Shown here in pieces: positions 1-58,559 of a DNA stretch of 58,559 nucleotides. The notes under the pieces were generated by a model. The model was not told the origin of the DNA, searched no databases, and worked only from the letters and a program-made list of their open reading frames with translations. How positions within the stretch are numbered: position 1 is the first letter of the stretch; each line of letters starts with the position of its first letter. Where the stretch lies: positions 1 through 58,559 of the forward strand of contig JAFIER010000146.1 in assembly GCA_020832465.1 (NCBI GenBank). The letters run 5' to 3'. This stretch comes from Bernardetiaceae bacterium. GTDB lineage: Bacteria; Bacteroidota; Bacteroidia; Cytophagales; Bernardetiaceae. Both the position numbers and the translations under genes were made by a program.

Positions 1-140
1 GTTGGTAAATCGACTTAGGAAGATTCAAAACTAACAGTTTTTCGAAAACTGTTAGTTATTGATAATTAGTAAATTATAGAAATAACATTTCTGGCAGAAA
101 TGTTATTTCTGAGCTAATTTAGCAAAGTTGTCGTACACCC
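1..140. repeat. Family B element, left tip outside the window
   Basis: The left arm (GTTGGTAAATCGACTTAG) is followed by the hairpin ACTAACAGTT/AACTGTTAGT. The hairpin AGAAATAACATTTCT/AGAAATGTTATTTCT comes next, then the right end GCAAAGTTGTCGTACACCC. The same order of parts is seen at 9934-10086. The start of the window cuts off the terminal GGGTGTACGTCAA, so the left target duplication cannot be checked. Confidence 0.85.
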
Positions 141-405
141 ATTGCTTTTAGAAATGAGAACAAACAGTCAGTACAGCACCGAGAGCACTCATTCTTACCT
201 GCTTATCAAATCAGATAGCAAAACAAAGGTACTAATCTTTATTACACTTACAAAGATAAACGAATTTGTGCAATAAAAAGGTATTTTATAGTTTTGCATT
301 TGAGTATTTACACAAACAATTATCGTTATTTTTCTCTTTGCTTGCAAATAATTCGTTATTTTTGCCTTTCCATTATGTTTTTTGCAAAAAAGCCTTTATA
401 ATTTT
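141..405. other. Upstream region of serB-serA
   Basis: No gene is seen here. A promoter-like -7 element TATTTTTG lies at 357-364, with a TTTG at 337-340 that is closer (16 nt) than the usual 19-20 nt. This would start transcription around 370 and leave a leader of about 35 nt before the ATG at 406. Short AT-rich frames in this stretch have no recognisable protein content. Confidence 0.5.
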
Positions 406-2295
406 ATGGCAAACAAATATTTTATCATTGATTTTGATAGTACTTTTACAAAAGTCGAAGCCTTAGATGAGTTATGCAAAATTTCGCTCAAAGGAAAACC
501 CCAGTGCGATAGTCATTTGCAACAAATAGAAGAGATTACGCTACAAGCTATGGCCGGAAGCCTATCCTTTGCAGAAGCTCTGGAGCGCAGAGTGGCTTTG
601 TTGGAAGCGAAAAAGCAAGATTTGACACCATTGATTGAAGCCTTAAGCCAAAGGGTATCAGAATCTTTCCGTCGCAATCAAGATTTTTTTGCGCACTATG
701 CCGATACAATTTTAATTGTTTCAAGCGGATTTCGTGAGTTTATCAGTCCGATTGTAAAACCTTATGGTGTGCGTGAAGAAAATATTTATGCCAATACTTT
801 TCTATACGATGAGCAGGATAATATCATTGGTTTTGATAAAAATAACGTACTTTCGCAAGACAATGGCAAAGTCCAACTGCTCAAATCATTGGCTTTGCAA
901 GGTGATGTCCATGTCATTGGTGATGGTTATACAGATTATCAAATCCGAGAAGCGGGGCTTGCCAATAAATTTTATGCCTTTACCGAAAATATCAAAAGAG
1001 ATAACGTGGTACAACAGGCTGATTATGAAATTCCTAACTTAGACGAATTTTTATACGTGAACGACTTAAAAAGAAATATTTCGTATCCTAAGCACCGCAT
1101 TAAAGTGCTCCTTTTAGAAAATATACACCCTAATGCCCAAGCCTATTTTGAGCAAGAAGGATATAAAGTTGAACTGCTCAAGCACGGCTTAGACGAGGAC
1201 GAGCTTTGTGAAGCCATTAAAGATGTCTCGATTCTGGGCATTCGCTCCAAAACGCAACTCACTGCCCGAGCCGTAGCATCTGCTCAAAGACTTATCGGCG
1301 TAGGTGCTTTTTGTATCGGTACAAATCAGATTGATTTGCAAGCGGCACTTGAGCGTGGCGTACCCGTGTTTAACGCCCCTTATAGCAACACACGCAGTGT
1401 CGTAGAGCTTGCTATTGCAGAAATGATTATGCTCTTGCGTAATATCCCTCGCAGTTTGCGCAATATGGACAAAGGCAAATGGGATAAATCCGCTGCACAA
1501 AGCTATGAAATACGAGGCAAAAAACTCGGCATTATCGGATATGGAAATATCGGGGCGCAACTCTCTGTTGTAGCAGAATCTTTGGGCATAGATGTCTATT
1601 ATTACGATATTGTTGATAAATTGGCAATGGGCAACGCCACTGCCTGCACTTCTTTGGAGGAGCTACTCCGCACAGTTGATATCGTATCATTGCACGTCGA
1701 CGGAAGGGTGGAAAATGAATGCTTAATCGGTGCTAAAGAGTTTGATTTGATGAAAGAAGGCGTAGTTTTTATGAACTTAGCACGTGGCTCGGTCGTTGAT
1801 ATCGAGGCCTTAGTAAGCAATCTAAATAGTGGCAAAATTTTAGGAGCAGCAGTAGATGTATATCCCGAAGAACCCAAAAGCAATGACGAACCATTTATCT
1901 CTGCTTTAAAAGCGATTCCCAATGTTATTCATACACCGCATATCGGTGGAAGCACGCAAGAGGCACAGTATAATATTGCAGAGTTCGTACCCAAAAAAAT
2001 CGTAGAATATATCAACAGCGGTACAACTTTTGGCAGTGTAAACTTCCCTGAAATTCAGCTCCCTAAATTACAAAATGCACACCGACTTATCCATATACAC
2101 CGCAACGTACCGGGTATATTGGCACAAATAAACCAAATTCTTGCTGAAAGTCAAGCCAATATCGTAGGGCAATATCTCAAAACAAACGAAACTGTGGGCT
2201 ATGTGATTACAGACGTAGATAAGCAATACAGCAAGCACCTCATAGAAAAACTCAAAAGTATAGAGCATACCATGAGGTTTAGGGTGCTGTATTAA
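406..2295 (+). CDS. serA: Bifunctional phosphoserine phosphatase / D-3-phosphoglycerate dehydrogenase fusion
   Basis: This cytoplasmic enzyme of about 629 residues would catalyse the first and last steps of serine synthesis. Residues 1-220 are a HAD phosphatase of SerB type: motif I DFDST near residue 9, motif II SSG near 104, and GDGYTD near 170. Residues 237-550 are a SerA dehydrogenase with the Rossmann motif GYGNIG, the substrate/catalytic region LARGSVVD, PEEP, and the catalytic-His region HTPHIGGS. The end (IHIHRNVPGILAQIN onward) is an ACT domain, which in SerA binds serine for feedback control. I chose the ATG at 406 because an earlier in-frame TTG (382) would add only eight unsupported residues close to the likely transcription start. 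SerC is not in the window. All key residues of both enzymes are present, so both activities are expected. The fusion itself is seen directly; channelling between the domains is inference. Confidence 0.9.
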   Translation: MANKYFIIDFDSTFTKVEALDELCKISLKGKPQCDSHLQQIEEITLQAMAGSLSFAEALERRVALLEAKKQDLTPLIEALSQRVSESFRRNQDFFAHYADTILIVSSGFREFISPIVKPYGVREENIYANTFLYDEQDNIIGFDKNNVLSQDNGKVQLLKSLALQGDVHVIGDGYTDYQIREAGLANKFYAFTENIKRDNVVQQADYEIPNLDEFLYVNDLKRNISYPKHRIKVLLLENIHPNAQAYFEQEGYKVELLKHGLDEDELCEAIKDVSILGIRSKTQLTARAVASAQRLIGVGAFCIGTNQIDLQAALERGVPVFNAPYSNTRSVVELAIAEMIMLLRNIPRSLRNMDKGKWDKSAAQSYEIRGKKLGIIGYGNIGAQLSVVAESLGIDVYYYDIVDKLAMGNATACTSLEELLRTVDIVSLHVDGRVENECLIGAKEFDLMKEGVVFMNLARGSVVDIEALVSNLNSGKILGAAVDVYPEEPKSNDEPFISALKAIPNVIHTPHIGGSTQEAQYNIAEFVPKKIVEYINSGTTFGSVNFPEIQLPKLQNAHRLIHIHRNVPGILAQINQILAESQANIVGQYLKTNETVGYVITDVDKQYSKHLIEKLKSIEHTMRFRVLY

Positions 2296-2303
2296 GCCAA
2301 GCA

Positions 2304-2364
2304 CATATTACTATACATTTTTCCATAGCGTGGAGTTTGCAAAAAAACACGCTATGGAATAATG
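2304..2364. repeat. Family A fragment (left end and stem)
   Basis: CATATTACTATACATT is followed by the stem CCATAGCGTGG...CACGCTATGG. The right half with the AATAACATTT hairpin is missing. It starts eight bases after the serA stop codon and could act as a terminator. Confidence 0.7.
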
Positions 2365-2401
2365 AATTGATACAACACCAATCCGAGTAATTTCCAATTT
2401 A

Positions 2402-2424
2402 ACACACACACACACACACACACA
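2402..2424 (+). repeat. (AC)11 dinucleotide tract directly before a start codon
   Basis: Eleven AC units plus one A end two bases before the ATG at 2427, in the position where translation initiation is decided. Dinucleotide tracts of this length are prone to slipped-strand changes. No -7 element is obvious nearby, so the tract is probably within the mRNA leader. Confidence 0.9.
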
Positions 2425-2426
2425 AG

Positions 2427-3614
2427 ATGAAAAAAAATTACTATTTGCTATGCTTTATTTTCCTTTTGAGCGCCTGCGGACAGCGTTCGGATAGCCCCGG
2501 CACAGTTTACGTTCCAGAAAATGAGCAAGAACTTATAGCGCAGGAGGATAGCTTGCTTCAAACTATTGAGCCACTTGTTTTAGATTATGCAAAAGGCTTT
2601 TCCGTGCGCTACGAAAAAGGAGCTAAAATTGTGAGCGTCAGTGATAAGCCCTTTGTTTATGTGCTTTATCCTAAGGGAAGCACAGCACCTAAGCTCGCAC
2701 TTGAGCATGAGGCTCTTTTTGTAGAAGTGCCTATTGAGCGTGCTGTTTTACGCTCGACCAAATATGCACCTTTTTTTAGCCTACTCGGCGAAAATGATAA
2801 GATAGTAGGATTTGCAGCAGGGAAATATCTATCAGATAAAGTGCTGTATGAGAGGTATGAAAAAGGAGAAATTCAAGAGTTAGGAAAAGCTAATGATGGT
2901 AGCCTTGACATTGAAAAAACTTTGAAAATCAATACAGATTTTATCCTCACTGATTATGTAGGCACTATGCCTGAAGCAGATAACAAACTCCACAGCCTTA
3001 CGCTTCCCATTATAAGAGCTGCCGAAACCTTAGAAGCTACACCATTAGGGCAAGCTGAATGGATAAAATTTGTTGCACTTTTTTTGAATAAAGAAAAGCA
3101 AGCTACTGTTATTTTTAATGACATAAAAGCCCAATATGAAAGTACTGCAAAAGCTGCCCAAGAAGCAACAGCTACTACAAAAAAACCTACGGTATTGCTC
3201 AATATGCCTTACAAAGATACCTGGTATATGCCAGGTGGCAAGAGTTTTATGGCTTCTTATATGGCAGATGCCGGTGCAGATTATCTTTGGAAAAACACAG
3301 GCGCGCGCCAAGCTTTAGCGCTTTCCTTAGAATGGGTATTTAAAAAAGGAACGGAAGCTGATTTTTGGTTGCATACAGATTATTTTCAATCCTTGGAAGA
3401 GCTGAAAAAAAATCATGAGCGATATGCCAGTTTTAAAGCTGTAAAAAAAGGAAATGTTTTTAATTTTAGCAAAAGGAGAAATCCACACGGTGGATATGAT
3501 ATTTTTGAGCAAGGTGTAGCCAGACCAGACAAAGTGTTAGCTGATTTATTTCATATTTTTCACCCAGAGGCTTCACCAGCGCACGAACTTTATTTCTATG
3601 AAAAATTAGAGTAA
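2427..3614 (+). CDS. Metal-chelate (siderophore or B12 type) ABC transporter substrate-binding lipoprotein
   Basis: The 395-residue protein begins with a lipoprotein signal peptide ending in LLSAC, so it should be anchored by Cys17 after export. The rest resembles the FepB/BtuF fold of helical-backbone binding proteins: a short N-terminal lobe containing KIVGFAAGKYLSDK, a middle LKINTDFILTDYVG segment, and a C-terminal lobe containing PTVLLNMPYKDTWYMPGG and a HGGYDIFEQGVARPDKVLADL end. Such proteins deliver iron-siderophore, haem or cobalamin to an inner-membrane ABC permease. No permease or ATPase gene is adjacent, so the ligand is unknown. The (AC)11 tract immediately upstream suggests variable expression. 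Confidence 0.8.
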   Translation: MKKNYYLLCFIFLLSACGQRSDSPGTVYVPENEQELIAQEDSLLQTIEPLVLDYAKGFSVRYEKGAKIVSVSDKPFVYVLYPKGSTAPKLALEHEALFVEVPIERAVLRSTKYAPFFSLLGENDKIVGFAAGKYLSDKVLYERYEKGEIQELGKANDGSLDIEKTLKINTDFILTDYVGTMPEADNKLHSLTLPIIRAAETLEATPLGQAEWIKFVALFLNKEKQATVIFNDIKAQYESTAKAAQEATATTKKPTVLLNMPYKDTWYMPGGKSFMASYMADAGADYLWKNTGARQALALSLEWVFKKGTEADFWLHTDYFQSLEELKKNHERYASFKAVKKGNVFNFSKRRNPHGGYDIFEQGVARPDKVLADLFHIFHPEASPAHELYFYEKLE

Positions 3615-3712
3615 AATAATAACAAAAATTGAACGTTATCAAAGAGAATATACGTTATAAAGCATAACGTTGCTTTCCAAAAGCAAATTTTATTACCTAA
3701 AAAAATATACAC

Positions 3713-4012
3713 ATGCGCATTTTAGCTATTATTTTATTTGTCATTGGTTTTGTAAGTCATAAAAGTTGGATAACATTCCCCTCTGAACTTGCTATGTTGC
3801 ATACTTATTCGCTATGGATTATGGCTGCTGGTTTTGGTTTATATTTTTTGATGATTGCAAAACGTAAATATGCCACTTGGGCTGCTGTATTTGTATTTAC
3901 AGTTGTCTTTTTGCTGGCTTCAAGCCTGCTCAACGTGCCCATTTTAGCTGATGTAAAAGTTTATAGCACTTGGATACTCCTACTCTGTTTTGTGGTTTTG
4001 GTTTGGTACTGA
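3713..4012 (+). CDS. Small polytopic membrane protein of unknown function
   Basis: Ninety-nine residues, almost entirely hydrophobic. Three to four membrane segments are visible, starting with MRILAIILFVIGFVSHKSWI and ending with STWILLLCFVVLVWY, and a short basic loop (AKRKYAT) separates the second and third. I do not recognise the family. It starts 98 bases after the lipoprotein gene on the same strand. It is followed after 50 bases by a family C repeat that separates it from the convergent rfbB-like gene. The frame is clean and uses codons like its neighbours, so I think it is real. Confidence 0.6.
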   Translation: MRILAIILFVIGFVSHKSWITFPSELAMLHTYSLWIMAAGFGLYFLMIAKRKYATWAAVFVFTVVFLLASSLLNVPILADVKVYSTWILLLCFVVLVWY

Positions 4013-4062
4013 GCTATGCAAAGCCGTGAAATAGAAAAAAAGAAGGTGAATGATTTCAAAGA

Positions 4063-4153
4063 GGTAGTCTTAAAGATGTAATGCTCAAAGTCTTTCAAAA
4101 CTAACAGTTCTCAAAGAACTGTTAGTTCTAAGCATTACTTGTTATACACTACC
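4063..4153. repeat. Family C element, copy 1 (91 bp)
   Basis: It runs from GGTAGTCTTAAAGATG to TTGTTATACACTACC with a central hairpin ACTAACAGTTCT/AGAACTGTTAGT. It is identical over all 91 bases to the copy at 18747-18837 and to the reverse complement of 7437-7527. CAAAGA flanks both sides, a possible 6-bp duplication. It lies between convergent genes. Confidence 0.95.
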
Positions 4154-4154
4154 C

Positions 4155-4193
4155 AAAGAAATAACATTTCTGCCAGCAATGTTATTTCTTTGA
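4155..4193. repeat. Solitary AATAACATTTCT hairpin
   Basis: AAAGAAATAACATTTCT pairs with the mirror arm ending ATGTTATTTCTTTG, with a few mismatches. It directly follows the family C copy, 45 bases past the stop of the minus-strand gene. It probably works as a terminator or is a relic of a larger element. Confidence 0.7.
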
Positions 4194-4237
4194 AATTTTT
4201 ATAGTTAGCCATATTATATAGGCATCTTTATTATACA

Positions 4238-6070
4238 TCAATCCAAACCTAATTTCTTTTTGAGGTCTTTCAAGGCTTCTTTTTGTGCATCAACGCCAAG
4301 TGCATCATTTACTTTGCGCTCGAGCTCGGGGTCTGGGCCTGCTCTTCGGATTTGCTCATATAAGTCTGAAAGAATTTCGTCTTTTTCAACTTTGGCTTTC
4401 ATTCTTTCAATCATATCTATGGTATCAGAAGAGTCGGGCATGCGTACTTTTTTGCGATAAGCCTTTCTCGCATTTTTAATTGTATCTACGTGCTGCTCCA
4501 TTTTGCTGTGTAAGTTTTCGAGCTCGGCAATATGCTTTTTTGTGGTGCGTACTTCCTCTTGCGCCTGCTCTTGTTTTCTCAGCAGTTGCATAGCAAGTTT
4601 ATTGGCTTCCTCCCAAGCTATTTCTCCTTTTTCGGCTTTTCGCATAATCATAATGGCTTTGCTTTCCGCATCTTTGTCATTTTCTTGTGCTGACTCGTAA
4701 TTTTTGCGTGCGCGAATAAGCGAGGCTTTAATCTCTGCTAAGCCCTCAAGAGCTTCTTCCAAATCTTCTTGTGATAGAAAATTGGCATAACGGCTGTAAT
4801 CTTGTGCATAAGGATTGGGGGGCTCCTGTTGCGTTTTTTCGCTACTGCGCTTGCGTGTATGTAAGGTTTCTTCAACGACTTCTTCAGCCACGACCTCTTC
4901 GGCTTCCACCTCTTCTACAAAATCCTCAGCCGTATTTTCGGTATTTTGCGATGCTTGCGAAGGTTGCTCCTGTACTAGGTTTTCTTTGTTTTTGTCTTTT
5001 TTTACTTCTTTTTGAGGTTTATCTGTTGTTGGTGCTTCTTTTGTAACTTTCGTGTTAATAATTTGGTACTTATTCAAATACCACTGTATTGTTTCTTGAA
5101 GTGCGCTTTCAAAATCCAACTCGGCTTTCCAGCCCAACTCCCCTTCGAGCTTGGCAGGGTCTATGGCATAGCGGTGGTCGTGCCCAGGTCGGTCTTCGAC
5201 AAAAGCAATCAAATCCGAATAGCTACCCGCCTGATGCGGTGCAAGCTTATCGAGTAGCCTACAAATATAACGAGCGAGTTCGATATTCGTACGCTCATTT
5301 CTTGTGCCTATGATATAGGTTTCACCGAGTTTTCCTTTATGAAAAATGCTATCAAGGGCTTTGGCGTGGTCTATGACATAGAGCCAATCTCTGACATTTT
5401 TACCATTGCCATAAATGGGAATGGGTTGCCTTGCAGTGGCTTTTCTTATGATGGTAGGAATTAGTTTCTCATCGTGCTGGCGAGGTCCGAAATTATTTGA
5501 GCAATTGCTTGTCAGCACGGGAAGTCCGTAGGTATGAAAATAACTTCTCACTAAAAAATCTGACGATGCCTTAGATGCACTATAAGGGCTGTTGGGTGCA
5601 TATCGTGTTTTTTCAGTAAAAAAACCTGTTTCGCCCAATGAACCATAGACTTCATCTGTAGAAACGTGCAAAAAACGGCAGTCTTCATATCCTTTTTTTA
5701 ATGCAAAAGGCGCATCGAGCCAATGCTTGCGCGCTGCATCTAAAAGTGCGAAAGTGCCTTCGACGTTGGTGCGCACAAATGCACCAGGGTCTTTGATAGA
5801 ATTATCCACGTGCGACTCCGCAGCCAAATGCACCACACCCCGAATATCGTGATGCGAAAAAAGATGGGATAGAAGTTCTTTATTGCAAATATCGCCATGC
5901 ACGAAGCTATAACGCTTCTCATGTTCAAGGTCTTTTAAATTTTCTAAATCCCCAGCATAGGTAAGCAAATCCAAATTGATAAGCCTATACTCAGAATATT
6001 GGTCTAAAAAATAAGTTAAAAAATTCGAGCCTATAAAGCCCGCTCCTCCAGTGATAAGAATACTTTTCAT
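4238..6070 (-). CDS. rfbB: dTDP-glucose 4,6-dehydratase with a long C-terminal coiled-coil extension
   Basis: About 610 residues from the ATG at 6070; the frame is open further upstream, but the Rossmann fold begins immediately after this Met (MKSILITGGAGFIGSNF). Residues 1-335 are a complete extended short-chain dehydrogenase: GGAGFIG for NAD, the STDEVYG active-site stretch, and YSASK with the catalytic Tyr and Lys. It converts dTDP-glucose to dTDP-4-keto-6-deoxyglucose for rhamnose-type sugars. RfbB normally stops near residue 350. Here a lysine-rich then glutamate-rich linker (about 340-420, with EEVVAEEVVEE) leads into about 180 residues of charged helix with heptad character (AEIKASLIRARKNYESA onward). 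No frameshift or stop separates the parts. No other nucleotide-sugar genes are adjacent. The dehydratase call is firm; the role of the tail is unknown. Confidence 0.9.
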   Translation of the reverse strand: MKSILITGGAGFIGSNFLTYFLDQYSEYRLINLDLLTYAGDLENLKDLEHEKRYSFVHGDICNKELLSHLFSHHDIRGVVHLAAESHVDNSIKDPGAFVRTNVEGTFALLDAARKHWLDAPFALKKGYEDCRFLHVSTDEVYGSLGETGFFTEKTRYAPNSPYSASKASSDFLVRSYFHTYGLPVLTSNCSNNFGPRQHDEKLIPTIIRKATARQPIPIYGNGKNVRDWLYVIDHAKALDSIFHKGKLGETYIIGTRNERTNIELARYICRLLDKLAPHQAGSYSDLIAFVEDRPGHDHRYAIDPAKLEGELGWKAELDFESALQETIQWYLNKYQIINTKVTKEAPTTDKPQKEVKKDKNKENLVQEQPSQASQNTENTAEDFVEEVEAEEVVAEEVVEETLHTRKRSSEKTQQEPPNPYAQDYSRYANFLSQEDLEEALEGLAEIKASLIRARKNYESAQENDKDAESKAIMIMRKAEKGEIAWEEANKLAMQLLRKQEQAQEEVRTTKKHIAELENLHSKMEQHVDTIKNARKAYRKKVRMPDSSDTIDMIERMKAKVEKDEILSDLYEQIRRAGPDPELERKVNDALGVDAQKEALKDLKKKLGLD

Positions 6071-6166
6071 AAAATTATAAGTTTTTTTTGATACAAGGTT
6101 TCTTTGCTTAAAGCGCAAAGGCATACATCAATTTAACAGAAAATTACAACTAATAACAACAGTTCA

Positions 6167-6274
6167 GGGTGTGTACGTGCAAGTTGGTCAATCTACTTAA
6201 ATAGTTTTGGCACTAACACAGTTTTTGCAAAACTATTAGTGCTAAGCCCATTGAGCAAAGCTTCCCGTACACCC
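6167..6274. repeat. Family B element, copy with exact 8-bp target duplication
   Basis: It runs from GGGTGTGTACGTGCAAGTTGG to GCAAAGCTTCCCGTACACCC with one internal hairpin (CACTAACACAGTTT...AAACTATTAGTG). ACAGTTCA is present on both sides (6159-6166 and 6275-6282). The second (AATAACATT) hairpin is absent from this copy. Confidence 0.9.
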
Positions 6275-6416
6275 ACAGTTCATAATACGAAAAACAGGTC
6301 ATAAAAGTTAGTCATGATCAAGATACAAAAAAAAAGTGTATTAGAAGGAATTTATAGCAACTTTTATTTGAGAACCTGCGTTATATAAGAATGCGATAAA
6401 AAAAGCGTTGTAAAAT

Positions 6417-6554
6417 TTTGCAAAATCGTTTTGATTTCGTAACTTAGTATTCACAATATAAAATTTACGGATTAGTAGTGCCTGCTTTTGAGTAAGTATG
6501 CACTCATAACAAACCCCTCACGCCAAGTATTGCTATTTGGTGTGTTATTTTTTT
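6417..6554 (+). ncRNA. Candidate small RNA with its own promoter and terminator
   Basis: TTTG at 6417-6420 is separated by 19 nt from TAACTTAG at 6440-6447, one base off the -7 consensus. An RNA starting near 6453 would contain the hairpin GTGC...GCAC (6478-6503). It would end at a strong hairpin CACGCCAAGTA/TATTTGGTGTG (6519-6544) followed by a T-rich run. A second hairpin (AACCCTAAAG/CTTTAGGGTT) follows at 6576-6613. There is no coding frame. I do not recognise it as a named RNA family; the call rests only on promoter and terminator geometry. Confidence 0.35.
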
Positions 6555-6716
6555 GTGTCTTTTCTAAAATGATTCAACCCTAAAGCCTGTCTTTTGATAG
6601 GGTCTTTAGGGTTTATAGATTTTCATACTATTTTGTATGTAGCGCATAGTAAGTATTCAAACTGCTCCGAGTGCTTTGCGTAGTTTTGCTTGCAAAAATG
6701 GACTTAGAAATAACGT

Positions 6717-6818
6717 GTGCATTTCAAAACTACGCGGTTTGTGTTTGGTGGAGACAGCAAACACGGCGAGAGTAGTTGTTTTAAGACAGTGGCTACTGCG
6801 TAAATATGAATTGCACCC
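6717..6818. repeat. Family D element inserted into a family A copy
   Basis: It begins GTGCATTTCAAAACTACGC and ends TATGAATTGCACCC, an imperfect inverted repeat. The bases AAATAAC occur just before (6707-6713) and just after (about 6819-6826) the element, as if the AATAAC hairpin arm of an A element had been split and duplicated. A related copy is at 31039-31140. Confidence 0.65.
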
Positions 6819-6874
6819 AAAATAACATGTCTCAAAGAAATGTTATTTCTGGCTAGCTAATATATAGTAGTATG
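6819..6874. repeat. Family A element, right half
   Basis: It contains the hairpin AATAACATGTCT...AGAAATGTTATT and the end GGCTAGC...TATATAGTAGTATG. The left part, including AAAAATGGACTTAGAAATAAC at about 6693-6713, lies beyond the inserted family D element. Confidence 0.75.
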
Positions 6875-6932
6875 ATGAAAAATTTTAATTCATTGCTTTT
6901 ACAATTCCAAAAAACAAAAACAAATTAGAAGT

Positions 6933-7406
6933 ATGGCTTCAGTAAACTATTATACCAAAGAAGGACTCGAGAAACTTAAAAATGAATTGCACGAGCTGCG
7001 TACCAAAGGACGTTCAGCCGCAGCAAGAGAAATAGCCGAAGCCCGAGAAAAAGGCGACTTAAAAGAAAATGCTGAATATGATGCTGCGAAGGAAGCACAG
7101 GGTATCTTAGAAATGAAAATTGCTAAATTAGAGCAACTCGTTGGCAATGCACGCATTATCGACGAATCTAAAATAGATGCTTCGAAAGTCGCTATTTTGT
7201 CAAAAGTAAAAATCCGAAATACTGCCAATAAAATGGAACTCGAGTATATGCTCGTTGCAGAAGAGGAAGCTGATTTGAAGCAAAATAAAATTTCTGTACA
7301 GTCTCCTATTGGCAAAGGATTGCTCGGAAAATCTAAAGGCGATATCGCTGAAATTAAAGCACCACGTGGCACTATCAAATTCGAAATCCTCGATATCGCT
7401 CGTTAA
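6933..7406 (+). CDS. greA: Transcription elongation factor GreA
   Basis: The 157-residue length is standard for the family. Residues 1-75 form the coiled-coil finger, with the family signature GDLKENAEYDAAKEAQ (its Asp and Glu at the tip coordinate the catalytic magnesium). Residues 80-157 are the FKBP-like globular domain ending RGTIKFEILDI. GreA enters the secondary channel of RNA polymerase and stimulates cleavage of backtracked transcripts. It is monocistronic, with a repeat-filled region on each side; a family C element begins 30 bases past its stop. No good -7 element is visible immediately upstream. Confidence 0.97.
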   Translation: MASVNYYTKEGLEKLKNELHELRTKGRSAAAREIAEAREKGDLKENAEYDAAKEAQGILEMKIAKLEQLVGNARIIDESKIDASKVAILSKVKIRNTANKMELEYMLVAEEEADLKQNKISVQSPIGKGLLGKSKGDIAEIKAPRGTIKFEILDIAR

Positions 7407-7436
7407 TTTTTAGCTTAAAATGGATATTAGAAATGG

Positions 7437-7527
7437 GGTAGTGTATAACAAGTAATGCTTAGAACTAACAGTTCTTTGAGAACTGTTAGTTTTGAAAGAC
7501 TTTGAGCATTACATCTTTAAGACTACC
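7437..7527. repeat. Family C element, copy 2 (91 bp, inverted)
   Basis: The reverse complement is identical to the copies at 4063 and 18747. The 8-bp target duplication AGAAATGG is exact (7429-7436 and 7528-7535). It lies just downstream of greA. Confidence 0.97.
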
Positions 7528-7619
7528 AGAAATGGTATTTTTAAGAAATACTATGGGGGTTTCGAAGCTATTTAGTGGTTGGGGAGTGGAGTTTTTGAGC
7601 GGTTTGTGTTAATTTAATC

Positions 7620-7680
7620 GGGTGTACGTCAAGTTGGCTAATCGGCTTAGGTAGTTTTAGCACTCATAATTTTCAAAAAA
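7620..7680. repeat. Family B left-arm fragment
   Basis: GGGTGTACGTCAAGTTGGCTAATCGGCTTAGGTAGTTTTAGCACT is followed by a decayed hairpin. The element is truncated where a family E repeat begins at 7683. Confidence 0.75.
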
Positions 7681-7682
7681 AT

Positions 7683-7739
7683 GTAGCCCGGAGCACCCAG
7701 CTTAGGAAGTTTACAACGAAGCTGGAACTTCGTTACTAC
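7683..7739. repeat. Family E inverted repeat (degenerate)
   Basis: GTAGCCCGGAGC...AACGAAGCTGGAACTTCGTTACTAC has GTAG...CTAC ends and a CGAAGCTGGA(A)CTTCG arm. It is a diverged form of the copies at 10938 and 34209. Confidence 0.65.
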
Positions 7740-7765
7740 AAGCGCACAAATATTAAATCGCTGCT

Positions 7766-7835
7766 CATACTACTATACATTTTTGCATAGCGTGGGGTTT
7801 GCAAACCCTACGTTATGCAAAAATGCGCTTAGAAA
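7766..7835. repeat. Family A left-half fragment
   Basis: CATACTACTATACATTTTT leads into the long palindrome GCATAGCGTGGGGTTTGCAAACCCTACG. The right end is missing. Confidence 0.75.
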
Positions 7836-7904
7836 TACTATTTCTAATATCTAAAATTGCGTTCTTATAGTTATGTACTAATCCTCTCCCTTTGCTTGTA
7901 GCCT

Positions 7905-8978
7905 ATGCAGCAGCTACTTTTATCATCTATTGTAGGCAAACGTTTGATAAGCACCCTCAGAGACGAGCGGCGCATTCCTGCTTGGGACTATCTGCGCGGT
8001 TTTGCCATTATTACGGTGCTGGCGGCGCATTTTGGTTGGTTTGATTGGGGAGGAATAGGCGTAGATTGTTTTTTTGTGCTTTCTGGCTACTTGGTAAGCG
8101 GCAAAGCCATAGAGGCGTATCGTCAAGATTTTAAGATGGATTGGCGTGCATTTTGGATAAAACGACTGACCAAAATTTTACCTTCTTATTTTTTCTTTAT
8201 CATAATAGGCTACCTGCTCGGTCAGTGGCTTATCATACCGATTCGCAAAGAGGCTGTATTTGAGTTTTCAGAAATTTGGGAATATTTACTCTTTTTACGC
8301 AATTATGCCGGACCGCCCGCTCGCGATGCTTTCGAGCATACATGGTCGCTTTGTGCAGAAGAGCATTTTTATTTGCTTTTTGGTATAGGGACTTTCTTGC
8401 TGTTGCAAATGCGCACAAGAGGGGAGGCGTGGCTATGGGCTTTTGCCTGGGCGTGGATTTTGGCGGGTTTAGGATTTAAGTGTATTGGGATTCTGTGGGA
8501 GTTGGGCGAATGGCCCAGCTATACGCACAATCGATTAGATGCTTTTGGCTGGGGACTTTTAGCCCGGCTTATTTTCTTGCGATGGCGACCAACTTTTTCT
8601 TATTGGCAACGTTTTTTATTGATTTTGCTATCTATTGTTTTGCTACTTATAGCCGTACTTTATTACCCAGACTACGACCCCCATGCGCTATTGAGGCGTG
8701 CTATTGTGCCTTTTGCTATAGTCGTTTTGATGTTAGGGGTTAAGCACATAACCTATATTTGGGGGGGGCTTGCACTGCGTTTGCTTGCTTATTATAGCTA
8801 TAACATTTACTTATGGCATTATTTCTGGCTTATTCCTATCAGTTATTACGCTGGAGATACGGCTTGGCTCAAAGCCTTGTACTTAATTTTGCTTACGGCT
8901 GTAAGTGCTTTTTTATGTACACGCTTTATAGAAGAGCCATTTTTGGAGTTGCGTAAAAAGTACTTAGTAGCAAAATAA
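7905..8978 (+). CDS. Acyltransferase family 3 (OafA/YrhL-like) integral membrane protein
   Basis: The 357 residues carry about ten membrane segments. The N-terminus has the family hallmark RGFAIITVLAAHFGW, in which the His is the catalytic residue, followed by GIGVDCFFVLSGYLVSG. The segment HTWSLCAEEHFYLLFG is the second conserved block, and the C-terminal SYNIYLWHYFWLIP block is also typical. These proteins move acetyl or other acyl groups across the inner membrane onto sugars of O-antigen, capsule or peptidoglycan. The gene stands alone, so the acceptor is unknown. A run of eight G at 8761-8768 lies within the coding frame (Trp-Gly-Gly), where a slip of one base would truncate the last two membrane segments. 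Confidence 0.9.
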   Translation: MQQLLLSSIVGKRLISTLRDERRIPAWDYLRGFAIITVLAAHFGWFDWGGIGVDCFFVLSGYLVSGKAIEAYRQDFKMDWRAFWIKRLTKILPSYFFFIIIGYLLGQWLIIPIRKEAVFEFSEIWEYLLFLRNYAGPPARDAFEHTWSLCAEEHFYLLFGIGTFLLLQMRTRGEAWLWAFAWAWILAGLGFKCIGILWELGEWPSYTHNRLDAFGWGLLARLIFLRWRPTFSYWQRFLLILLSIVLLLIAVLYYPDYDPHALLRRAIVPFAIVVLMLGVKHITYIWGGLALRLLAYYSYNIYLWHYFWLIPISYYAGDTAWLKALYLILLTAVSAFLCTRFIEEPFLELRKKYLVAK

Positions 8979-9222
8979 ACACAGATGTAGGAGTATTTTG
9001 TTAGATTAGCCCAGCGCTTACAGTTTTCGCAAAACGCTGAATGCTGAAACTACTTAAGCCGATTCACCAACTTGACGTACACCCATAGACATCTAAGCGG
9101 TGCGGCTTTGCACTAAGATTTTGTTATTTTATGGATAAATATTTTTTATTTCCCACAAAAATTACTAACTTTGTGGTTCTTATTATTTTTATCATTTTAT
9201 ACGCTTAATAGCTCTTACAATT
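8979..9222. other. Gap before rplU with a family B fragment and a promoter
   Basis: An inverted family B left half lies at 9005-9084 (AGCCCAGCGCTTACAG... to CAACTTGACGTACACCC). The -7 element TAACTTTG at 9166-9173 should drive rplU-rpmA, giving a leader of about 45 nt. Confidence 0.7.
9166..9173 (+). promoter_or_regulatory. -7 element of the rplU-rpmA promoter
   Basis: TAACTTTG matches the Bacteroidota -7 consensus TAnnTTTG exactly. The -33 region is T-rich but lacks a clear TTTG. Confidence 0.65.
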
Positions 9223-9534
9223 ATGTATGCAATTGTAGAAATAGCCGGACAACAGTTCAAAGTAGAAAAAGACCGTTTTATCTATACGCACCGCCTCAAG
9301 CAAGAGGAGGGCGCAGAAGTAAGCTTCGACCGCGTGCTTCTCGTAGATAATAATGGCACTGTTTCTGTCGGTGCGCCCACCATAGAAGGTGCGAGCGTCA
9401 AAGCAAAGGTTGAAAGCCACCTTAAAGGCGACAAAGTAATTGTTTTTAAGAAAAAACGACGCAAAGGATACCGCAAAAAGCAAGGACATCGTCAGTACTT
9501 AAGCAAAATTCGTATTACGGATATCGTAGCTTAG
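9223..9534 (+). CDS. rplU: 50S ribosomal protein L21
   Basis: The 103-residue length is normal. The N-terminal MYAIVEIAGQQFKVEKDR and the C-terminal KKKRRKGYRKKQGHRQ followed by TRI-like KIRITDI are the diagnostic L21 ends. It binds 23S rRNA in the large subunit. It is followed after 57 bases by rpmA, the standard L21-L27 pair, and the two share the promoter at 9166 and the terminator at 9885. Confidence 0.98.
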   Translation: MYAIVEIAGQQFKVEKDRFIYTHRLKQEEGAEVSFDRVLLVDNNGTVSVGAPTIEGASVKAKVESHLKGDKVIVFKKKRRKGYRKKQGHRQYLSKIRITDIVA

Positions 9535-9591
9535 TGCTTTTTGTAAATCTTTTTTTTATTATTTCTTTTCAAATTCTAAAAAGTTAAAACT

Positions 9592-9858
9592 ATGGCTCAC
9601 AAGAAAGGTGTAGGTAGTAGTAAGAACGGACGCGACTCGATAAGCAAACGCTTAGGCGTAAAGATATATGGCGGTCAGAAAGTAAAAGCTGGCAATATTA
9701 TCATACGTCAACGTGGTACAAAATACCACCCTGGTAAAAACGTGGGAATCGGTAACGATCACACACTTTTTGCACTTGTACATGGAGAAGTAGTCTTTAC
9801 TAAAGGTTACAAAAAACGCTCTTTTGTGCATGTAAAACCCGCAGAGGAAGTCGCATAA
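9592..9858 (+). CDS. rpmA: 50S ribosomal protein L27
   Basis: Eighty-eight residues. It starts [16 protein letters not shown] and contains [22 protein letters not shown], the L27 signature. The flexible N-terminal tail reaches the peptidyl-transferase centre. No cleavable N-terminal extension of the Firmicutes type is present; the gene starts directly at MAHKKG. It is the second gene of the rplU operon and is followed by a strong terminator. Confidence 0.98.
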
Positions 9859-9884
9859 GCAACTACTATTTTTTAGTACGAAAG

Positions 9885-9928
9885 AAAGGTCTTTATTTCT
9901 AAAATTCTTAGAAATAAAGACCTTTTTT
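9885..9928 (+). terminator. Intrinsic terminator of rplU-rpmA
   Basis: AAAGGTCTTTATTTCTAA pairs with TTAGAAATAAAGACCTTT and is followed by a T run. The stem is about 17 bp. A family B element inserted at the end of the T run, at 9934. Confidence 0.9.
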
Positions 9929-9933
9929 GTGAG

Positions 9934-10086
9934 GGGTGTACGTCAAGTTGGTAAATCAACTTAGGTAGTTTCAGCACTAACAGTTTTTCGAAAACTGTTA
10001 GTGCTTGATGCTTAGTACATTATAGAAATAACATTTCTCAAAGAAATGTTATTTCTGGACTTATTTAGCAAAGTTGTCGTACACCC
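9934..10086. repeat. Family B element, complete (153 bp)
   Basis: The ends are GGGTGTACGTCAAGTTGGTAAAT and ATTTAGCAAAGTTGTCGTACACCC. It carries both hairpins (CACTAACAGTTTTTCGAAAACTGTTAGTG and AGAAATAACATTTCTCAAAG...). The target duplication TTTGTGAG is exact (9926-9933 and 10087-10094). This is the reference copy for the family. Confidence 0.95.
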
Positions 10087-10112
10087 TTTGTGAGATACAA
10101 TCAAATACCTAT

Positions 10113-10209
10113 TTATACACTTTTCCATAATAGTATCGCAGCTGTAAACTCCACCCCCCCTATGTAAAAATAGACTTAGCAATAACATTGCTTTGAGAAA
10201 CCTTATTCC
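10113..10209. repeat. Decayed family A element
   Basis: TATACACTTTTCCATA...TATGTAAAAATAGACTTAGCAATAACATTGCTTTGAGAAA resembles the middle of family A. Both ends have decayed. Confidence 0.45.
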
Positions 10210-10258
10210 TACCTGATAAAAACTTTTTTGCCTGCAAAACAAAAATATAGCAACAAAG

Positions 10259-10349
10259 GGTAGTCTTAAAGATGTAATGCTCAAAGTCTTTCAAAACTAA
10301 CAGTTCTCAAAGAACTGTTAGTTCTAAGCATTACTTGTTATACACTCCC
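10259..10349. repeat. Family C element, copy 3 (91 bp)
   Basis: It matches copies 1 and 2 except near the right end, where CACTACC reads CACTCCC and runs into a C9 tract. No target duplication is visible. It lies between the convergent genes rpmA and the small gene at 10378. Confidence 0.92.
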
Positions 10350-10377
10350 CCCCCCTTATTGGGCACACTTTGTATGG

Positions 10378-10539
10378 CTATTCATTCACTGTTTCAGACT
10401 TATCTTCTGTTTTTTCTGTTTTATTTTTGCGTGGAAGACGCAATTTTTTGAAATTTCTAAAATCCAAATAATAACCCAAAGCAGGAAAAACAACGCTTGC
10501 TGCTAAGATAAACACGATTAAAGCTAATTTGCTACTCAT
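10378..10539 (-). CDS. Small single-pass membrane protein of unknown function
   Basis: From the ATG at 10539 it encodes about 53 residues: one membrane segment (SKLALIVFILAASVVFPALGYYLDF) and then a basic-to-acidic tail (KKLRLPRKNKTEKTEDKSE). The frame is open for 20 more residues upstream, but those look non-coding, and the hydrophobic segment starts right after the chosen Met. I do not recognise it. Plausibly real because of its clean membrane-plus-tail design, but short. Confidence 0.5.
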   Translation of the reverse strand: MSSKLALIVFILAASVVFPALGYYLDFRNFKKLRLPRKNKTEKTEDKSETVNE

Positions 10540-10639
10540 AATATAATTTGCAAAATAAGAAATGATGAGAAATTTAAATTCGTAATAAACATTATCCAAG
10601 ATTAGATATCGGCATCTTAGCCCTAATATCTAAACTATC

Positions 10640-10733
10640 TTACTATACATTTTCCATAGCGTTGTGATTTGCAAACCCCAAACCATGATAAAAACAGAAA
10701 TAACATTTCTGACTGACTGATGTATAGTAGTAT
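10640..10733. repeat. Family A element, complete but diverged
   Basis: TTACTATACATTTTCCATAGCG is at the left and TAACATTTCTGACTGACTGATGTATAGTAGTA at the right, with a shortened middle. No target duplication is visible. Confidence 0.75.
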
Positions 10734-10818
10734 CAAATATCCTACCTAAGCAGGTAGCAAATCAAAGGTGATAATATATGATAATAAGCCTTTTTGTGGC
10801 TAAATTGTTCATACTTAA

Positions 10819-10906
10819 TCATATCACTATACATTTTTTGGTAGTCTTAAAGATGTAATGCTCAAAGTCTTTCAAAACTAACAGTTCTCAAAGAACTGTT
10901 AGTTCC
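10819..10906. repeat. Family C copy 4 (truncated) joined to a family A end
   Basis: ATCATATCACTATACATTTTTT (a family A left end, 10819-10839) runs directly into GGTAGTCTTAAAGATG... of family C, which breaks off after its hairpin at about 10906. This looks like a C element inserted in an A element, with later loss of the distal parts. Confidence 0.75.
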
Positions 10907-10937
10907 AAAAATTTGACATCTAATATCTTTAAGGCCT

Positions 10938-10995
10938 GTAGTACGAAGCTCCAGCTTCGTTATAAGCCACTTCCGAAGCTGGAGCTTCGGGCTAC
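10938..10995. repeat. Family E inverted repeat (58 bp)
   Basis: GTAGTACGAAGCTCCAGCTTCG pairs with CGAAGCTGGAGCTTCGGGCTAC around a short spacer. Each arm is itself a palindrome (GAAGCTCCAGCTTC). Confidence 0.85.
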
Positions 10996-11057
10996 AGTTT
11001 TAAAAACTGTGAAGGCTGCAACTATCTAAGTTGATTTACCAACTTTGACGTACACCC
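10996..11057. repeat. Family B left-arm fragment (inverted)
   Basis: AGTTTTAAAAACTGTGAAGG... runs to ACCAACTTTGACGTACACCC. It abuts the family E repeat and ends four bases before the stop codon of the symporter gene. Confidence 0.75.
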
Positions 11058-11061
11058 GTTT

Positions 11062-12783
11062 TTACTGCCCACTGCCTTTATTTTTGTTTTTGAATAGTGT
11101 TTGCTGCAAAGTCCACGATATGAAAACGACCATCAAGCAACCAATTAAATTATACCAAAGAAAAGAAATTTCTATGATAGGAAAAAAATACACGTAAATA
11201 ATAAAAAGTTGTGTCGTAGCTGCTGCCATAAAAACGGCATGCCCGCCTACCTTTTTGATATAAAAAGCAGTGAGAAAAATTCCTAAAATTGTACCATAAA
11301 AAAGTGAACCTAAGATATTTACAGCTTGAATTAGGTTTTCAAGCTCCCGAGCTATTTGTGCAAAGAAAATAGCATAAATTCCCCAAAAAAGAGTAAGCCA
11401 TTTTGAGGCTTTAAAATAATGCTTATCATCGCCTTTGGTATAAATCGAACGTTTGTAAATATCGTTCATAGCCGTAGATGCTAAGGCATTAAGCTCTGAA
11501 GCTGCCGAGGACATAGCCGCAGAGAGCATAACGGCAATCAGCAAACCTACCAAACCCGCAGGCAGATGCGATACAACAAAAGTAATAAAAGCATAATCTA
11601 AATCGCTATTGCGTAACTTGGCAATATCGGTTTCGTTTTGGGTCTGTCCAAGTACGGCAATAGCTTTAAGCCGAGTGGCTTCATAGTGCGCATCAGCTGC
11701 AAGAAGCTGAGCCTTAGCTTCAGATTTTTGCGCCTCTTCGGCTTGAATATAAGTATAAATCGCTGCCTTTTTTTCTTTAAAAGCGAGGTCGTAGGTAGGC
11801 TCTAAAGCCTGATATTCTGCGGCAATATTTGCGTCTTGGATAATCAAATCTTTATCAGCAGTATTGAAATAAAGTGGCGGCTGCTCAAATTGATAAAAAG
11901 CAAAAAGCAAAATACCTACAAAAAGTATCAAAAACTGCATCGGTATCTTGACAATGCCATTCATTAACAAGCCCAAACGACTCTGTGTGATGGACTTACC
12001 ACCCAAATAACGCTGTACCTGAGACTGATCTGTACCAAAATAAGACAAAGCCAGAAAAAAACCGCCCAGCAAACCGCTAAATACATTATAACGACTACCC
12101 AAATCAATATCAAAATTAAGCACTTCCATACGACCGACAGCACCTGCTACATCTACTGCTTGACCCAAAGAAACCTCAGCGGGTAGCATTTGCACCAAAA
12201 AATAGGCTGCCAAAAACATACCTACTAATATAACAAACATTTGCTGCTTTTGCGTCTGACTTACAGCCTTCGTACCACCCGTTACCGTGTAAATAATTAC
12301 GATAATACCAATTGCAATAATCAACCAGAAAATATCCCAGCCTAAAACAGCAGAGAGAATAATCGCTGGTGCATAAATAGACAGACCCGCCGCAAGCCCT
12401 CGCTGTGTAAGAAATAAAAATGCACCCAAACTACGAGTTTTTAAATCAAAGCGATTTTCTAAATACTCGTAAGCCGTATAAACTTTTAAGCGGTGAAAAA
12501 TCGGAACTGCCGTTACAGAAAGTACAATCATTGCCAAAGGCAAACCTAAATAAAACTGTACGAAGCCCATACCGTTGCCAAAAGCCTGACCTGGCGTCGA
12601 GAGGAATGTAATAGCACTTGCTTGTGTAGCAATAATAGAAATGCCAATCGTAAACCAGTTCATATCCTTGCCCGAAAGCAAATAGCCTTTAAGGTCTTTA
12701 CTTTGGTTGCGGCTTTTCCAAATACCATAAGCTACGATAAAAAGCTGCGTACCGATAAGTACAATCCAGTCTGTAAGCGTCAT
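11062..12783 (-). CDS. Sodium:solute symporter (SSS family) with an unusual cytoplasmic or periplasmic insertion
   Basis: A 573-residue inner-membrane transporter. The N-terminus (DWIVLIGTQLFIVAYGIW, then GYLLSGKDMNWFTIGISIIATQASAITFLSTPGQAF) and the FGTDQSQVQRYLGGKS block are typical of the SSS family, whose members import sugars, amino acids or sialic acid with Na+. The usual LeuT-like core is present. A charged, alanine-rich stretch of about 85 residues (from LYFNTADKDLIIQD to NSDLDYAF) interrupts the transmembrane pattern after FAFYQFEQPP and contains a helical segment AQKSEAKAQLLAADAHYEA. The substrate is not predictable. A -7 element TATATTTG lies just upstream on the minus strand. The gene is monocistronic. 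Confidence 0.88.
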   Translation of the reverse strand: MTLTDWIVLIGTQLFIVAYGIWKSRNQSKDLKGYLLSGKDMNWFTIGISIIATQASAITFLSTPGQAFGNGMGFVQFYLGLPLAMIVLSVTAVPIFHRLKVYTAYEYLENRFDLKTRSLGAFLFLTQRGLAAGLSIYAPAIILSAVLGWDIFWLIIAIGIIVIIYTVTGGTKAVSQTQKQQMFVILVGMFLAAYFLVQMLPAEVSLGQAVDVAGAVGRMEVLNFDIDLGSRYNVFSGLLGGFFLALSYFGTDQSQVQRYLGGKSITQSRLGLLMNGIVKIPMQFLILFVGILLFAFYQFEQPPLYFNTADKDLIIQDANIAAEYQALEPTYDLAFKEKKAAIYTYIQAEEAQKSEAKAQLLAADAHYEATRLKAIAVLGQTQNETDIAKLRNSDLDYAFITFVVSHLPAGLVGLLIAVMLSAAMSSAASELNALASTAMNDIYKRSIYTKGDDKHYFKASKWLTLFWGIYAIFFAQIARELENLIQAVNILGSLFYGTILGIFLTAFYIKKVGGHAVFMAAATTQLFIIYVYFFPIIEISFLWYNLIGCLMVVFISWTLQQTLFKNKNKGSGQ

Positions 12784-12814
12784 TTAAATGTGGTTTTGAT
12801 ATAATTGAATGGCA

Positions 12815-12822
12815 CAAATATA
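12815..12822 (-). promoter_or_regulatory. -7 element upstream of the symporter
   Basis: Read on the minus strand this is TATATTTG, an exact TAnnTTTG match, about 32 nt before the ATG at 12783. No clear TTTG is seen at the -33 position. Confidence 0.6.
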
Positions 12823-12863
12823 CATCAATAGCAGGCTTAAGCAGGTATATTTGCAGGTATAAA

Positions 12864-12929
12864 TATAGAAATAACATTTCTTTCAGAAATGTTATTTCGG
12901 AGCTAATTTAGCAAAGTTGTCGTACACCC
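12864..12929. repeat. Family B right-half fragment
   Basis: TATAGAAATAACATTTCTTTCAGAAATG... runs to ATTTAGCAAAGTTGTCGTACACCC. Only the right hairpin and right end remain. It lies between the symporter promoter and the glycosyltransferase gene. Confidence 0.85.
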
Positions 12930-12976
12930 TTTTAAGTGCTTGTGTTATTTATTATAAGGCTAAAATAGCAGGCAAC

Positions 12977-13705
12977 CTATCGCTGATAGCGTTGGAAAAG
13001 GCTGCGTATTTTCATTTGCATTACGCCCCAAACCGCTTCTTTGATAATTCCACCTGACATTTTGGACTTGCCTTTTGTGCGGTCTGTAAAAATAATAGGT
13101 ACTTCTGTAATAGAAAAACCAAACTTCCAAGCCGTAAATTTCATCTCTATTTGGAAAGCATAACCAATAAAACGAATCCTATCGAGGTTGATGGTTTCTA
13201 ATACCTGGCGTTTGTAACATTTAAAACCTGCCGTAGTATCAGCAATGGGCATACCCGTGATAAAGCGTACATAATAACTGGCAAAAAAAGACAGCAAAAC
13301 CCTACTCATAGGCCAGTTTACGACATTTACACCCTGAGAATAACGAGAACCGATAGCTACATCATGCCCTTTATCAGCGCAAGCGGCATAAAGACGAGGG
13401 AGGTCTTCTGGATTATGCGAAAAATCACAATCCATCTCGAATATGTATTCGTAACCCCAAGCTAAGGCTTTTTTGAAACCATGAATATAAGCAGTGCCTA
13501 AGCCGAGTTTACCCGTGCGCTGCTCGAGGTGCAAACCCGAAAATTCTTTTTGCAATGCACGCACACGCTCCCCAGTGCCATCAGGCGAACTGTCATCTAC
13601 AATAAGTACATCAAAATCCATTGGCAAAGAAAATACTTTGCGTATCATGGCTTCGATATTCTCGATTTCGTTGTAAGTCGGTATAATTACGATTCTTTTT
13701 TTCAC
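12977..13705 (-). CDS. Polyprenol-phosphate mannosyltransferase (dolichol-phosphate mannose synthase type, GT2)
   Basis: The 242 residues form a single GT-A domain. VIIPTYNEIENIE at the start, IVDDSSPDGTGE (metal and sugar-nucleotide binding), GLGTAYIHGFKKAL, and MDCDFSHNPEDLP (the DXD-like motif) are all of DPM1 type. RYSQGVNVVNWPMSR and the late DRTKGKSKM are also family marks. It lacks C-terminal membrane segments, as soluble DPM1-type enzymes do. It would charge polyprenyl phosphate with mannose or a related sugar at the inner membrane for periplasmic glycosylation. The start codon appears to be GTG at 13705, only four bases after a -7 element, so the mRNA may be leaderless. Confidence 0.88.
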   Translation of the reverse strand: MKKRIVIIPTYNEIENIEAMIRKVFSLPMDFDVLIVDDSSPDGTGERVRALQKEFSGLHLEQRTGKLGLGTAYIHGFKKALAWGYEYIFEMDCDFSHNPEDLPRLYAACADKGHDVAIGSRYSQGVNVVNWPMSRVLLSFFASYYVRFITGMPIADTTAGFKCYKRQVLETINLDRIRFIGYAFQIEMKFTAWKFGFSITEVPIIFTDRTKGKSKMSGGIIKEAVWGVMQMKIRSLFQRYQR

Positions 13706-13709
13706 AAGG

Positions 13710-13717
13710 CAAAGATA
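13710..13717 (-). promoter_or_regulatory. -7 element that implies a leaderless mRNA
   Basis: Read on the minus strand it is TATCTTTG, an exact consensus match. It ends four bases before the GTG start at 13705, so transcription should begin at or next to the start codon. Confidence 0.6.
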
Positions 13718-13864
13718 AGGAAATCTGTACTTTTTTTGCGTTAAAGCTAAAACTTTAAATAAAATAATCGTAGAAATAGCTCAAATCGCATAGTCTAGAG
13801 GGGGCAAAGCGCCAAACAGTAGAAAAAGAAGATTTGGGCTTTATTGAAAAAAAATAGCTATAAA

Positions 13865-13896
13865 TTTGCATCGTAAAAATAAAACGCCTATATTTG
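13865..13896 (+). promoter_or_regulatory. Consensus promoter of tRNA-Pro
   Basis: TTTG (13865-13868), 20 nt, TATATTTG (13889-13896). This is a textbook Bacteroidota housekeeping promoter, ending 12 bases before the tRNA. Confidence 0.9.
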
Positions 13897-13908
13897 CAAT
13901 CTGATTAA

Positions 13909-13982
13909 CGGGGTGTAGCGCAGCTCGGTAGCGTACTTGCATGGGGTGCAAGGGGTCGCAGGTTCAAATCCTGCCACTCCGA
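13909..13982 (+). tRNA. tRNA-Pro (anticodon GGG)
   Basis: The 74-nt cloverleaf has an acceptor stem CGGGGTG/CACTCCG with one G-T wobble, a D-arm GCGCAGCTCGGTAGCG, and an anticodon stem CTTGC/GCAAG around ATGGGGT, which places GGG at positions 34-36. The T-arm is GCAGG TTCAAAT CCTGC and the discriminator base is A. The terminal CCA is not encoded. It reads CCC and CCU. It is flanked by a consensus promoter and a terminator. Confidence 0.95.
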
Positions 13983-13992
13983 CAAATCTAAA

Positions 13993-14037
13993 AAACCTTA
14001 GTGTTTCTCTTGAGAAACGCTAAGGTTTTTGCTTTTT
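13993..14037 (+). terminator. Terminator after tRNA-Pro
   Basis: AAAACCTTAGTGTTTCTC pairs with GAGAAACGCTAAGGTTTT around a TT loop, followed by GCTTTTTT. The hairpin also sits downstream of the convergent proline dehydrogenase gene. Confidence 0.88.
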
Positions 14038-14076
14038 TATCGTGTTTGCTGTTTTTATGAAATACCTGAGAAAAGT

Positions 14077-15273
14077 CTATTTTCGCCGTTGCAACTCTCT
14101 TAAAATTAGGGTATGTTCGCGCCCCGTCTGTCCGGCAACGGCAGTATTTTCTTCGGCACGTCGAATCAAATAAGGAAGCACCGATTTGATTGCGCCATAA
14201 GGTACGTACTTAGCCACATTATATCCTCTGTTGGCTAAATTGTAAGAAATATTATCGCTCATACCGTAAAGCTGGGCAAAATAAAAATGAGGGTGATTGG
14301 GCTCAATCTGATGCTTTGCCATTAGATTTGCCAAAAGCAAACTACTTGCTTCGTTGTGCGTGCCTGCACAAATGGCAAGTTTTTTATAATTTTTTACTGC
14401 TATGCTTAAAGCCTCGTCAAAATCTTTATCGCTATTGGCTTTTGTATCTTGAATAGGGTCGGGATAGCCCTTTTCTTCTGCACGTGCACGTTCTTTCTCC
14501 ATATAAGCACCGCGCACAAATTTTGCGCCCAGCACAAAACCCTCCGCTTCGGCAACAGCTAAATCTCTTATCAGATTGGGCAAGGCAGCTTTCGTATAGA
14601 ATTGATACGTATTATATACAATTACTTGCTCTTTGTTATAACGTCGCATCATCTCGAGCGTGAGTTTATCAATCGTATGCTGAATCCAAGTTTCTTCGGC
14701 ATCGATAAAAATGCGCACGCCCAGCTCGTAAGCCTTTCGGCAAATCTCATCGACCCGTGCCTGCGCACGCTCCCACGCTGCCTGCTCTTGCGCTGTAAGC
14801 GAAATGCCTGCTTGCACTTTGCTTAAAAGTGGAAAAGAAGCTACGCCAGTAACCTTAAATACCGAAAAAGGAATTTCCTCTGCTTGCGCTGCGCGCTCTA
14901 CGGTACGTAAAATTTCTTGTTGGGTTTTGACAAAGCCAGTCTCTGTTTTTTCGCCCTCTACGGAGTAGTCCAAGATTGTACCTATACCAGCCGAAGCCAA
15001 TTCTTGTACCGTACGCTCGCACTCCTCGATGGTCTCGCCACCGCAAAACTGCTCAAAAACCGTGTGCCTCACGATGCCCTCGATAGGAAGTCTAAGGCGG
15101 AAAGCAAGGCGTAGCATTTTGCTACCCAAACGCACGAGCCAAGGCTTGCTCATCATGGTGAAAAGCCACTTCATTTTGCGTAACTGATAATCCGAACGTG
15201 AAGCAAAAGCTACAGCTGTATTTTCAAAAGTCAATGCCGATGCAGTGGGCTGTTTTATTATTTGTTCGTCCAT
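14077..15273 (-). CDS. putA: Proline dehydrogenase
   Basis: A 398-residue FAD enzyme of the ProDH/PutA type, monofunctional because no aldehyde dehydrogenase domain follows. It oxidises proline to pyrroline-5-carboxylate and passes electrons to the quinone pool. Visible marks are the TIM-barrel strands (SAGIGTILDYSVEG, FSVFKVTG, RIFIDAEETW, FVLGAKFVRGAYMEKER), the GTHNEAS strand, and the C-terminal substrate-binding YVPYGAIKSVLPYLIRRAEEN. The length is intermediate between the short bacterial form and the mitochondrial type, as in other Bacteroidota. The partner P5C dehydrogenase is not in the window. A -7 element TATTTTTG lies at 15327-15334 on the minus strand. Confidence 0.93.
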   Translation of the reverse strand: MDEQIIKQPTASALTFENTAVAFASRSDYQLRKMKWLFTMMSKPWLVRLGSKMLRLAFRLRLPIEGIVRHTVFEQFCGGETIEECERTVQELASAGIGTILDYSVEGEKTETGFVKTQQEILRTVERAAQAEEIPFSVFKVTGVASFPLLSKVQAGISLTAQEQAAWERAQARVDEICRKAYELGVRIFIDAEETWIQHTIDKLTLEMMRRYNKEQVIVYNTYQFYTKAALPNLIRDLAVAEAEGFVLGAKFVRGAYMEKERARAEEKGYPDPIQDTKANSDKDFDEALSIAVKNYKKLAICAGTHNEASSLLLANLMAKHQIEPNHPHFYFAQLYGMSDNISYNLANRGYNVAKYVPYGAIKSVLPYLIRRAEENTAVAGQTGREHTLILRELQRRK

Positions 15274-15326
15274 GTGTGTCTTGTGTTTGATTAAGTGTGT
15301 GTGGTTTGTAAGCGCAATATTGCCTA

Positions 15327-15334
15327 CAAAAATA
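15327..15334 (-). promoter_or_regulatory. -7 element of the proline dehydrogenase promoter
   Basis: Read on the minus strand this is TATTTTTG, an exact TAnnTTTG match. It implies a leader of about 50 nt. A TTTG at -33 is not evident. Confidence 0.55.
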
Positions 15335-15872
15335 AATGATATTTTTGATATTTGTTACTCTATTAAACTCAAATTTGCGCTTTGAAGTTTGATGGACAAG
15401 CAAATTAGCCTCTCAGCAATAAGATTTCTCAAAGAAATATAATTTCTGAGCCGCAGCCATTTGCAAAATAATCACTTTTTTGCTAAATTAGCACAGCACT
15501 AATATTGCTTATAGCGCAGTCAGCAGACGTTTAATAAAGCTTGGTTCTGCTAAATTTTATACGGAAATATGCTTTCCCTCAAATAAATTTGTGGGCTTTA
15601 TCGAGTAAAACCCACGATTTTAATCGTGGAGCTAAAAAGTCGTATAAATCTTAGTACAACCTCACATACTACTATACAGTTTTCCATAGCTTTATGGAAA
15701 AATGGGCTTAGAAATAACATTTTTTTGAGAAATGTTATTTCTATATGGAGAATGTATAGTAGTATCGTAGGGCCTAAAAATTTTAAAACCAACAGTGCTG
15801 CTGCCAGAGCTGTTAGTGCTAATGTTTAAATTTACTAAGCATCAATGATATGCTCATTCAACTTTTTACCCA
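15335..15872. other. Intergenic region with decayed repeats
   Basis: A weak version of the AATAAC hairpin is seen at 15418-15450 (AGCAATAAGATTTCTCAAAGAAATATAATTTCT). A perfect 18-bp palindrome CCACGATTTTAATCGTGG lies at 15612-15629. A family A element occupies 15665-15765, followed by a decayed ACCAACAG...CTGTTAGTG hairpin near 15787-15822. No coding frame is credible. Confidence 0.55.
15665..15765. repeat. Family A element, short-stem form
   Basis: CATACTACTATACAG, the short stem TTTTCCATAGCTTTATGGAAAA, ATGGGCTTAGAAATAACATTT..., and the end AATGTATAGTAGTAT. It has the same short stem as the copy at 26727. No target duplication is visible. Confidence 0.88.
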
Positions 15873-16718
15873 ATGATAAAAAAAGAAATTACACTCAAGA
15901 ATCCTGAAGGCAGAGCCTTTGCCCTCGATTATCGCTACAGCGAAACTGGCTTACAGCCCAAACCTATTTTAATTTTTGTGCATGGCTTTAAAGGTTTTAA
16001 AGACTGGGGGACTTTTCCTTTGATAGCTGATTTTTTTGCCAAGCAGGATTTTATATTTCTCAAACTCAACTTTTCATACAACGGCACAACGCCAGATTTT
16101 CCACTTGATTTTGTGGATTTGGAGGCTTTTGGTATGAATAATTTTTCTCGTGAACTTGCTGATATTCAAGTAGTTTTAGATTGGCTTTTCGGTGAATCAA
16201 ACCCTTTAGCAATCGCTGACCGCAAGCGTGTATTTTTGATGGGACATAGCCGAGGTGCGTCTATTGCGCTTATCAAAGCCTTAGAAGATGAGCGCATCAA
16301 AGCAGCGATTAGCCTTGCTGCGGTGAGCGATTTAAAGTCGCATTACGCTGCCGAAGAGTTAGAAGCTTGGAAAAAAGAAGGTGTAAAATTCATACACAAC
16401 GGGCGCACCAAGCAAGAAATGCCCATGTACTACCAATTTTGTGAAGATTTTATCAATAACGAATCTCGCTTAGACCTTCTTAAAGCCGTTGAAAAAGCGC
16501 AAAAACCTATTTTGGCTTTTCACGGAAGTGAAGACCCCACACTACCGCCAGCCATGCTCGAGCAAATCCGAGCTGCTAACCCCGAGCGTGTAGAAGCCCA
16601 TCTTATCGAAGGCACTGACCACGTTTTCGGTGGGGCGCACCCTTATGATAAGTCCGAAATGCCCGAAGCATTAGCGCAAGTATGTGAGCAAATTCATGAA
16701 TTTTTAATCAAAAATTAA
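15873..16718 (+). CDS. Alpha/beta hydrolase (dienelactone hydrolase/esterase-like)
   Basis: The 281 residues form a classic serine hydrolase. ILIFVHGFKGFKDWG is the oxyanion-hole region, FLMGHSRGASIAL holds the nucleophile Ser in GHSRG, ILAFHGSEDPTLP carries the acid Asp, and EGTDHVFGGAHP carries the catalytic His. There is no signal peptide, so it should be cytoplasmic. The substrate is unknown. The ABC ATPase gene starts 22 bases downstream, so the two are likely co-transcribed; a functional link between them is not obvious. Confidence 0.85.
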   Translation: MIKKEITLKNPEGRAFALDYRYSETGLQPKPILIFVHGFKGFKDWGTFPLIADFFAKQDFIFLKLNFSYNGTTPDFPLDFVDLEAFGMNNFSRELADIQVVLDWLFGESNPLAIADRKRVFLMGHSRGASIALIKALEDERIKAAISLAAVSDLKSHYAAEELEAWKKEGVKFIHNGRTKQEMPMYYQFCEDFINNESRLDLLKAVEKAQKPILAFHGSEDPTLPPAMLEQIRAANPERVEAHLIEGTDHVFGGAHPYDKSEMPEALAQVCEQIHEFLIKN

Positions 16719-16740
16719 ACCGATAGCCGCACAAATAGCC

Positions 16741-17373
16741 ATGATACAAACTCGCAATCTTTTTTTTGAGTATGATGCTGAAAAACAGTTTTATTTTCCA
16801 GACCTCGAAATTCCACAGGGGGCGCACGCACTCCTCTTGGGCGCATCAGGCAGTGGAAAAACGACTATGCTCAATCTGCTATGCGGGCTGCTACGTCCTC
16901 AAAAAGGAAATTTAAGTATCGCTCATACCGACTGGAGTAGTTATACGCAAGCCCAAATAGACCGCTTTCGCGGGAGGAATATAGGTATGATTTTTCAAAA
17001 ATCTTATTTTCTTCCTTCTCTATCCGTGCTCGATAACCTGCGATGGGCTCAACGCTTGGCAGGCAGAAAAGCCAATACCGCTAAAATACAGCAACAGCTC
17101 GATAAAGTAGGCTTGGCAGATAGCCTAAAAAAATACCCACAGGCTTTAAGCATCGGCGAGCAGCAGCGCATAAGTATCGCCAGAGCTTTATTGCACGAGC
17201 CGAAAGTGGTGCTTGCTGATGAACCCACCTCTGCCCTTGATGACCAAAATTGTGAAAAAGTATTAAGCCTTATCCGAGAATTTTGCGATGAAGCAAAAGC
17301 TACACTTCTTATCGTTACGCATGATGCCAGAGTTAGGAGTCGTATTCAAAAGCACTATGAACTTCAAAAATGA
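16741..17373 (+). CDS. ABC transporter ATP-binding protein (LolD/MacB-like)
   Basis: This 210-residue nucleotide-binding subunit has all motifs: Walker A GASGSGKT, Q-loop MIFQKSYF, signature LSIGEQQR, Walker B VVLADEPTSALD and switch LLIVTHD. The SxGEQQR signature and short size fit the LolD/MacB/FtsE group, which drives lipoprotein release or export through FtsX-like permeases. No such permease is next to it, so the partner must be encoded elsewhere. It follows the hydrolase gene by 22 bases and is the last gene of that unit. Confidence 0.88.
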   Translation: MIQTRNLFFEYDAEKQFYFPDLEIPQGAHALLLGASGSGKTTMLNLLCGLLRPQKGNLSIAHTDWSSYTQAQIDRFRGRNIGMIFQKSYFLPSLSVLDNLRWAQRLAGRKANTAKIQQQLDKVGLADSLKKYPQALSIGEQQRISIARALLHEPKVVLADEPTSALDDQNCEKVLSLIREFCDEAKATLLIVTHDARVRSRIQKHYELQK

Positions 17374-17599
17374 CTTTTTGATAAGAAAGCTTATGGCTTA
17401 TACGAATAATCAAACAAATTTGCATATATTTGTATTTGTTGCTTTTTTATTCAAATTATCACGATTGATTTGAGCCTGTAGCATAGATTTACGCTCGGTG
17501 CTGTTTTCATAGCATTAAACAGACTCGATTTTGCGCTATAATTTCAGGAATTGCTAAACGTGATAAATTCCTATTTTAAAACCCCCAAAGCCTTTTTTT

Positions 17600-18223
17600 A
17601 TGAAGCTAATATCCATGATTTGTACGCTTACCTTTTTTGCATTTTTGATGATTGCCTGCCAAGATGGACAAAAAGGGAGTAGCAGTAAAACTGAAAATAA
17701 GAATGTAAAAGTCTTTAACGAAGAAGATTTTCAACGCCTCGGCGAGCATATTACACGTGAGGGTCAGAATGCCATGCTTGCGCAAGTAGCAGCTGCTATG
17801 CAAGCGGGCGGTGTAGCAAATGCTATGCAATACTGCCACGAAGCAGCCATTCCGCTTACGGATTCTATTTCTTTAGCGCACGGTGTGCAGGTGCGCAGAG
17901 TAGCGGTGCGGCATCGCAATCCGAAAAATGCACCTCAAAATGATTTAGAAAAGGATATGATAGCCCAATTTGTCAGTACGAATATGCAAGCACCTGCCCA
18001 AGATATTGTAAAAGAAGACAAAGAAGAAGGCGTAGTGCATTATTTCAAACCCATTTACTTAGGTATGCCTACTTGTTTGAAGTGTCATGGTACGGTAGGC
18101 GAAAGCTTAGCCGAGGGTGATGCCCAACTTATAGACAAACTATATCCTGAAGACAAAGCTAAAGGGTTTAGCGAAGGTGAGTTTAGAGGGCTTTGGCATC
18201 TGACTTTTGTAATGGCAGACTGA
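17600..18223 (+). CDS. Haem-c-binding lipoprotein of the DUF3365 (Tll0287-like) family
   Basis: The 207 residues start with a lipoprotein signal (FAFLMIAC, Cys20). The body contains AMQYCHEAAIPLTDSIS and VRRVAVRHRNPKNAPQND, both typical of DUF3365. It ends with a covalent haem site CLKCHG followed by a region of LYPEDKAKGFSEGEFRGLW type. Members of this family bind one haem c in the periplasm or as sensor input domains, and are thought to sense redox state or gas. Here the domain is free-standing and membrane-anchored, with no kinase attached. The gene is isolated; the convergent neighbour lies 624 bases away. Confidence 0.87.
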   Translation: MKLISMICTLTFFAFLMIACQDGQKGSSSKTENKNVKVFNEEDFQRLGEHITREGQNAMLAQVAAAMQAGGVANAMQYCHEAAIPLTDSISLAHGVQVRRVAVRHRNPKNAPQNDLEKDMIAQFVSTNMQAPAQDIVKEDKEEGVVHYFKPIYLGMPTCLKCHGTVGESLAEGDAQLIDKLYPEDKAKGFSEGEFRGLWHLTFVMAD

Positions 18224-18746
18224 ACTTAGGTAAAATTTTTGGCAGTATTCTTCATTTTTAATGCCTAAATGCGATAATCTTTAATTATTTTCAAAAAAAT
18301 AAAAAATCTTTGCAACCCTTTTGAGCGAGTGCGGGTCATCAAAGCAAAACAACTATTGAATACTTTTTCTGACTTACAACAGAAAAGACCCTAAAAGTGT
18401 AAAGCATTTGTTTTAAATGCTTTACACGCCCAAAGTGGCGTTATAAAACATAAAAAAACGAAATAAAAAAGCGAAGCACATAGTTGCGGCTATTGATACT
18501 TCGCCTTTCAAATATAAAACCCTATTAAGATTATTCGAACAAATTCAATTTTGAATCGAGAAGAAACATTTTGTTAGTCATAGTTAGTGAGTATGAGAGA
18601 GCAGATAACCTTTGGTTGTTTGCTCTTTACGCTTCCTCCAGTTCTAATATAATGCCAAAGCGAATAGAAAAGTTTCCTTGTGTGAATTATTTATTTATTC
18701 CTTTTTGCAATTGTTTTTTTAGTCGCTTTTTTTGCTTTGCTTTTTT
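18224..18746. other. Convergent intergenic region with a perfect hairpin
   Basis: At 18397-18427 GTGTAAAGCATTT pairs perfectly with AAATGCTTTACAC over a 5-nt loop, and GGGTC (18334) could pair with GACCC (18387). A weak promoter-like AATCTTTG lies at 18305-18312. A 64-codon frame at 18571-18765 looks random. The stretch could hold a small RNA, but I cannot show it. Confidence 0.35.
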
Positions 18747-18837
18747 GGTAGTCTTAAAGATGTAATGCTCAAAGTCTTTCAAAACTAACAGTTCTCAAAG
18801 AACTGTTAGTTCTAAGCATTACTTGTTATACACTACC
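18747..18837. repeat. Family C element, copy 5 (91 bp)
   Basis: Identical over its whole length to copies 1 and 2. The exact 8-bp target duplication is GCTTTTTT (18739-18746 and 18838-18845). It ends ten bases before the stop codon of the minus-strand gene, between convergent genes. Confidence 0.97.
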
Positions 18838-18847
18838 GCTTTTTTCG

Positions 18848-20551
18848 CTATTTTTTTTGGGCTTTAAAGAGTTTTGCACCAGTTTGGGGTAGGCTCAATG
18901 TATCATATTTAAGGCTTTGATTATAATGCTTTTGCATAAAAAAACCGAGTAAATTTCGCTCTGCTTTATATGTACTATCTGGTACAAACCACCAATAATC
19001 GAGATAGCCCTCCGCTGCATTTTCTTGTATAGGATATACGACTCCTCTTGTAGGTTGTTGCCATAGTTGCGCCTTTTGGAAAGGCGTTACGTAGCTGTGT
19101 TGGAGTTTTGTATCTATAAAATTTATTTGCTCTTTGGCTGTGTAAGCAGCTATTTCCTGATCTATTTTCGTGGCTTTTTTTCTTTTTTGTAAGCCTTCTA
19201 CACTTTTATTTACATAATTTTGCATGGCTTGTGCGCCGTTCCAAATAAAAGCAATAATTAGCAAAAAGGCAGCGATGCGAAACTTGTATTCCCAAAGGTC
19301 AAAATCTTTAAAATATGTACGTTCGAGGAGTAGCAAAGGCATAATACCGATAAAAATCAAATAGGGATAATAAGGGTAAAGCGGCGATGCTGGGGCGATA
19401 TAAATAATAAGCCATAATAAAAGTGCTGTACTTACCCAAAAAGATAAAATTTTACTCACAAAATGCTTATCCCTACGCACAAAAATGGCAAATAGAGCCA
19501 TTAAAATAAGTTGCCCTCTCAGGAGCAAATCGTTATACAAAAGTTGTCGGAAGTTAGTTTCAGGAGTGTGTGCTGTAAAATTATTCAAAATTTGCACATC
19601 ATTTTTGAGAAATAACTCTGCACGCACGGGATTAAAAACAAGGCTATCGGCTATCCAACCTTTTTGATACATGGCTAAATCTTGCAGCGTCCAGCCTGCT
19701 GCTTCGAGCGATGTGAGGCAAGCCTCGTCGTATTTGCAGGCTTCAAAATCAATGCCTTCTATTGCTTTTTTGATTTGCCATTCGTGCGTAAAGTTCTGCC
19801 ATTTTTGATTTTGATAATATTCTGTATTGATGCGGTCGAGGTAGAGTGCAAAAATTAAGCTCATAGCTAAAAAAAAGGCTGTAAACTGATTAGCACGCCA
19901 ATATTTAGGTTCGAAATGCAGTATGATAAAAGGCATAGCCGTCAGCAGTGCAATCCAAAAAGCAGATACAGCGAGCAGTGCACCGGCGAGAAGCAATCCA
20001 AAGCCTAATATAGACTCTGCCGAGAACGAGCGATTGCCGTAAGGCAAAATCAAAATCATGCCACTTAAGGTCGCTAGCCCGGCAACTTGTGAGGCGTTGA
20101 GTGCTAAGAGGAAAGTAATACCAGCACCAAAGAAATACAGCAGATATAGTGCTATTGCCTTGAAACTATTAAGACTTCTCAATATTCGAATTAAGAATCC
20201 CGAGAAAGAGGCGTACAAAATCAAGACTAAAAAAGTAGCATAAGCATCATGAAGCCCAAATATTTGCTGCGCTTTACGCAATAAGACAAGCAGATAAAAA
20301 GGAAGAGGGAGCTGCTCAAAACTTGCATCAAAAGGTAAGTGAGAGGCTATCAAACGAACAGCTTCGATATCTGTAAGGCTTCTATAAGAAGGCACAAAAA
20401 TGGCATAGACTAGAGCGAAAAGAAGCCCGTGCAAAATAAGCGTAATCCCCCAGGCATATAAGGGTTTTTCGGGCTTCCACGATTGTTTTATTTTCTGTAA
20501 GTAGTTGTTCACGAAGAGATTTTTCTTATCTCGGTACTTCAATTTTTTCAA
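18848..20551 (-). CDS. Polytopic membrane protein, possibly a GT-C type glycosyltransferase
   Basis: 567 residues with about eleven hydrophobic segments in the first 440, then a soluble C-terminal domain of about 110 residues. The first loop (VPSYRSLTDIEAVRLIASHLPFDASFEQLPLPFYLLVL) contains a Asp-Ile-Glu arrangement like the acidic loop of ArnT/PMT-type GT-C transferases, but I see no decisive motif. Its proposed start overlaps the end of the moxR gene by 26 bases, which suggests translational coupling. It is the last gene of the operon that begins with the sensor-phosphatase at 26679. The function is unknown; membrane topology is the only firm statement. Confidence 0.7.
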   Translation of the reverse strand: MKKLKYRDKKNLFVNNYLQKIKQSWKPEKPLYAWGITLILHGLLFALVYAIFVPSYRSLTDIEAVRLIASHLPFDASFEQLPLPFYLLVLLRKAQQIFGLHDAYATFLVLILYASFSGFLIRILRSLNSFKAIALYLLYFFGAGITFLLALNASQVAGLATLSGMILILPYGNRSFSAESILGFGLLLAGALLAVSAFWIALLTAMPFIILHFEPKYWRANQFTAFFLAMSLIFALYLDRINTEYYQNQKWQNFTHEWQIKKAIEGIDFEACKYDEACLTSLEAAGWTLQDLAMYQKGWIADSLVFNPVRAELFLKNDVQILNNFTAHTPETNFRQLLYNDLLLRGQLILMALFAIFVRRDKHFVSKILSFWVSTALLLWLIIYIAPASPLYPYYPYLIFIGIMPLLLLERTYFKDFDLWEYKFRIAAFLLIIAFIWNGAQAMQNYVNKSVEGLQKRKKATKIDQEIAAYTAKEQINFIDTKLQHSYVTPFQKAQLWQQPTRGVVYPIQENAAEGYLDYWWFVPDSTYKAERNLLGFFMQKHYNQSLKYDTLSLPQTGAKLFKAQKK

Positions 20552-21533
20552 TCATTTCTTTGATAATTTGTGTAGGTGTATATCCTTCCATTTCACTTTC
20601 AGGCGTGAGTATAATTCGGTGATTGAGAACAGGATAAGCTGCTTTTTGAATATCCTCTGGCGTAACAAAGTCTCGTCCTGCCATAGCTGCAAATGCCTTT
20701 GATGTACGCATAATTGCCAGCGATGCACGTGGCGATGCACCCAAAAACAGATTGCCATTGTTTCGGGTTTGGCAGACAATATCGGCAATATAATCGAGCA
20801 AGTTATCTTTGATATAAAGCGTTTCTACGATATTCCTACAGGCGAGGATTTCTTCTGCCTGCATAATCGGCTCTATTTTAGTAAAGTCAATGGTAAAATT
20901 ATTTTTAAAACGCCTTAGAATTTCTTTTTCTTCCTCCAGGTTAGGATAATCAATCACGATTCGAAACAAAAAGCGGTCGAGTTGCGCCTCTGGGAGTCTG
21001 TATGTACCTTCTTGTTCTATGGGGTTCTGGGTAGCTATGACAAAAAAAGGTTCAGAAAATTTATAGGTTTTTCCATCAATAGTAGCTTGCTTTTCCTCCA
21101 TAGCCTCAAAGAGTGCGGCTTGCGTTTTGGCGGGTGAGCGGTTAATCTCATCTATAAGAATAAGATTAGCAAAGATAGGTCCTTGCATAAATTGAAACTC
21201 GGAGTTTTTCATATTATATACATTCGTACCGACAATATCCGTAGGCATAAGGTCTGGCGTGAACTGAATACGCGAAAAGTCTATAGCTAAGGCTTTTGCC
21301 ATGAGTTTGGCAGTGAGCGTTTTGGCAATACCTGGCGCACCTTCTATCAAGACGTGCCCCCCCGTAAAAAGAGCAGCGAGGAGCTGGTCAATCATATTAT
21401 TTTGCCCTATGACGTATCGGTGAATTTCGCCACGTACTTTATCTACGGCATCTCTAATTTTGCTTAAATCCAAGTTTGAAGTATGCGTTTGCTCTTCCTG
21501 ATTTTGTTCGAAATGGTTTTCCTCTTCTTGCAT
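20526..21533 (-). CDS. MoxR-family AAA+ ATPase
   Basis: About 335 residues from the ATG at 21533; the frame continues upstream, but the acidic Gln/Glu-rich MQEEENHFEQNQEEQ is the likely beginning. Walker A is GAPGIAKT, Walker B is LILIDEINR, sensor-1 is FVIATQNP, the arginine-finger region is PEAQLDRFLFR, and LGASPRAS is sensor-2. MoxR ATPases act as chaperones that insert cofactors or assemble complexes, normally beside DUF58 and von Willebrand A proteins. None of these partners is here; instead a LuxE-like gene precedes it by 95 bases and a membrane protein gene overlaps its end. Confidence 0.93.
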   Translation of the reverse strand: MQEEENHFEQNQEEQTHTSNLDLSKIRDAVDKVRGEIHRYVIGQNNMIDQLLAALFTGGHVLIEGAPGIAKTLTAKLMAKALAIDFSRIQFTPDLMPTDIVGTNVYNMKNSEFQFMQGPIFANLILIDEINRSPAKTQAALFEAMEEKQATIDGKTYKFSEPFFVIATQNPIEQEGTYRLPEAQLDRFLFRIVIDYPNLEEEKEILRRFKNNFTIDFTKIEPIMQAEEILACRNIVETLYIKDNLLDYIADIVCQTRNNGNLFLGASPRASLAIMRTSKAFAAMAGRDFVTPEDIQKAAYPVLNHRIILTPESEMEGYTPTQIIKEMIEKIEVPR

Positions 21534-21628
21534 TATGAGTATATCATCTAAGTTTGAGTAATAAGTATTCTGAAAAGCGCAAATTACGTATAAATTGATA
21601 GATTTATTGTTTTTGCATCTTGTTTTTA

Positions 21629-22678
21629 TTATTTCCACATCAAATTACAGCCTCTTACGTCTGAATTATCCATTCGTCCCATGATTTTGTATTGCACTTT
21701 ATTTGTAGTTTGTTTGGATCCTAAGTCTTGTGTTTCTATAAAGGCGCAGCTTTCGATATTTGCCAAATCAATGATATTGATTGCACCTGTTTCTTGTTCT
21801 ATTTCGAAGGGGTCGTTGGCTTCTCTTAGATATATACGCATCCAAGGGGGTAGCTCAAAAACACCCTCTTGGGTGGCATAGGCTTGTGATAGCAGTTCAG
21901 TCATACCGTATTCAGAATGAATTTGTGCGGTGCTAAATGCTTTTTTGAGCACTGCGTGCAACTCTTCTCTGATCATTTCTTTTCGCCTTCCTTTCATACC
22001 TCCTGTTTCCATGAGGGTAGTATGCTTGAGTGGCATGGGATATGCTTCGGCAAAATCAAGGAGTGCAAAGCTTACACCGATGAGTAAAGTTTTTTTGCCC
22101 TGCGCTTCAAGGGTATTGAGTTGCTCTGCAAGGGCTTTATGGTCGTGTAAGTAAAATCCTGAGGGCTGGGCGCTATATTTTATAAAGTCTTGAACCATAG
22201 CAACCAATGAAGCATTATTTCGCTCAAGATAGGAAGGCAAAAGGGCAAGGATATGCCAGTTATTTAGTTTGCCGTAAAGGCGTTCGAAGGTGTATTGGCT
22301 TACCTTTTCGTACCAAGCTTTGTCATGGATATAATGACGGCTCACTTCTGCGCCTGTAGTGCCACTGCTTTCAAATACAGTTGCTATAGGGCGGTTTCCT
22401 GTGCGTACTTCATGAGTTTTAAAAAAAGATATTGGCAGAAACGGAATTTGTGTTATTGTATGTATTGCTTCGGGACGCTTACCGAGTAGTTTGATATAAT
22501 CGCGATACACTGGATTATGTTCAGCTTGCAATCTGAAAATGCGCAATGCAACTGCCTCAAACGCTTCTGGTTTTTCGTTTAAGGCAAGTACTTCTTTTTG
22601 TAATGCTTTACAAAGCTTTTTGTCGATGCTATCGGCAGTAGTTTGTTGTATAAAGCTCAATTTTTTGTTGTTTAACAC
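21629..22678 (-). CDS. LuxE-like acyl-protein synthetase / ANL-type adenylating enzyme
   Basis: The 349 residues resemble the LuxE/PF04443 family that activates fatty or aryl acids as adenylates. Supporting features are FLPISFFKTHEV, the phosphate-binding loop FESSGTTGAEVSRH, and METGGMKGRRKEM followed by HSEYGMTELLSQAY (the A5-like motif); the last part DLGSKQTTNKVQYKIMGRMDNSDVRGCN matches the ANL hinge region. In luminous bacteria LuxE feeds a reductase, but many Bacteroidota carry LuxE-like genes without lux genes. It lies 35 bases after the sensor-phosphatase gene and 95 before moxR, probably in one transcript. The substrate is unknown. Confidence 0.82.
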   Translation of the reverse strand: MLNNKKLSFIQQTTADSIDKKLCKALQKEVLALNEKPEAFEAVALRIFRLQAEHNPVYRDYIKLLGKRPEAIHTITQIPFLPISFFKTHEVRTGNRPIATVFESSGTTGAEVSRHYIHDKAWYEKVSQYTFERLYGKLNNWHILALLPSYLERNNASLVAMVQDFIKYSAQPSGFYLHDHKALAEQLNTLEAQGKKTLLIGVSFALLDFAEAYPMPLKHTTLMETGGMKGRRKEMIREELHAVLKKAFSTAQIHSEYGMTELLSQAYATQEGVFELPPWMRIYLREANDPFEIEQETGAINIIDLANIESCAFIETQDLGSKQTTNKVQYKIMGRMDNSDVRGCNLMWK

Positions 22679-22713
22679 AATTTTTAAAACAATTCTGTGT
22701 GCACTTTTCGGAT

Positions 22714-25700
22714 TTATAGTTTGACTGTTACCATAGTAATGTCATCGCGCAATTCTTGTTCTCCTCTGTGCTTTTCTAATGCTGCTTTGAGCGTTTCGTG
22801 TTGCTCTGTTAATGATTTATCAGCTACTGCTGCAAGTATTTGTTTAAACTTGAGCGTACCAAATTTGACTCGCGCTTCGTTATGTTGATCTACGAATCCA
22901 TCTGTTGTAAAATAGAGTACATCACCTTTTGTAAGTAGCACTTCTTGTTGCGAAAACTCTCTTTTGTCTTCTTTCTGTCTTCCACCAATAGATTTTTTAT
23001 CGCCTTTGAGCTCGTACAAACGTCCATTTGCATAATAGAAAAGAGATCTTTTTGCACCAGCAAAAACGATTTTAAATTTGTCATCGGGGAGTTTTTCGAT
23101 ACTTGCTAATGCAATATCGAGACCGTCGGTATTTTGTGCTTCTTTTTGATGCAATGCTTCTCGTATAGAAGTATGCAAATTCTCAAGCATAGCTTTTGGT
23201 TCTGTTATGCCTTTGAGGCTTACCGTCTCGTTTAGCAGTGTGTTGCCTATCATACTCATAAAAGCACCAGGTACGCCATGCCCTGTGCAATCTACAACGG
23301 CTAAAAATACTTTGTTGGCAGTAGCTTGCAACCAGTAAAAATCACCAGATACTACAGCTTGCGGCTTATAAATGATTTTATGATCGGCAAAGTGTGTATT
23401 AAATAGTTTTTCGTTGGGCAAAATAGCTTGCTGTATGGTTTTGCCATAACGAATACTATTCATAATGGCTTGGTTTTTTGATTTAATTGTATCTGTTGCC
23501 CCTTCGAGTTTTTCGTAGGTACTGGCATTGACAAGCGCAATAGAAATATAAGATGCCAAGGTGCGCAGTATAGTCAAGTCGTTGCGTTTATAGGCATTTT
23601 TTTTCAGGCTTTGTACGGTAATAACACCCACAATACGAGAGTCTATCTCGAGTGGCATATAAATCAATGAATTGCTTCGGTCTCCAACGGGGATTTTAAT
23701 ACGGGTTTTGACGTATTGATAATGTTCTTTATCAAAGTCGTTGATAATGATTTCTTTGTTGTTTTTGAGCGACCATACAGACAGTCTGTCCTCGTCATCG
23801 AGTGAGTCATAGCTATCGGGGATTCTTTTACCTTTTTCTATAAATCCTCTAAACTCTATGCGTCTTTTTTCTTCGTTATAAATGCCTATACCAAAAGCAT
23901 TGGCATCAGTAAGACGATTTACGTAGCTATAAACGGCAGCGATCATTTCGTCTAAGTCCAGGATAGCGGTAATTTTTTGCCCTATTTCGCTAAGAATTCT
24001 GATGTTATTGTAAGAGCGTTCGACTTCATCTTTTTGCTTTTCTAAGGATTCACTTTTTTCTGCAATTTCGGCAGTACGTTCAGCGACTTGCTCCTCAAGA
24101 ATTTTCTTTTGTTTTTCAATAGCACTTACACGATTGCGATAGATACCAAATGCACTTGCAACGAGTAACACAAAAACTAATATTCTGAACCACCAAGTCA
24201 TCCAAACTGGCGGTGTAATAATAATGCGCACTGATGCGCCCTCTTCGTTGAACTTGCCATCGCTATTACTTCCTATTACCTTAAATACATACTCGCCTGG
24301 GGGGAGGTTATTATAAGAAACAAACCTTCTATCACCGACGTAATTGAGTTGGTTGTCTAAGCCCTCTAATTTGTAAGCGTACTGATTTTTTTCAGGTAGG
24401 CGATAGTTTAAGGCAACAAACTCGAAGGATATCGTATTTTGGTCGTAAGACAAACGAATTTCTTCAGTAACAGAAATATGAAACTCGAGGGGGGAGTTTG
24501 GGTTTTGTGCTGAGCGCAGCGGTACTTCTTCGTTTGCAATTTTAAAATTGGTAATTAGCACGGGTGGTGTGTACTTATTCTCACCAATACTATCAGGGTG
24601 GAAGGCATTAAAGCCTTTAATACCACCAAAATAAAGTTTTCCGTCCTTTCCTTTGTAATAAGACCCGCTATTAAACTCATTGCTTTGCAAACCGTCTTTA
24701 GAAGTATAGGTAACGAGCTTGTCGGTTTTATAGTCATAATTGAGTAGTCCGTTATTCGTACTTACCCAAATTCGGTCATTTTCGTCTCCTAAAATGCCAT
24801 ATACAGCATAATTAGCTTGTTCTATATAGTCGCCAAAGTGTTTGGCTTTATTTGTTTCGGGGTTAAATCGGTTAAATCCATTAGTAGTACCTATCCATAG
24901 CATGCCCTCTTTGTCTTCCCATATAGAGCGCACCATATCACTACTAAGAGAAGTTGTATCATCGGGGTCTTGCATAAAATTTTGATAGCCAACGATACTA
25001 CCATAGTCATTTCTTATGGCTTTTGATAAGCCTCTATCGGTGCCGAGCCATAGTCTTTTTTTACTATCTTCAAAAATAGACCATATTGCATCAGAGGGTA
25101 GCTCATTATCTTCTACATCAAATCCTTCTGTTTTTTTGTAGTAATGTTCAAAACTGTAATTATTATTATCTTGGGGGTCTTTGATAATCCTACACAGCCC
25201 TCTAAAACCTGCAATCCAAAGATCTCCTTTATGGTCTTCTACTGTAGCGAGCGTAGATGCTATGGTTCTTCTATCTTGTTCAGTTGCATTAGCAGGGAGT
25301 CTTAAAGACTCAAAAATAAGGCTTCCATCATTTTTCTCTTCTTTAAGTCGGTGCAGGGGCGCACCTATAAACCCAATCCATACCTCACCACTGCGTGTAG
25401 TAAAAGCATGGCTAAATCCACCTCTTTGAGGTAGTGAAGGGGTATTTTGCGGGGTATAATTTCTAAACTCGCTGCTATTTTTACTCTTACTTACCGATAT
25501 GCCTTTATCTGTTACGATCCAAGCACGATTTTGCTTGTCTTCTGTAAAGTTCCATACGATGTTGTTAAGCAGGCTATTGGGGTTATCAGGATCATTTTGA
25601 TACTGCTGAAAACGCTCGAGGTATTCGTCGTATTTAAGTGCGCCTAAATTATGCGAGCCTATCCAAATTAGATTAGATCTATCCTTATACACATAATCCA

Positions 25701-26679
25701 ATGCACCTGTTTCTTCAGGAAATCTGTAGTAATCAGTTGTATTAGTTTTGTAGTTGTACTCCAAATATATCTCGTCGTTTAGGCAAAGGGAAAGTACCTC
25801 GGGGGTCTTTTCCATGATTTTATTTACAAGGTATGCTAAGGGCTCACCTGCACCATTAAAAAAGAAAGCCTTGTATTCAAAATTATGTTTATCAGGGTTA
25901 TATAAATGCAAACCCATATTTGTAGCTATCCAGATATTTTTGCTATCATCTTGGAGGATATCCAAGATATTAAAATTTTTTAATCCTGATTGCAAGGTTG
26001 TCTCGTCGTAGTTTAGAAATGTTTTGAGTGTTTGGTCGTATATAGATAGCCCTCTTTCCGTGCCTATCCACACTCTATCTTCGTTATCTACCATTAGCGA
26101 CTTGACTGTATTGATAACTAATGAATTAGCATCATTTTCATCGTGTGTGTAGTTTGTAAATTGTCTTGTTGTTTTGCTATAGCAACTCAATCCCAATGGC
26201 GTTCCAATCCAGATATTACCTTTACTATCTTCTGCAATAGCATTGATATCATCATGTATGATAGAATTGGGAATATTGTTATTGCGCTTAAGGGCAGTAA
26301 ATGTTTGTGTTTTTCGGTCAAAAAGATTAAGCCCTCGTATAGTGCCTATCCAGAGTTGCTTATCGCTATCCTCAAAAATTACTTTGATGCTATTCTCGGA
26401 AATAGAATTGGGGTTATCTCTGCGATGTCTAAAAATACGCACTTCATAGGCATCATAGCGATTAAGCCCATCTTGCGTACCAAACCAAAGAAATCCTTGA
26501 CTATCTTGTAAGATACTTGTAACCGTATTTTGAGAAAGCCCATTTTCAATAGACAAACTCTCAAAGCGAAGTGATTTAAATGTTTGCGCTTTTATAACTG
26601 ACGGAAAAAGTAATAGTAATAGCGTACTATAAACTATGATAACCGTAGAAAGCAAATATGTAGTAGCGTAACGAATCAT
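22714..26679 (-). CDS. Two-component-regulator-propeller sensor with GAF and SpoIIE-type PP2C phosphatase output
   Basis: 1321 residues. An N-terminal signal/membrane segment is followed by about 700 periplasmic residues with at least 13 propeller blades of the form xxLWIGTxxGLxxYD, expected to fold as two seven-bladed propellers. A Y_Y_Y domain (about 750-825) comes next, then one membrane segment (WWFRILVFVLLVASAFGIY), a coiled coil (about 860-900), a GAF domain (about 905-1060) and a C-terminal PP2C phosphatase (about 1075-1321). The phosphatase marks are SGDFYWLQ, VVDCTGHGVPGAFMSMIG, LYFTTDGFVDQ and RDDITMVTV, with the metal-binding Asp residues present. It should sense a periplasmic ligand, perhaps a glycan, and dephosphorylate an anti-sigma-antagonist-type protein. 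No such target gene lies nearby. It heads the operon leading to LuxE-like, MoxR and the membrane protein. Confidence 0.92.
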   Translation of the reverse strand: MIRYATTYLLSTVIIVYSTLLLLLFPSVIKAQTFKSLRFESLSIENGLSQNTVTSILQDSQGFLWFGTQDGLNRYDAYEVRIFRHRRDNPNSISENSIKVIFEDSDKQLWIGTIRGLNLFDRKTQTFTALKRNNNIPNSIIHDDINAIAEDSKGNIWIGTPLGLSCYSKTTRQFTNYTHDENDANSLVINTVKSLMVDNEDRVWIGTERGLSIYDQTLKTFLNYDETTLQSGLKNFNILDILQDDSKNIWIATNMGLHLYNPDKHNFEYKAFFFNGAGEPLAYLVNKIMEKTPEVLSLCLNDEIYLEYNYKTNTTDYYRFPEETGALDYVYKDRSNLIWIGSHNLGALKYDEYLERFQQYQNDPDNPNSLLNNIVWNFTEDKQNRAWIVTDKGISVSKSKNSSEFRNYTPQNTPSLPQRGGFSHAFTTRSGEVWIGFIGAPLHRLKEEKNDGSLIFESLRLPANATEQDRRTIASTLATVEDHKGDLWIAGFRGLCRIIKDPQDNNNYSFEHYYKKTEGFDVEDNELPSDAIWSIFEDSKKRLWLGTDRGLSKAIRNDYGSIVGYQNFMQDPDDTTSLSSDMVRSIWEDKEGMLWIGTTNGFNRFNPETNKAKHFGDYIEQANYAVYGILGDENDRIWVSTNNGLLNYDYKTDKLVTYTSKDGLQSNEFNSGSYYKGKDGKLYFGGIKGFNAFHPDSIGENKYTPPVLITNFKIANEEVPLRSAQNPNSPLEFHISVTEEIRLSYDQNTISFEFVALNYRLPEKNQYAYKLEGLDNQLNYVGDRRFVSYNNLPPGEYVFKVIGSNSDGKFNEEGASVRIIITPPVWMTWWFRILVFVLLVASAFGIYRNRVSAIEKQKKILEEQVAERTAEIAEKSESLEKQKDEVERSYNNIRILSEIGQKITAILDLDEMIAAVYSYVNRLTDANAFGIGIYNEEKRRIEFRGFIEKGKRIPDSYDSLDDEDRLSVWSLKNNKEIIINDFDKEHYQYVKTRIKIPVGDRSNSLIYMPLEIDSRIVGVITVQSLKKNAYKRNDLTILRTLASYISIALVNASTYEKLEGATDTIKSKNQAIMNSIRYGKTIQQAILPNEKLFNTHFADHKIIYKPQAVVSGDFYWLQATANKVFLAVVDCTGHGVPGAFMSMIGNTLLNETVSLKGITEPKAMLENLHTSIREALHQKEAQNTDGLDIALASIEKLPDDKFKIVFAGAKRSLFYYANGRLYELKGDKKSIGGRQKEDKREFSQQEVLLTKGDVLYFTTDGFVDQHNEARVKFGTLKFKQILAAVADKSLTEQHETLKAALEKHRGEQELRDDITMVTVKL

Positions 26680-26726
26680 TAAAATAACGAAATCAGTATG
26701 AGTTTACAAAATCTATTATCAGTGTA

Positions 26727-26828
26727 CATACTACTAAACATTCTCCGTATATAAATAACATTTCTTTGAGAAATGTTATTTATAAGCCCATTTTTCCATA
26801 GCTTTATGGAAAAATGTATAGTAGTATG
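26727..26828. repeat. Family A element, short-stem form, with exact 9-bp target duplication
   Basis: It runs from CATACTACTAAACATT to AATGTATAGTAGTATG, with the AATAACATTTCTTTGAGAAATGTTATT hairpin first and the short stem TTTTTCCATAGCTTTATGGAAAAA second. ATCAGTGTA is present on both sides (26718-26726 and 26829-26837). It sits 48 bases upstream of the sensor gene start. Confidence 0.96.
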
Positions 26829-26837
26829 ATCAGTGTA

Positions 26838-27355
26838 TTAAAGTTACGTATAGCACAAATAGCCAAAAATGTAACTCTTTCTATGTATGTGCCTAAATAT
26901 GCAAAAATATGCAATTTGGGCTTATAAAAGAGTGATTTGAGCGGCGCATGTTTAACTAGTGAGCAACTCACAATTCACTTTTCATAACCAAGTAAAACAA
27001 AATCTATACCTACTTTATGCAAACATGGCACATATCAATCACAATATGTAACTTTTTTTCCAATATATAAAATTTTTACGCAAAAAAAAGTTGCTTTTTT
27101 TGTTCGCAACTCAATTACAAAGGTTTTATGTCGCATGTTCTGATAAGCTAATGCGTATATTTTTCTGTTTTTTCAATGCAGAAACTGAGTGCCATGCCAG
27201 GAGATACAAAACATTCATATCCTTATAGCATGCGCCCAGCCTATTCTATTCAAAAGATTTATTCTTATTTTTGGTGCAAATATTGCTTTTTATTTATTTA
27301 TTTGCAATATTAAATTTTTACAACGTTTTCACAAATCATAAAACACAGAACACTT
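26838..27355. other. Upstream region of the S46 peptidase
   Basis: A -7 element TATTTTTG is at 27266-27273, giving a leader of about 75 nt. AATATTGC (27279) can pair with GCAATATT (27304) over a T-rich loop within that leader. The rest is AT-rich with no coding frame. The region also separates divergent genes and may carry the promoter of the sensor gene, which I cannot place. Confidence 0.45.
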
Positions 27356-29530
27356 ATGAGACGATTTTCCCTTAGCCTTGTGTTATTTTTAATGCTTAAT
27401 ACATTGATAGGCAGCCTAAAAGCAGATGAAGGTATGTGGCTTCTATCGCTGCTTCAGCAGCAAAAGTATGAAGATATGAAAGCCAAAGGCTTAAAGCTCA
27501 CCCCAGAGCAACTTTATAGCATCAACGGCTCAAGCCTTAAAGATGCTATATTCGGACTTAATAGCAATGATCCAAGACGCAATTTTTGTACTTCGGAGGC
27601 TATATCATCTGACGGGCTACTGCTCACAAACCACCACTGCGCTTATGATATGATTCAAAATCATAGTAGTGTACAAAATGACTACCTCACCGAAGGCTTT
27701 TGGGCTATGTCTTATGCCGAAGAGTTACCTAATCCTGGTATTTCGGCTTCTTTTTTGGTTCGTATGGAAGATGTAACTGAAAAAATCAATAATGCACTTA
27801 AAGGGCTTTCAGACCAAGAAAAAGCGGCTAAAATGCAGCAAATTCAGCAAGAAATCGTTGCAGAAGCTACAAAAGATACGCATTATGACGGCTTTATCAA
27901 AGACTTTTTCTTTGGAAACGAGTTTTATTTATTTGTCATGGAAACTTTTCGTGATGTAAGATTAGTAGGCGCGCCACCCTCTTCAATAGGTAAATTCGGT
28001 GGTGATACAGACAACTGGATGTGGCCTCGCCATACAGGAGATTTTGCCTTTTTGCGCATTTATGCAGGCAAAGATGGAAAACCTGCTGACTACTCCAAAG
28101 ATAACGTACCTTATAAACCTAAGCATTTTTTACCTATTTCTTACAAAGGCGTAGAAGAAAATGACTTTGCTATGGTACTTGGATTCCCCGGCACGACAGA
28201 ACGATACAAAACCTCACACGGTCTTGAAATTGATTACGCTATCAAAAACCCCGCTCGTATCAAATTGCGTGAAAAAAGACTTGCGCTTATGAAAGAAGAT
28301 ATGGACGCTTCTGATAAAGTACGTATCGCCTACGCCTCTAAATATGCACAAGTGAGCAACTATTATAAATATTTCAAAGGGCAAAACAGAGGTTTGAAAA
28401 GATTGCGCACCATAGAGCATAAGCAAACAGGTGAATCTGCTTTCCAACAATGGGCTACGGATACAGGCAAAGAAGCATTTAAAACAGCACTCCCTATGGT
28501 AGCATCGGCTTATGAAGGCGGAAAAGATGTGCAGCTCCCAAGTACTTATTTCGAAGAGGCTGTTTTTGGTACCGAAATTATTTCTTTTGCATTCCAATTT
28601 ACTGCACTTAAAGCAGTGCTTGGCCAAGAAAAAGAAATGGATAAAAGCGACTTTAAAGAAGCAATAAACGAATTTAAAGAAGCCCAAAAAGAGCATTTTA
28701 AAGATTACTCCGCATCTACGGATAAGAAAATTTTCGCCGCACTTTTACAAATGTTCTACGAAGACGTCGAAAGAAATTTACACCCCGCACCCTTCGAAGA
28801 AGTAAGAAAAAATCATAACGGTGATTTTAGTGCCTATGCTGATGTTATTTTTAGCAACTCTATGTTTGCTGATGCAAAAGCTATGGATAAATTCCTTGCA
28901 AAACCCAAACTCAAAGATTTGGAAAGCGACCCCGCATTCAAACTTGCAGAAGATATGATAAACTACTACAGAAGCAAACTCGGTATGAAATCATATATGA
29001 GTAGCGCAGCAGTAGAACAAGGTATGAAAAACTACGTTACAGGACTCAGAGAAATGAACCCCGATAAGCATTTCTACCCCGATGCGAACTCTACTATAAG
29101 ACTTACTTACGGTACTGTGAGATCCTATAAACCACAAGATGCCGTATTTTTCAACTTCTATACCACTATAGAGGGAATCATGGAAAAAGCAGACCCCACA
29201 GATAAAGAGTTTATCGTGCCTGAAAAACTTATCAAACTTTACAAAGAAGGTAAATACGGTGATTACGCAGACAAAGACGGTAAGCTCCGTGTAGGTTTTA
29301 TTACTGACAACGACATCACGGGCGGCAACTCTGGAAGCCCTGTTATCGATGGTGAAGGCAATCTTATCGGCCTTGCTTTTGACGGAAACTGGGAGTCTAT
29401 GACAGGAGACCTTGTATATGACCCCGAATTTAAGCGTTGCATAAACGTAGATATTCGCTATGTGATGTTTATTGTAGAAAAATATGCCGGTGCAAATTGG
29501 CTTTTTGAAAATATGAAAATCGTCAAGTAA
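27356..29530 (+). CDS. S46-family dipeptidyl-peptidase (DPP7/DPP11 type)
   Basis: 724 residues with a signal peptide (SLVLFLMLNTLIGSLKA). Dipeptidyl-peptidases of family S46 release dipeptides from the N-terminus of oligopeptides in the periplasm of asaccharolytic and marine Bacteroidota. The catalytic His lies in LLTNHHCAYD (near residue 94), the Asp is expected in the FGGDTDNWMWPRHTGDF block, and the Ser is in GGNSGSPV. The substrate-pocket stretch after the Ser reads LAFDGNWES: a Gly at the position that is Arg in acidic-specific DPP11, so a DPP7-like preference for hydrophobic residues is more likely. The size matches the family. It is monocistronic with a strong terminator. Confidence 0.94.
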   Translation: MRRFSLSLVLFLMLNTLIGSLKADEGMWLLSLLQQQKYEDMKAKGLKLTPEQLYSINGSSLKDAIFGLNSNDPRRNFCTSEAISSDGLLLTNHHCAYDMIQNHSSVQNDYLTEGFWAMSYAEELPNPGISASFLVRMEDVTEKINNALKGLSDQEKAAKMQQIQQEIVAEATKDTHYDGFIKDFFFGNEFYLFVMETFRDVRLVGAPPSSIGKFGGDTDNWMWPRHTGDFAFLRIYAGKDGKPADYSKDNVPYKPKHFLPISYKGVEENDFAMVLGFPGTTERYKTSHGLEIDYAIKNPARIKLREKRLALMKEDMDASDKVRIAYASKYAQVSNYYKYFKGQNRGLKRLRTIEHKQTGESAFQQWATDTGKEAFKTALPMVASAYEGGKDVQLPSTYFEEAVFGTEIISFAFQFTALKAVLGQEKEMDKSDFKEAINEFKEAQKEHFKDYSASTDKKIFAALLQMFYEDVERNLHPAPFEEVRKNHNGDFSAYADVIFSNSMFADAKAMDKFLAKPKLKDLESDPAFKLAEDMINYYRSKLGMKSYMSSAAVEQGMKNYVTGLREMNPDKHFYPDANSTIRLTYGTVRSYKPQDAVFFNFYTTIEGIMEKADPTDKEFIVPEKLIKLYKEGKYGDYADKDGKLRVGFITDNDITGGNSGSPVIDGEGNLIGLAFDGNWESMTGDLVYDPEFKRCINVDIRYVMFIVEKYAGANWLFENMKIVK

Positions 29531-29595
29531 TTAAGTAGTATTCGCCATATCAAGAAAGACTAACAGCTTGTAGAAAAAACTTAGTCATAAGGCGT

Positions 29596-29640
29596 AAAAA
29601 GCAATCTATTGGCTAATAATGCCGATAGATTGCTTTTTTT
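29596..29640 (+). terminator. Terminator after the S46 peptidase
   Basis: AAAAAGCAATCTATTGGC pairs with GCCGATAGATTGCTTTTT around a short loop, followed by T residues. The stem is about 17 bp with one T-G pair. Confidence 0.9.
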
Positions 29641-29725
29641 ATGGCTTAAAGCAAACCAAACTGCAAAACTTTACTAAGAACACAAAAAGCAAAAGAACCT
29701 ATTTTTTTTAATCCAAAACAATAGC

Positions 29726-29733
29726 TATCTTTG
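29726..29733 (+). promoter_or_regulatory. -7 element of ychF
   Basis: TATCTTTG matches TAnnTTTG exactly and lies about 41 nt before the ATG at 29775. The -33 region is T-rich without a clear TTTG. Confidence 0.6.
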
Positions 29734-29774
29734 CACAAAATTTCTCAAAGCAACGAATTTAAAATCTATATAAT

Positions 29775-30872
29775 ATGGCATTGCAATGTGGCATCGTAGG
29801 CTTGCCCAACGTCGGCAAATCTACCCTTTTCAACGCACTATCAAGTGCAAAAGCCGAATCGGCGAATTATCCTTTTTGTACGATTGAGCCTAATGTAGGC
29901 GTAGTAACCGTACCAGACCCACGTCTCAAAATTTTAGAAGAGCTTGTAAGCCCACAACGGGTGCTACCTACTATTATGGAGTTTGTCGATATTGCAGGCT
30001 TAGTAAGAGGCGCAAGCAAAGGAGAGGGCTTAGGCAACCAGTTTTTAGCTAATATCAGAGAGGTCGATGCCATTGTCCATGTCGTAAGATGCTTTGAAGA
30101 CCCTAACGTTATTCACGTAGATGGAAAAGTAAGCCCTGTATTAGACAAAGAAACCATAGACACAGAGCTACAACTCAAAGACCTTGAGTCTATTGAAAAA
30201 AAACAACAACGTGCACAAAAAATGGCTAAAAGTGGTGATAAAAATGCCCAAAAAGAACTAGCCCTTGTAGAAAAAATCAAAGCGCACCTCGAAGAAGGCA
30301 AAAATGTACGTGCTCTTGAACTTGATGAAGACGAAAAAAATGCCATTGCAGAACTTTGCCTACTTACCATGAAACCTGTTATATACGTCGCTAACGTCGA
30401 AGAAACAGCTATTCATACTGGTAACGCCCACGTCGATGCTCTCAAAGAGGCTATCAAAGACGAAAATGCGCAAATTATAGTCGTGAGTGCATCTATTGAA
30501 GAACAAATTGCAGCACTCGAAGACCCCGAAGAAAGAGCCATGTTCTTAGAAGAATACGACCTTAAAGAATCTGGATTAGACCAACTTATACGTGCTTCAT
30601 ATAATATACTCGGTTTGATTACCTATTTTACCGCAGGAGAGAAAGAAGTAAAAGCATGGACTATCAAAAAAGGATACAAAGCACCACAAGCTGCTGGTGT
30701 AATACACAGCGATTTCGAAAGAGGTTTTATTAGAGCAGAAGTTATAAAAATACCTGACTACCAGCAATACAAAACCGAAAATGCAATTAAAGAGGCTGGA
30801 AAATTGCACGTCGAAGGAAAAGAATACGTCGTAGCTGACGGTGATGTCATGCACTTTAGGTTTAATGTTTAA
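29775..30872 (+). CDS. ychF: Redox-regulated ribosome-associated ATPase/GTPase YchF
   Basis: The 365 residues match the conserved length (about 363). The P-loop is [12 protein letters not shown], followed by [11 protein letters not shown] and [20 protein letters not shown]. The specificity motif reads NVEE instead of NKxD, which gives YchF its ATP preference. The C-terminal TGS domain contains [15 protein letters not shown] and ends [13 protein letters not shown]. YchF binds the ribosome and acts in stress response and translation. It is flanked by repeats; a family A element begins four bases after its stop codon. Confidence 0.98.
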
Positions 30873-30875
30873 TTA

Positions 30876-30976
30876 CATACACTACTATACATTATCTATC
30901 CAGAAATAAAATTTCTTTGAGAAATGTTATTTCTAAGCCCATATTTCCATAGCATGGGATTTGCAAACCCCACGCC
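30876..30976. repeat. Family A element (inverted, right tip decayed)
   Basis: CATACACTACTATACATTATC..., the hairpin AGAAATAAAATTTCTTTGAGAAATGTTATTTCT, then AAGCCCATATTTCCATAGCATGGGATTTGCAAACCCCACGCC. The distal half of the long stem and the terminal repeat are missing. Confidence 0.8.
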
Positions 30977-30978
30977 AA

Positions 30979-31019
30979 AAAACACTAACATTCCTCCGAG
31001 AAATGTTAGTGTTTTTTGT
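30979..31019. repeat. Solitary hairpin with T run
   Basis: AAAACACTAACATTCCTC pairs with GAGAAATGTTAGTGTTTT. It resembles the shared hairpin module but may function as the real terminator of ychF. Confidence 0.65.
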
Positions 31020-31038
31020 TGGTACTCCACAAAAATTG

Positions 31039-31140
31039 AGTGCATTTCAAAATTACTGTTAGGGGCTGATGCAAACAGCAAATAGGGCGAGTGTAGTGGT
31101 TTGGAGGCAGGAAATTATATTGCAATATGAAATATACCCC
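31039..31140. repeat. Family D element
   Basis: AGTGCATTTCAAAATTACTG... through GGGCGAGTGTAGTGGTTTGGAGGC to GCAATATGAAATATACCCC. It aligns with 6717-6818 along its length, including the internal GGCGAG-AGT-GTT motif. Confidence 0.65.
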
Positions 31141-31496
31141 AAAGATTAGGCTATTTTTTATAAGAAAAAAGGTATGCAAGCATAACAAAAAATACTAATC
31201 TTCGTTATCTACATAATCTATTAAAACCAAGAACACCAACTTATTACGCATATATGAGGTAGCAAGCGTATGGAAATCAAACCTTAGGTTTGGCTCGTTA
31301 AATTTCATAAATCATACCACTATATGCTTTCCTCCATACTACTATACATTTTTGCATAGCGTGCGTGGGATTTGCAAACCTCACGCTAAGCTAATAAAAA
31401 CCTATCGTAGAGTTTGCTCATATTCGTATTGCGACTTGCATACATATCATACATACATACATTTTTTATTTATTCTTATCGTAATTTCTGTGTACT
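31141..31496. other. Intergenic region before the lipase gene
   Basis: A family A left-half fragment lies at 31335-31400 (CATACTACTATACATTTTTGCATAGCGTG..., stem broken after CTCACGC). The rest is AT-rich with no recognised promoter or gene. Confidence 0.5.
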
Positions 31497-32477
31497 ATGC
31501 AGCATTTTTTTGAGAAGTTGGTGAGCCTTAGCTATAAAGGCTTGAGTTTTTTGAATGGCGCTTTGGGTGATAAGCTGGCATCGAGTCCTTTGGGTATTGA
31601 AATGGGATTTTATCATGCTCATCAAAAGCTACTGCTCAAACCCGCTTATTTACGAGATTATTACGGCAAACATTTTGAGCTTCGCCCAAAAGTTTGCATT
31701 CTTGTACATGGGCTTACACATAACGAAACCGCTTGGAATTTTGACGACTATAGCAATTACGGCTCAAAATTAGCCCATGATTTGGGCTATACACCTTTTT
31801 ATTTGCGCTATAATACGGGCTTACATATCTCTGACAATGGCAAGATGCTCAATACACTTTTGGCAAGTTTGCATGCAAACTATCCCATTCCCATAAGCGA
31901 AATTAGCATTATTGCTCATAGTATGGGGGGGTTGCTCACCCATAGTGCGTGCCATTACGGACTCGAGACCTCCTCCGCTTGGGTCCCGAAGCTCAAGCAT
32001 GTTTGTCTGCTTGCTACCCCTCATTTAGGTTCGTTTTTAGAGCGTTTTGCAAATTTGACTACGGGTATTTTAGCTCGTGTACCAAACTGGCATACGCGCT
32101 TAGTGGGCAAAGCTATCAATTTGCGCAGTGCGGGCATCAAAGATTTAAGATTTGGCTATTTGAAAGAAGAGGACTGGTATGGGCACAACCCCGATAGTTT
32201 TTGGCACAATACGCAAACAGCCGTGCAAATTCCGGCACATGTACGTTATTATATAGTCTCGGGTAGCCTTACTGAAGATGAAAAGCATTGGCTCAACTTA
32301 CTTTTTGGCGATGTATTAGTCAGCAGTAAAAGTGCAAAAGGTGCTTATAACCCCGAGTTGGGTATTGCATTTGCACCTAATAACTATAGGGATTTCCCTG
32401 GTGCTAACCACTTCAAACTATTGGCAATGGACGAGGTATATATGCAAATTAAAGAATGGTTCGAGCAAGCGCAGTAG
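31497..32477 (+). CDS. Alpha/beta hydrolase, lipase/PGAP1-like
   Basis: 326 residues. VCILVHGLTHNETAW provides the oxyanion-hole His-Gly, and ISIIAHSMGGLLTHSAC contains the nucleophile in the lipase pentapeptide AHSMG. The region around FPGANHFKLLAMDEVYMQI carries the expected catalytic His near the end. It has no obvious signal peptide, but residues 1-25 are hydrophobic enough to associate with membrane. Related bacterial proteins are annotated as triacylglycerol lipases or GPI-deacylase-like esterases; the substrate is unknown. It stands alone. Confidence 0.82.
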   Translation: MQHFFEKLVSLSYKGLSFLNGALGDKLASSPLGIEMGFYHAHQKLLLKPAYLRDYYGKHFELRPKVCILVHGLTHNETAWNFDDYSNYGSKLAHDLGYTPFYLRYNTGLHISDNGKMLNTLLASLHANYPIPISEISIIAHSMGGLLTHSACHYGLETSSAWVPKLKHVCLLATPHLGSFLERFANLTTGILARVPNWHTRLVGKAINLRSAGIKDLRFGYLKEEDWYGHNPDSFWHNTQTAVQIPAHVRYYIVSGSLTEDEKHWLNLLFGDVLVSSKSAKGAYNPELGIAFAPNNYRDFPGANHFKLLAMDEVYMQIKEWFEQAQ

Positions 32478-33005
32478 TTCTGCATGATTTTTTTAATTGC
32501 ATCATACTAAATAGACATGCGCCAGATAGAAATAACATTTCTCAGAGAAATGTTATTTCTAAAATTTAATATTGCCCAAGGAAGGTTACTTGAGTTTTAA
32601 GTCATGCAAAAATAAATGCTTGAAAATCAATAAAATAACATAAGTAACCCTACGATATATCTTTCCCTTGGGGTACATAAATGTGCTCAAGCTAACGCAG
32701 ATAAGCAAAATAAAACCTGTTTTTACTGACCTTAGGCATCAAAAAAGTCGAATAGCTACGAATAAAAAAAGTTGTTTTAAAAAAAATTTAATACATAGGT
32801 GAGTATTTGCTATAACCTATATAATAGATAGACTAAACAACTTAAATCCAACCTTAAAAGCTCGAATATGCCATTTTGAGCTTATTTAGCCCATATTTAG
32901 CTCGTTTTAAATCTACATAAATCATACTTGCAGCCTTGCAATTGTAATAGACATGCAAGTCAAAATAAAAAAAGTGTTTTTTTTGAAAAAAAAGTACGCA
33001 TTTTT
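32478..33005. other. Intergenic region with a hairpin module and a larger folded segment
   Basis: A solitary hairpin AGAAATAACATTTCTCAGAGAAATGTTATTTCT lies at 32528-32560. Beyond it, GCCCAAGGAAGGTTACTT (32574-32591) and AAGTAACC...TTTCCCTTGGGG (32642-32672) can pair in two blocks, forming a roughly 100-nt structure. No protein frame is credible. The last part (AT-rich) leads into the strong promoter at 33006. Confidence 0.5.
32574..32672. ncRNA. Candidate structured RNA
   Basis: An outer stem CCCAAGG(A)/(T)CCTTGGG and an inner stem GGTTACTT/AAGTAACC are separated by an asymmetric bulge (CTACGATATATCT). A further AAGTCAT/ATGCTT pairing lies inside. The strand is unclear, and no promoter was found. 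I do not recognise a known family. Confidence 0.3.
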
Positions 33006-33036
33006 TTTGTTTTAATAAAATCATTTAGTATATTTG
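33006..33036 (+). promoter_or_regulatory. Perfect consensus promoter upstream of the microprotein genes
   Basis: TTTG (33006-33009), 19 nt, TATATTTG (33029-33036). Both boxes and the spacing match the Bacteroidota consensus exactly, which predicts strong expression. The leader would be about 65 nt. Confidence 0.88.
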
Positions 33037-33106
33037 TGTTATCAATCTTACACAAGACAGATATAGATACTAAACTTTATTTTATAATATTCAAATTCAA
33101 AGAATT

Positions 33107-33238
33107 ATGAGCATTTCAGAGAGCAAAAAAATGCTTGCAAAATTGCAAGAGACAAACAAAAAACTCAAAAGCACATCAGCACGCCTAAGCGAGCTTAACA
33201 AGCAATTCGAGCAAGAAAAAGGTAGCTTGAAGCGATAA
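33107..33238 (+). CDS. 43-residue charged coiled-coil microprotein (copy 1, intact)
   Basis: The ATG at 33107 opens a 43-codon frame beginning MSISESKKMLAKLQETNKK and ending EQEKGSLKR, too short for standard gene callers. It is rich in Lys, Glu, Ser and Leu, with leucines at heptad-like spacing (LAKLQETNKKLKSTSARLSEL), so a helical coiled coil is expected. It has a consensus promoter, and the pair is followed by a good terminator. The same sequence is repeated 182 bases downstream with mostly synonymous or conservative changes, which supports real coding selection. I know no family for it. A nucleoid-associated or regulatory role is only a guess. Confidence 0.75.
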   Translation: MSISESKKMLAKLQETNKKLKSTSARLSELNKQFEQEKGSLKR

Positions 33239-33288
33239 GCCGTAGGCAGGCCTAAAATTTATTCCAAACTATTCAAATTCAAAATATT

Positions 33289-33419
33289 ATGAACATTTCA
33301 GATAGCAAAAAATGCTTGCAAAATTGCAAGAGACAAACAAAAAACTCAAAAGTACATCAGCACGCCTAAGCGAGCTCAACAAGCAATTTGAGAAAGAAAA
33401 AGGTAGCTTGAAAAAGTAA
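33289..33419 (+). pseudogene. Frameshifted second copy of the microprotein gene
   Basis: It repeats 33107-33238 together with the 18 bases before it, but the A7 run after the sixth codon is A6 here. From the ATG at 33289 the frame is therefore lost and stops after about 26 codons. Restoring one A gives a 43-residue protein starting MNISDSKKMLAKLQ and ending EKEKGSLKK. An internal ATG at 33312 lies in the correct frame and could give a 35-residue product. Third-position differences dominate (AGC/AGT, CTT/CTC, TTC/TTT), which suggests the copy was functional until recently. Polymerase slippage, a true deletion or a sequencing error could all explain the missing A. Confidence 0.75.
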
Positions 33420-33477
33420 TTTAAAATCCTTTTTTTTACATCAGAAACTACATTGTATCATGATTTACCCAACATAG

Positions 33478-33520
33478 CAAAGAGTTGTTCTTCTATATAG
33501 AAAAACAACTCTTTTTTTTT
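33478..33520 (+). terminator. Terminator of the microprotein locus
   Basis: AAAGAGTTGTT pairs with AACAACTCTTT around a loop (CTTCTATATAGAAAA) that itself can pair, followed by a long T run. Confidence 0.88.
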
Positions 33521-33572
33521 ATGGTGCAGATTGTAGTATTGTAATCAACAATAGCTTGAGCCAAGCAGTGTG

Positions 33573-34022
33573 TTAAACCTCAAAAATTTGCCTTTTCATT
33601 TTATAATGTTTGATATTACACTCTTCAAAAACATCTCCTTGCGTTGCAAACTGCCTTTTTTTGTAAAAAGGCACTGCACTTACCTGAGCGTGCAAATACA
33701 TCGTACCTTTGATTCTTTTTTCTTGTGCTACGGCTTGTATATCTGCAATCACCCCATCTAATAGTTGCATACCATAACCCCGCGCTCGCTTTTCTTTAAG
33801 TATAGCAAAACGCTCGAGCTTGATACCGTATTCACTAAAACGCCATCTTGCCGTACCAATGGGCTGTGATTGCGCATCGAGCAGTAAAAAGTGGCGCGCA
33901 TGCGACTCAAACTTATCATACTCCTCCGCCTCGCTTACTTGTTGCTCTTCTACAAAAACTTTTCTTCGGATAGCAAAAGCTTTTTGCATATCCTCTTCAT
34001 TATCAATACAAAAAAATGTCAT
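33573..34022 (-). CDS. GNAT-family N-acetyltransferase
   Basis: A 149-residue single GNAT domain of the ElaA/YjdJ-like kind: FAIRRKVFVEEQQVSEAEEYDKFE at the start, FLLLDAQSQPIGTARWRF, then the acetyl-CoA loop LKEKRARGYGMQLLDGVI (RxxGxG) and a last strand block QVSAVPFYKKRQFATQGDVFEEC. It uses acetyl-CoA to acetylate an unknown small molecule or protein. The gene is convergent with the microprotein locus. Confidence 0.9.
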   Translation of the reverse strand: MTFFCIDNEEDMQKAFAIRRKVFVEEQQVSEAEEYDKFESHARHFLLLDAQSQPIGTARWRFSEYGIKLERFAILKEKRARGYGMQLLDGVIADIQAVAQEKRIKGTMYLHAQVSAVPFYKKRQFATQGDVFEECNIKHYKMKRQIFEV

Positions 34023-34208
34023 ACGATTGTGTGGTCTTTTATGGTAATAAAGTAGGTCTAAAAAATAATCAAAAAAGCACTAACACTTTTTTAGCAAATC
34101 CAAAGTAACCTTTTTTGCTATCAAAACAAAAAATGTCAAAAAGTAATTTGAAAATTTAAGCATAGACCTTTGCTAATTGAGCCCAGCATTAACAGTTTTT
34201 CGCAAATT

Positions 34209-34266
34209 GTAGTACGAAGCTCCAGCTTCGGAAGTAGCTTATAGCGAAGCTGGAGCTTCGTACTAC
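34209..34266. repeat. Family E inverted repeat (58 bp)
   Basis: GTAGTACGAAGCTCCAGCTTCGG runs to CGAAGCTGGAGCTTCGTACTAC, an almost perfect inverted repeat with GTAGTACGAAGCTCCAGCTTCG arms. It has the same length as the copy at 10938. Confidence 0.88.
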
Positions 34267-34295
34267 AGGCAGTAAAGATATTAGATGTCAAATTT

Positions 34296-34360
34296 TTAGA
34301 AATAACATTTCTGACAGAAATGTTATTTCGGTGCTAATTGAGCAAAGTTGTCGTACGCCC
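34296..34360. repeat. Family B right half
   Basis: TTTAGAAATAACATTTCTGACAG... runs to AATTGAGCAAAGTTGTCGTACGCCC. The terminal base of the consensus ACACCC has changed to ACGCCC. Confidence 0.85.
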
Positions 34361-34508
34361 CTTGTGTTTAAATTTACGTTGTTTTGATAAAATTTTCGTA
34401 GTTTTGCATGCCTTTATTTTTTTTCTTACGATTTCTTCATTTCAGGGAACATAGTTTGGGCTTTTTCAATATTTTGTGGTGGGCTTTGCAAGCTGTAAAA
34501 AAAAGTAT

Positions 34509-35135
34509 ATGTATATGGATTTATCAAAACCTTATTTAATTGGCATAACGGGCGGCAGTGGCTCGGGCAAAACTTACTTTTTGCAACAGCTTCTCAAGCG
34601 CATTGGCAAAGAAAAAGTATGCCTTATTTCACAAGATCATTATTATAAAGTACGCGAGGAGCAGCCACTCGACGCACAAAATATTCGCAATTTTGACCTG
34701 CCAGAGTCTGTAGATGCCGCCGCTTATACGCGCGATATTCTCAAATTGCTTGCAGGGCAAGATGTAGAAAAAGAAGAATATACATTTAATAATCCGAACA
34801 AAAAACCTGGAATTTTGCGCTTTGAGTCTCGTTCAGTAATTATTGTAGAGGGTTTGTTTGTTTTCTATTTTAAAGAAATATCAGAACTCTTAGATTTAAA
34901 AATCTTTGTAGATGCCAAAGACCCCATTAAAATTAGCCGTAGGATTATGCGCGACAATCAGGAGCGCGGCTACGACCTCGATGATGTACTTTATCGCTAT
35001 CAAAATCACGTAATGCCTGCCTATGAAGAGTTTGTAGAACCTTTTAAATACCGCACGGATTTAATCGTACCTAATAATCGCTCCTGCGATAAAGCTATTG
35101 ATGTGATTGTAAGTCATATCAAAACTTTTTTATAA
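34509..35135 (+). CDS. udk: Uridine kinase
   Basis: About 208 residues. The ATG codons at 34509 and 34515 are both possible starts; a longer frame from 34476 would add a Cys-rich extension that looks spurious. The P-loop is GITGGSGSGKTYF. DHYYK with the FDLPESVD stretch binds uridine, and a lid with RRIMRDNQERGYDLDDVL follows. The enzyme phosphorylates uridine and cytidine in pyrimidine salvage. It has its own -7 element about 100 bases upstream. Confidence 0.92.
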   Translation: MYMDLSKPYLIGITGGSGSGKTYFLQQLLKRIGKEKVCLISQDHYYKVREEQPLDAQNIRNFDLPESVDAAAYTRDILKLLAGQDVEKEEYTFNNPNKKPGILRFESRSVIIVEGLFVFYFKEISELLDLKIFVDAKDPIKISRRIMRDNQERGYDLDDVLYRYQNHVMPAYEEFVEPFKYRTDLIVPNNRSCDKAIDVIVSHIKTFL

Positions 35136-35238
35136 ATAGGCATATCTATTAGATATGCAGATCGCAGAACGAATAGTTTTCGTAGTCTAACCATTTGACA
35201 TCTAATATCCTTGACTCTACTATAAAAACTCTTTGTTC

Positions 35239-35350
35239 GGGTGTACGACAACTTTGCTAAATTAGCTCCGAAATAACATTTCTGTCAGAAATGTTATTTC
35301 TATAAGTTCTGACACTACCTAAGTCGATTTACCAACTTGACGTACAGCCC
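35239..35350. repeat. Family B element, single-hairpin form, with 7-bp target duplication
   Basis: GGGTGTACGACAACTTTGCTAAATTAGC..., the hairpin AATAACATTTCTGTCAGAAATGTTATT, then the end CGATTTACCAACTTGACGTACAGCCC. TTTGTTC flanks both sides (35232-35238 and 35351-35357), extendable to 8 bp (CTTTGTTC) if the last C belongs to the target. It lies in the gap between udk and the MscS gene. Confidence 0.92.
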
Positions 35351-35392
35351 TTTGTTCTGATGCCTTAGCTTGCTTAAATTTTTATCTTTTTT

Positions 35393-35514
35393 CATATTAC
35401 TATACATTTTTCCATAGCGTGGGGTTTGCAAACCCTACGCTATGGAAAAATGGGCTTAGAAATAACATGGCTTTGAGAAATGTTAATTCTGGCTATCCAA
35501 TGTATAGTAGTATG
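35393..35514. repeat. Family A element, long form (122 bp), with exact 9-bp target duplication
   Basis: CATATTACTATACATT, then the long palindrome CCATAGCGTGGGGTTTGCAA...CGCTATGG, then the AATAACATGGCTTTGAGAAATGTTAATT hairpin and the end AATGTATAGTAGTATG. ATCTTTTTT is duplicated (35384-35392 and 35515-35523). It ends 42 bases from the stop codon of the MscS gene. Confidence 0.97.
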
Positions 35515-35555
35515 ATCTTTTTTACCACATATCTTCCTTGCTTTCATTACTTTTC

Positions 35556-36413
35556 TTAGGCGTTGGTTTGCTTATATATCAGGGCACGTGGCAGGTAGGC
35601 AAGTGATATGCCTTCATTTTGTAAGCGAGTTTTGAGCGTACGATTGAGATCGCATTGCATAAAAAAACCTGTAATAGGATCAGCTGCCCATACATAGGCG
35701 CGTACCATAACACCTATTTCATTGAGATTGACAACTCTTATGATGACAACTTCTGCACCCTCTTCTCGCTCCTCCTCCGTGCGGACATCTAAAGAATCAG
35801 GGTGATTGAGCGACTCTTCTTTGATAATTTGAATGGCTTTTTCTAAGTCCGACTCATAACTAATATTGATTTCTACGAACTTACAAGTACGCGCATCATG
35901 AATCGTAGAGTTAGTAATGGATTCGGTGCTAATTAGTGCATTAGGAATAATTACACGCCTGTTTTCAAGTGATTTAATTACAGTATGTCGCAGGGTAATA
36001 TCCTCTACTACACCCCAGTATGTACTTACAGTAAGTACATCGCCCACCCTAAAAGGTTTAAAAATAATAATAAAAATACCGCTTGCAATATTGCTAAATG
36101 CTTTTTGAAAAGTAAAAGCTACGAAAGCAGCCAACACACCCGCACCAGCAGATATACCCACAGCTACCGAACGCAAAGCAGGTATGGTATAAGTAATTAC
36201 AATTCCCGCTACCAAAACAATCGTTAGATTGATGGCATTGCGCACAAAACGAAGGCGCGTGGTATTGTCGTAGTTGTTACTCTCTTCAATAGCGCGCAAG
36301 TACTTCTCAACACCTACGCGCGATAAGCGCGAAGTAATGACTGCTGCCCATAGGATAAGTAATACCTTTGCTGCCAGCCAAAAATCAGTATTATTCAATA
36401 AATGCTCAAGCAT
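35556..36413 (-). CDS. Mechanosensitive ion channel, MscS family
   Basis: 285 residues with three membrane segments at the start (AAKVLLILWAAVITSRL, FVRNAINLTIVLVAGIVITYTI, and the pore helix region SVAVGISAGAGVLAAFVAFTFQKAFSN). The Gly/Ala-rich pore-lining pattern and the beta domain IFKPFRVGDVLTVSTYWGVVEDITLRHT are diagnostic, followed by IPNALIS. It opens under hypo-osmotic stress. No extra ligand-binding domain is attached. It is followed by family A and B elements and lies downstream of the E1 gene. Confidence 0.93.
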   Translation of the reverse strand: MLEHLLNNTDFWLAAKVLLILWAAVITSRLSRVGVEKYLRAIEESNNYDNTTRLRFVRNAINLTIVLVAGIVITYTIPALRSVAVGISAGAGVLAAFVAFTFQKAFSNIASGIFIIIFKPFRVGDVLTVSTYWGVVEDITLRHTVIKSLENRRVIIPNALISTESITNSTIHDARTCKFVEINISYESDLEKAIQIIKEESLNHPDSLDVRTEEEREEGAEVVIIRVVNLNEIGVMVRAYVWAADPITGFFMQCDLNRTLKTRLQNEGISLAYLPRALIYKQTNA

Positions 36414-36535
36414 AAAATTAAGGATTTGGACGAATATATCAGGGCTAAAGACCCTGAAAAATAACTATACTTTTGCACCCATATCAAATTATGGATAATA
36501 CATAGGACAGAAGCCCTACGCCATAGAGTTAAATC

Positions 36536-36590
36536 AAAAACCTACCGCAAGAAAGTAGATTTACTTTCGCATACGATAGGCTTTTGGCAT
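36536..36590 (-). terminator. Terminator of the 2-oxoacid dehydrogenase E1 gene
   Basis: On the minus strand, GCCTATCGTATGCGAAAGTA pairs with TACTTTCTTGCGGTAGGT and is followed by TTTTT. The loop is short (AATC). Confidence 0.8.
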
Positions 36591-36600
36591 AAAATATATT

Positions 36601-39027
36601 TTAGTCAATCTTTGGATAATGCGCAGGATTAAACTCGTGCATCAAAGCATAAGCCGCATCAAAAACAGTTTCTTGATTGGGCTTAGAGAAATAATCACCA
36701 TCAGAAGCATAAGCAGGGCGGTGGTCTTGTGCCGATACACAAACTGGTTTAGAATCCAAAAACTTATACGCACCTTGCTCGTCTATCACTTTTTGCATCA
36801 TATAAGCTGATGCACCGCCAGATACGTCCTCGTCAGCAAAAACTACACGATTGGTCTTTTTAATAGACGCTAAGATGCTGTGGTCTAAATCAAAAGGCAA
36901 AAGCGTCTGCACATCAATTACTTCGACGCTAATATCATACGCCTCGAGCTCCTCGGCTGCGTCCATCACAATGCGGCACATCGAGCCATAGGTAACAATC
37001 GTAATATCCGAACCTTCACGCAATACTTCGGGCTGTCCGAGCGGTAGGCAAAACTCACCAATATTTTCAGGCAGTGCTTCTTTGAGACGGTAGCCATTTA
37101 GGCATTCAATAATCAAAGCGGGGTCATCGGATTTGAGCATCGTATTATAAAAACCAGCGGCTTGAGTCATATTGCGAGGCACAAGCACATAAATTCCTCT
37201 AAAACTACCCAAAATTGTACTGATGGGTGAGCCTGAATGCCAAATACCCTCAAGGCGATGCCCACGTGTGCGTACAATCATAGGCGCACGCTGCTGCCCT
37301 TTAGTGCGGTAGCGCAAACTGGCTAAATCGTCTGAGAGTACTTGCAAACCGTAGAGCAAATAATCGAGGTATTGAATCTCGGCAATAGGGCGAAATCCGC
37401 GCATCGCCAATCCTATGCCCTGCCCTACGATAGTAGCTTCGCGAATGCCTGTATCCATGATGCGCACTTCGCCAAACTTTTCTTGCAAACCCGCAAAGGC
37501 TTGATTTACATCACCAATTTTACCTACATCTTCACCAAAGGCAACCACTTCTGGATAGCGTTCAAAGGCTTTCTCGAAGCAAGCCTGTAAAATTTCACGT
37601 CCGTCCATGACTTTAGGCTCATCGCTATATTCGGCAGCGACGGGCTGCACTTTAAGCGCAGAATAAGGCGTTTCGCTATATAAATGTGAGTTGAAACGGT
37701 CGTAGTTGGCAATTGCACTGCGCTCGAGCCAGTTGCGCATGCGAGCGCGAATAGGAGAGTCCTCAAATCGCAACACACGCATAGCTTTTTTCATGGCGCG
37801 TACTGCATCTTTGCGGATAGGGTTATAAGTATTTTTGAGCTCGTTATGAATCTCTTCTAAGGCTGTTTTTGTATCCGCAGAGGCTGAGTTCGCCGCTTCG
37901 GATAAGATATGAAGTGCATCTTCTTGTTCGGCTTTGATAGAATCCATGAAGGCTTGCCAAGCAGCTGTTTTGGCTTCACGCACGGCTACTTTAGCTTGTT
38001 TTTCCATCTCATCGAGCTCTTCGGCTGTAGCTAAACTATTGGTAATAATCCATTCACGCATTTTTTTGATACAATCATGCTCCGCCTCCCAAGCTAATCT
38101 ATCTTCGGTTTTGTATCGCTCGTGTGAGCCAGAAGTGGAGTGTCCTTGTGGCTGCGTAACTTCTTCGACGTGCAGCAACACAGGTACGTGCTCGCTGCGG
38201 CAGATATAAGCAGCTTTAAGGTAAGTATCGCAAAGCTCTTCGTAATCCCAGCCTTTAGCTTTAAAAATTTCGTAGCCTGGCTCTTCGCTACTATTTCTTT
38301 GAAAACCTTTTAAGATTTCGGAGATATTTTCTTTGGTAGTTTGATAGCGTTTGGGTACAGATATGCCGTAGCCATCGTCCCATACGGACATAAGCATAGG
38401 CACGCCCAAAACTCCTGCGGCATTGATAGCTTCAAAAAATACGCCTTCGGAGGTTGAAGCATCGCCAATTGTGCCGAAAGCAATTTCATTACCATTTTTG
38501 GTGAAATTTGTAGCCTGCTCGCCTAATTCAGGATTTTTTCGATATAATTTTGAGGCGAAAGCCAAGCCAACAAGTCTTGCCATCTGGGAGGCGGTAGGTG
38601 AGCCGTCTGCACTTGAGTTATAGCGTTCGCTCAGGTTGAGCCATTCGCCTCTCTCATCGACATAAGGAGTGGCGAAGTGCCCGTTCATTTGCCTGCCTGC
38701 CGAGGCGGGGTCATGGTCTAAATCAGTATGGGCATAGAGCTGTGCAAAATACTGCTGTAAAGTCAGTTCGCCGATAGCGAACATAAAGGTTTGGTCGCGG
38801 TAATAGCCCGAGCGAAAGTCTCCTTTTTGAAAGGCCTTAGCCATAGCCAACTGCGGAACTTCTTTGCCGTCGCCAAAGATGCCGAACTTAGCCTTGCCCA
38901 TAAAAACTTCTTTACGCCCAGCAAGACTTGCTTCACGGCTTTCGCACGCAATGCGATAATCGTTCAATACATCTTCTCTGATGAACTGCCCGTCTTTGAT
39001 TTCTGCTATTGTAGATTGAGTTTGCAT
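36601..39027 (-). CDS. 2-oxoacid dehydrogenase E1, alpha and beta subunits fused (branched-chain type)
   Basis: This 808-residue polypeptide joins the two E1 subunits that are separate in most bacteria. The alpha part (about 1-450) has the thiamine-diphosphate site with FGTIGDASTSEGVFFEAINA and ends in a helical linker. The beta part (about 470-808) contains FERYPEVVAFGEDVGKIGDVNQ, GIGLAMRGFRPIAEIQYLDY, SPISTILGSF, a VTYGSM strand, and the C-terminal FADEDVSGGASAYMMQ. Together with E2 and E3 it would decarboxylate branched-chain 2-oxo acids to acyl-CoAs that prime branched fatty acids. The same fusion is common in Bacteroidota. E2 and E3 are not in the window. The ATG at 39027 is the only plausible start. 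Confidence 0.92.
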   Translation of the reverse strand: MQTQSTIAEIKDGQFIREDVLNDYRIACESREASLAGRKEVFMGKAKFGIFGDGKEVPQLAMAKAFQKGDFRSGYYRDQTFMFAIGELTLQQYFAQLYAHTDLDHDPASAGRQMNGHFATPYVDERGEWLNLSERYNSSADGSPTASQMARLVGLAFASKLYRKNPELGEQATNFTKNGNEIAFGTIGDASTSEGVFFEAINAAGVLGVPMLMSVWDDGYGISVPKRYQTTKENISEILKGFQRNSSEEPGYEIFKAKGWDYEELCDTYLKAAYICRSEHVPVLLHVEEVTQPQGHSTSGSHERYKTEDRLAWEAEHDCIKKMREWIITNSLATAEELDEMEKQAKVAVREAKTAAWQAFMDSIKAEQEDALHILSEAANSASADTKTALEEIHNELKNTYNPIRKDAVRAMKKAMRVLRFEDSPIRARMRNWLERSAIANYDRFNSHLYSETPYSALKVQPVAAEYSDEPKVMDGREILQACFEKAFERYPEVVAFGEDVGKIGDVNQAFAGLQEKFGEVRIMDTGIREATIVGQGIGLAMRGFRPIAEIQYLDYLLYGLQVLSDDLASLRYRTKGQQRAPMIVRTRGHRLEGIWHSGSPISTILGSFRGIYVLVPRNMTQAAGFYNTMLKSDDPALIIECLNGYRLKEALPENIGEFCLPLGQPEVLREGSDITIVTYGSMCRIVMDAAEELEAYDISVEVIDVQTLLPFDLDHSILASIKKTNRVVFADEDVSGGASAYMMQKVIDEQGAYKFLDSKPVCVSAQDHRPAYASDGDYFSKPNQETVFDAAYALMHEFNPAHYPKID

Positions 39028-39589
39028 TGTGTTTTATTTATTTATGATGTGATGGTTTTGGGTTTAACAGATTTATATCGTAGGTATTATCAGATTTATT
39101 TGGATACCCTATTTGAAAATTGCTTATCGAAGTTAGTGCTCGTTTATCAAAATTACGTCCCTTGTGTTTTGGTCTAAACAACTAAAGCACGCAATTTTGA
39201 AATGCACCCAATTACACCTTTTTGGGGCAATACCTACAAATATAATCAAAGAATTTCTAAATTTTGTAATTTATCACGGTTTATTCGTTAAAAAACAGCC
39301 ACTAAAAGACTTACTTTTTAGCTATCCAAACTGCAACTATATTGTTATAATTACGGTCATGCTTGTATAAAATTTTATTTTTTGCCATAATAAATAAAAC
39401 TTTCGTTTTAGAAAACCACTTCGTAAGTAAATAAAATTTTGCCAATCAATTTCTTTATGAAAGCCTTTGATTTCACTTTTTTTACTAAATTGCCAAATAC
39501 TTAATCCAACTATGTATTTTACAATCAGCACTAACATTTCTTTGAGTACGTTTAGTGCTATGGTTACTCTACGTAAAATATGTAGTATG
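39028..39589. other. Intergenic region upstream of the E1 gene
   Basis: A family D end fragment lies at about 39187-39210 (GCACGCAATTTTGAAATGCACCC). A hairpin AGCACTAACATTTCTTTGAGTACGTTTAGTGCT lies at 39530-39563. No gene or clear promoter is recognised in the remaining AT-rich sequence. Confidence 0.45.
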
Positions 39590-39702
39590 GGGTGCACGAT
39601 AACTTTGCTAAATTAGCCCAGAACTAACATTTCTTTAAGAACTTTTGAAAAACTGTTTGTTCTGAAACTATCTAAGGTGGTTTACCAATCTGACGTACAC
39701 CC
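39590..39702. repeat. Family B element with near-perfect 8-bp target duplication
   Basis: GGGTGCACGATAACTTTGCTAAATTAGCCC, a hybrid hairpin (GAACTAACATTTCTTTAAG...), and the end ACCAATCTGACGTACACCC. The flanks GTAGTATG (39582-39589) and ATAGTATG (39703-39710) match at 7 of 8 bases. It lies 60 bases upstream of the giant secreted protein gene. Confidence 0.9.
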
Positions 39703-39762
39703 ATAGTATGCAAATACGCCTTGAAACGAATAATTTGTTGTTATTACTTTGATTTTATCAAT

Positions 39763-42700
39763 ATGAAATATACTGTATATTCCACCATTGCATTTATTAG
39801 CCTCTTTTTTGTGGCGCTCGGTGCTTTTCAACAAAAACTTAAAGCACAGCCCCAAAATCAAATCGCTGCCAAACCTGAGTCTCGAAGTCCTTTAGCTTTT
39901 GTAGAAAACGGCGGGCAGTGGGACGAATCAGTACATTACAGAGGAAAAATTCCCGACGGGTTTATTTTTGCACAAACCAACACCATTACCTACGGTTTCT
40001 ACAAAAGAGAAGATTTTCCGAATCATCACGTGCATAGCTCACATGCGCACGAAGAGGGCGAGGCGCATACCCACCACGAGCACGGCCCAGCAAGAGATTC
40101 GTCAGAGCGAGATATTATACGTGCGCATGGCATCAAACTGCATTTTGAAGGTGCAAATGCTAATCCTAAGATTCTGCCTTCGCAGCCACAAAGCACACGT
40201 TATAACTATCTTATTGGAAATGACGAGCGTAAGCACGGGACAGATTTACGCGCTTATAGCCAACTCAAATATCAAAATCTTTACAACGGTATTGATTTAG
40301 ATTTTTATGTCCAGCAGGAGCAACTCAAATACGATTTTGTATTGCAAGCAGGCATAGACCCCAAGCAAATCAAAATCCGATACGAAGGTGCAGAAAAGCT
40401 AAGTTTGGAAAACGGAAAGCTCCGTATTGCGACAAGCATCAATGAGTTTGTAGAAGAAATTCCGCTTTGCTATCAAATTATTGGGGGCGAACGGCGTGAA
40501 GTAAAAGGCGCATACAAGCTCAAGCGCAATGTTGTATCTTTTGAATTTCCTGAAGGGTATGACAAAAATTATCCTTTGATTATAGACCCCGTTTTGGTCT
40601 TTTCCACCTTTTCAGGCGCAACCGACGACAACTGGGGCAATACCGCTACTTTTGATAGAGGGGGCAATCTGTACTCTGGGGGCGTAGCCTTTGGTTCGGG
40701 TTTTCCCGTAACGCCCGGTGCGTTTAGCGTATCCTTTTCAGGAAATGTTGATGTCGCTATTTTAAAATTTAATCCTACGGGTGAGAACTTGCTTTATGCT
40801 ACTTTCTTGGGTGGAGTAGGACCCGAAGTGCCTCATAGTATGATTGTTGCGCCCAATAACGAACTCATTATTTTAGGCACCACAGGCTCTCCTAATTTCC
40901 CCGTAACTGCCTCTGCTTTTCAGACAGGCTTCGCTGGTGGTCCTTCTATAGCATTGTTAGGTGCTTATGGATTCAATCAGGGTATTGATATTTTTTTAAG
41001 TCGCTTGCGCCCTGCGGGCAATGCACTTACGGCTTCTACGTTTATCGGTGGGTCAAACAACGACGGTATGAGCGTTACGACAACGCCTCTTGTGCATAAC
41101 TATGGCGACGAGCTGCGAGGAGATATTGCCATAGAACCTAATACAGGTAATGTTTATATCGCTACAACGACCTTTTCATCAGATTTTCCCGCTGGCGGGA
41201 GTAGTGTAGGATTTCCTGCACCACAAGCGGGCGTTGTGATGAAGTTTAATCCTAATTTTTCTTCCATACTTTGGGCACGTATGGAAGGCGGTATGGGCTT
41301 TGATAACTTTTATTCTGTAAAAGTTCACCCTATTACCAACGATGTTTATGTTTGTGGTGGTACGACAAGCCCCAATTTGCTTACACATGCCGGTGCAGTG
41401 AGTGAGTCTCCTTTAGGACGAGAAGACGGTACAATTTATCGCTTTAATAGCACTGGTGGACTTTTTGGGACAACGTATATCGGTACACCTGCTTATGACC
41501 AAGTGTATTTTATAGATATTGATGAAGCTGGATTTATTTATACCTTTGGACAGACAAGGGGGGATTTTCCTATCTTCGGAGGCGCTTATCGCAATCTTTT
41601 GAGTGGGCAGTTTCTACAAAAAATAAATCCCGAGCTTACCCGTGTAATATGGAGTACCACGATTGGCAACACCAATGGCAGACCGAATATTTCGCCTACG
41701 GCATTTATGGTTAATAGCTGTAATCAAATCTACCTTGCCGGCTGGGGCGGCCAGACCAATAATATAGCCGGCTATGCGGGTGGAAGTACTGTTGCAGGCA
41801 TGCCTACTACTTCTGATGCCATAAAACGGGCTTCACGTACGGGTACGGATTTTTATTTGATGGTGCTTACAGAAGATGCAAGAGACCTTGCTTATGCTAC
41901 CTTTTTCGGTAGTGATGCTGGAGGCTCTGGTGAGCACGTCGATGGTGGTACGAGCCGCTTTGATAAGGAAACAGGTATTGTATATCACGCTGTTTGTGGG
42001 GCTTGCGCTGGTGGCAGTTTCCCCACAACGCCGGGCGTTTGGGCAGAAACTAATAGTAGCCCGAATTGCAATAACGCCGCTTTTAAGATTGCCTTTGATG
42101 TGCTTGCTGCAAATTTTGAAATTACGGATGGCAATAATGTAGTGCAACGTGTAGTTTGCGCACCCGCAGAAGTTGTTTTTGATAATCGCTCCGATAACGG
42201 ACGCACTTATGAGTGGTATGTCGATGGTGTGCAGGTAAGTACAGAAGAAGATGTGAACCCTTATGTTTTTGATGAGCCGGGCGAGTACGAGGTTACGCTT
42301 ATTGCCTATAATCCAGCTTCTTGTATTTTTAGCGATACCGTAGTGCGCCGTATCGAAGTATTAGAAACTGCCTTTGCTATTGCCAACGATACAACGATAT
42401 GCCGTGGCGAAAGTGTGCAACTATTAGCAGAGGGGGCCACGCGCTATGAATGGTCGCCTGCCGAGAGCCTGAGCAATCCTAATATTCGTAACCCTATAGC
42501 TTCGCCTACCGAAACAACGACTTATACCGTAGAAGTGCGAGATGGTAGCGGTTGTGAAAATACATTGAGCATTACCGTAGAAGTCATCGAGCCGCCTATT
42601 GCCGATTTTGAAGCCTCTCTACTCGACCCTTGCGATAGCCTCTCGCCTATTGTTATTCAAAATAATAGCACAGGCGATAGCTACTTCTGGGACTTTGGCG

Positions 42701-44049
42701 ACGGCAGAACCTCTACGCTCGAAAACCCGCCTAATTTTAACTACAACGAAGCGGGTAACTACACGATTACGCTGATTGTACAGAATGAGTTTTGTGAAAT
42801 ACGTGATACCGTTTCGCAAGAAGTTACGCTCGATGCGCTGCGATTCTCTGTTATCGGAGACCAAGCCATCTGCTTTGGCGAATCCGTGCAGCTCAATGCC
42901 AACGGAGGTAGCGAAGCCACTTATATTTGGACTCCTTCCGAGTCATTAGATGACCCGAATAGCGCCAGCCCTATTGCTTCACCTACTCAAACAACTACTT
43001 ATACAGTGCGCATCATAGCAGGTGCAAGCTGTGAGTTCGAGGACGAAGTAACCGTAAGCGTAACGGAAGAGATAGCCCCTGATTTTGAAATATTCCTCGA
43101 GGGAGAATGTGGTGAAGCACCCACTGTACGTATTGAGAACAACAGCCGCTCAGGTGAAAATGCCGAGTACCGCTGGGACTTTGGTAACGGACGCACATCT
43201 ACCGATTTCAACCCTGCACCGTTTACATACCGCGAAAGCGGAGCCTACGAAATTCAGCTTATTATTGGTGAAAATGCCTGCGCCGATACGCTTACTATTC
43301 CGGTAGAGTATTTCATCAACCCTGGTCTTGAGGTGCTTTCGGTAAGCGATCCAGAGCCACTCTGCTTTGGCGACTCTGTGCAGATTGCCGTCGAGACAAA
43401 TAACGGCGTAACCTATAGTTGGACACCCACAGCAGGTTTGAGCAATCCGAATATTGCTAACCCCATCGCTGCGCCCGAAACTACAACGACTTATCGTGTA
43501 CGCATTAGCGATGTTACAGGGCTTTGCCAAATTGATACGGCAATTACGGTAACGGTAAGCGAGCAGATTCAATTAGATTTTAATATTGGCTATGCGGCTG
43601 ACTGTGAAAATACATCAGATGTATTGCTACAAAATAATAGCCAGGGCGCAACTGATTATGTATGGTTCTTCGGTACGGGTGATAGCCTTGCTAATAATAG
43701 CAATAGTGTAGAATATGCTTATACTGAAACAGGTGAGTATGAAATTACACTTGTAGGTAGAAATGGCAGTTGTAATGAAAGTTTTACAAAAACCGTATTT
43801 ATTGAAGGGGGCGTACCTGTCAATGTCATTACACCTAATGGAGATGGCAAAAATGACTTTTTTATCATCAATAAAGTCCGAGATGGTTGGAAGCTACAAA
43901 TCTTCGACCGCTGGGGTAAGGAGGTGTTTCGTAGTGATAATTATCAAAATGATTGGGGTAGCGATGCACAAAACTCTACTTACTTCTATCAACTCATTTC
44001 ACCTGATGGTGTAAGTTGTAAGGGGTGGATTCAAGTTTTGAAATCTTAA
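39763..44049 (+). CDS. Very large T9SS-secreted protein with SBBP-type beta-propeller, PKD domains and gliding-motility C-terminal (CHU_C) domain
   Basis: About 1428 residues from the ATG at 39763, whose signal peptide is MKYTVYSTIAFISLFFVALG; an earlier in-frame start would add an unlikely leader. After the signal, FVENGGQWDESVHYRGKIP opens a domain often found with beta-propeller repeats. SBBP-like repeats follow from about residue 280 (DVAILKFNPTGENLLYATFLGG). The second half has alternating blocks of about 160 residues: a PKD domain (YFWDFGDGRTSTLENPP) and an Ig-like domain (DTTICRGESVQLLAEG...YTVEVRDGSGCE), three rounds. The C-terminal 85 residues (VITPNGDGKNDFFIINKV ... KVFRSDN-like ... 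CKGWIQVLK) are the type-B sorting signal of the type IX secretion system. It should be an extracellular adhesin or matrix protein. Confidence 0.9.
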   Translation: MKYTVYSTIAFISLFFVALGAFQQKLKAQPQNQIAAKPESRSPLAFVENGGQWDESVHYRGKIPDGFIFAQTNTITYGFYKREDFPNHHVHSSHAHEEGEAHTHHEHGPARDSSERDIIRAHGIKLHFEGANANPKILPSQPQSTRYNYLIGNDERKHGTDLRAYSQLKYQNLYNGIDLDFYVQQEQLKYDFVLQAGIDPKQIKIRYEGAEKLSLENGKLRIATSINEFVEEIPLCYQIIGGERREVKGAYKLKRNVVSFEFPEGYDKNYPLIIDPVLVFSTFSGATDDNWGNTATFDRGGNLYSGGVAFGSGFPVTPGAFSVSFSGNVDVAILKFNPTGENLLYATFLGGVGPEVPHSMIVAPNNELIILGTTGSPNFPVTASAFQTGFAGGPSIALLGAYGFNQGIDIFLSRLRPAGNALTASTFIGGSNNDGMSVTTTPLVHNYGDELRGDIAIEPNTGNVYIATTTFSSDFPAGGSSVGFPAPQAGVVMKFNPNFSSILWARMEGGMGFDNFYSVKVHPITNDVYVCGGTTSPNLLTHAGAVSESPLGREDGTIYRFNSTGGLFGTTYIGTPAYDQVYFIDIDEAGFIYTFGQTRGDFPIFGGAYRNLLSGQFLQKINPELTRVIWSTTIGNTNGRPNISPTAFMVNSCNQIYLAGWGGQTNNIAGYAGGSTVAGMPTTSDAIKRASRTGTDFYLMVLTEDARDLAYATFFGSDAGGSGEHVDGGTSRFDKETGIVYHAVCGACAGGSFPTTPGVWAETNSSPNCNNAAFKIAFDVLAANFEITDGNNVVQRVVCAPAEVVFDNRSDNGRTYEWYVDGVQVSTEEDVNPYVFDEPGEYEVTLIAYNPASCIFSDTVVRRIEVLETAFAIANDTTICRGESVQLLAEGATRYEWSPAESLSNPNIRNPIASPTETTTYTVEVRDGSGCENTLSITVEVIEPPIADFEASLLDPCDSLSPIVIQNNSTGDSYFWDFGDGRTSTLENPPNFNYNEAGNYTITLIVQNEFCEIRDTVSQEVTLDALRFSVIGDQAICFGESVQLNANGGSEATYIWTPSESLDDPNSASPIASPTQTTTYTVRIIAGASCEFEDEVTVSVTEEIAPDFEIFLEGECGEAPTVRIENNSRSGENAEYRWDFGNGRTSTDFNPAPFTYRESGAYEIQLIIGENACADTLTIPVEYFINPGLEVLSVSDPEPLCFGDSVQIAVETNNGVTYSWTPTAGLSNPNIANPIAAPETTTTYRVRISDVTGLCQIDTAITVTVSEQIQLDFNIGYAADCENTSDVLLQNNSQGATDYVWFFGTGDSLANNSNSVEYAYTETGEYEITLVGRNGSCNESFTKTVFIEGGVPVNVITPNGDGKNDFFIINKVRDGWKLQIFDRWGKEVFRSDNYQNDWGSDAQNSTYFYQLISPDGVSCKGWIQVLKS

Positions 44050-44393
44050 TATCCAAACTTATAAGGCGTTATGGTGCTTATCGGTTTAACTCAAATATTT
44101 AGAATCATACGATATTCGCTAAGTAGCAATAACATTTCTTTTATTGCAACTCATTGAATATTTGTGTGCTTGTAGTAGTTCACTTCGAAGCTGGAGCTTC
44201 GGGCTACAGTTTGCGAAAAGCTATTAGAGCTGAAACTACCTAATCCGATTAGGTAACTTGACGTATAAACTGTAGGCTTTGAAAATCTCAGGTTACGTAA
44301 AAATGTATTACATTATAGAAATAACATTTCTCAAAGAAATGTTATTTCTGGGCTTATTTAGCAAAATTTTCGTACACTCAACACACAGAAAGT
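44050..44393. other. Intergenic region made of repeat fragments
   Basis: A family E fragment (44172-44207, AGTTCACTTCGAAGCTGGAGCTTCGGGCTAC) runs into an inverted family B left half (44208-44268). A family B right half with an intact hairpin follows (44311-44378, ATTATAGAAATAACATTT... to TTTTCGTACACTC). Confidence 0.75.
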
Positions 44394-44852
44394 ATGTCAG
44401 ATATAATTCAAATTACAGTAGCGCATCTCAAAAAAGCAGTTGATGCGCGCGATGCTGATTTGCTCGATAAGATGCTCTCTATAAATAAGAGCCAAATCAA
44501 TTATAAATCTGCTTATACCGATAGCTGGGGAGAATGGTGGGGGTTTTTGATGGAAGCAGTACTTAATAGTTGGGAAGATGGTGTGCGTGTACTCCTCAAG
44601 CATGGGGCTAAGCGAAAACAAGGCGCATGGGGCGATGGTTTGAATATGACTCCGATTGAAGTAGCAGAAGAAAAAAACAATCAAAATATTCTGAAACTAC
44701 TCAAAACCCAAGCAAAGCTCACTTACGAGCGAAAAACTGACCCAGAAATTCCACCTCTCGATGAGCAAAGCAGGCGTATCAATGAGGCACAAAGGATTGC
44801 AAACGAGACAGGACTTATGTTTCAAACACCAGATCCTACAACAGAGGATTAA
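44394..44852 (+). CDS. Ankyrin-repeat-like protein of unknown function
   Basis: 152 residues, no signal peptide. The middle (GFLMEAVLNSWEDGVRVLLKHGAKRKQG and MTPIEVAEEKNNQNILKLLKTQ) has the helix-turn-helix pattern of degenerate ankyrin repeats, about three of them, flanked by short helices. Such proteins bind other proteins. It is isolated, with repeats on both sides. The frame, codon use and clean start after a repeat make it a likely real gene, but the function is unknown. Confidence 0.7.
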   Translation: MSDIIQITVAHLKKAVDARDADLLDKMLSINKSQINYKSAYTDSWGEWWGFLMEAVLNSWEDGVRVLLKHGAKRKQGAWGDGLNMTPIEVAEEKNNQNILKLLKTQAKLTYERKTDPEIPPLDEQSRRINEAQRIANETGLMFQTPDPTTED

Positions 44853-45238
44853 GTAAACGTTGGCTATCAAAAAAAACGGTTTTGACTGCAGAAGTTTACC
44901 CACTTCTCGTTCCTGCGTGGCAGTAAAGAGGGGGCATATTTTATTTTCACCCATATTTAATCTATAAGGGCGCATATTACTATACATTTTTACATAGCGT
45001 GGGGTTTGCAAACTATACGCTATGTAAAAATGGGCTTAGCAATAACATTTCTCAAAGAAATGTTATTGCTGGATAGAAAATGTATAGTAGTATGATAAGG
45101 GCGTAATAAAAATAGTCCTTTAGGGCTTAAATATGCTTATAAAACAAGATTTATACAGATTTTTAGTTTCCTACGATTAAATTTTTGGGTTTTACTTGAT
45201 TAAATCTACACATTTATTTGTGTGGAAGTATATAAGTT
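44853..45238. other. Intergenic region with a long family A element
   Basis: The family A element at 44973-45094 is described separately. Between it and the next gene the sequence is AT-rich with no clear -7 element. Confidence 0.5.
44973..45094. repeat. Family A element, long form (122 bp), with exact 9-bp target duplication
   Basis: CATATTACTATACATT, stem TACATAGCGTGGGGTTTGCAAACTATACGCTATGTA, then GCAATAACATTTCTCAAAGAAATGTTATTGC and AATGTATAGTAGTATG. ATAAGGGCG is duplicated (44964-44972 and 45095-45103). It has the same length and design as 35393. Base changes in one stem arm are matched in the other (TACATA/TATGTA, GCAATAAC/GTTATTGC). Confidence 0.97.
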
Positions 45239-46108
45239 ATGATGCAAAAAACACACAAAAAAAAGATATTTATTCTCGTTGTCTTACTCTTATGTTTTCC
45301 TTTTTTCTTATTTGCACAAGAAGATGATAGTGGTAGTTTGTTCTCATATCATCTATTTAAGCCCAAGCCAAAAGATAAGATGCGAGAGATGCATACAGAC
45401 CGTCCTGATGTAACAGAAACGCCTTTTACCGTTGATGCAGGTCATATACAGTTTGAATTTGATTTTTTAAATTTATATAGACATCCAATCAGTCGGCAAA
45501 GGGGGGAAACAGATTTACTTGTGCTTAATGGTATTGCCAAAATAGGAGTAACTGATTTTGCAGATTTAGAAGTAGTTTTTTCTGCTAATCAATGGCATTT
45601 TCCTGATAAAAGAAAAATTCAAAATGATTCTGTTTTTAATAGAAGTGGTTTTGGAGATATAGGTTTTAGAGCAAAATTTAACCTCTTAGGCAACTCGCAC
45701 GAACAGTTTGGTATAGCTTTGATGCCTTCTATCCTGCTTCCTCTTAATAATGAGGCAAGCGAGCAAGTTTATATACCGGGAATTACAGCAATATGGGCTT
45801 ATCATTTTGCAGATCAATGGGAAATAGGCGGGCAGCTAGATTATTATCGCCTTTTTGATCTTAGTAAGCGTCCTTTATTCAATGAATTTTGGGCAACTTT
45901 TGAAATAGGATATGATATGAGTGAAAAATTTTCTTTTTTTACAGAATACGTTGCAATACTTAGTGAAAATAATGCTTATCTGCATACGTACAATGCAGGA
46001 GTCGTTTATGCAATAAGTTCAAATTTTAGAATAGATTTAGCTTTTAATCTTGGATTAAATCATAAATCCCCCAGTACGATTTTTACAGGATTTTCGTTTC
46101 GAATATAG
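45239..46108 (+). CDS. Outer-membrane beta-barrel protein, PF13557 (MetA-pathway-of-phenol-degradation) type
   Basis: 289 residues with a signal peptide (KIFILVVLLLCFPFFLFAQ). The mature part begins with MHTDRPDVTETPFTVDAGHIQFE, the characteristic opening of this family, followed by amphipathic strands up to a terminal GFSFRI. Such proteins are predicted outer-membrane transporters of unknown substrate. The first two codons are both ATG (45239 and 45242), and either may be used. The TonB-dependent receptor gene starts 305 bases later, too far for certain co-transcription. Confidence 0.8.
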   Translation: MMQKTHKKKIFILVVLLLCFPFFLFAQEDDSGSLFSYHLFKPKPKDKMREMHTDRPDVTETPFTVDAGHIQFEFDFLNLYRHPISRQRGETDLLVLNGIAKIGVTDFADLEVVFSANQWHFPDKRKIQNDSVFNRSGFGDIGFRAKFNLLGNSHEQFGIALMPSILLPLNNEASEQVYIPGITAIWAYHFADQWEIGGQLDYYRLFDLSKRPLFNEFWATFEIGYDMSEKFSFFTEYVAILSENNAYLHTYNAGVVYAISSNFRIDLAFNLGLNHKSPSTIFTGFSFRI

Positions 46109-46413
46109 ATACAATATCGTAGTGGTTTTAGATACTCATATCTGATATACAAATGGTTTCTCAAAAACATTTGTGCTGAATAAAAGGATTTCAATCCTGC
46201 AAATGCTGCTTCGGACAAAAGAAGATTATTTTTATCTATCGGTAGGGTCTTTGATTGCTGTGGCGGTTTAGTTGTGCGGTTCTAAGGAATATACAGCATA
46301 GAAATGCTTAGTAACACAACAAAAAGCACAAAAAAAAAAAACCTTATACAAAAAAGTCGGTTAGTCTGTTGTTTTGTTTTTATAATTACGAAGACCTAAA
46401 AAATCGATTTCTG
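46109..46413. other. Intergenic region before the TonB-dependent receptor
   Basis: An AT-rich gap with a 13-A run near 46328. No repeat family, promoter consensus or gene was recognised. Confidence 0.4.
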
Positions 46414-48882
46414 ATGAAGTATAATCATAGTTTACTGCTTGTATTTTTGTTTGTAGTCTATTGTTGTCTGCCTAATTCGCTCATAGCGCAGGATAGAGTA
46501 GGCATTATCAAAGGAAAAGTTAAAGACAAACAAACCCAAGAGGCACTGATTGGTGTAACGATTCAGGTGTTGGGAAGCGACCCAGTTATTGGCACAGTTA
46601 CAGATATTGATGGTAGTTTCAGACTTGAAATTCCGGTAGGTAGCTATAATATCAAAGCTTCCTATATTGGCTACGAAAGCGAGACAAAATTTAATGTAAC
46701 CTCCAGCTCGGGCAATGTTTATACTTTGAATTTTGAGCTTATGGAGGAGAGCACACAAACCGACGACATCGAAATCGTTGCCGAGCGCAACCGCTCCGCC
46801 TCGGTAGCCAATATCGTAACACCGCTCTCGGTGCAACGCCTTACACAAGAAGAAATCAAACGAAACCCTGGTGGCAATTTCGACATCTCACGTGTAGTGC
46901 AGGTGCTTCCGGGCGTAGGCAGTACGGGCGGTTCTGTTGGTGGTTTTCGTAATGATATTATTATTAGGGGGGGCGCACCAAACGAAAATGTATATTTCAT
47001 TGATGGCATCGAAATTCCCGTAATTAATCACTTTGCAACGCAGGGTAGTGCGGGCGGCCCTACGGGTATTCTCAACGTTTCTTTTATCGAAGATGTAACC
47101 TTGAGCTCGAGTGCTTTTGATGCGCGTTATGACAATGCTTTAGCTTCTGTTTTTGAGTTTAAACAAATCGAGGGCAACTCGGAGCGTTTCCAGGGCAATG
47201 TAAGATTGAGCGGTACGGAGCTTGCCGTTACTGCCGAAACGCCTATTGGGGAGCGTACAACTGCACTTTTCTCAGCGAGGCGTTCGTATCTTCAGCTTTT
47301 GTTTTCAGTCTTAGACCTACCTATCCGCCCGAATTATTGGGATTTTCAATACAAAATTACGCATCAACTCAACGAAAAAACGACGATTACTGCCTTAGGC
47401 GTAGGCGCAATCGATGAGTTTACCTTTGCAGAGCCACGCAATGCTACACCAGAGACAGAATACGTCCTGCGCTCCAATCCGAGTATAAACCAATGGAACT
47501 ACACTACGGGATTTGCTTTGAAAAGATTAGTCAAAAATGGATTTATCAATGTGGCTTTGAGCCGAAATATGTTTGATAACCGCTTAGACCAATTTGAGGA
47601 TAGGCGTGAAGGCGAGGAGGAGTTTCGTCGCTTGGGTATCGAGTCGCAAGAAATTGAAAATAAGCTACGCATTGATGTCAATAAATTTGCAGGCAAATGG
47701 AAATACGCTTACGGATTGGTAGGGCAATATGTCAAATTTAATAATTCAGTATTTAATCGCCTGCGCCGCGAACAGCGAGATGACAACGGCACTATAATTC
47801 AGCCAGCCATAGTGGTGGACTACGAAAGCAACATTGATTTCTTTCGTTATGGTGCTTTTGGTCAGGTTTCACGTACTTTTTTGCAAGACCGTTTTGGTGT
47901 TTCATTTGGATTGCGAACGGATATGAACAGCTTTACTACTGATGGGAACAATCCATTAGAAACACTTTCACCACGTCTTTCGCTTTCGTATTTGCTTACG
48001 GACAAGTGGTCTGTGAGCGGTTCGATAGGGCAATATTATAAAATTCCGATTTATACGGTGTTGGGTTTCCGCAACGAAGCGGGGGAGCTTGTCAATCGGG
48101 ATAGTCGTTATATCCAATCTACGCATTATGTAGCGGGTCTGGAGTTTCTTCCTCGTGAGAGCACACGCTTTACGCTTGAGGGTTATTATAAAAGCTACAG
48201 TCGCTATCCAATTTCGGTGCGCGATGGTATTTCGCTTGCGAATCAAGGTGGCGATTTTGGTGCGATTGGCAACGAGGCGGTAGTGAGTGAAGGCGATGGC
48301 GAAGTCTATGGTTTTGAATTTGCTTTTCAGCAAAAGCTCACGAAGGATATTTATGCTGTTTTTTCATATACATTTGCACGCAGTTTGTTCTCTGGCCTTG
48401 ATGGCAATTTAATTCCTTCTGCTTGGGATAGCCGTCATTTTGTATCGGGTCTTTTTGGTTGGAAAATGGGCAGGGGCTGGGAGATGGGTTTGCGTTATAG
48501 ATTTGCGGGTGGCGCACCTTTCACACCTTTTGATTTGGAGGCTTCGCAGCGTAATTATTTAAGTTTGGGTACGGGGCTTTTAGATTTTGACCGTTTGAAC
48601 TCACAGCGTTTAGGCAATTTCAATCAGTTTGATTTTCGTATAGATAAAAAGTGGAATTTTAACAAAATTGCCTTTAACCTTTTCTTAGATATTACGAATG
48701 CTTTTGCTTTTGCTACACCTGCATTTCCACAATATACCTTTGAGCGAAATGAAGATAATACAGGATTCAGAACTACAGATGGTAATCCTGTGCGTTTCGA
48801 TGGCTCGAATGCTGTGCCTACTATTTTGGAAAACAATGACCCTATCGCCGTGCCGACAATAGGATTTATTGTAGAGTTTTAA
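46414..48882 (+). CDS. TonB-dependent outer-membrane receptor with carboxypeptidase-regulatory-like N-domain
   Basis: About 822 residues from the ATG at 46414; a longer frame exists upstream, but the signal peptide HSLLLVFLFVVYCCLPNSLIAQ starts here. Residues 25-110 are a CarboxypepD_reg-like domain (KGKVKDKQTQEALIGVTIQV...VGSYNIKASYIGYESE). The plug follows (about 120-270) with ISRVVQVLPGVG, DIIIRGGAPNENVYFIDGIEIP and LASVFEFKQIEG, then about 22 barrel strands, ending with a phenylalanine in VPTIGFIVEF as expected for BamA recognition. This SusC-like but SusD-less form probably takes up a small ligand rather than a glycan, as no SusD gene follows. Confidence 0.92.
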   Translation: MKYNHSLLLVFLFVVYCCLPNSLIAQDRVGIIKGKVKDKQTQEALIGVTIQVLGSDPVIGTVTDIDGSFRLEIPVGSYNIKASYIGYESETKFNVTSSSGNVYTLNFELMEESTQTDDIEIVAERNRSASVANIVTPLSVQRLTQEEIKRNPGGNFDISRVVQVLPGVGSTGGSVGGFRNDIIIRGGAPNENVYFIDGIEIPVINHFATQGSAGGPTGILNVSFIEDVTLSSSAFDARYDNALASVFEFKQIEGNSERFQGNVRLSGTELAVTAETPIGERTTALFSARRSYLQLLFSVLDLPIRPNYWDFQYKITHQLNEKTTITALGVGAIDEFTFAEPRNATPETEYVLRSNPSINQWNYTTGFALKRLVKNGFINVALSRNMFDNRLDQFEDRREGEEEFRRLGIESQEIENKLRIDVNKFAGKWKYAYGLVGQYVKFNNSVFNRLRREQRDDNGTIIQPAIVVDYESNIDFFRYGAFGQVSRTFLQDRFGVSFGLRTDMNSFTTDGNNPLETLSPRLSLSYLLTDKWSVSGSIGQYYKIPIYTVLGFRNEAGELVNRDSRYIQSTHYVAGLEFLPRESTRFTLEGYYKSYSRYPISVRDGISLANQGGDFGAIGNEAVVSEGDGEVYGFEFAFQQKLTKDIYAVFSYTFARSLFSGLDGNLIPSAWDSRHFVSGLFGWKMGRGWEMGLRYRFAGGAPFTPFDLEASQRNYLSLGTGLLDFDRLNSQRLGNFNQFDFRIDKKWNFNKIAFNLFLDITNAFAFATPAFPQYTFERNEDNTGFRTTDGNPVRFDGSNAVPTILENNDPIAVPTIGFIVEF

Positions 48883-49334
48883 AAATAATTTGTGAAATAC
48901 AAAATAGAAATAGAAAAGAGCAGTTCATCTTTACGCAGGCATTACTTTAGCACTCAAGTCGCTACGCCGTGTTTGTTATTTGACATCAAACAGGGCGAGA
49001 GGAGTCGTTTTGGGATATGAGATTACGTTACAATATGAAACGCTGCCTTTGCTAAAAATGTAGGCATAAAATTTCTTTAAGAGGTGCTATGACTAAGTTT
49101 TTTTGCCATATAATCTGTTTTTATGAATAATCTTTGCACGTAATTTACTGCTTAGGGTTAATTTTTACATTTTTTATTAGTCTTTGAGTAAACAAATTTC
49201 AAATAAAAGTATTACTTTTGTTTGACAGCAGTTTGTCTGCTTAATTGATTAGCTTGAAGTTTCTCAAAGATTTGAAAAACGGCTGGAATCATTGAGGTAA
49301 ATGTTGCTTTTTACAAAACCAACTCTTAATTATT
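48883..49334. other. Intergenic region with a family D fragment and a promoter
   Basis: A family D core (CTACGCCGTGTTTG...CAGGGCGAGAGGAGTCGTTTTGGGAT...TTACAATATGAAA) lies at about 48961-49040 without recognisable ends. The -7 element TACTTTTG at 49213-49220 may serve the ABC transporter gene. Confidence 0.5.
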
Positions 49335-51581
49335 ATGCAATACGACATTGCAAAAAGCATATTAAAAGAAGTTTTAAAACGATGGCGACCAGACGAGACC
49401 TACAATGGTGTGCGTTTTGAAGACACAGGTTTGGAGGGTAAGCGTATGGGCGACTTTCGGCAATGGGTAGGTTATATCCAAGAGCTGGGTAGGCGTACTG
49501 ATGTGCATTTTATGGATAAAGAAATGGCTATTGAGGAGTTTGATGAGGCTATGAGTGTCTCTGTGCTTCCTTTAATAGCTTTTGAGCATCGAGATGACGG
49601 CGAGATTATTCCCGTTATGCTTTATCGCGATACGTATAACGTATGGAAAAAGATAGAGGTGCGTCCTTCGGGTAGTATGAAGGAATTTCCTGTAGATGAT
49701 CCTGATGCCTTACTCAAACGCTTGCAATGCAAGGAAAGTCTTTATGGTATGCGTAGCATTGATGCCCAAGACGCAAGTGCAATTTATATATTGCTGCCTA
49801 TGGTTGTGCCTCCTATGGTTAGTTATGAGAGGCATACAGATAAGCCTTATACACCTATGCGACGGCTTTGGTATCTTTTCGGTACTGAAAAACGAGATAT
49901 TTTTTATATCTATGTGTATGCCGTTATGATTGGCTTATTGAGCCTTACATTACCTTTGGGTATCCAATCCATAATAGGTATGGTCTCGGGCGGTTTGATA
50001 ATCAATTCTGTCATTGTATTGATTATTTTTGTTATAGTGGGTATGACTTTGAGTGGTGCACTTCAAATCATGCAGATGACCGTAGTGGAGATTTTGCAAC
50101 AACGGCTTTTTGCGCGTGCTGCTTTAGAGTTTTCCTATCGCATACCTCGCTTGCAAACAGAGGCTTTACTAAAAAATTACGCACCAGAACTTATGAACCG
50201 CTTTTTTGATATTCTAACACTTCAAAAAGGTTTTTCAAAAGTACTGACAAGTTTGATCACAGCAGCCCTACAAATTTTATTTGGTCTGTTGCTTCTGACT
50301 TTTTATCACCCATTTTTTGCATTTTTCTCTATTTTCTTGGTAACAGTACTGACTTTACTTTTTTACTTTACTGGTCCTAAGGGTTTATATACGAGCATCA
50401 AAGAATCGACTTACAAATATAAAGTTGTTCATTGGCTTGAGGAGCTAGCGCGCAATTTGAATACTTTCAAAGCCGCAGGTAATACATTACTTCCGCTAAC
50501 AAGAATGAACCGTTTTTTAGCGGGGTATTTAACTAAGCGTAAAGACCACTTTCGCGTGCTTGTAACGCAGTTTAGTGCTTTTGTTGTATTCAAAATTATG
50601 GTAACAGGCGGTATTCTTATTTTGGGTAGTTTGTTAGTTATCAATCGTGAGATTACATTAGGGCAGTTTGTAGCTTCCGAAATTGTTATTATTGCCGTAC
50701 TTACATCGGTAGAAAAACTTATTGTTGAGCTTGATACCGTATATGATATGCTTACCGCATCAGAAAAAATTGGTCAAGTTACGGATTTACCCTTAGACAA
50801 GCACAAAACATTCAACTATTTCAACCACGAAGGTTTTTGGTTGCGTGTGCAAGATTTGCACTACAAATATCCTACAAAAGAGGGCGCGCCCGGTAAAGCG
50901 CTTAACGGGGTCAATTTAGAAGTTATGCCCGGCGAGCGTGTAGGTATTATTGGCAATGGCGGCTCGGGTAAAACTACGCTTATGCACTTGCTTGTCGGTC
51001 TTTTGGATAGTTATGAAGGTACGATTAGCTACAATGGATTTTCTATCAAAGACTTGAATGTCAAAAATTTACAAGATTATATCGGTGATAACTTATCTGA
51101 TGATGACGTATTTGAAGGCACGCTCCTCGAGAATATCACTATGGGCAGAGATGCCTTTACTAACGACGAGCTTGTGGAGGTCTTAGAACTGACGGAGTTG
51201 GATACTTACATAAGAGGTTTAGAAGATGGACTTACTACGCATATTTTAGCTTCTGGTAAAGGATTTTCATCTTCGTTTAGAAAAAAAGTTATTCTAGCAC
51301 GCAGCCTTTTATGCCGTCCTAATTTACTTGTATTTGATGACTTTTTCTATAATCTTGAAGGGGATTATAAAGAACGCATATTGGCACGTATGCTCAATAA
51401 AGACAAATACAAATGGTCTGTATTTGCAGCGAGCCACGATGCAATCGTACTTGAAAAAATGGATAGAATTTATCTTATGCGAGACGGAAAAGTTGTACGT
51501 GCTGGTACATTCAAAGAATTGATACAAGACGAGTACTTTAGAAATCTTGTGCCCGGACTTTTTATAGATAAGCAATCCTAA
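49335..51581 (+). CDS. ABC exporter (peptidase-domain-like) with a degenerate nucleotide-binding domain
   Basis: 748 residues: an N-terminal domain (1-170) resembling the C39-like region of type I secretion transporters without its catalytic Cys (LPLIAFEHRDDGEIIPVMLY), five to six membrane segments (about 190-460), and a nucleotide-binding domain (500-740). The Walker A is intact (GNGGSGKTT). Three other motifs are not: the Q-loop Gln is replaced (IGDNLSDDDVFEGT), the signature LSGGQ reads FSSSF, and Walker B ends Asp-Asp (LLVFDDFF) instead of Asp-Glu. The switch His is present (AASHD). It forms a pair with the HlyD-type gene 156 bases downstream. If both sites of a homodimer are degenerate, hydrolysis should be slow; a partner subunit elsewhere is possible. 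Confidence 0.87.
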   Translation: MQYDIAKSILKEVLKRWRPDETYNGVRFEDTGLEGKRMGDFRQWVGYIQELGRRTDVHFMDKEMAIEEFDEAMSVSVLPLIAFEHRDDGEIIPVMLYRDTYNVWKKIEVRPSGSMKEFPVDDPDALLKRLQCKESLYGMRSIDAQDASAIYILLPMVVPPMVSYERHTDKPYTPMRRLWYLFGTEKRDIFYIYVYAVMIGLLSLTLPLGIQSIIGMVSGGLIINSVIVLIIFVIVGMTLSGALQIMQMTVVEILQQRLFARAALEFSYRIPRLQTEALLKNYAPELMNRFFDILTLQKGFSKVLTSLITAALQILFGLLLLTFYHPFFAFFSIFLVTVLTLLFYFTGPKGLYTSIKESTYKYKVVHWLEELARNLNTFKAAGNTLLPLTRMNRFLAGYLTKRKDHFRVLVTQFSAFVVFKIMVTGGILILGSLLVINREITLGQFVASEIVIIAVLTSVEKLIVELDTVYDMLTASEKIGQVTDLPLDKHKTFNYFNHEGFWLRVQDLHYKYPTKEGAPGKALNGVNLEVMPGERVGIIGNGGSGKTTLMHLLVGLLDSYEGTISYNGFSIKDLNVKNLQDYIGDNLSDDDVFEGTLLENITMGRDAFTNDELVEVLELTELDTYIRGLEDGLTTHILASGKGFSSSFRKKVILARSLLCRPNLLVFDDFFYNLEGDYKERILARMLNKDKYKWSVFAASHDAIVLEKMDRIYLMRDGKVVRAGTFKELIQDEYFRNLVPGLFIDKQS

Positions 51582-51737
51582 ACGCACATGGATAGACAAT
51601 AGCTAACAAAAACGGTTTTCAAAAACAGTTAGTTATTATAAAATTGACGTGTTTTAATGCAAACTAAGTTTATCTAACTATTTATTGCTATTATTTGTGA
51701 TTTAAATTTTCGGATTTTATACAAACACTGAAAAACT

Positions 51738-53099
51738 ATGTTGAACCTTTCGCCTAACCGAATCAAGAGCAAAGACGGACTCGAGGGTCTTTATATCTTT
51801 GAGCTTTTGCATACGCCCAAAAATGCGCGCTGGGTAGCATACTGGATTATTATACTTATGCTGGTAAGTTTTATTGCCCTTTTCTTACCCTGGCAACAGA
51901 ACATTCAAGGATACGGTAGTGTTACTGTTTTTGATTTGCAAGACAGACCGCAAACGGTTTATCCCGTAGTCGGAGGGCGAATTTCTGACTGGTTTGTCCA
52001 AGAGGGGCAGTTTGTGCAAACAGGTGATACGCTTGCCATGATCTCGGAGATTAAAGATTACTACTTTGACCCAAGACTTGTCGAACGTATGAACGACCAA
52101 ATTAGGGCACAAAAAGACCTTATTTTAGCCTTAGACCAAAAAGCACAAGCCTTAGATGAGCAAACCTCTGCCCTGAAGCAAGGAATGGTGCTCGACCTCT
52201 CGCAAGCAAGAAACAGAGTCCAGCAGCTCGAGTATAGAGTTACTATGGATAGTGCAGACCTCGTCGCTGCTGAAATTGAGTTTAAAGTTGCACAGCAGCA
52301 GTATGAGCGTGAAAAACAACTTTTTGAGAAAACGCTTGTATCACGTACTGACTTGGAGCGTCTCGAACTTGCAAGCCAAAACACAACGGCTAAATTGCAA
52401 TCGGCTCAAAATAAACTTGCTACAAGTAAAAATCAATACCTAAATGCCAAAATCAATATAAGTAGTATCAAAGCAGACTACCTCGGCAAAATTGCTAAAA
52501 CAGTCTCAGACCGTAACTCTACATTGGCATATATAGAAGAAAATAAGCTCAAAAGAGCAAAGCTCGAGAACGAACTCAGCAATATAGAAATTAGACAATC
52601 TTACTATGTCGTGCGTGCGCCACAAACAGGATATGTAGTAAAAACACTCAAAACAGGTATTGGTGAAATTGTCAAAGAGGGCGAAGGCTTAATGACGGTT
52701 ATGCCTGCTAATCAGCAACGTGCCGTAGAGCTTTATGTCTCGGCTACGGATATACCCCTTCTTGTAGAAGGCACAAAAGTGCGTCTTGAGTTTGATGGCT
52801 GGCCCGCACTTGTCTTCTCGGGCTGGGAAACCGTTACCGTAGGTACTTTTGGTGGCGTTATTCAAGTTATTGATTATATCAATACAAAAGATAAGTATAG
52901 GGTATTGATTCTGCCAGATGCCGAAGATGAAAAATGGCCAAAAGGATTGCGCATAGGCTCGGGCGTATATGGGTGGGCTATGCTCAACGAAGTGCCTATA
53001 TGGTATGAAATCTGGAGACAGCTCAATGCCTTCCCGCCACTACCTGGAAAAGGATCACCCGCAGAAGACAAAACCATCAAACTCGATGATTTGTATTAA
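51738..53099 (+). CDS. HlyD-family membrane fusion protein
   Basis: 453 residues. One N-terminal membrane segment (ARWVAYWIIILMLVSFIALFLPW), a lipoyl-like half-motif (GGRISDWFVQEGQFVQTGDTLAMISE), then a long coiled coil (about 115-290). The barrel-sandwich returns with YYVVRAPQTGYVVKTLKTGIGEIVKEGEGL, and a beta-barrel domain ends the protein. It links the ABC exporter at 49335 to an outer-membrane TolC-like channel, which is not in this window. The 156-base gap contains a weak TATTTGTG, so an own promoter is possible. Export of a peptide or protein is the likely role. Confidence 0.88.
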   Translation: MLNLSPNRIKSKDGLEGLYIFELLHTPKNARWVAYWIIILMLVSFIALFLPWQQNIQGYGSVTVFDLQDRPQTVYPVVGGRISDWFVQEGQFVQTGDTLAMISEIKDYYFDPRLVERMNDQIRAQKDLILALDQKAQALDEQTSALKQGMVLDLSQARNRVQQLEYRVTMDSADLVAAEIEFKVAQQQYEREKQLFEKTLVSRTDLERLELASQNTTAKLQSAQNKLATSKNQYLNAKINISSIKADYLGKIAKTVSDRNSTLAYIEENKLKRAKLENELSNIEIRQSYYVVRAPQTGYVVKTLKTGIGEIVKEGEGLMTVMPANQQRAVELYVSATDIPLLVEGTKVRLEFDGWPALVFSGWETVTVGTFGGVIQVIDYINTKDKYRVLILPDAEDEKWPKGLRIGSGVYGWAMLNEVPIWYEIWRQLNAFPPLPGKGSPAEDKTIKLDDLY

Positions 53100-53120
53100 A
53101 AATTATCACGCTTAGAGATT

Positions 53121-53153
53121 AGAACTAACATTTCTCAAAGAAATGTTAGTTCT
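53121..53153. terminator. Hairpin between convergent genes
   Basis: AGAACTAACATTTCT pairs perfectly with AGAAATGTTAGTTCT around CAA. It combines the arms of both shared hairpin modules. It sits 22 bases after the HlyD stop and 34 before the stop of the convergent gene, so it may terminate both. Confidence 0.6.
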
Positions 53154-53187
53154 CTCGCTTAAGACTAGGGCTGAACATTATGATCAG

Positions 53188-54141
53188 TTAGCCTTCTTGG
53201 GCTGCAATCCAATGCTTAATTTTATGAGCAAGGATTTCATTGATACGCTTTTCTGATTCAAAAGTTAGGCCTGCAATATGTGGGGTCAAGATTACATTAT
53301 CAAATGCCTTGAGCCGCTCAAAAGTATCCTGCTGCTCGCTAGTAAGGTTGGAGAGTTTCTCATTTTCTAATACATCTAAGGCTGCCCCTTTAATTTTACC
53401 CTGCTGTAAGCCTTCCAATAAAGCTGGAGTACTTACAACCTCACCTCTGGAAGTATTGATAAGATAAAAAGGCTTTTTAAAACCTCTAATAAAGGCAGCA
53501 TCGACAAAATGAAAATTATCCGCATTGATAGGAATATGCAAACTTAAAATATCGGCTTCAGCTTGAATCGCTGCCAAAGAGGCATTTTCAATACCTTCAA
53601 AAGGAATAGCGCGCTCCTCAATATCATTGGCTAAAATGCGACAACCCAAACCACGCAAACATTGGGCAAACCTACTGCCATTGTTGCCAAAACCAATAAT
53701 ACCGACAGTCTTATCAGAGAGTTCGGTGCCCCGATTACGCTCTCTATCCCATATTTTTTGACGAACTTCACCATTTGCACGCGGTATGTGATTGAGTAAA
53801 CTCAAAAGCAGGCCCAAAGCATGCTCGGCTACGGCATTGCTATTACCCTCAGGCGTAGAAATAAGAGTTATATGACGTGAAGCAAGTGCTTGCTGGTCGA
53901 TAGTCTCGACCCCTGAACCGGCACGTGCCACTAGCTTGAGCTTGGCTTGTTGTGCTATAAAATCAGCATTGACTTTAATTTTACTACGCAGTACAAGCCC
54001 GTCATAATCTTTAAGTTTTTTGCTTACTTCTTCTTCTGGAATATCAGGTAGGTAGTCAAACGAAATGCCCGCCTGCTCGAAAAGTAAAGTAATAGAAGCA
54101 TGTAGCTCATCGACAATCAAAATTTTAAATTTGCTTTGCAT
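53188..54141 (-). CDS. D-2-hydroxyacid dehydrogenase (phosphoglycerate dehydrogenase-like)
   Basis: About 317 residues from the ATG at 54141; upstream in-frame sequence is not conserved-looking, and MQSKFKILIVDELH starts the fold. The Rossmann motif is VGIIGFGNNGSRFAQCLRG (GFGNNG rather than GxGxxG: the fourth and fifth residues are Asn-Asn). The catalytic pieces are NTSRGEVVST (Arg), LDVLENE (Glu) and LTPHIAGLTFESE (His). There is no ACT domain, unlike the SerB-SerA fusion. The cofactor loop ends with Asn-Asp-Ile-Glu, favouring NAD. The substrate may be 3-phosphoglycerate or another 2-hydroxyacid. It lies 47 bases beyond the terminator of HlyD, and a family A element separates it from hmgA. 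Confidence 0.85.
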   Translation of the reverse strand: MQSKFKILIVDELHASITLLFEQAGISFDYLPDIPEEEVSKKLKDYDGLVLRSKIKVNADFIAQQAKLKLVARAGSGVETIDQQALASRHITLISTPEGNSNAVAEHALGLLLSLLNHIPRANGEVRQKIWDRERNRGTELSDKTVGIIGFGNNGSRFAQCLRGLGCRILANDIEERAIPFEGIENASLAAIQAEADILSLHIPINADNFHFVDAAFIRGFKKPFYLINTSRGEVVSTPALLEGLQQGKIKGAALDVLENEKLSNLTSEQQDTFERLKAFDNVILTPHIAGLTFESEKRINEILAHKIKHWIAAQEG

Positions 54142-54246
54142 AAGAGGAGTGTAAAGTTTTTTTAGATTATATGATTCAAAACAAAACCCCAGTCTCAAGT
54201 AATGCACTCGAGGCTGGAGCTTTTGCTTTTTTAGTACTAATACAGT

Positions 54247-54370
54247 CATGCAACTATAGATTTTTCCATAGCGTGGGTTTTATAAAAAACACACATTATG
54301 GAAAAATGGGCTTAGCAATAACATGTCTTTGAGATATGTTATTGCTGGCTGGTGAATGTATAGCAGCCTG
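54247..54370. repeat. Family A element, old long copy
   Basis: CATGCAACTATAGATTTTTCCATAGCGTGGG..., AAAAATGGGCTTAGCAATAACATGTCTTTGAGATATGTTATTGCTGGC, and GAATGTATAGCAGCCTG. Both ends have mutated, and no clear target duplication remains. It lies between the dehydrogenase and dioxygenase genes. Confidence 0.8.
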
Positions 54371-54417
54371 ACTAACAGTTCTCTGAAAACTCTTAGTGCT
54401 TACTCGTATGAAGCATT

Positions 54418-55584
54418 CTACTCGTTCCAGCTATAAGGATAGTTTTCATCTAAAAACTCAACGGCACTTTTAGCCACAAAAAGCGGTTTAAATGTATCTA
54501 TCATAACAGCATATTCATCAGTTTTTTCTTTGCCAATGCTGGCTTCCATCGTACCAGGATGAGGACCGTGTGGTAGCCCACCAGGGTGTACTGTAAACGA
54601 ACCCCTATCAATACCCTTGCGGCTCATAAATTCTCCTTCGGCATAATATAATACTTCATCAGAGTCAATATTAGAATGATTATAAGGTGCGGGAATGGAT
54701 AAAGGGTGATAGTCAAAAAGACGAGGTACAAAAGAGCATATCACAAATCCCATACCCGCTTGAAAGGTTTGATGCACGGGAGGCGGTTGATGAATGCGTC
54801 CAGTAATAGGCTCAAAATCGTAGATAGAAAGGGTATAGGGATAGAGACAGCCGTCCCAGCCTACGACATCTAAGGGAGAGAATCCGTAGATATATTCATA
54901 CAAAAAACCACTTTTTTTGACTTTGACAAGCGTATCTTTGGGTTCTTTTTCTAATACAATTTCTTGTGGTGGGTGAATATCACGCTCACAATAAGGGGAA
55001 TGCTCGAGGAGCTGTCCCATTTCATTACGGTAGCGAGAGACGGTTTCTATTGGTGCAAAAGATTCGACGATAAGCACACGTGGTTGCTCGCCTTTATCAA
55101 ATTCAATTTTGAAAACCGTAGTACGTGGAATGACCACATAATCGCCTTTTTTGATGCGTAATTTGCCAAACTGCGAGTACAAATAACCACTACCGTCATG
55201 TATATAAAGCATCTCGTCAGCCTCTCCATTTTTATAGAAATAATCCATACTTAGCTTGGTAGGCTGTGCAAGCGAAATGATACAATCGCTATTAAATAGC
55301 ATGGCTCGCCTTGCTTGCAAAAAGTCCCCTTCGGTTATGGGCATATCGCTTGTTTTGATATGCGTGGGCTGTAGTGGATAGCCCTCCAATTTTTCAGGTG
55401 CGAAGGGCTGTGGTTTGCCTACTTTTTTAATTTTTGTAGGCGGATTGATATGATAGAGATTCGAATAGATGCCAGAAAATCCGTAAGAACTTACCAACTC
55501 TTCTTGATAAAGAGAACCATCGGGCTGTCTGAACTGTGTGTGTCTTTTGAGGGGAATCTGACCCATTTTGTGATAATAAGGCAT
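54418..55584 (-). CDS. hmgA: Homogentisate 1,2-dioxygenase
   Basis: 388 residues of cupin fold, the size of the Bacteroidota form (shorter than the human enzyme). MPYYHKMGQIPLKRHTQFRQPDG begins it, and LYQEELVSSYGFSG is family-typical. Iron ligands are expected in APYNHSNIDSDEVLYYAEGE (His and Glu) and in GGLPHGPHPGTMEAS (His). The enzyme opens the ring of homogentisate in tyrosine and phenylalanine breakdown. No other tyrosine-catabolism gene is adjacent. No start alternative is needed: the ATG at 55584 is followed by a conserved N-terminus. Confidence 0.85.
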   Translation of the reverse strand: MPYYHKMGQIPLKRHTQFRQPDGSLYQEELVSSYGFSGIYSNLYHINPPTKIKKVGKPQPFAPEKLEGYPLQPTHIKTSDMPITEGDFLQARRAMLFNSDCIISLAQPTKLSMDYFYKNGEADEMLYIHDGSGYLYSQFGKLRIKKGDYVVIPRTTVFKIEFDKGEQPRVLIVESFAPIETVSRYRNEMGQLLEHSPYCERDIHPPQEIVLEKEPKDTLVKVKKSGFLYEYIYGFSPLDVVGWDGCLYPYTLSIYDFEPITGRIHQPPPVHQTFQAGMGFVICSFVPRLFDYHPLSIPAPYNHSNIDSDEVLYYAEGEFMSRKGIDRGSFTVHPGGLPHGPHPGTMEASIGKEKTDEYAVMIDTFKPLFVAKSAVEFLDENYPYSWNE

Positions 55585-55796
55585 ACTTCAAGTAATTTTT
55601 TAATGCGTAAAATAGAATGTGTGTGTTGGTGTATTTTTCGTTAGTAAATCCTGTCTTATTTTAGTTGGTTTAAATATACGGAATTAAAGCCTTTTTTGCT
55701 AATATATCCACAAAAAAAGTCTTTGCACTGTGCAGTACAAAGACTTTTTTTGTGGATTTGCTAATTCTATTACGACTTAGAAATACAGATTTTTTT
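55585..55796. other. Gap between hmgA and tonB
   Basis: Contains a hairpin AAAAAAAGTCTTTGCACTGTGCAGTACAAAGACTTTTTTT at about 55713-55754, a plausible terminator for the minus-strand tonB gene. Nothing else is recognised. Confidence 0.6.
55713..55754 (-). terminator. Terminator of tonB
   Basis: AAAAAAAGTCTTTG(T)AC pairs with its mirror across a CTGTGCAG loop and is followed on the minus strand by T residues. Confidence 0.82.
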
Positions 55797-56627
55797 TTAG
55801 CTACGCAATCTAAACGTAATAGGGACTCTAATTCGAGTTCTTACGGCACGTCCACGTTGCTTAGCAGGATTCCATTTAGGTGCATTTTTGATTACTCTAA
55901 GTGCTTCCTCATCACAACCAGCGCCAATACCTTTGAGCACCTCTACTTGAGTGAGCGAACCATCTTTTTCTACAACAAAGACTACAAAAACTTTACCCTG
56001 CACTTGCATACGCTTAGCTTGCTTTGGATATTTGATTTCTTTGGATACGTATTCGTAAAAGGCTTCCATGCCACCTACAGGCGTAGCGGCTTCTTCTACA
56101 ATATCAAAGATTTCGTTAGAGTCTTCTTTCTCTTCTTTTTTTACAACACCAGGTGTTGCCGATACTACATCAGTAACGATATCGCTTACATCTGGCACTT
56201 CGACTTCGGTTTCAATCTCGACTTCGTCTTCGAGCTCTACATCATCTTCGACCTCTACGATTTCAGGGTCTTGTACGATTTGCTTTGGGGGCGGTGGTTC
56301 TGCTTGTACTGTTTGCGGTATATCAATGGCTTCCTCTTGATTAGAAGGAGGCGTTCCTAAATCCATTAAGTTTCCACCATCGGCAAAGTTCCAGTTAAAA
56401 ACAGTCCAAGTAATTGCCAAACTAAGTATAAGCCCAACGTTCATAATAATCGGACGGTACTTGTTGATGTTCACGTCGTCGTATTTGAGTTTAACAGACG
56501 TGCGCTCTTCTATAGGTGCGCCATTTTCTTTTATATCATTACCGCTCTTATCGAGGATAAATTTGAAAAGCCCAATGGCACCTACGACTAAGGCTGCAAA
56601 GCCAATAAAAACTAATAATCCTATCAT
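55797..56627 (-). CDS. TonB energy-transducing protein with an extra N-terminal membrane segment
   Basis: 276 residues. The C-terminal 90 residues are a standard TonB domain: GGMEAFYEYVSKEIKYPKQA, QVQGKVFVVFVVEKDG, GCDEEALRVIKNAPKWNPAKQRG and the final strand RIRVPITFRL. Before it is an acidic Val/Glu/Pro linker (EAEPPPPK-like, VEDDVELEDEVEIETEVEV) that spans the periplasm. Unusually, two membrane segments exist: MIGLLVFIGFAALVVGAIGLF at the start and VGLILSLAITWTVFNW at 68-83; the second aligns with the usual TonB anchor. A -7 element TATTTTTG lies at 56650-56657 on the minus strand, so the longer start is used. It passes energy from ExbB/ExbD to TonB-dependent receptors. Confidence 0.9.
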   Translation of the reverse strand: MIGLLVFIGFAALVVGAIGLFKFILDKSGNDIKENGAPIEERTSVKLKYDDVNINKYRPIIMNVGLILSLAITWTVFNWNFADGGNLMDLGTPPSNQEEAIDIPQTVQAEPPPPKQIVQDPEIVEVEDDVELEDEVEIETEVEVPDVSDIVTDVVSATPGVVKKEEKEDSNEIFDIVEEAATPVGGMEAFYEYVSKEIKYPKQAKRMQVQGKVFVVFVVEKDGSLTQVEVLKGIGAGCDEEALRVIKNAPKWNPAKQRGRAVRTRIRVPITFRLRS

Positions 56628-56649
56628 AATATTTGTTTGTGTTTTGGAA

Positions 56650-56657
56650 CAAAAATA
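56650..56657 (-). promoter_or_regulatory. -7 element of tonB
   Basis: Read on the minus strand this is TATTTTTG, an exact consensus match, 22 nt before the ATG at 56627. It supports the longer TonB start. Confidence 0.65.
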
Positions 56658-56846
56658 AAATGTTATAACCTAAATACCAAATTTTTTTAGCTAAAATTTA
56701 AAATTGGTTTGTATCTATGCGCATAATACGCTACTTATGGAAAAGTAACAGGTTTTTTGATTTTTTTAGCCAAATAAAATAATAATTCTCAAAGAAATGT
56801 TATTTTTAGGCATTTTAGACGGTATAGCCTAAACATAGCTAAGTTA

Positions 56847-57875
56847 CTAATTTTTCGTATTAGGGTCGTTATCCTCGTCTTGATTTCTGTTTTTCTTACT
56901 ATTTACGGGCATATTAGGGTTAGCTATGGCATCTCGCATATCCGTATCTGATTTGATATTTTGCATGCGATAGTGATCCATAATTCCGATATTGCCATTG
57001 CGCAAAGCGTATGCAATAGATTTAGGTACTTCCGCCTCTGCTTCAATTACCCTTGCACGCGCTGATTGTGCTTTAGCACGCATTTCTTGCTCTACGGCCA
57101 CTGCCATAGCACGTCGCTCTTCGGCTTTGGCTTCGGCTACTTTGAGGTCTGCATTGGCTTGGTCTATTTGCAATTTTGCGCCTATATTCTCTCCAATATC
57201 AATATCTGCAATATCAATAGATAAAATCTCGAATGCCGTACCCACATCTAAACCTTTTTCAAGAACAATTTTAGATATTCTATCTGGATTTTCAAGCACA
57301 TCTTTATGAGATACTGCCGAACCTACGGAGGTTACGATACCCTCGCCTACACGTGCTAAGATAGTATCTTCGCCCGAGCCACCCACAAGCTGTGAAATGT
57401 TCGCACGCACCGTAACTCTTGCTTTTGCAATGAGCTGAATACCGTCCTGAGCTACAGCAGCTACAGCAGGGGTGCTTATCACTTGCGGATTTACAGAAAT
57501 TTGAACCGCTTCGAATACATCACGACCCGCCAAATCGATAGCCGCTGCTTGCTGAAAAGTTAATTCTATATTTGCTTTATCAGCAGAAATTAAGGCTTTA
57601 ATGACGGAAGGCACATTACCGCCCGCCAAATAGTGAGTTTCTAAACCCTCAAGCGTAACCTCAGAGAGACCAGCCTTTGATGCTGTAATCATAGACTCCA
57701 AAATAAGACGTGGGGGGACACGGCGCAAGCGCATACCTACTAATGAAAACAAACTTACACGTACACCTGAAAATATGGCAGAAAGCCATAAATTGACGGG
57801 AATAAGTCTCAAAAGAATAATAGTACCTACTAAACCAATAGCAAGCAAGATAAGAAGACCGCCAAATTCACCCAT
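56847..57875 (-). CDS. floA: Flotillin-like protein FloA
   Basis: 342 residues: an N-terminal membrane segment ([25 protein letters not shown]), then a second hydrophobic patch, then the SPFH domain with [21 protein letters not shown]-type opening, [24 protein letters not shown] and the long coiled flotillin region rich in Ala/Glu ([20 protein letters not shown]). FloA organises membrane microdomains. It starts 84 bases after the NfeD gene on the same strand; NfeD-FloA is a standard operon pair in many bacteria. Expression probably starts upstream of nfeD. Confidence 0.95.
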
Positions 57876-57959
57876 GATATTGAAAAATTTAAGTTGCTAT
57901 GATGTTTTTTATGATAAATTGCAATTGAATCAGAAATGTAGTGATTTATTTTGACAATA

Positions 57960-58430
57960 TCAAATAGGCTTGACTGTTATCTGCCTACCTTTGATTTGCG
58001 TAATCTCTACGGGCGTTTTCTGGTCTATAAATCCACCCGTACTTTTAACCTCAAAACTTTCCCCATCAAACTCTGCCGTACCCGAAGGACGAAGCGCAGT
58101 AAGTGTTATTCCTTGTTTACCTACACTTAGTAAATCATAGGGCTGCGAAATATTAACCCCACCTTTAATGCTATCCTCGAGCATAAAGCGTTCCCAAATT
58201 CTATGCTTTACGCCTACCCCAATAAGCAAGCCGATAGAAGAAAAAGATGCGCTCAAAGCTACCGTTCCCCAAAAAGTACCAAACATCGTATAAGACAAAA
58301 TGACGCCTGCAATAGTCAATATGATTCCTAAAATGCCCGCTTTGAGCACACCCGGAAAAATAAAAACCTCTAACAACAACAAAAGTAAGCCCGGCACAAT
58401 AAGCAGTAATACATAAAAAAAATCTTGCAT
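57960..58430 (-). CDS. NfeD-like membrane protein
   Basis: About 156 residues from the ATG at 58430; the frame extends slightly upstream without support, and MQDFFYVLLLIVPGLLLLLLE begins the first membrane segment. Three to four segments (VFIFPGVLKAGILGIILTIAGVILSY, VALSASFSSIGLLIGVGV) are followed by a C-terminal OB-fold domain with the typical VGKQGITLTALRPSGTAEFDGE. NfeD proteins partner with SPFH/flotillin proteins. This is the short form without the protease domain. It heads the operon to floA. Confidence 0.92.
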   Translation of the reverse strand: MQDFFYVLLLIVPGLLLLLLEVFIFPGVLKAGILGIILTIAGVILSYTMFGTFWGTVALSASFSSIGLLIGVGVKHRIWERFMLEDSIKGGVNISQPYDLLSVGKQGITLTALRPSGTAEFDGESFEVKSTGGFIDQKTPVEITQIKGRQITVKPI

Positions 58431-58460
58431 CGTTTTATTATTTTTTTGAATAGAAGGCAT

Positions 58461-58546
58461 CATACTACCATATATGCAAAAAGGGGCTTAGAAATAGCAT
58501 TTCTCAAAGAAATGTTATTTCTGGCTAGCGAATGTATAGTAGTATG
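58461..58546. repeat. Family A element, minimal form (86 bp), with exact 9-bp target duplication
   Basis: CATACTACCATATATG, AAAAGGGGCTTAGAAATAGCATTTCTCAAAGAAATGTTATTTCT, then GGCTAGCGAATGTATAGTAGTATG. The long stem is missing. AGAAGGCAT is duplicated (58452-58460 and 58547-58555). It lies 30 bases upstream of the nfeD start codon. Confidence 0.96.
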
Positions 58547-58559
58547 AGAAGGCATAAGC

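Follow-up and report, generated by a model that had tools for sequence, protein, structure and literature searches.

Behind the dTDP-glucose 4,6-dehydratase gene (rfbB, also called rmlB) of a Bernardetiaceae bacterium, the reading frame does not stop where the enzyme ends, which raises the questions of whether the extension truly belongs to the enzyme, what kind of protein it is and what it might do there. The window analysed here, i.e., the whole stretch of DNA at its full length, comprises 58,559 nucleotides (contig JAFIER010000146.1). A preliminary description made from the letters and open reading frames had proposed that the dehydratase runs through Lys- and Glu-rich linkers into a charged coiled-coil tail. 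We confirmed that the frame is uninterrupted, with 275 further residues after the dehydratase part. It is open over positions 4238-6124 of the minus strand, but an in-frame start 18 codons upstream of 6070 is not common to the relatives. The start at 6070 is the one used by nine other intact relatives, and the intact proteins begin with MK-(S/A/H)-ILxTGG. The features of the locus are as follows.

4238-6070, minus strand: fused rfbB-tail gene, 610 amino acids, single reading frame
5066..6070, minus strand: RfbB/RmlB part, residues 1-335 (TIGR01181, PDB relatives, motifs)
4799..5065, minus strand: acidic linker, residues 336-424 (composition, pLDDT, fast evolution)
4241..4798, minus strand: PspA/Vipp1-like module without alpha0, residues 425-610, 186 residues (PspA profile, PF04012, AlphaFold2, Foldseek)
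4445..4762, minus strand: predicted helical hairpin (alpha1, tip KGEIA, alpha2/3), residues 437-542 (AlphaFold2 helices 13-56 and 62-118)
4250..4426, minus strand: predicted alpha4 and alpha5 (DTIDMIERMKAKV... and ...VNDALG...LKDLKKKL), residues 549-607 (AlphaFold2 helices 125-152, 157-166 and 169-183; PF04012 stretch)
4238..4240, minus strand: stop codon of the fused frame

Judged by its sequence, the segment of residues 1-335 is a complete dTDP-glucose 4,6-dehydratase. Its TIGR01181 score of 456.9 bits exceeds the curated cut-off (365.1), residues 4-335 corresponding to model positions 2-315 of 321, and the enzyme ends close to residue 340, as had been proposed. Its nearest PDB relatives by sequence are the dTDP-glucose 4,6-dehydratases 8du1, 1bxk and 1g1a (E 1.6e-112 to 5e-109). 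The GxxGxxG motif and the catalytic T138-D139-E140 and Y163xxxK167 motifs of the RfbB family are present, and an alignment of six fused proteins shows no variation at T138, D139, E140, Y163 and K167. Among the matches listed from outside the window's family (f1), RfbB frames are 338-412 codons long, with one exception of 503, and leave no room for such a tail, which suggests that the tail is dispensable for catalysis. The 503-codon frame (G099) was read and proved to be an upstream read-through without a PspA module. RmlA and RmlD of the pathway do not carry tails either, the frames of the 11 full-length matches of each being 286-342 codons long.

The gene surroundings were also inspected. rmlA and rmlD of the window's genome are located on other contigs. 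greA lies upstream of the fused gene at a distance of 0.86 kb, and a 99-residue frame at 3713-4012, 3' of the fused gene, points toward it. No psp gene adjoining the fused gene was seen by eye, with Pfam searches on nine proteins, in positions 1-12000 of the window or in two relatives' loci (L021, L025). Further away, a 637-codon frame at 382-2295 on the plus strand resembles by eye a fusion of a phosphoserine phosphatase, with a HAD-type start, and a D-3-phosphoglycerate dehydrogenase. In four loci of genus g2, the gene after the fused rfbB codes for a DUF676-type putative esterase, as identified by Pfam for the L021 copy and by eye for the others:

L003:2336-3436, L005:2342-3415, L008:2455-3564 and L021:5739-6842: DUF676-type putative esterase genes

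PspA and Vipp1 represent the ESCRT-III superfamily in bacteria; PspA polymerises on membranes and repairs them. A profile was built from nine separate, canonical PspA genes (frames of 237-295 codons) found by a tail search of 59 related genomes; five of the nine were scanned with PF04012 (PspA_IM30) and scored 125-148 bits. The window module reached 118.6 bits with this canonical profile, and the ten other tails 58.0-94.9 bits. Plain shuffles of the module (996 scored of 1000) gave at most 8.5 bits, heptad-register shuffles (1000 of 1000) at most 10.2 bits and reversed heptad-register shuffles (999 of 1000) at most 9.9 bits, i.e., 2995 shuffles scored altogether, and the reversed module and the linker each scored -0.5 bits. 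Because all these controls scored so low, the similarity to PspA reflects homology rather than coiled-coil bias, and plain coiled-coil similarity was ruled out. By these sequence comparisons, the module is related, though divergent, to the ESCRT-III-like PspA/Vipp1 proteins of bacteria. With PF04012, the window tail scored 20.3 bits over profile positions 36 to 217, without reaching the cut-off of 33.9, and four relatives' tails were likewise under it with 22.1-31.7 bits, their best stretch extending from profile position 139-159 to 217. A PDB sequence search with a profile of the tails returned three unrelated coiled coils and no PspA or Vipp1 chain. We also considered a defence-system identity and set it aside, as the search yielded only a weak MukB-like match over the linker and the coiled coil (E 0.0039).

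The module has lost parts of PspA. No counterpart of alpha0 was found in the tails; the canonical N-termini align only with scattered RfbB columns, and the place of alpha0 in the fused protein is occupied by RfbB and the linker. Compared with PspA1 of the same genome, the tails have no equivalent of the first 38 residues, which comprise alpha0 and the beginning of alpha1; for residues 1-35 this was judged from an alignment that kept the canonical N-termini, the position-wise comparison beginning at residue 36. In the alpha2-alpha3 arm they are shorter by about 22 residues (PspA1 134-144 and 151-161 as aligned). Averaged over the tails, identity to PspA1 amounts to 39% (alpha1), 40% (tip), 43% (alpha3-4) and 34% (alpha5), but to only 23% in the alpha2 segment. 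Six residues, W486, N490, M544, P545, L570 and K597, are invariant in the 11 fused rows and found in none of the 20 canonical rows, a comparison from which four untrimmed rows of the tree were left out.

AlphaFold2 was run on the module with seven rows and predicted helices at module positions 13-56, 62-118, 125-152, 157-166 and 169-183 (mean pLDDT 75.7, pTM 0.50). The single long heptad-like helix of the preliminary description is thus replaced in the model by a helical hairpin followed by three shorter helices. The invariant W486 and N490 sit just after the hairpin tip. Foldseek ranks 1-13 were all PspA, Vipp1 or CHMP (ESCRT-III) chains, but with E values of 0.035-0.23 none was significant. 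VIA-align placed E. coli PspA (4whe) third with a Z score of 11.7, among unrelated hairpins at 10-12. On the predicted model, fold comparison does not tell the hairpin from other helical hairpins or from ordinary coiled coils. The pI of the hairpin is 8.8 in the window, 8.1-9.3 in the four genomes measured outside g2, the window among them, and 6.5-7.8 in the six g2 genomes; of the ten values, five lie at 6.5-6.6, each of them from g2. Seven canonical PspA hairpins have pI values of 9.5-9.9.

The segment that connects the two parts had been described as Lys- and Glu-rich. It is acidic, with 24% D+E, and with 13% K+R it is not Lys-rich overall. It is predicted to be disordered, with pLDDT under 50 for residues 339-418 in the AlphaFold2 model of the whole protein, a model based on an alignment of only 6 rows in which the RfbB domain is also poor in parts. 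The window linker is 7-22% identical to the nine other intact linkers, and its dN/dS is raised.

We then compared the genomes of the family. The fusion is present in one open frame of 591-629 codons in 10 of the 11 genomes of family f1, taken to be Bernardetiaceae, which represent four genera, and in all 11 the fused gene is the only one over the RfbB cut-off. Within genus g2, 14 of 15 pairs gave dN/dS values (NG86, by which pairs with saturated dS yield no ratio) of 0.00-0.09 in RfbB and 0.01-0.07 in the module, compared with 0.14-0.71 in the linker. Enzyme and module change at a similarly slow rate, and the linker changes faster; this argues that the fusion is not a misassembly. A stop after the dehydratase with a separate tail gene, named in the preliminary description as a sign of frameshift or misassembly, occurs in G004 only, where RfbB (366 codons) and the tail (235 codons) are in different frames that meet at a run of 11 A:

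L003, about 1480-1510 (G004:C1 near 1937270): frame break at the A11 run, in a single-contig genome

The G004 tail is nevertheless conserved, with dN/dS of 0.04-0.06 against six relatives, indicating purifying selection; the change of frame may reflect an error in sequencing, a true interruption of the gene or a site of slippage. In G009, a genome fragmented into 460 contigs, an RfbB fragment at a contig edge (C271:16-195, 80-codon frame) matches TIGR01181 positions 262-321 with 87.8 bits, below the cut-off, and looks like a second, untailed RfbB. The region around it (G009:C271:1-4962) holds a partial second rml cluster with this RfbB C-terminal fragment and incomplete rmlA and rmlD genes, the latter with one stop; it may be a second copy of the pathway or a contaminant.

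Canonical PspA genes over the Pfam cut-off accompany the fusion in every family genome, with two copies in 10 of 11 and one in G005. In trees that took in 15 of these 21 genes, the fused tails fell on one side of a branch and 24 canonical PspA rows on the other, with support of 100/100. Of the four untrimmed rows, two were trimmed for a later tree with rows from family f3 and two were left untrimmed. By sequence, the tree does not settle which canonical PspA was the parent of the tails. Five of the 11 family genomes also contain a distant PspA-like gene of 332-378 codons, scoring 20.6-29.5 bits with PF04012:

G003:C53:79248, G004:C1:921185, G006:C10:12189, G007:C1:799912 and G010:C41:53394: distant PspA-like genes

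The module itself extends beyond the family. A scan of the contig collection with the tails found six loci, five of them fused Bernardetiaceae ones and one a canonical PspA. Profile searches revealed no other RfbB fusion in the order (291 and 390 genomes), the phylum (395) or the class (395), samples that overlap, and matching frames outside Bernardetiaceae were at most 330 codons long. The thresholds were E 1e-33 for the 390-genome order and 395-genome class searches, at which weaker relatives would be missed, E 1e-7 for the 395-genome phylum search and E 1e-6 for the 291-genome order search. The alpha0-less module was present in 14 of the 390 sampled genomes of the order. Its carriers outside the window's family all belonged to f3, another family of the order, in which 3 of 13 genomes (G111, G136 and G060) have it on short N-terminal domains:

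L050:4887-5684 (minus strand), L051:4493-5218 (plus strand) and L052:3348-4052 (minus strand): f3 module genes

The N-terminus in G111 resembles PF02604 (Phd/YefM-like), below cut-off, with E 0.00068 when searched alone and 0.04 in the whole protein. G136 and G060 share a 40-residue N-terminal domain of the type MKTxEFE...VRVTIFVEE, for which Pfam gave no match, and two f3 N-termini tried against plasmid records gave none. RfbB was not attached to the f3 modules in the frames read; among the matches listed, that of G060 is on another contig. A branch with support of 100/100 separates the f3 rows and the fused tails jointly from canonical PspA, and the placing of the f3 rows inside or outside the fused tails has support of 63/69 only. 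A mobile element was considered and rejected, as 50,697 phage records and 72,556 plasmid records contained no match to the module at the sensitivity used, and none of 69 candidate stretches in viral contigs was confirmed as the module.

What, then, might the module do for the enzyme? We tentatively favour a reading, drawn from the sequence comparisons, in which RmlB is docked onto, or co-assembled with, ordinary PspA polymers at the cytoplasmic membrane through the module. By sequence, an intact RmlB is followed, after a flexible linker, by a module of PspA/Vipp1 descent that has lost alpha0 and part of the hairpin base and kept the hairpin tip and the alpha4-alpha5 segment; this module would have become an assembly adapter. 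In the available part of PMC11919738, alpha5 of subunit j of Vipp1 filaments binds the hairpin tip of subunit j+3. The hairpin and alpha5 of the fused protein could use this ESCRT-III contact, in which alpha5 of one subunit lies across the hairpin tip of another, to dock onto or co-assemble with the PspA polymers of the cell at the cytoplasmic membrane. As canonical PspA is encoded in all 11 family genomes, every cell may contain such a polymer as a partner, and the occurrence of the same module behind other N-terminal domains in f3 fits a portable adapter. The conservation of the open fusion in 10 of 11 genomes, its standing as the only RfbB over the cut-off and the low dN/dS of the module, equal to that of RfbB, also speak for this reading. 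Against it count the PF04012 scores under the cut-off, the PDB sequence search that returned no PspA or Vipp1 chain, structural matches that lack significance and are equalled by other helical hairpins, and the absence of a psp gene next to the fused gene in the three stretches read. Proteins of the PspA family assemble into carpets, rings and rods, and PspA without alpha0 keeps rods without membrane tubulation, as described in the accessible sections of PMC12358876; the module, which lacks alpha0, should not itself tubulate the membrane. The docked enzyme would make dTDP-4-keto-6-deoxyglucose, an intermediate on the way to dTDP-rhamnose, at the site where the cell consumes precursors of envelope polysaccharides, or alternatively the production of this intermediate would respond to envelope stress. 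The membrane tethering suggested in the preliminary description is thus plausible insofar as the tail is PspA-related, and direct anchoring in the membrane is a weaker version of it because the tail is devoid of the membrane-inserting alpha0 of PspA. Nothing observed points to the cell pole, the other location suggested.

The main rival is that the module polymerises only with itself and cross-links RmlB dimers into cytoplasmic rings, filaments or clusters, a self-assembling scaffold that would involve neither ordinary PspA nor the membrane. We regard it as possible though somewhat doubtful. The loss of about 22 alpha2-3 residues and the 23% identity in alpha2 mean that the module may not fit the canonical PspA lattice, and module-specific conserved residues together with a shortened hairpin base are what would be expected if it had left that lattice. 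The invariant W486, N490, M544 and P545 may, from the alignment, mark a different partner. The near-neutral g2 hairpins (pI 6.5-7.8, versus 9.5-9.9 in canonical PspA) make lipid contact less likely in that genus, but the values of 8.1-9.3 in four other genomes indicate that loss of basic charge is not general.

The tail could also be a stabilising or autoinhibitory coiled coil without any link to the membrane or to PspA. The lack of discrimination in the fold comparison is compatible with such a structural or regulatory role, as is the absence of room for a tail in the RfbB frames listed outside f1. It is nonetheless unlikely, given that the hairpin and alpha4-alpha5 retain PspA positions in four genera and that the same module is found on other N-termini in f3.

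We consider it a little less probable still that the hairpin binds lipids directly and tethers single RmlB molecules. The alpha1-3 hairpin of IM30 (pI 9.43) alone can bind anionic membranes, according to the portion of PMC12636044 available, and the pI of 8.8 of the window hairpin would be in keeping with a similar activity. However, alpha0 is missing, and the g2 hairpins, half of all those measured being at pI 6.5-6.6, are less basic than canonical ones, which makes direct binding less likely.

Finally, a frameshift, a misassembly or a chance read-through joining two genes is very improbable in spite of the broken frame in G004, and is refuted as the origin of the fusion for the family by the one open frame in ten other genomes of four genera, two of which (G001, G007) are assembled into four and five contigs, by purifying selection on the tail, G004 included, and by the separation of the tails from canonical PspA in the tree.

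If RmlB does dock onto PspA polymers, an early step of dTDP-deoxysugar synthesis would be physically part of a membrane-stress scaffold and perhaps switched by it. It is possible, though somewhat doubtful, that the only RmlB of the family is built into an ESCRT-III-like polymer and that the alpha0-less module is a portable plug for different cargo domains. The plug would then recruit RmlB in one family and antitoxin-like domains in another onto PspA assemblies. In eukaryotic ESCRT-III, adaptor tails recruit cargo, which offers a comparison for a plug-like module; to our knowledge, little has been described of the cargo recruited onto PspA/Vipp1 polymers. An enzyme fusion conserved throughout a family is a natural cargo to look for on these polymers, and through it a link between envelope stress and polysaccharide supply becomes directly testable. 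In addition, the analysis delineates a PspA subfamily without alpha0 whose scores remain under the Pfam cut-off.

Both halves of the protein are of known kinds. Like RfbB/RmlB enzymes (TIGR01181; 8du1, 1bxk, 1g1a), the fused protein has a full-length match over the cut-off and the TDE and YxxxK motifs, and differs from them by its C-terminal extension of 275 residues. The module is similar in sequence to PspA/Vipp1 (IM30)/LiaH proteins (PF04012), at 58-119 bits with the canonical profile, and is distinguished from them by the absence of alpha0, a shorter alpha2-3, its own W/N/MP residues, its position behind an enzyme and a score below the Pfam cut-off. The family-wide union and the alpha0-less module are undescribed as far as we searched, and no report of an RfbB-PspA (RmlB-Vipp1) fusion was found in the literature searched, which, with one frame in 10 of 11 family genomes, supports the earlier view that the fusion is not a standard one. 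Where PspA homologues have been surveyed, the PspA domain stands alone in more than 98% of them, and the fusions, under 2% of homologues, include PspA_IM30 with NlpC/P60, PspA_IM30 with PspAA and tandem PspA, according to the part of PMC11237479 available. The words "dehydratase" and "epimerase" are absent from its main text, and no nucleotide-sugar enzyme is named among the fusions in the part available, which resemble ours in that a PspA domain is joined to another domain. A rhamnose-pathway enzyme in a fusion is known from the microalga Prymnesium parvum, in which RmlC and RmlD are joined (PMC6556577, in the part accessible); the alga thus unites two enzymes of the pathway, whereas Bernardetiaceae unite one enzyme with a module that has no match to an enzyme family.
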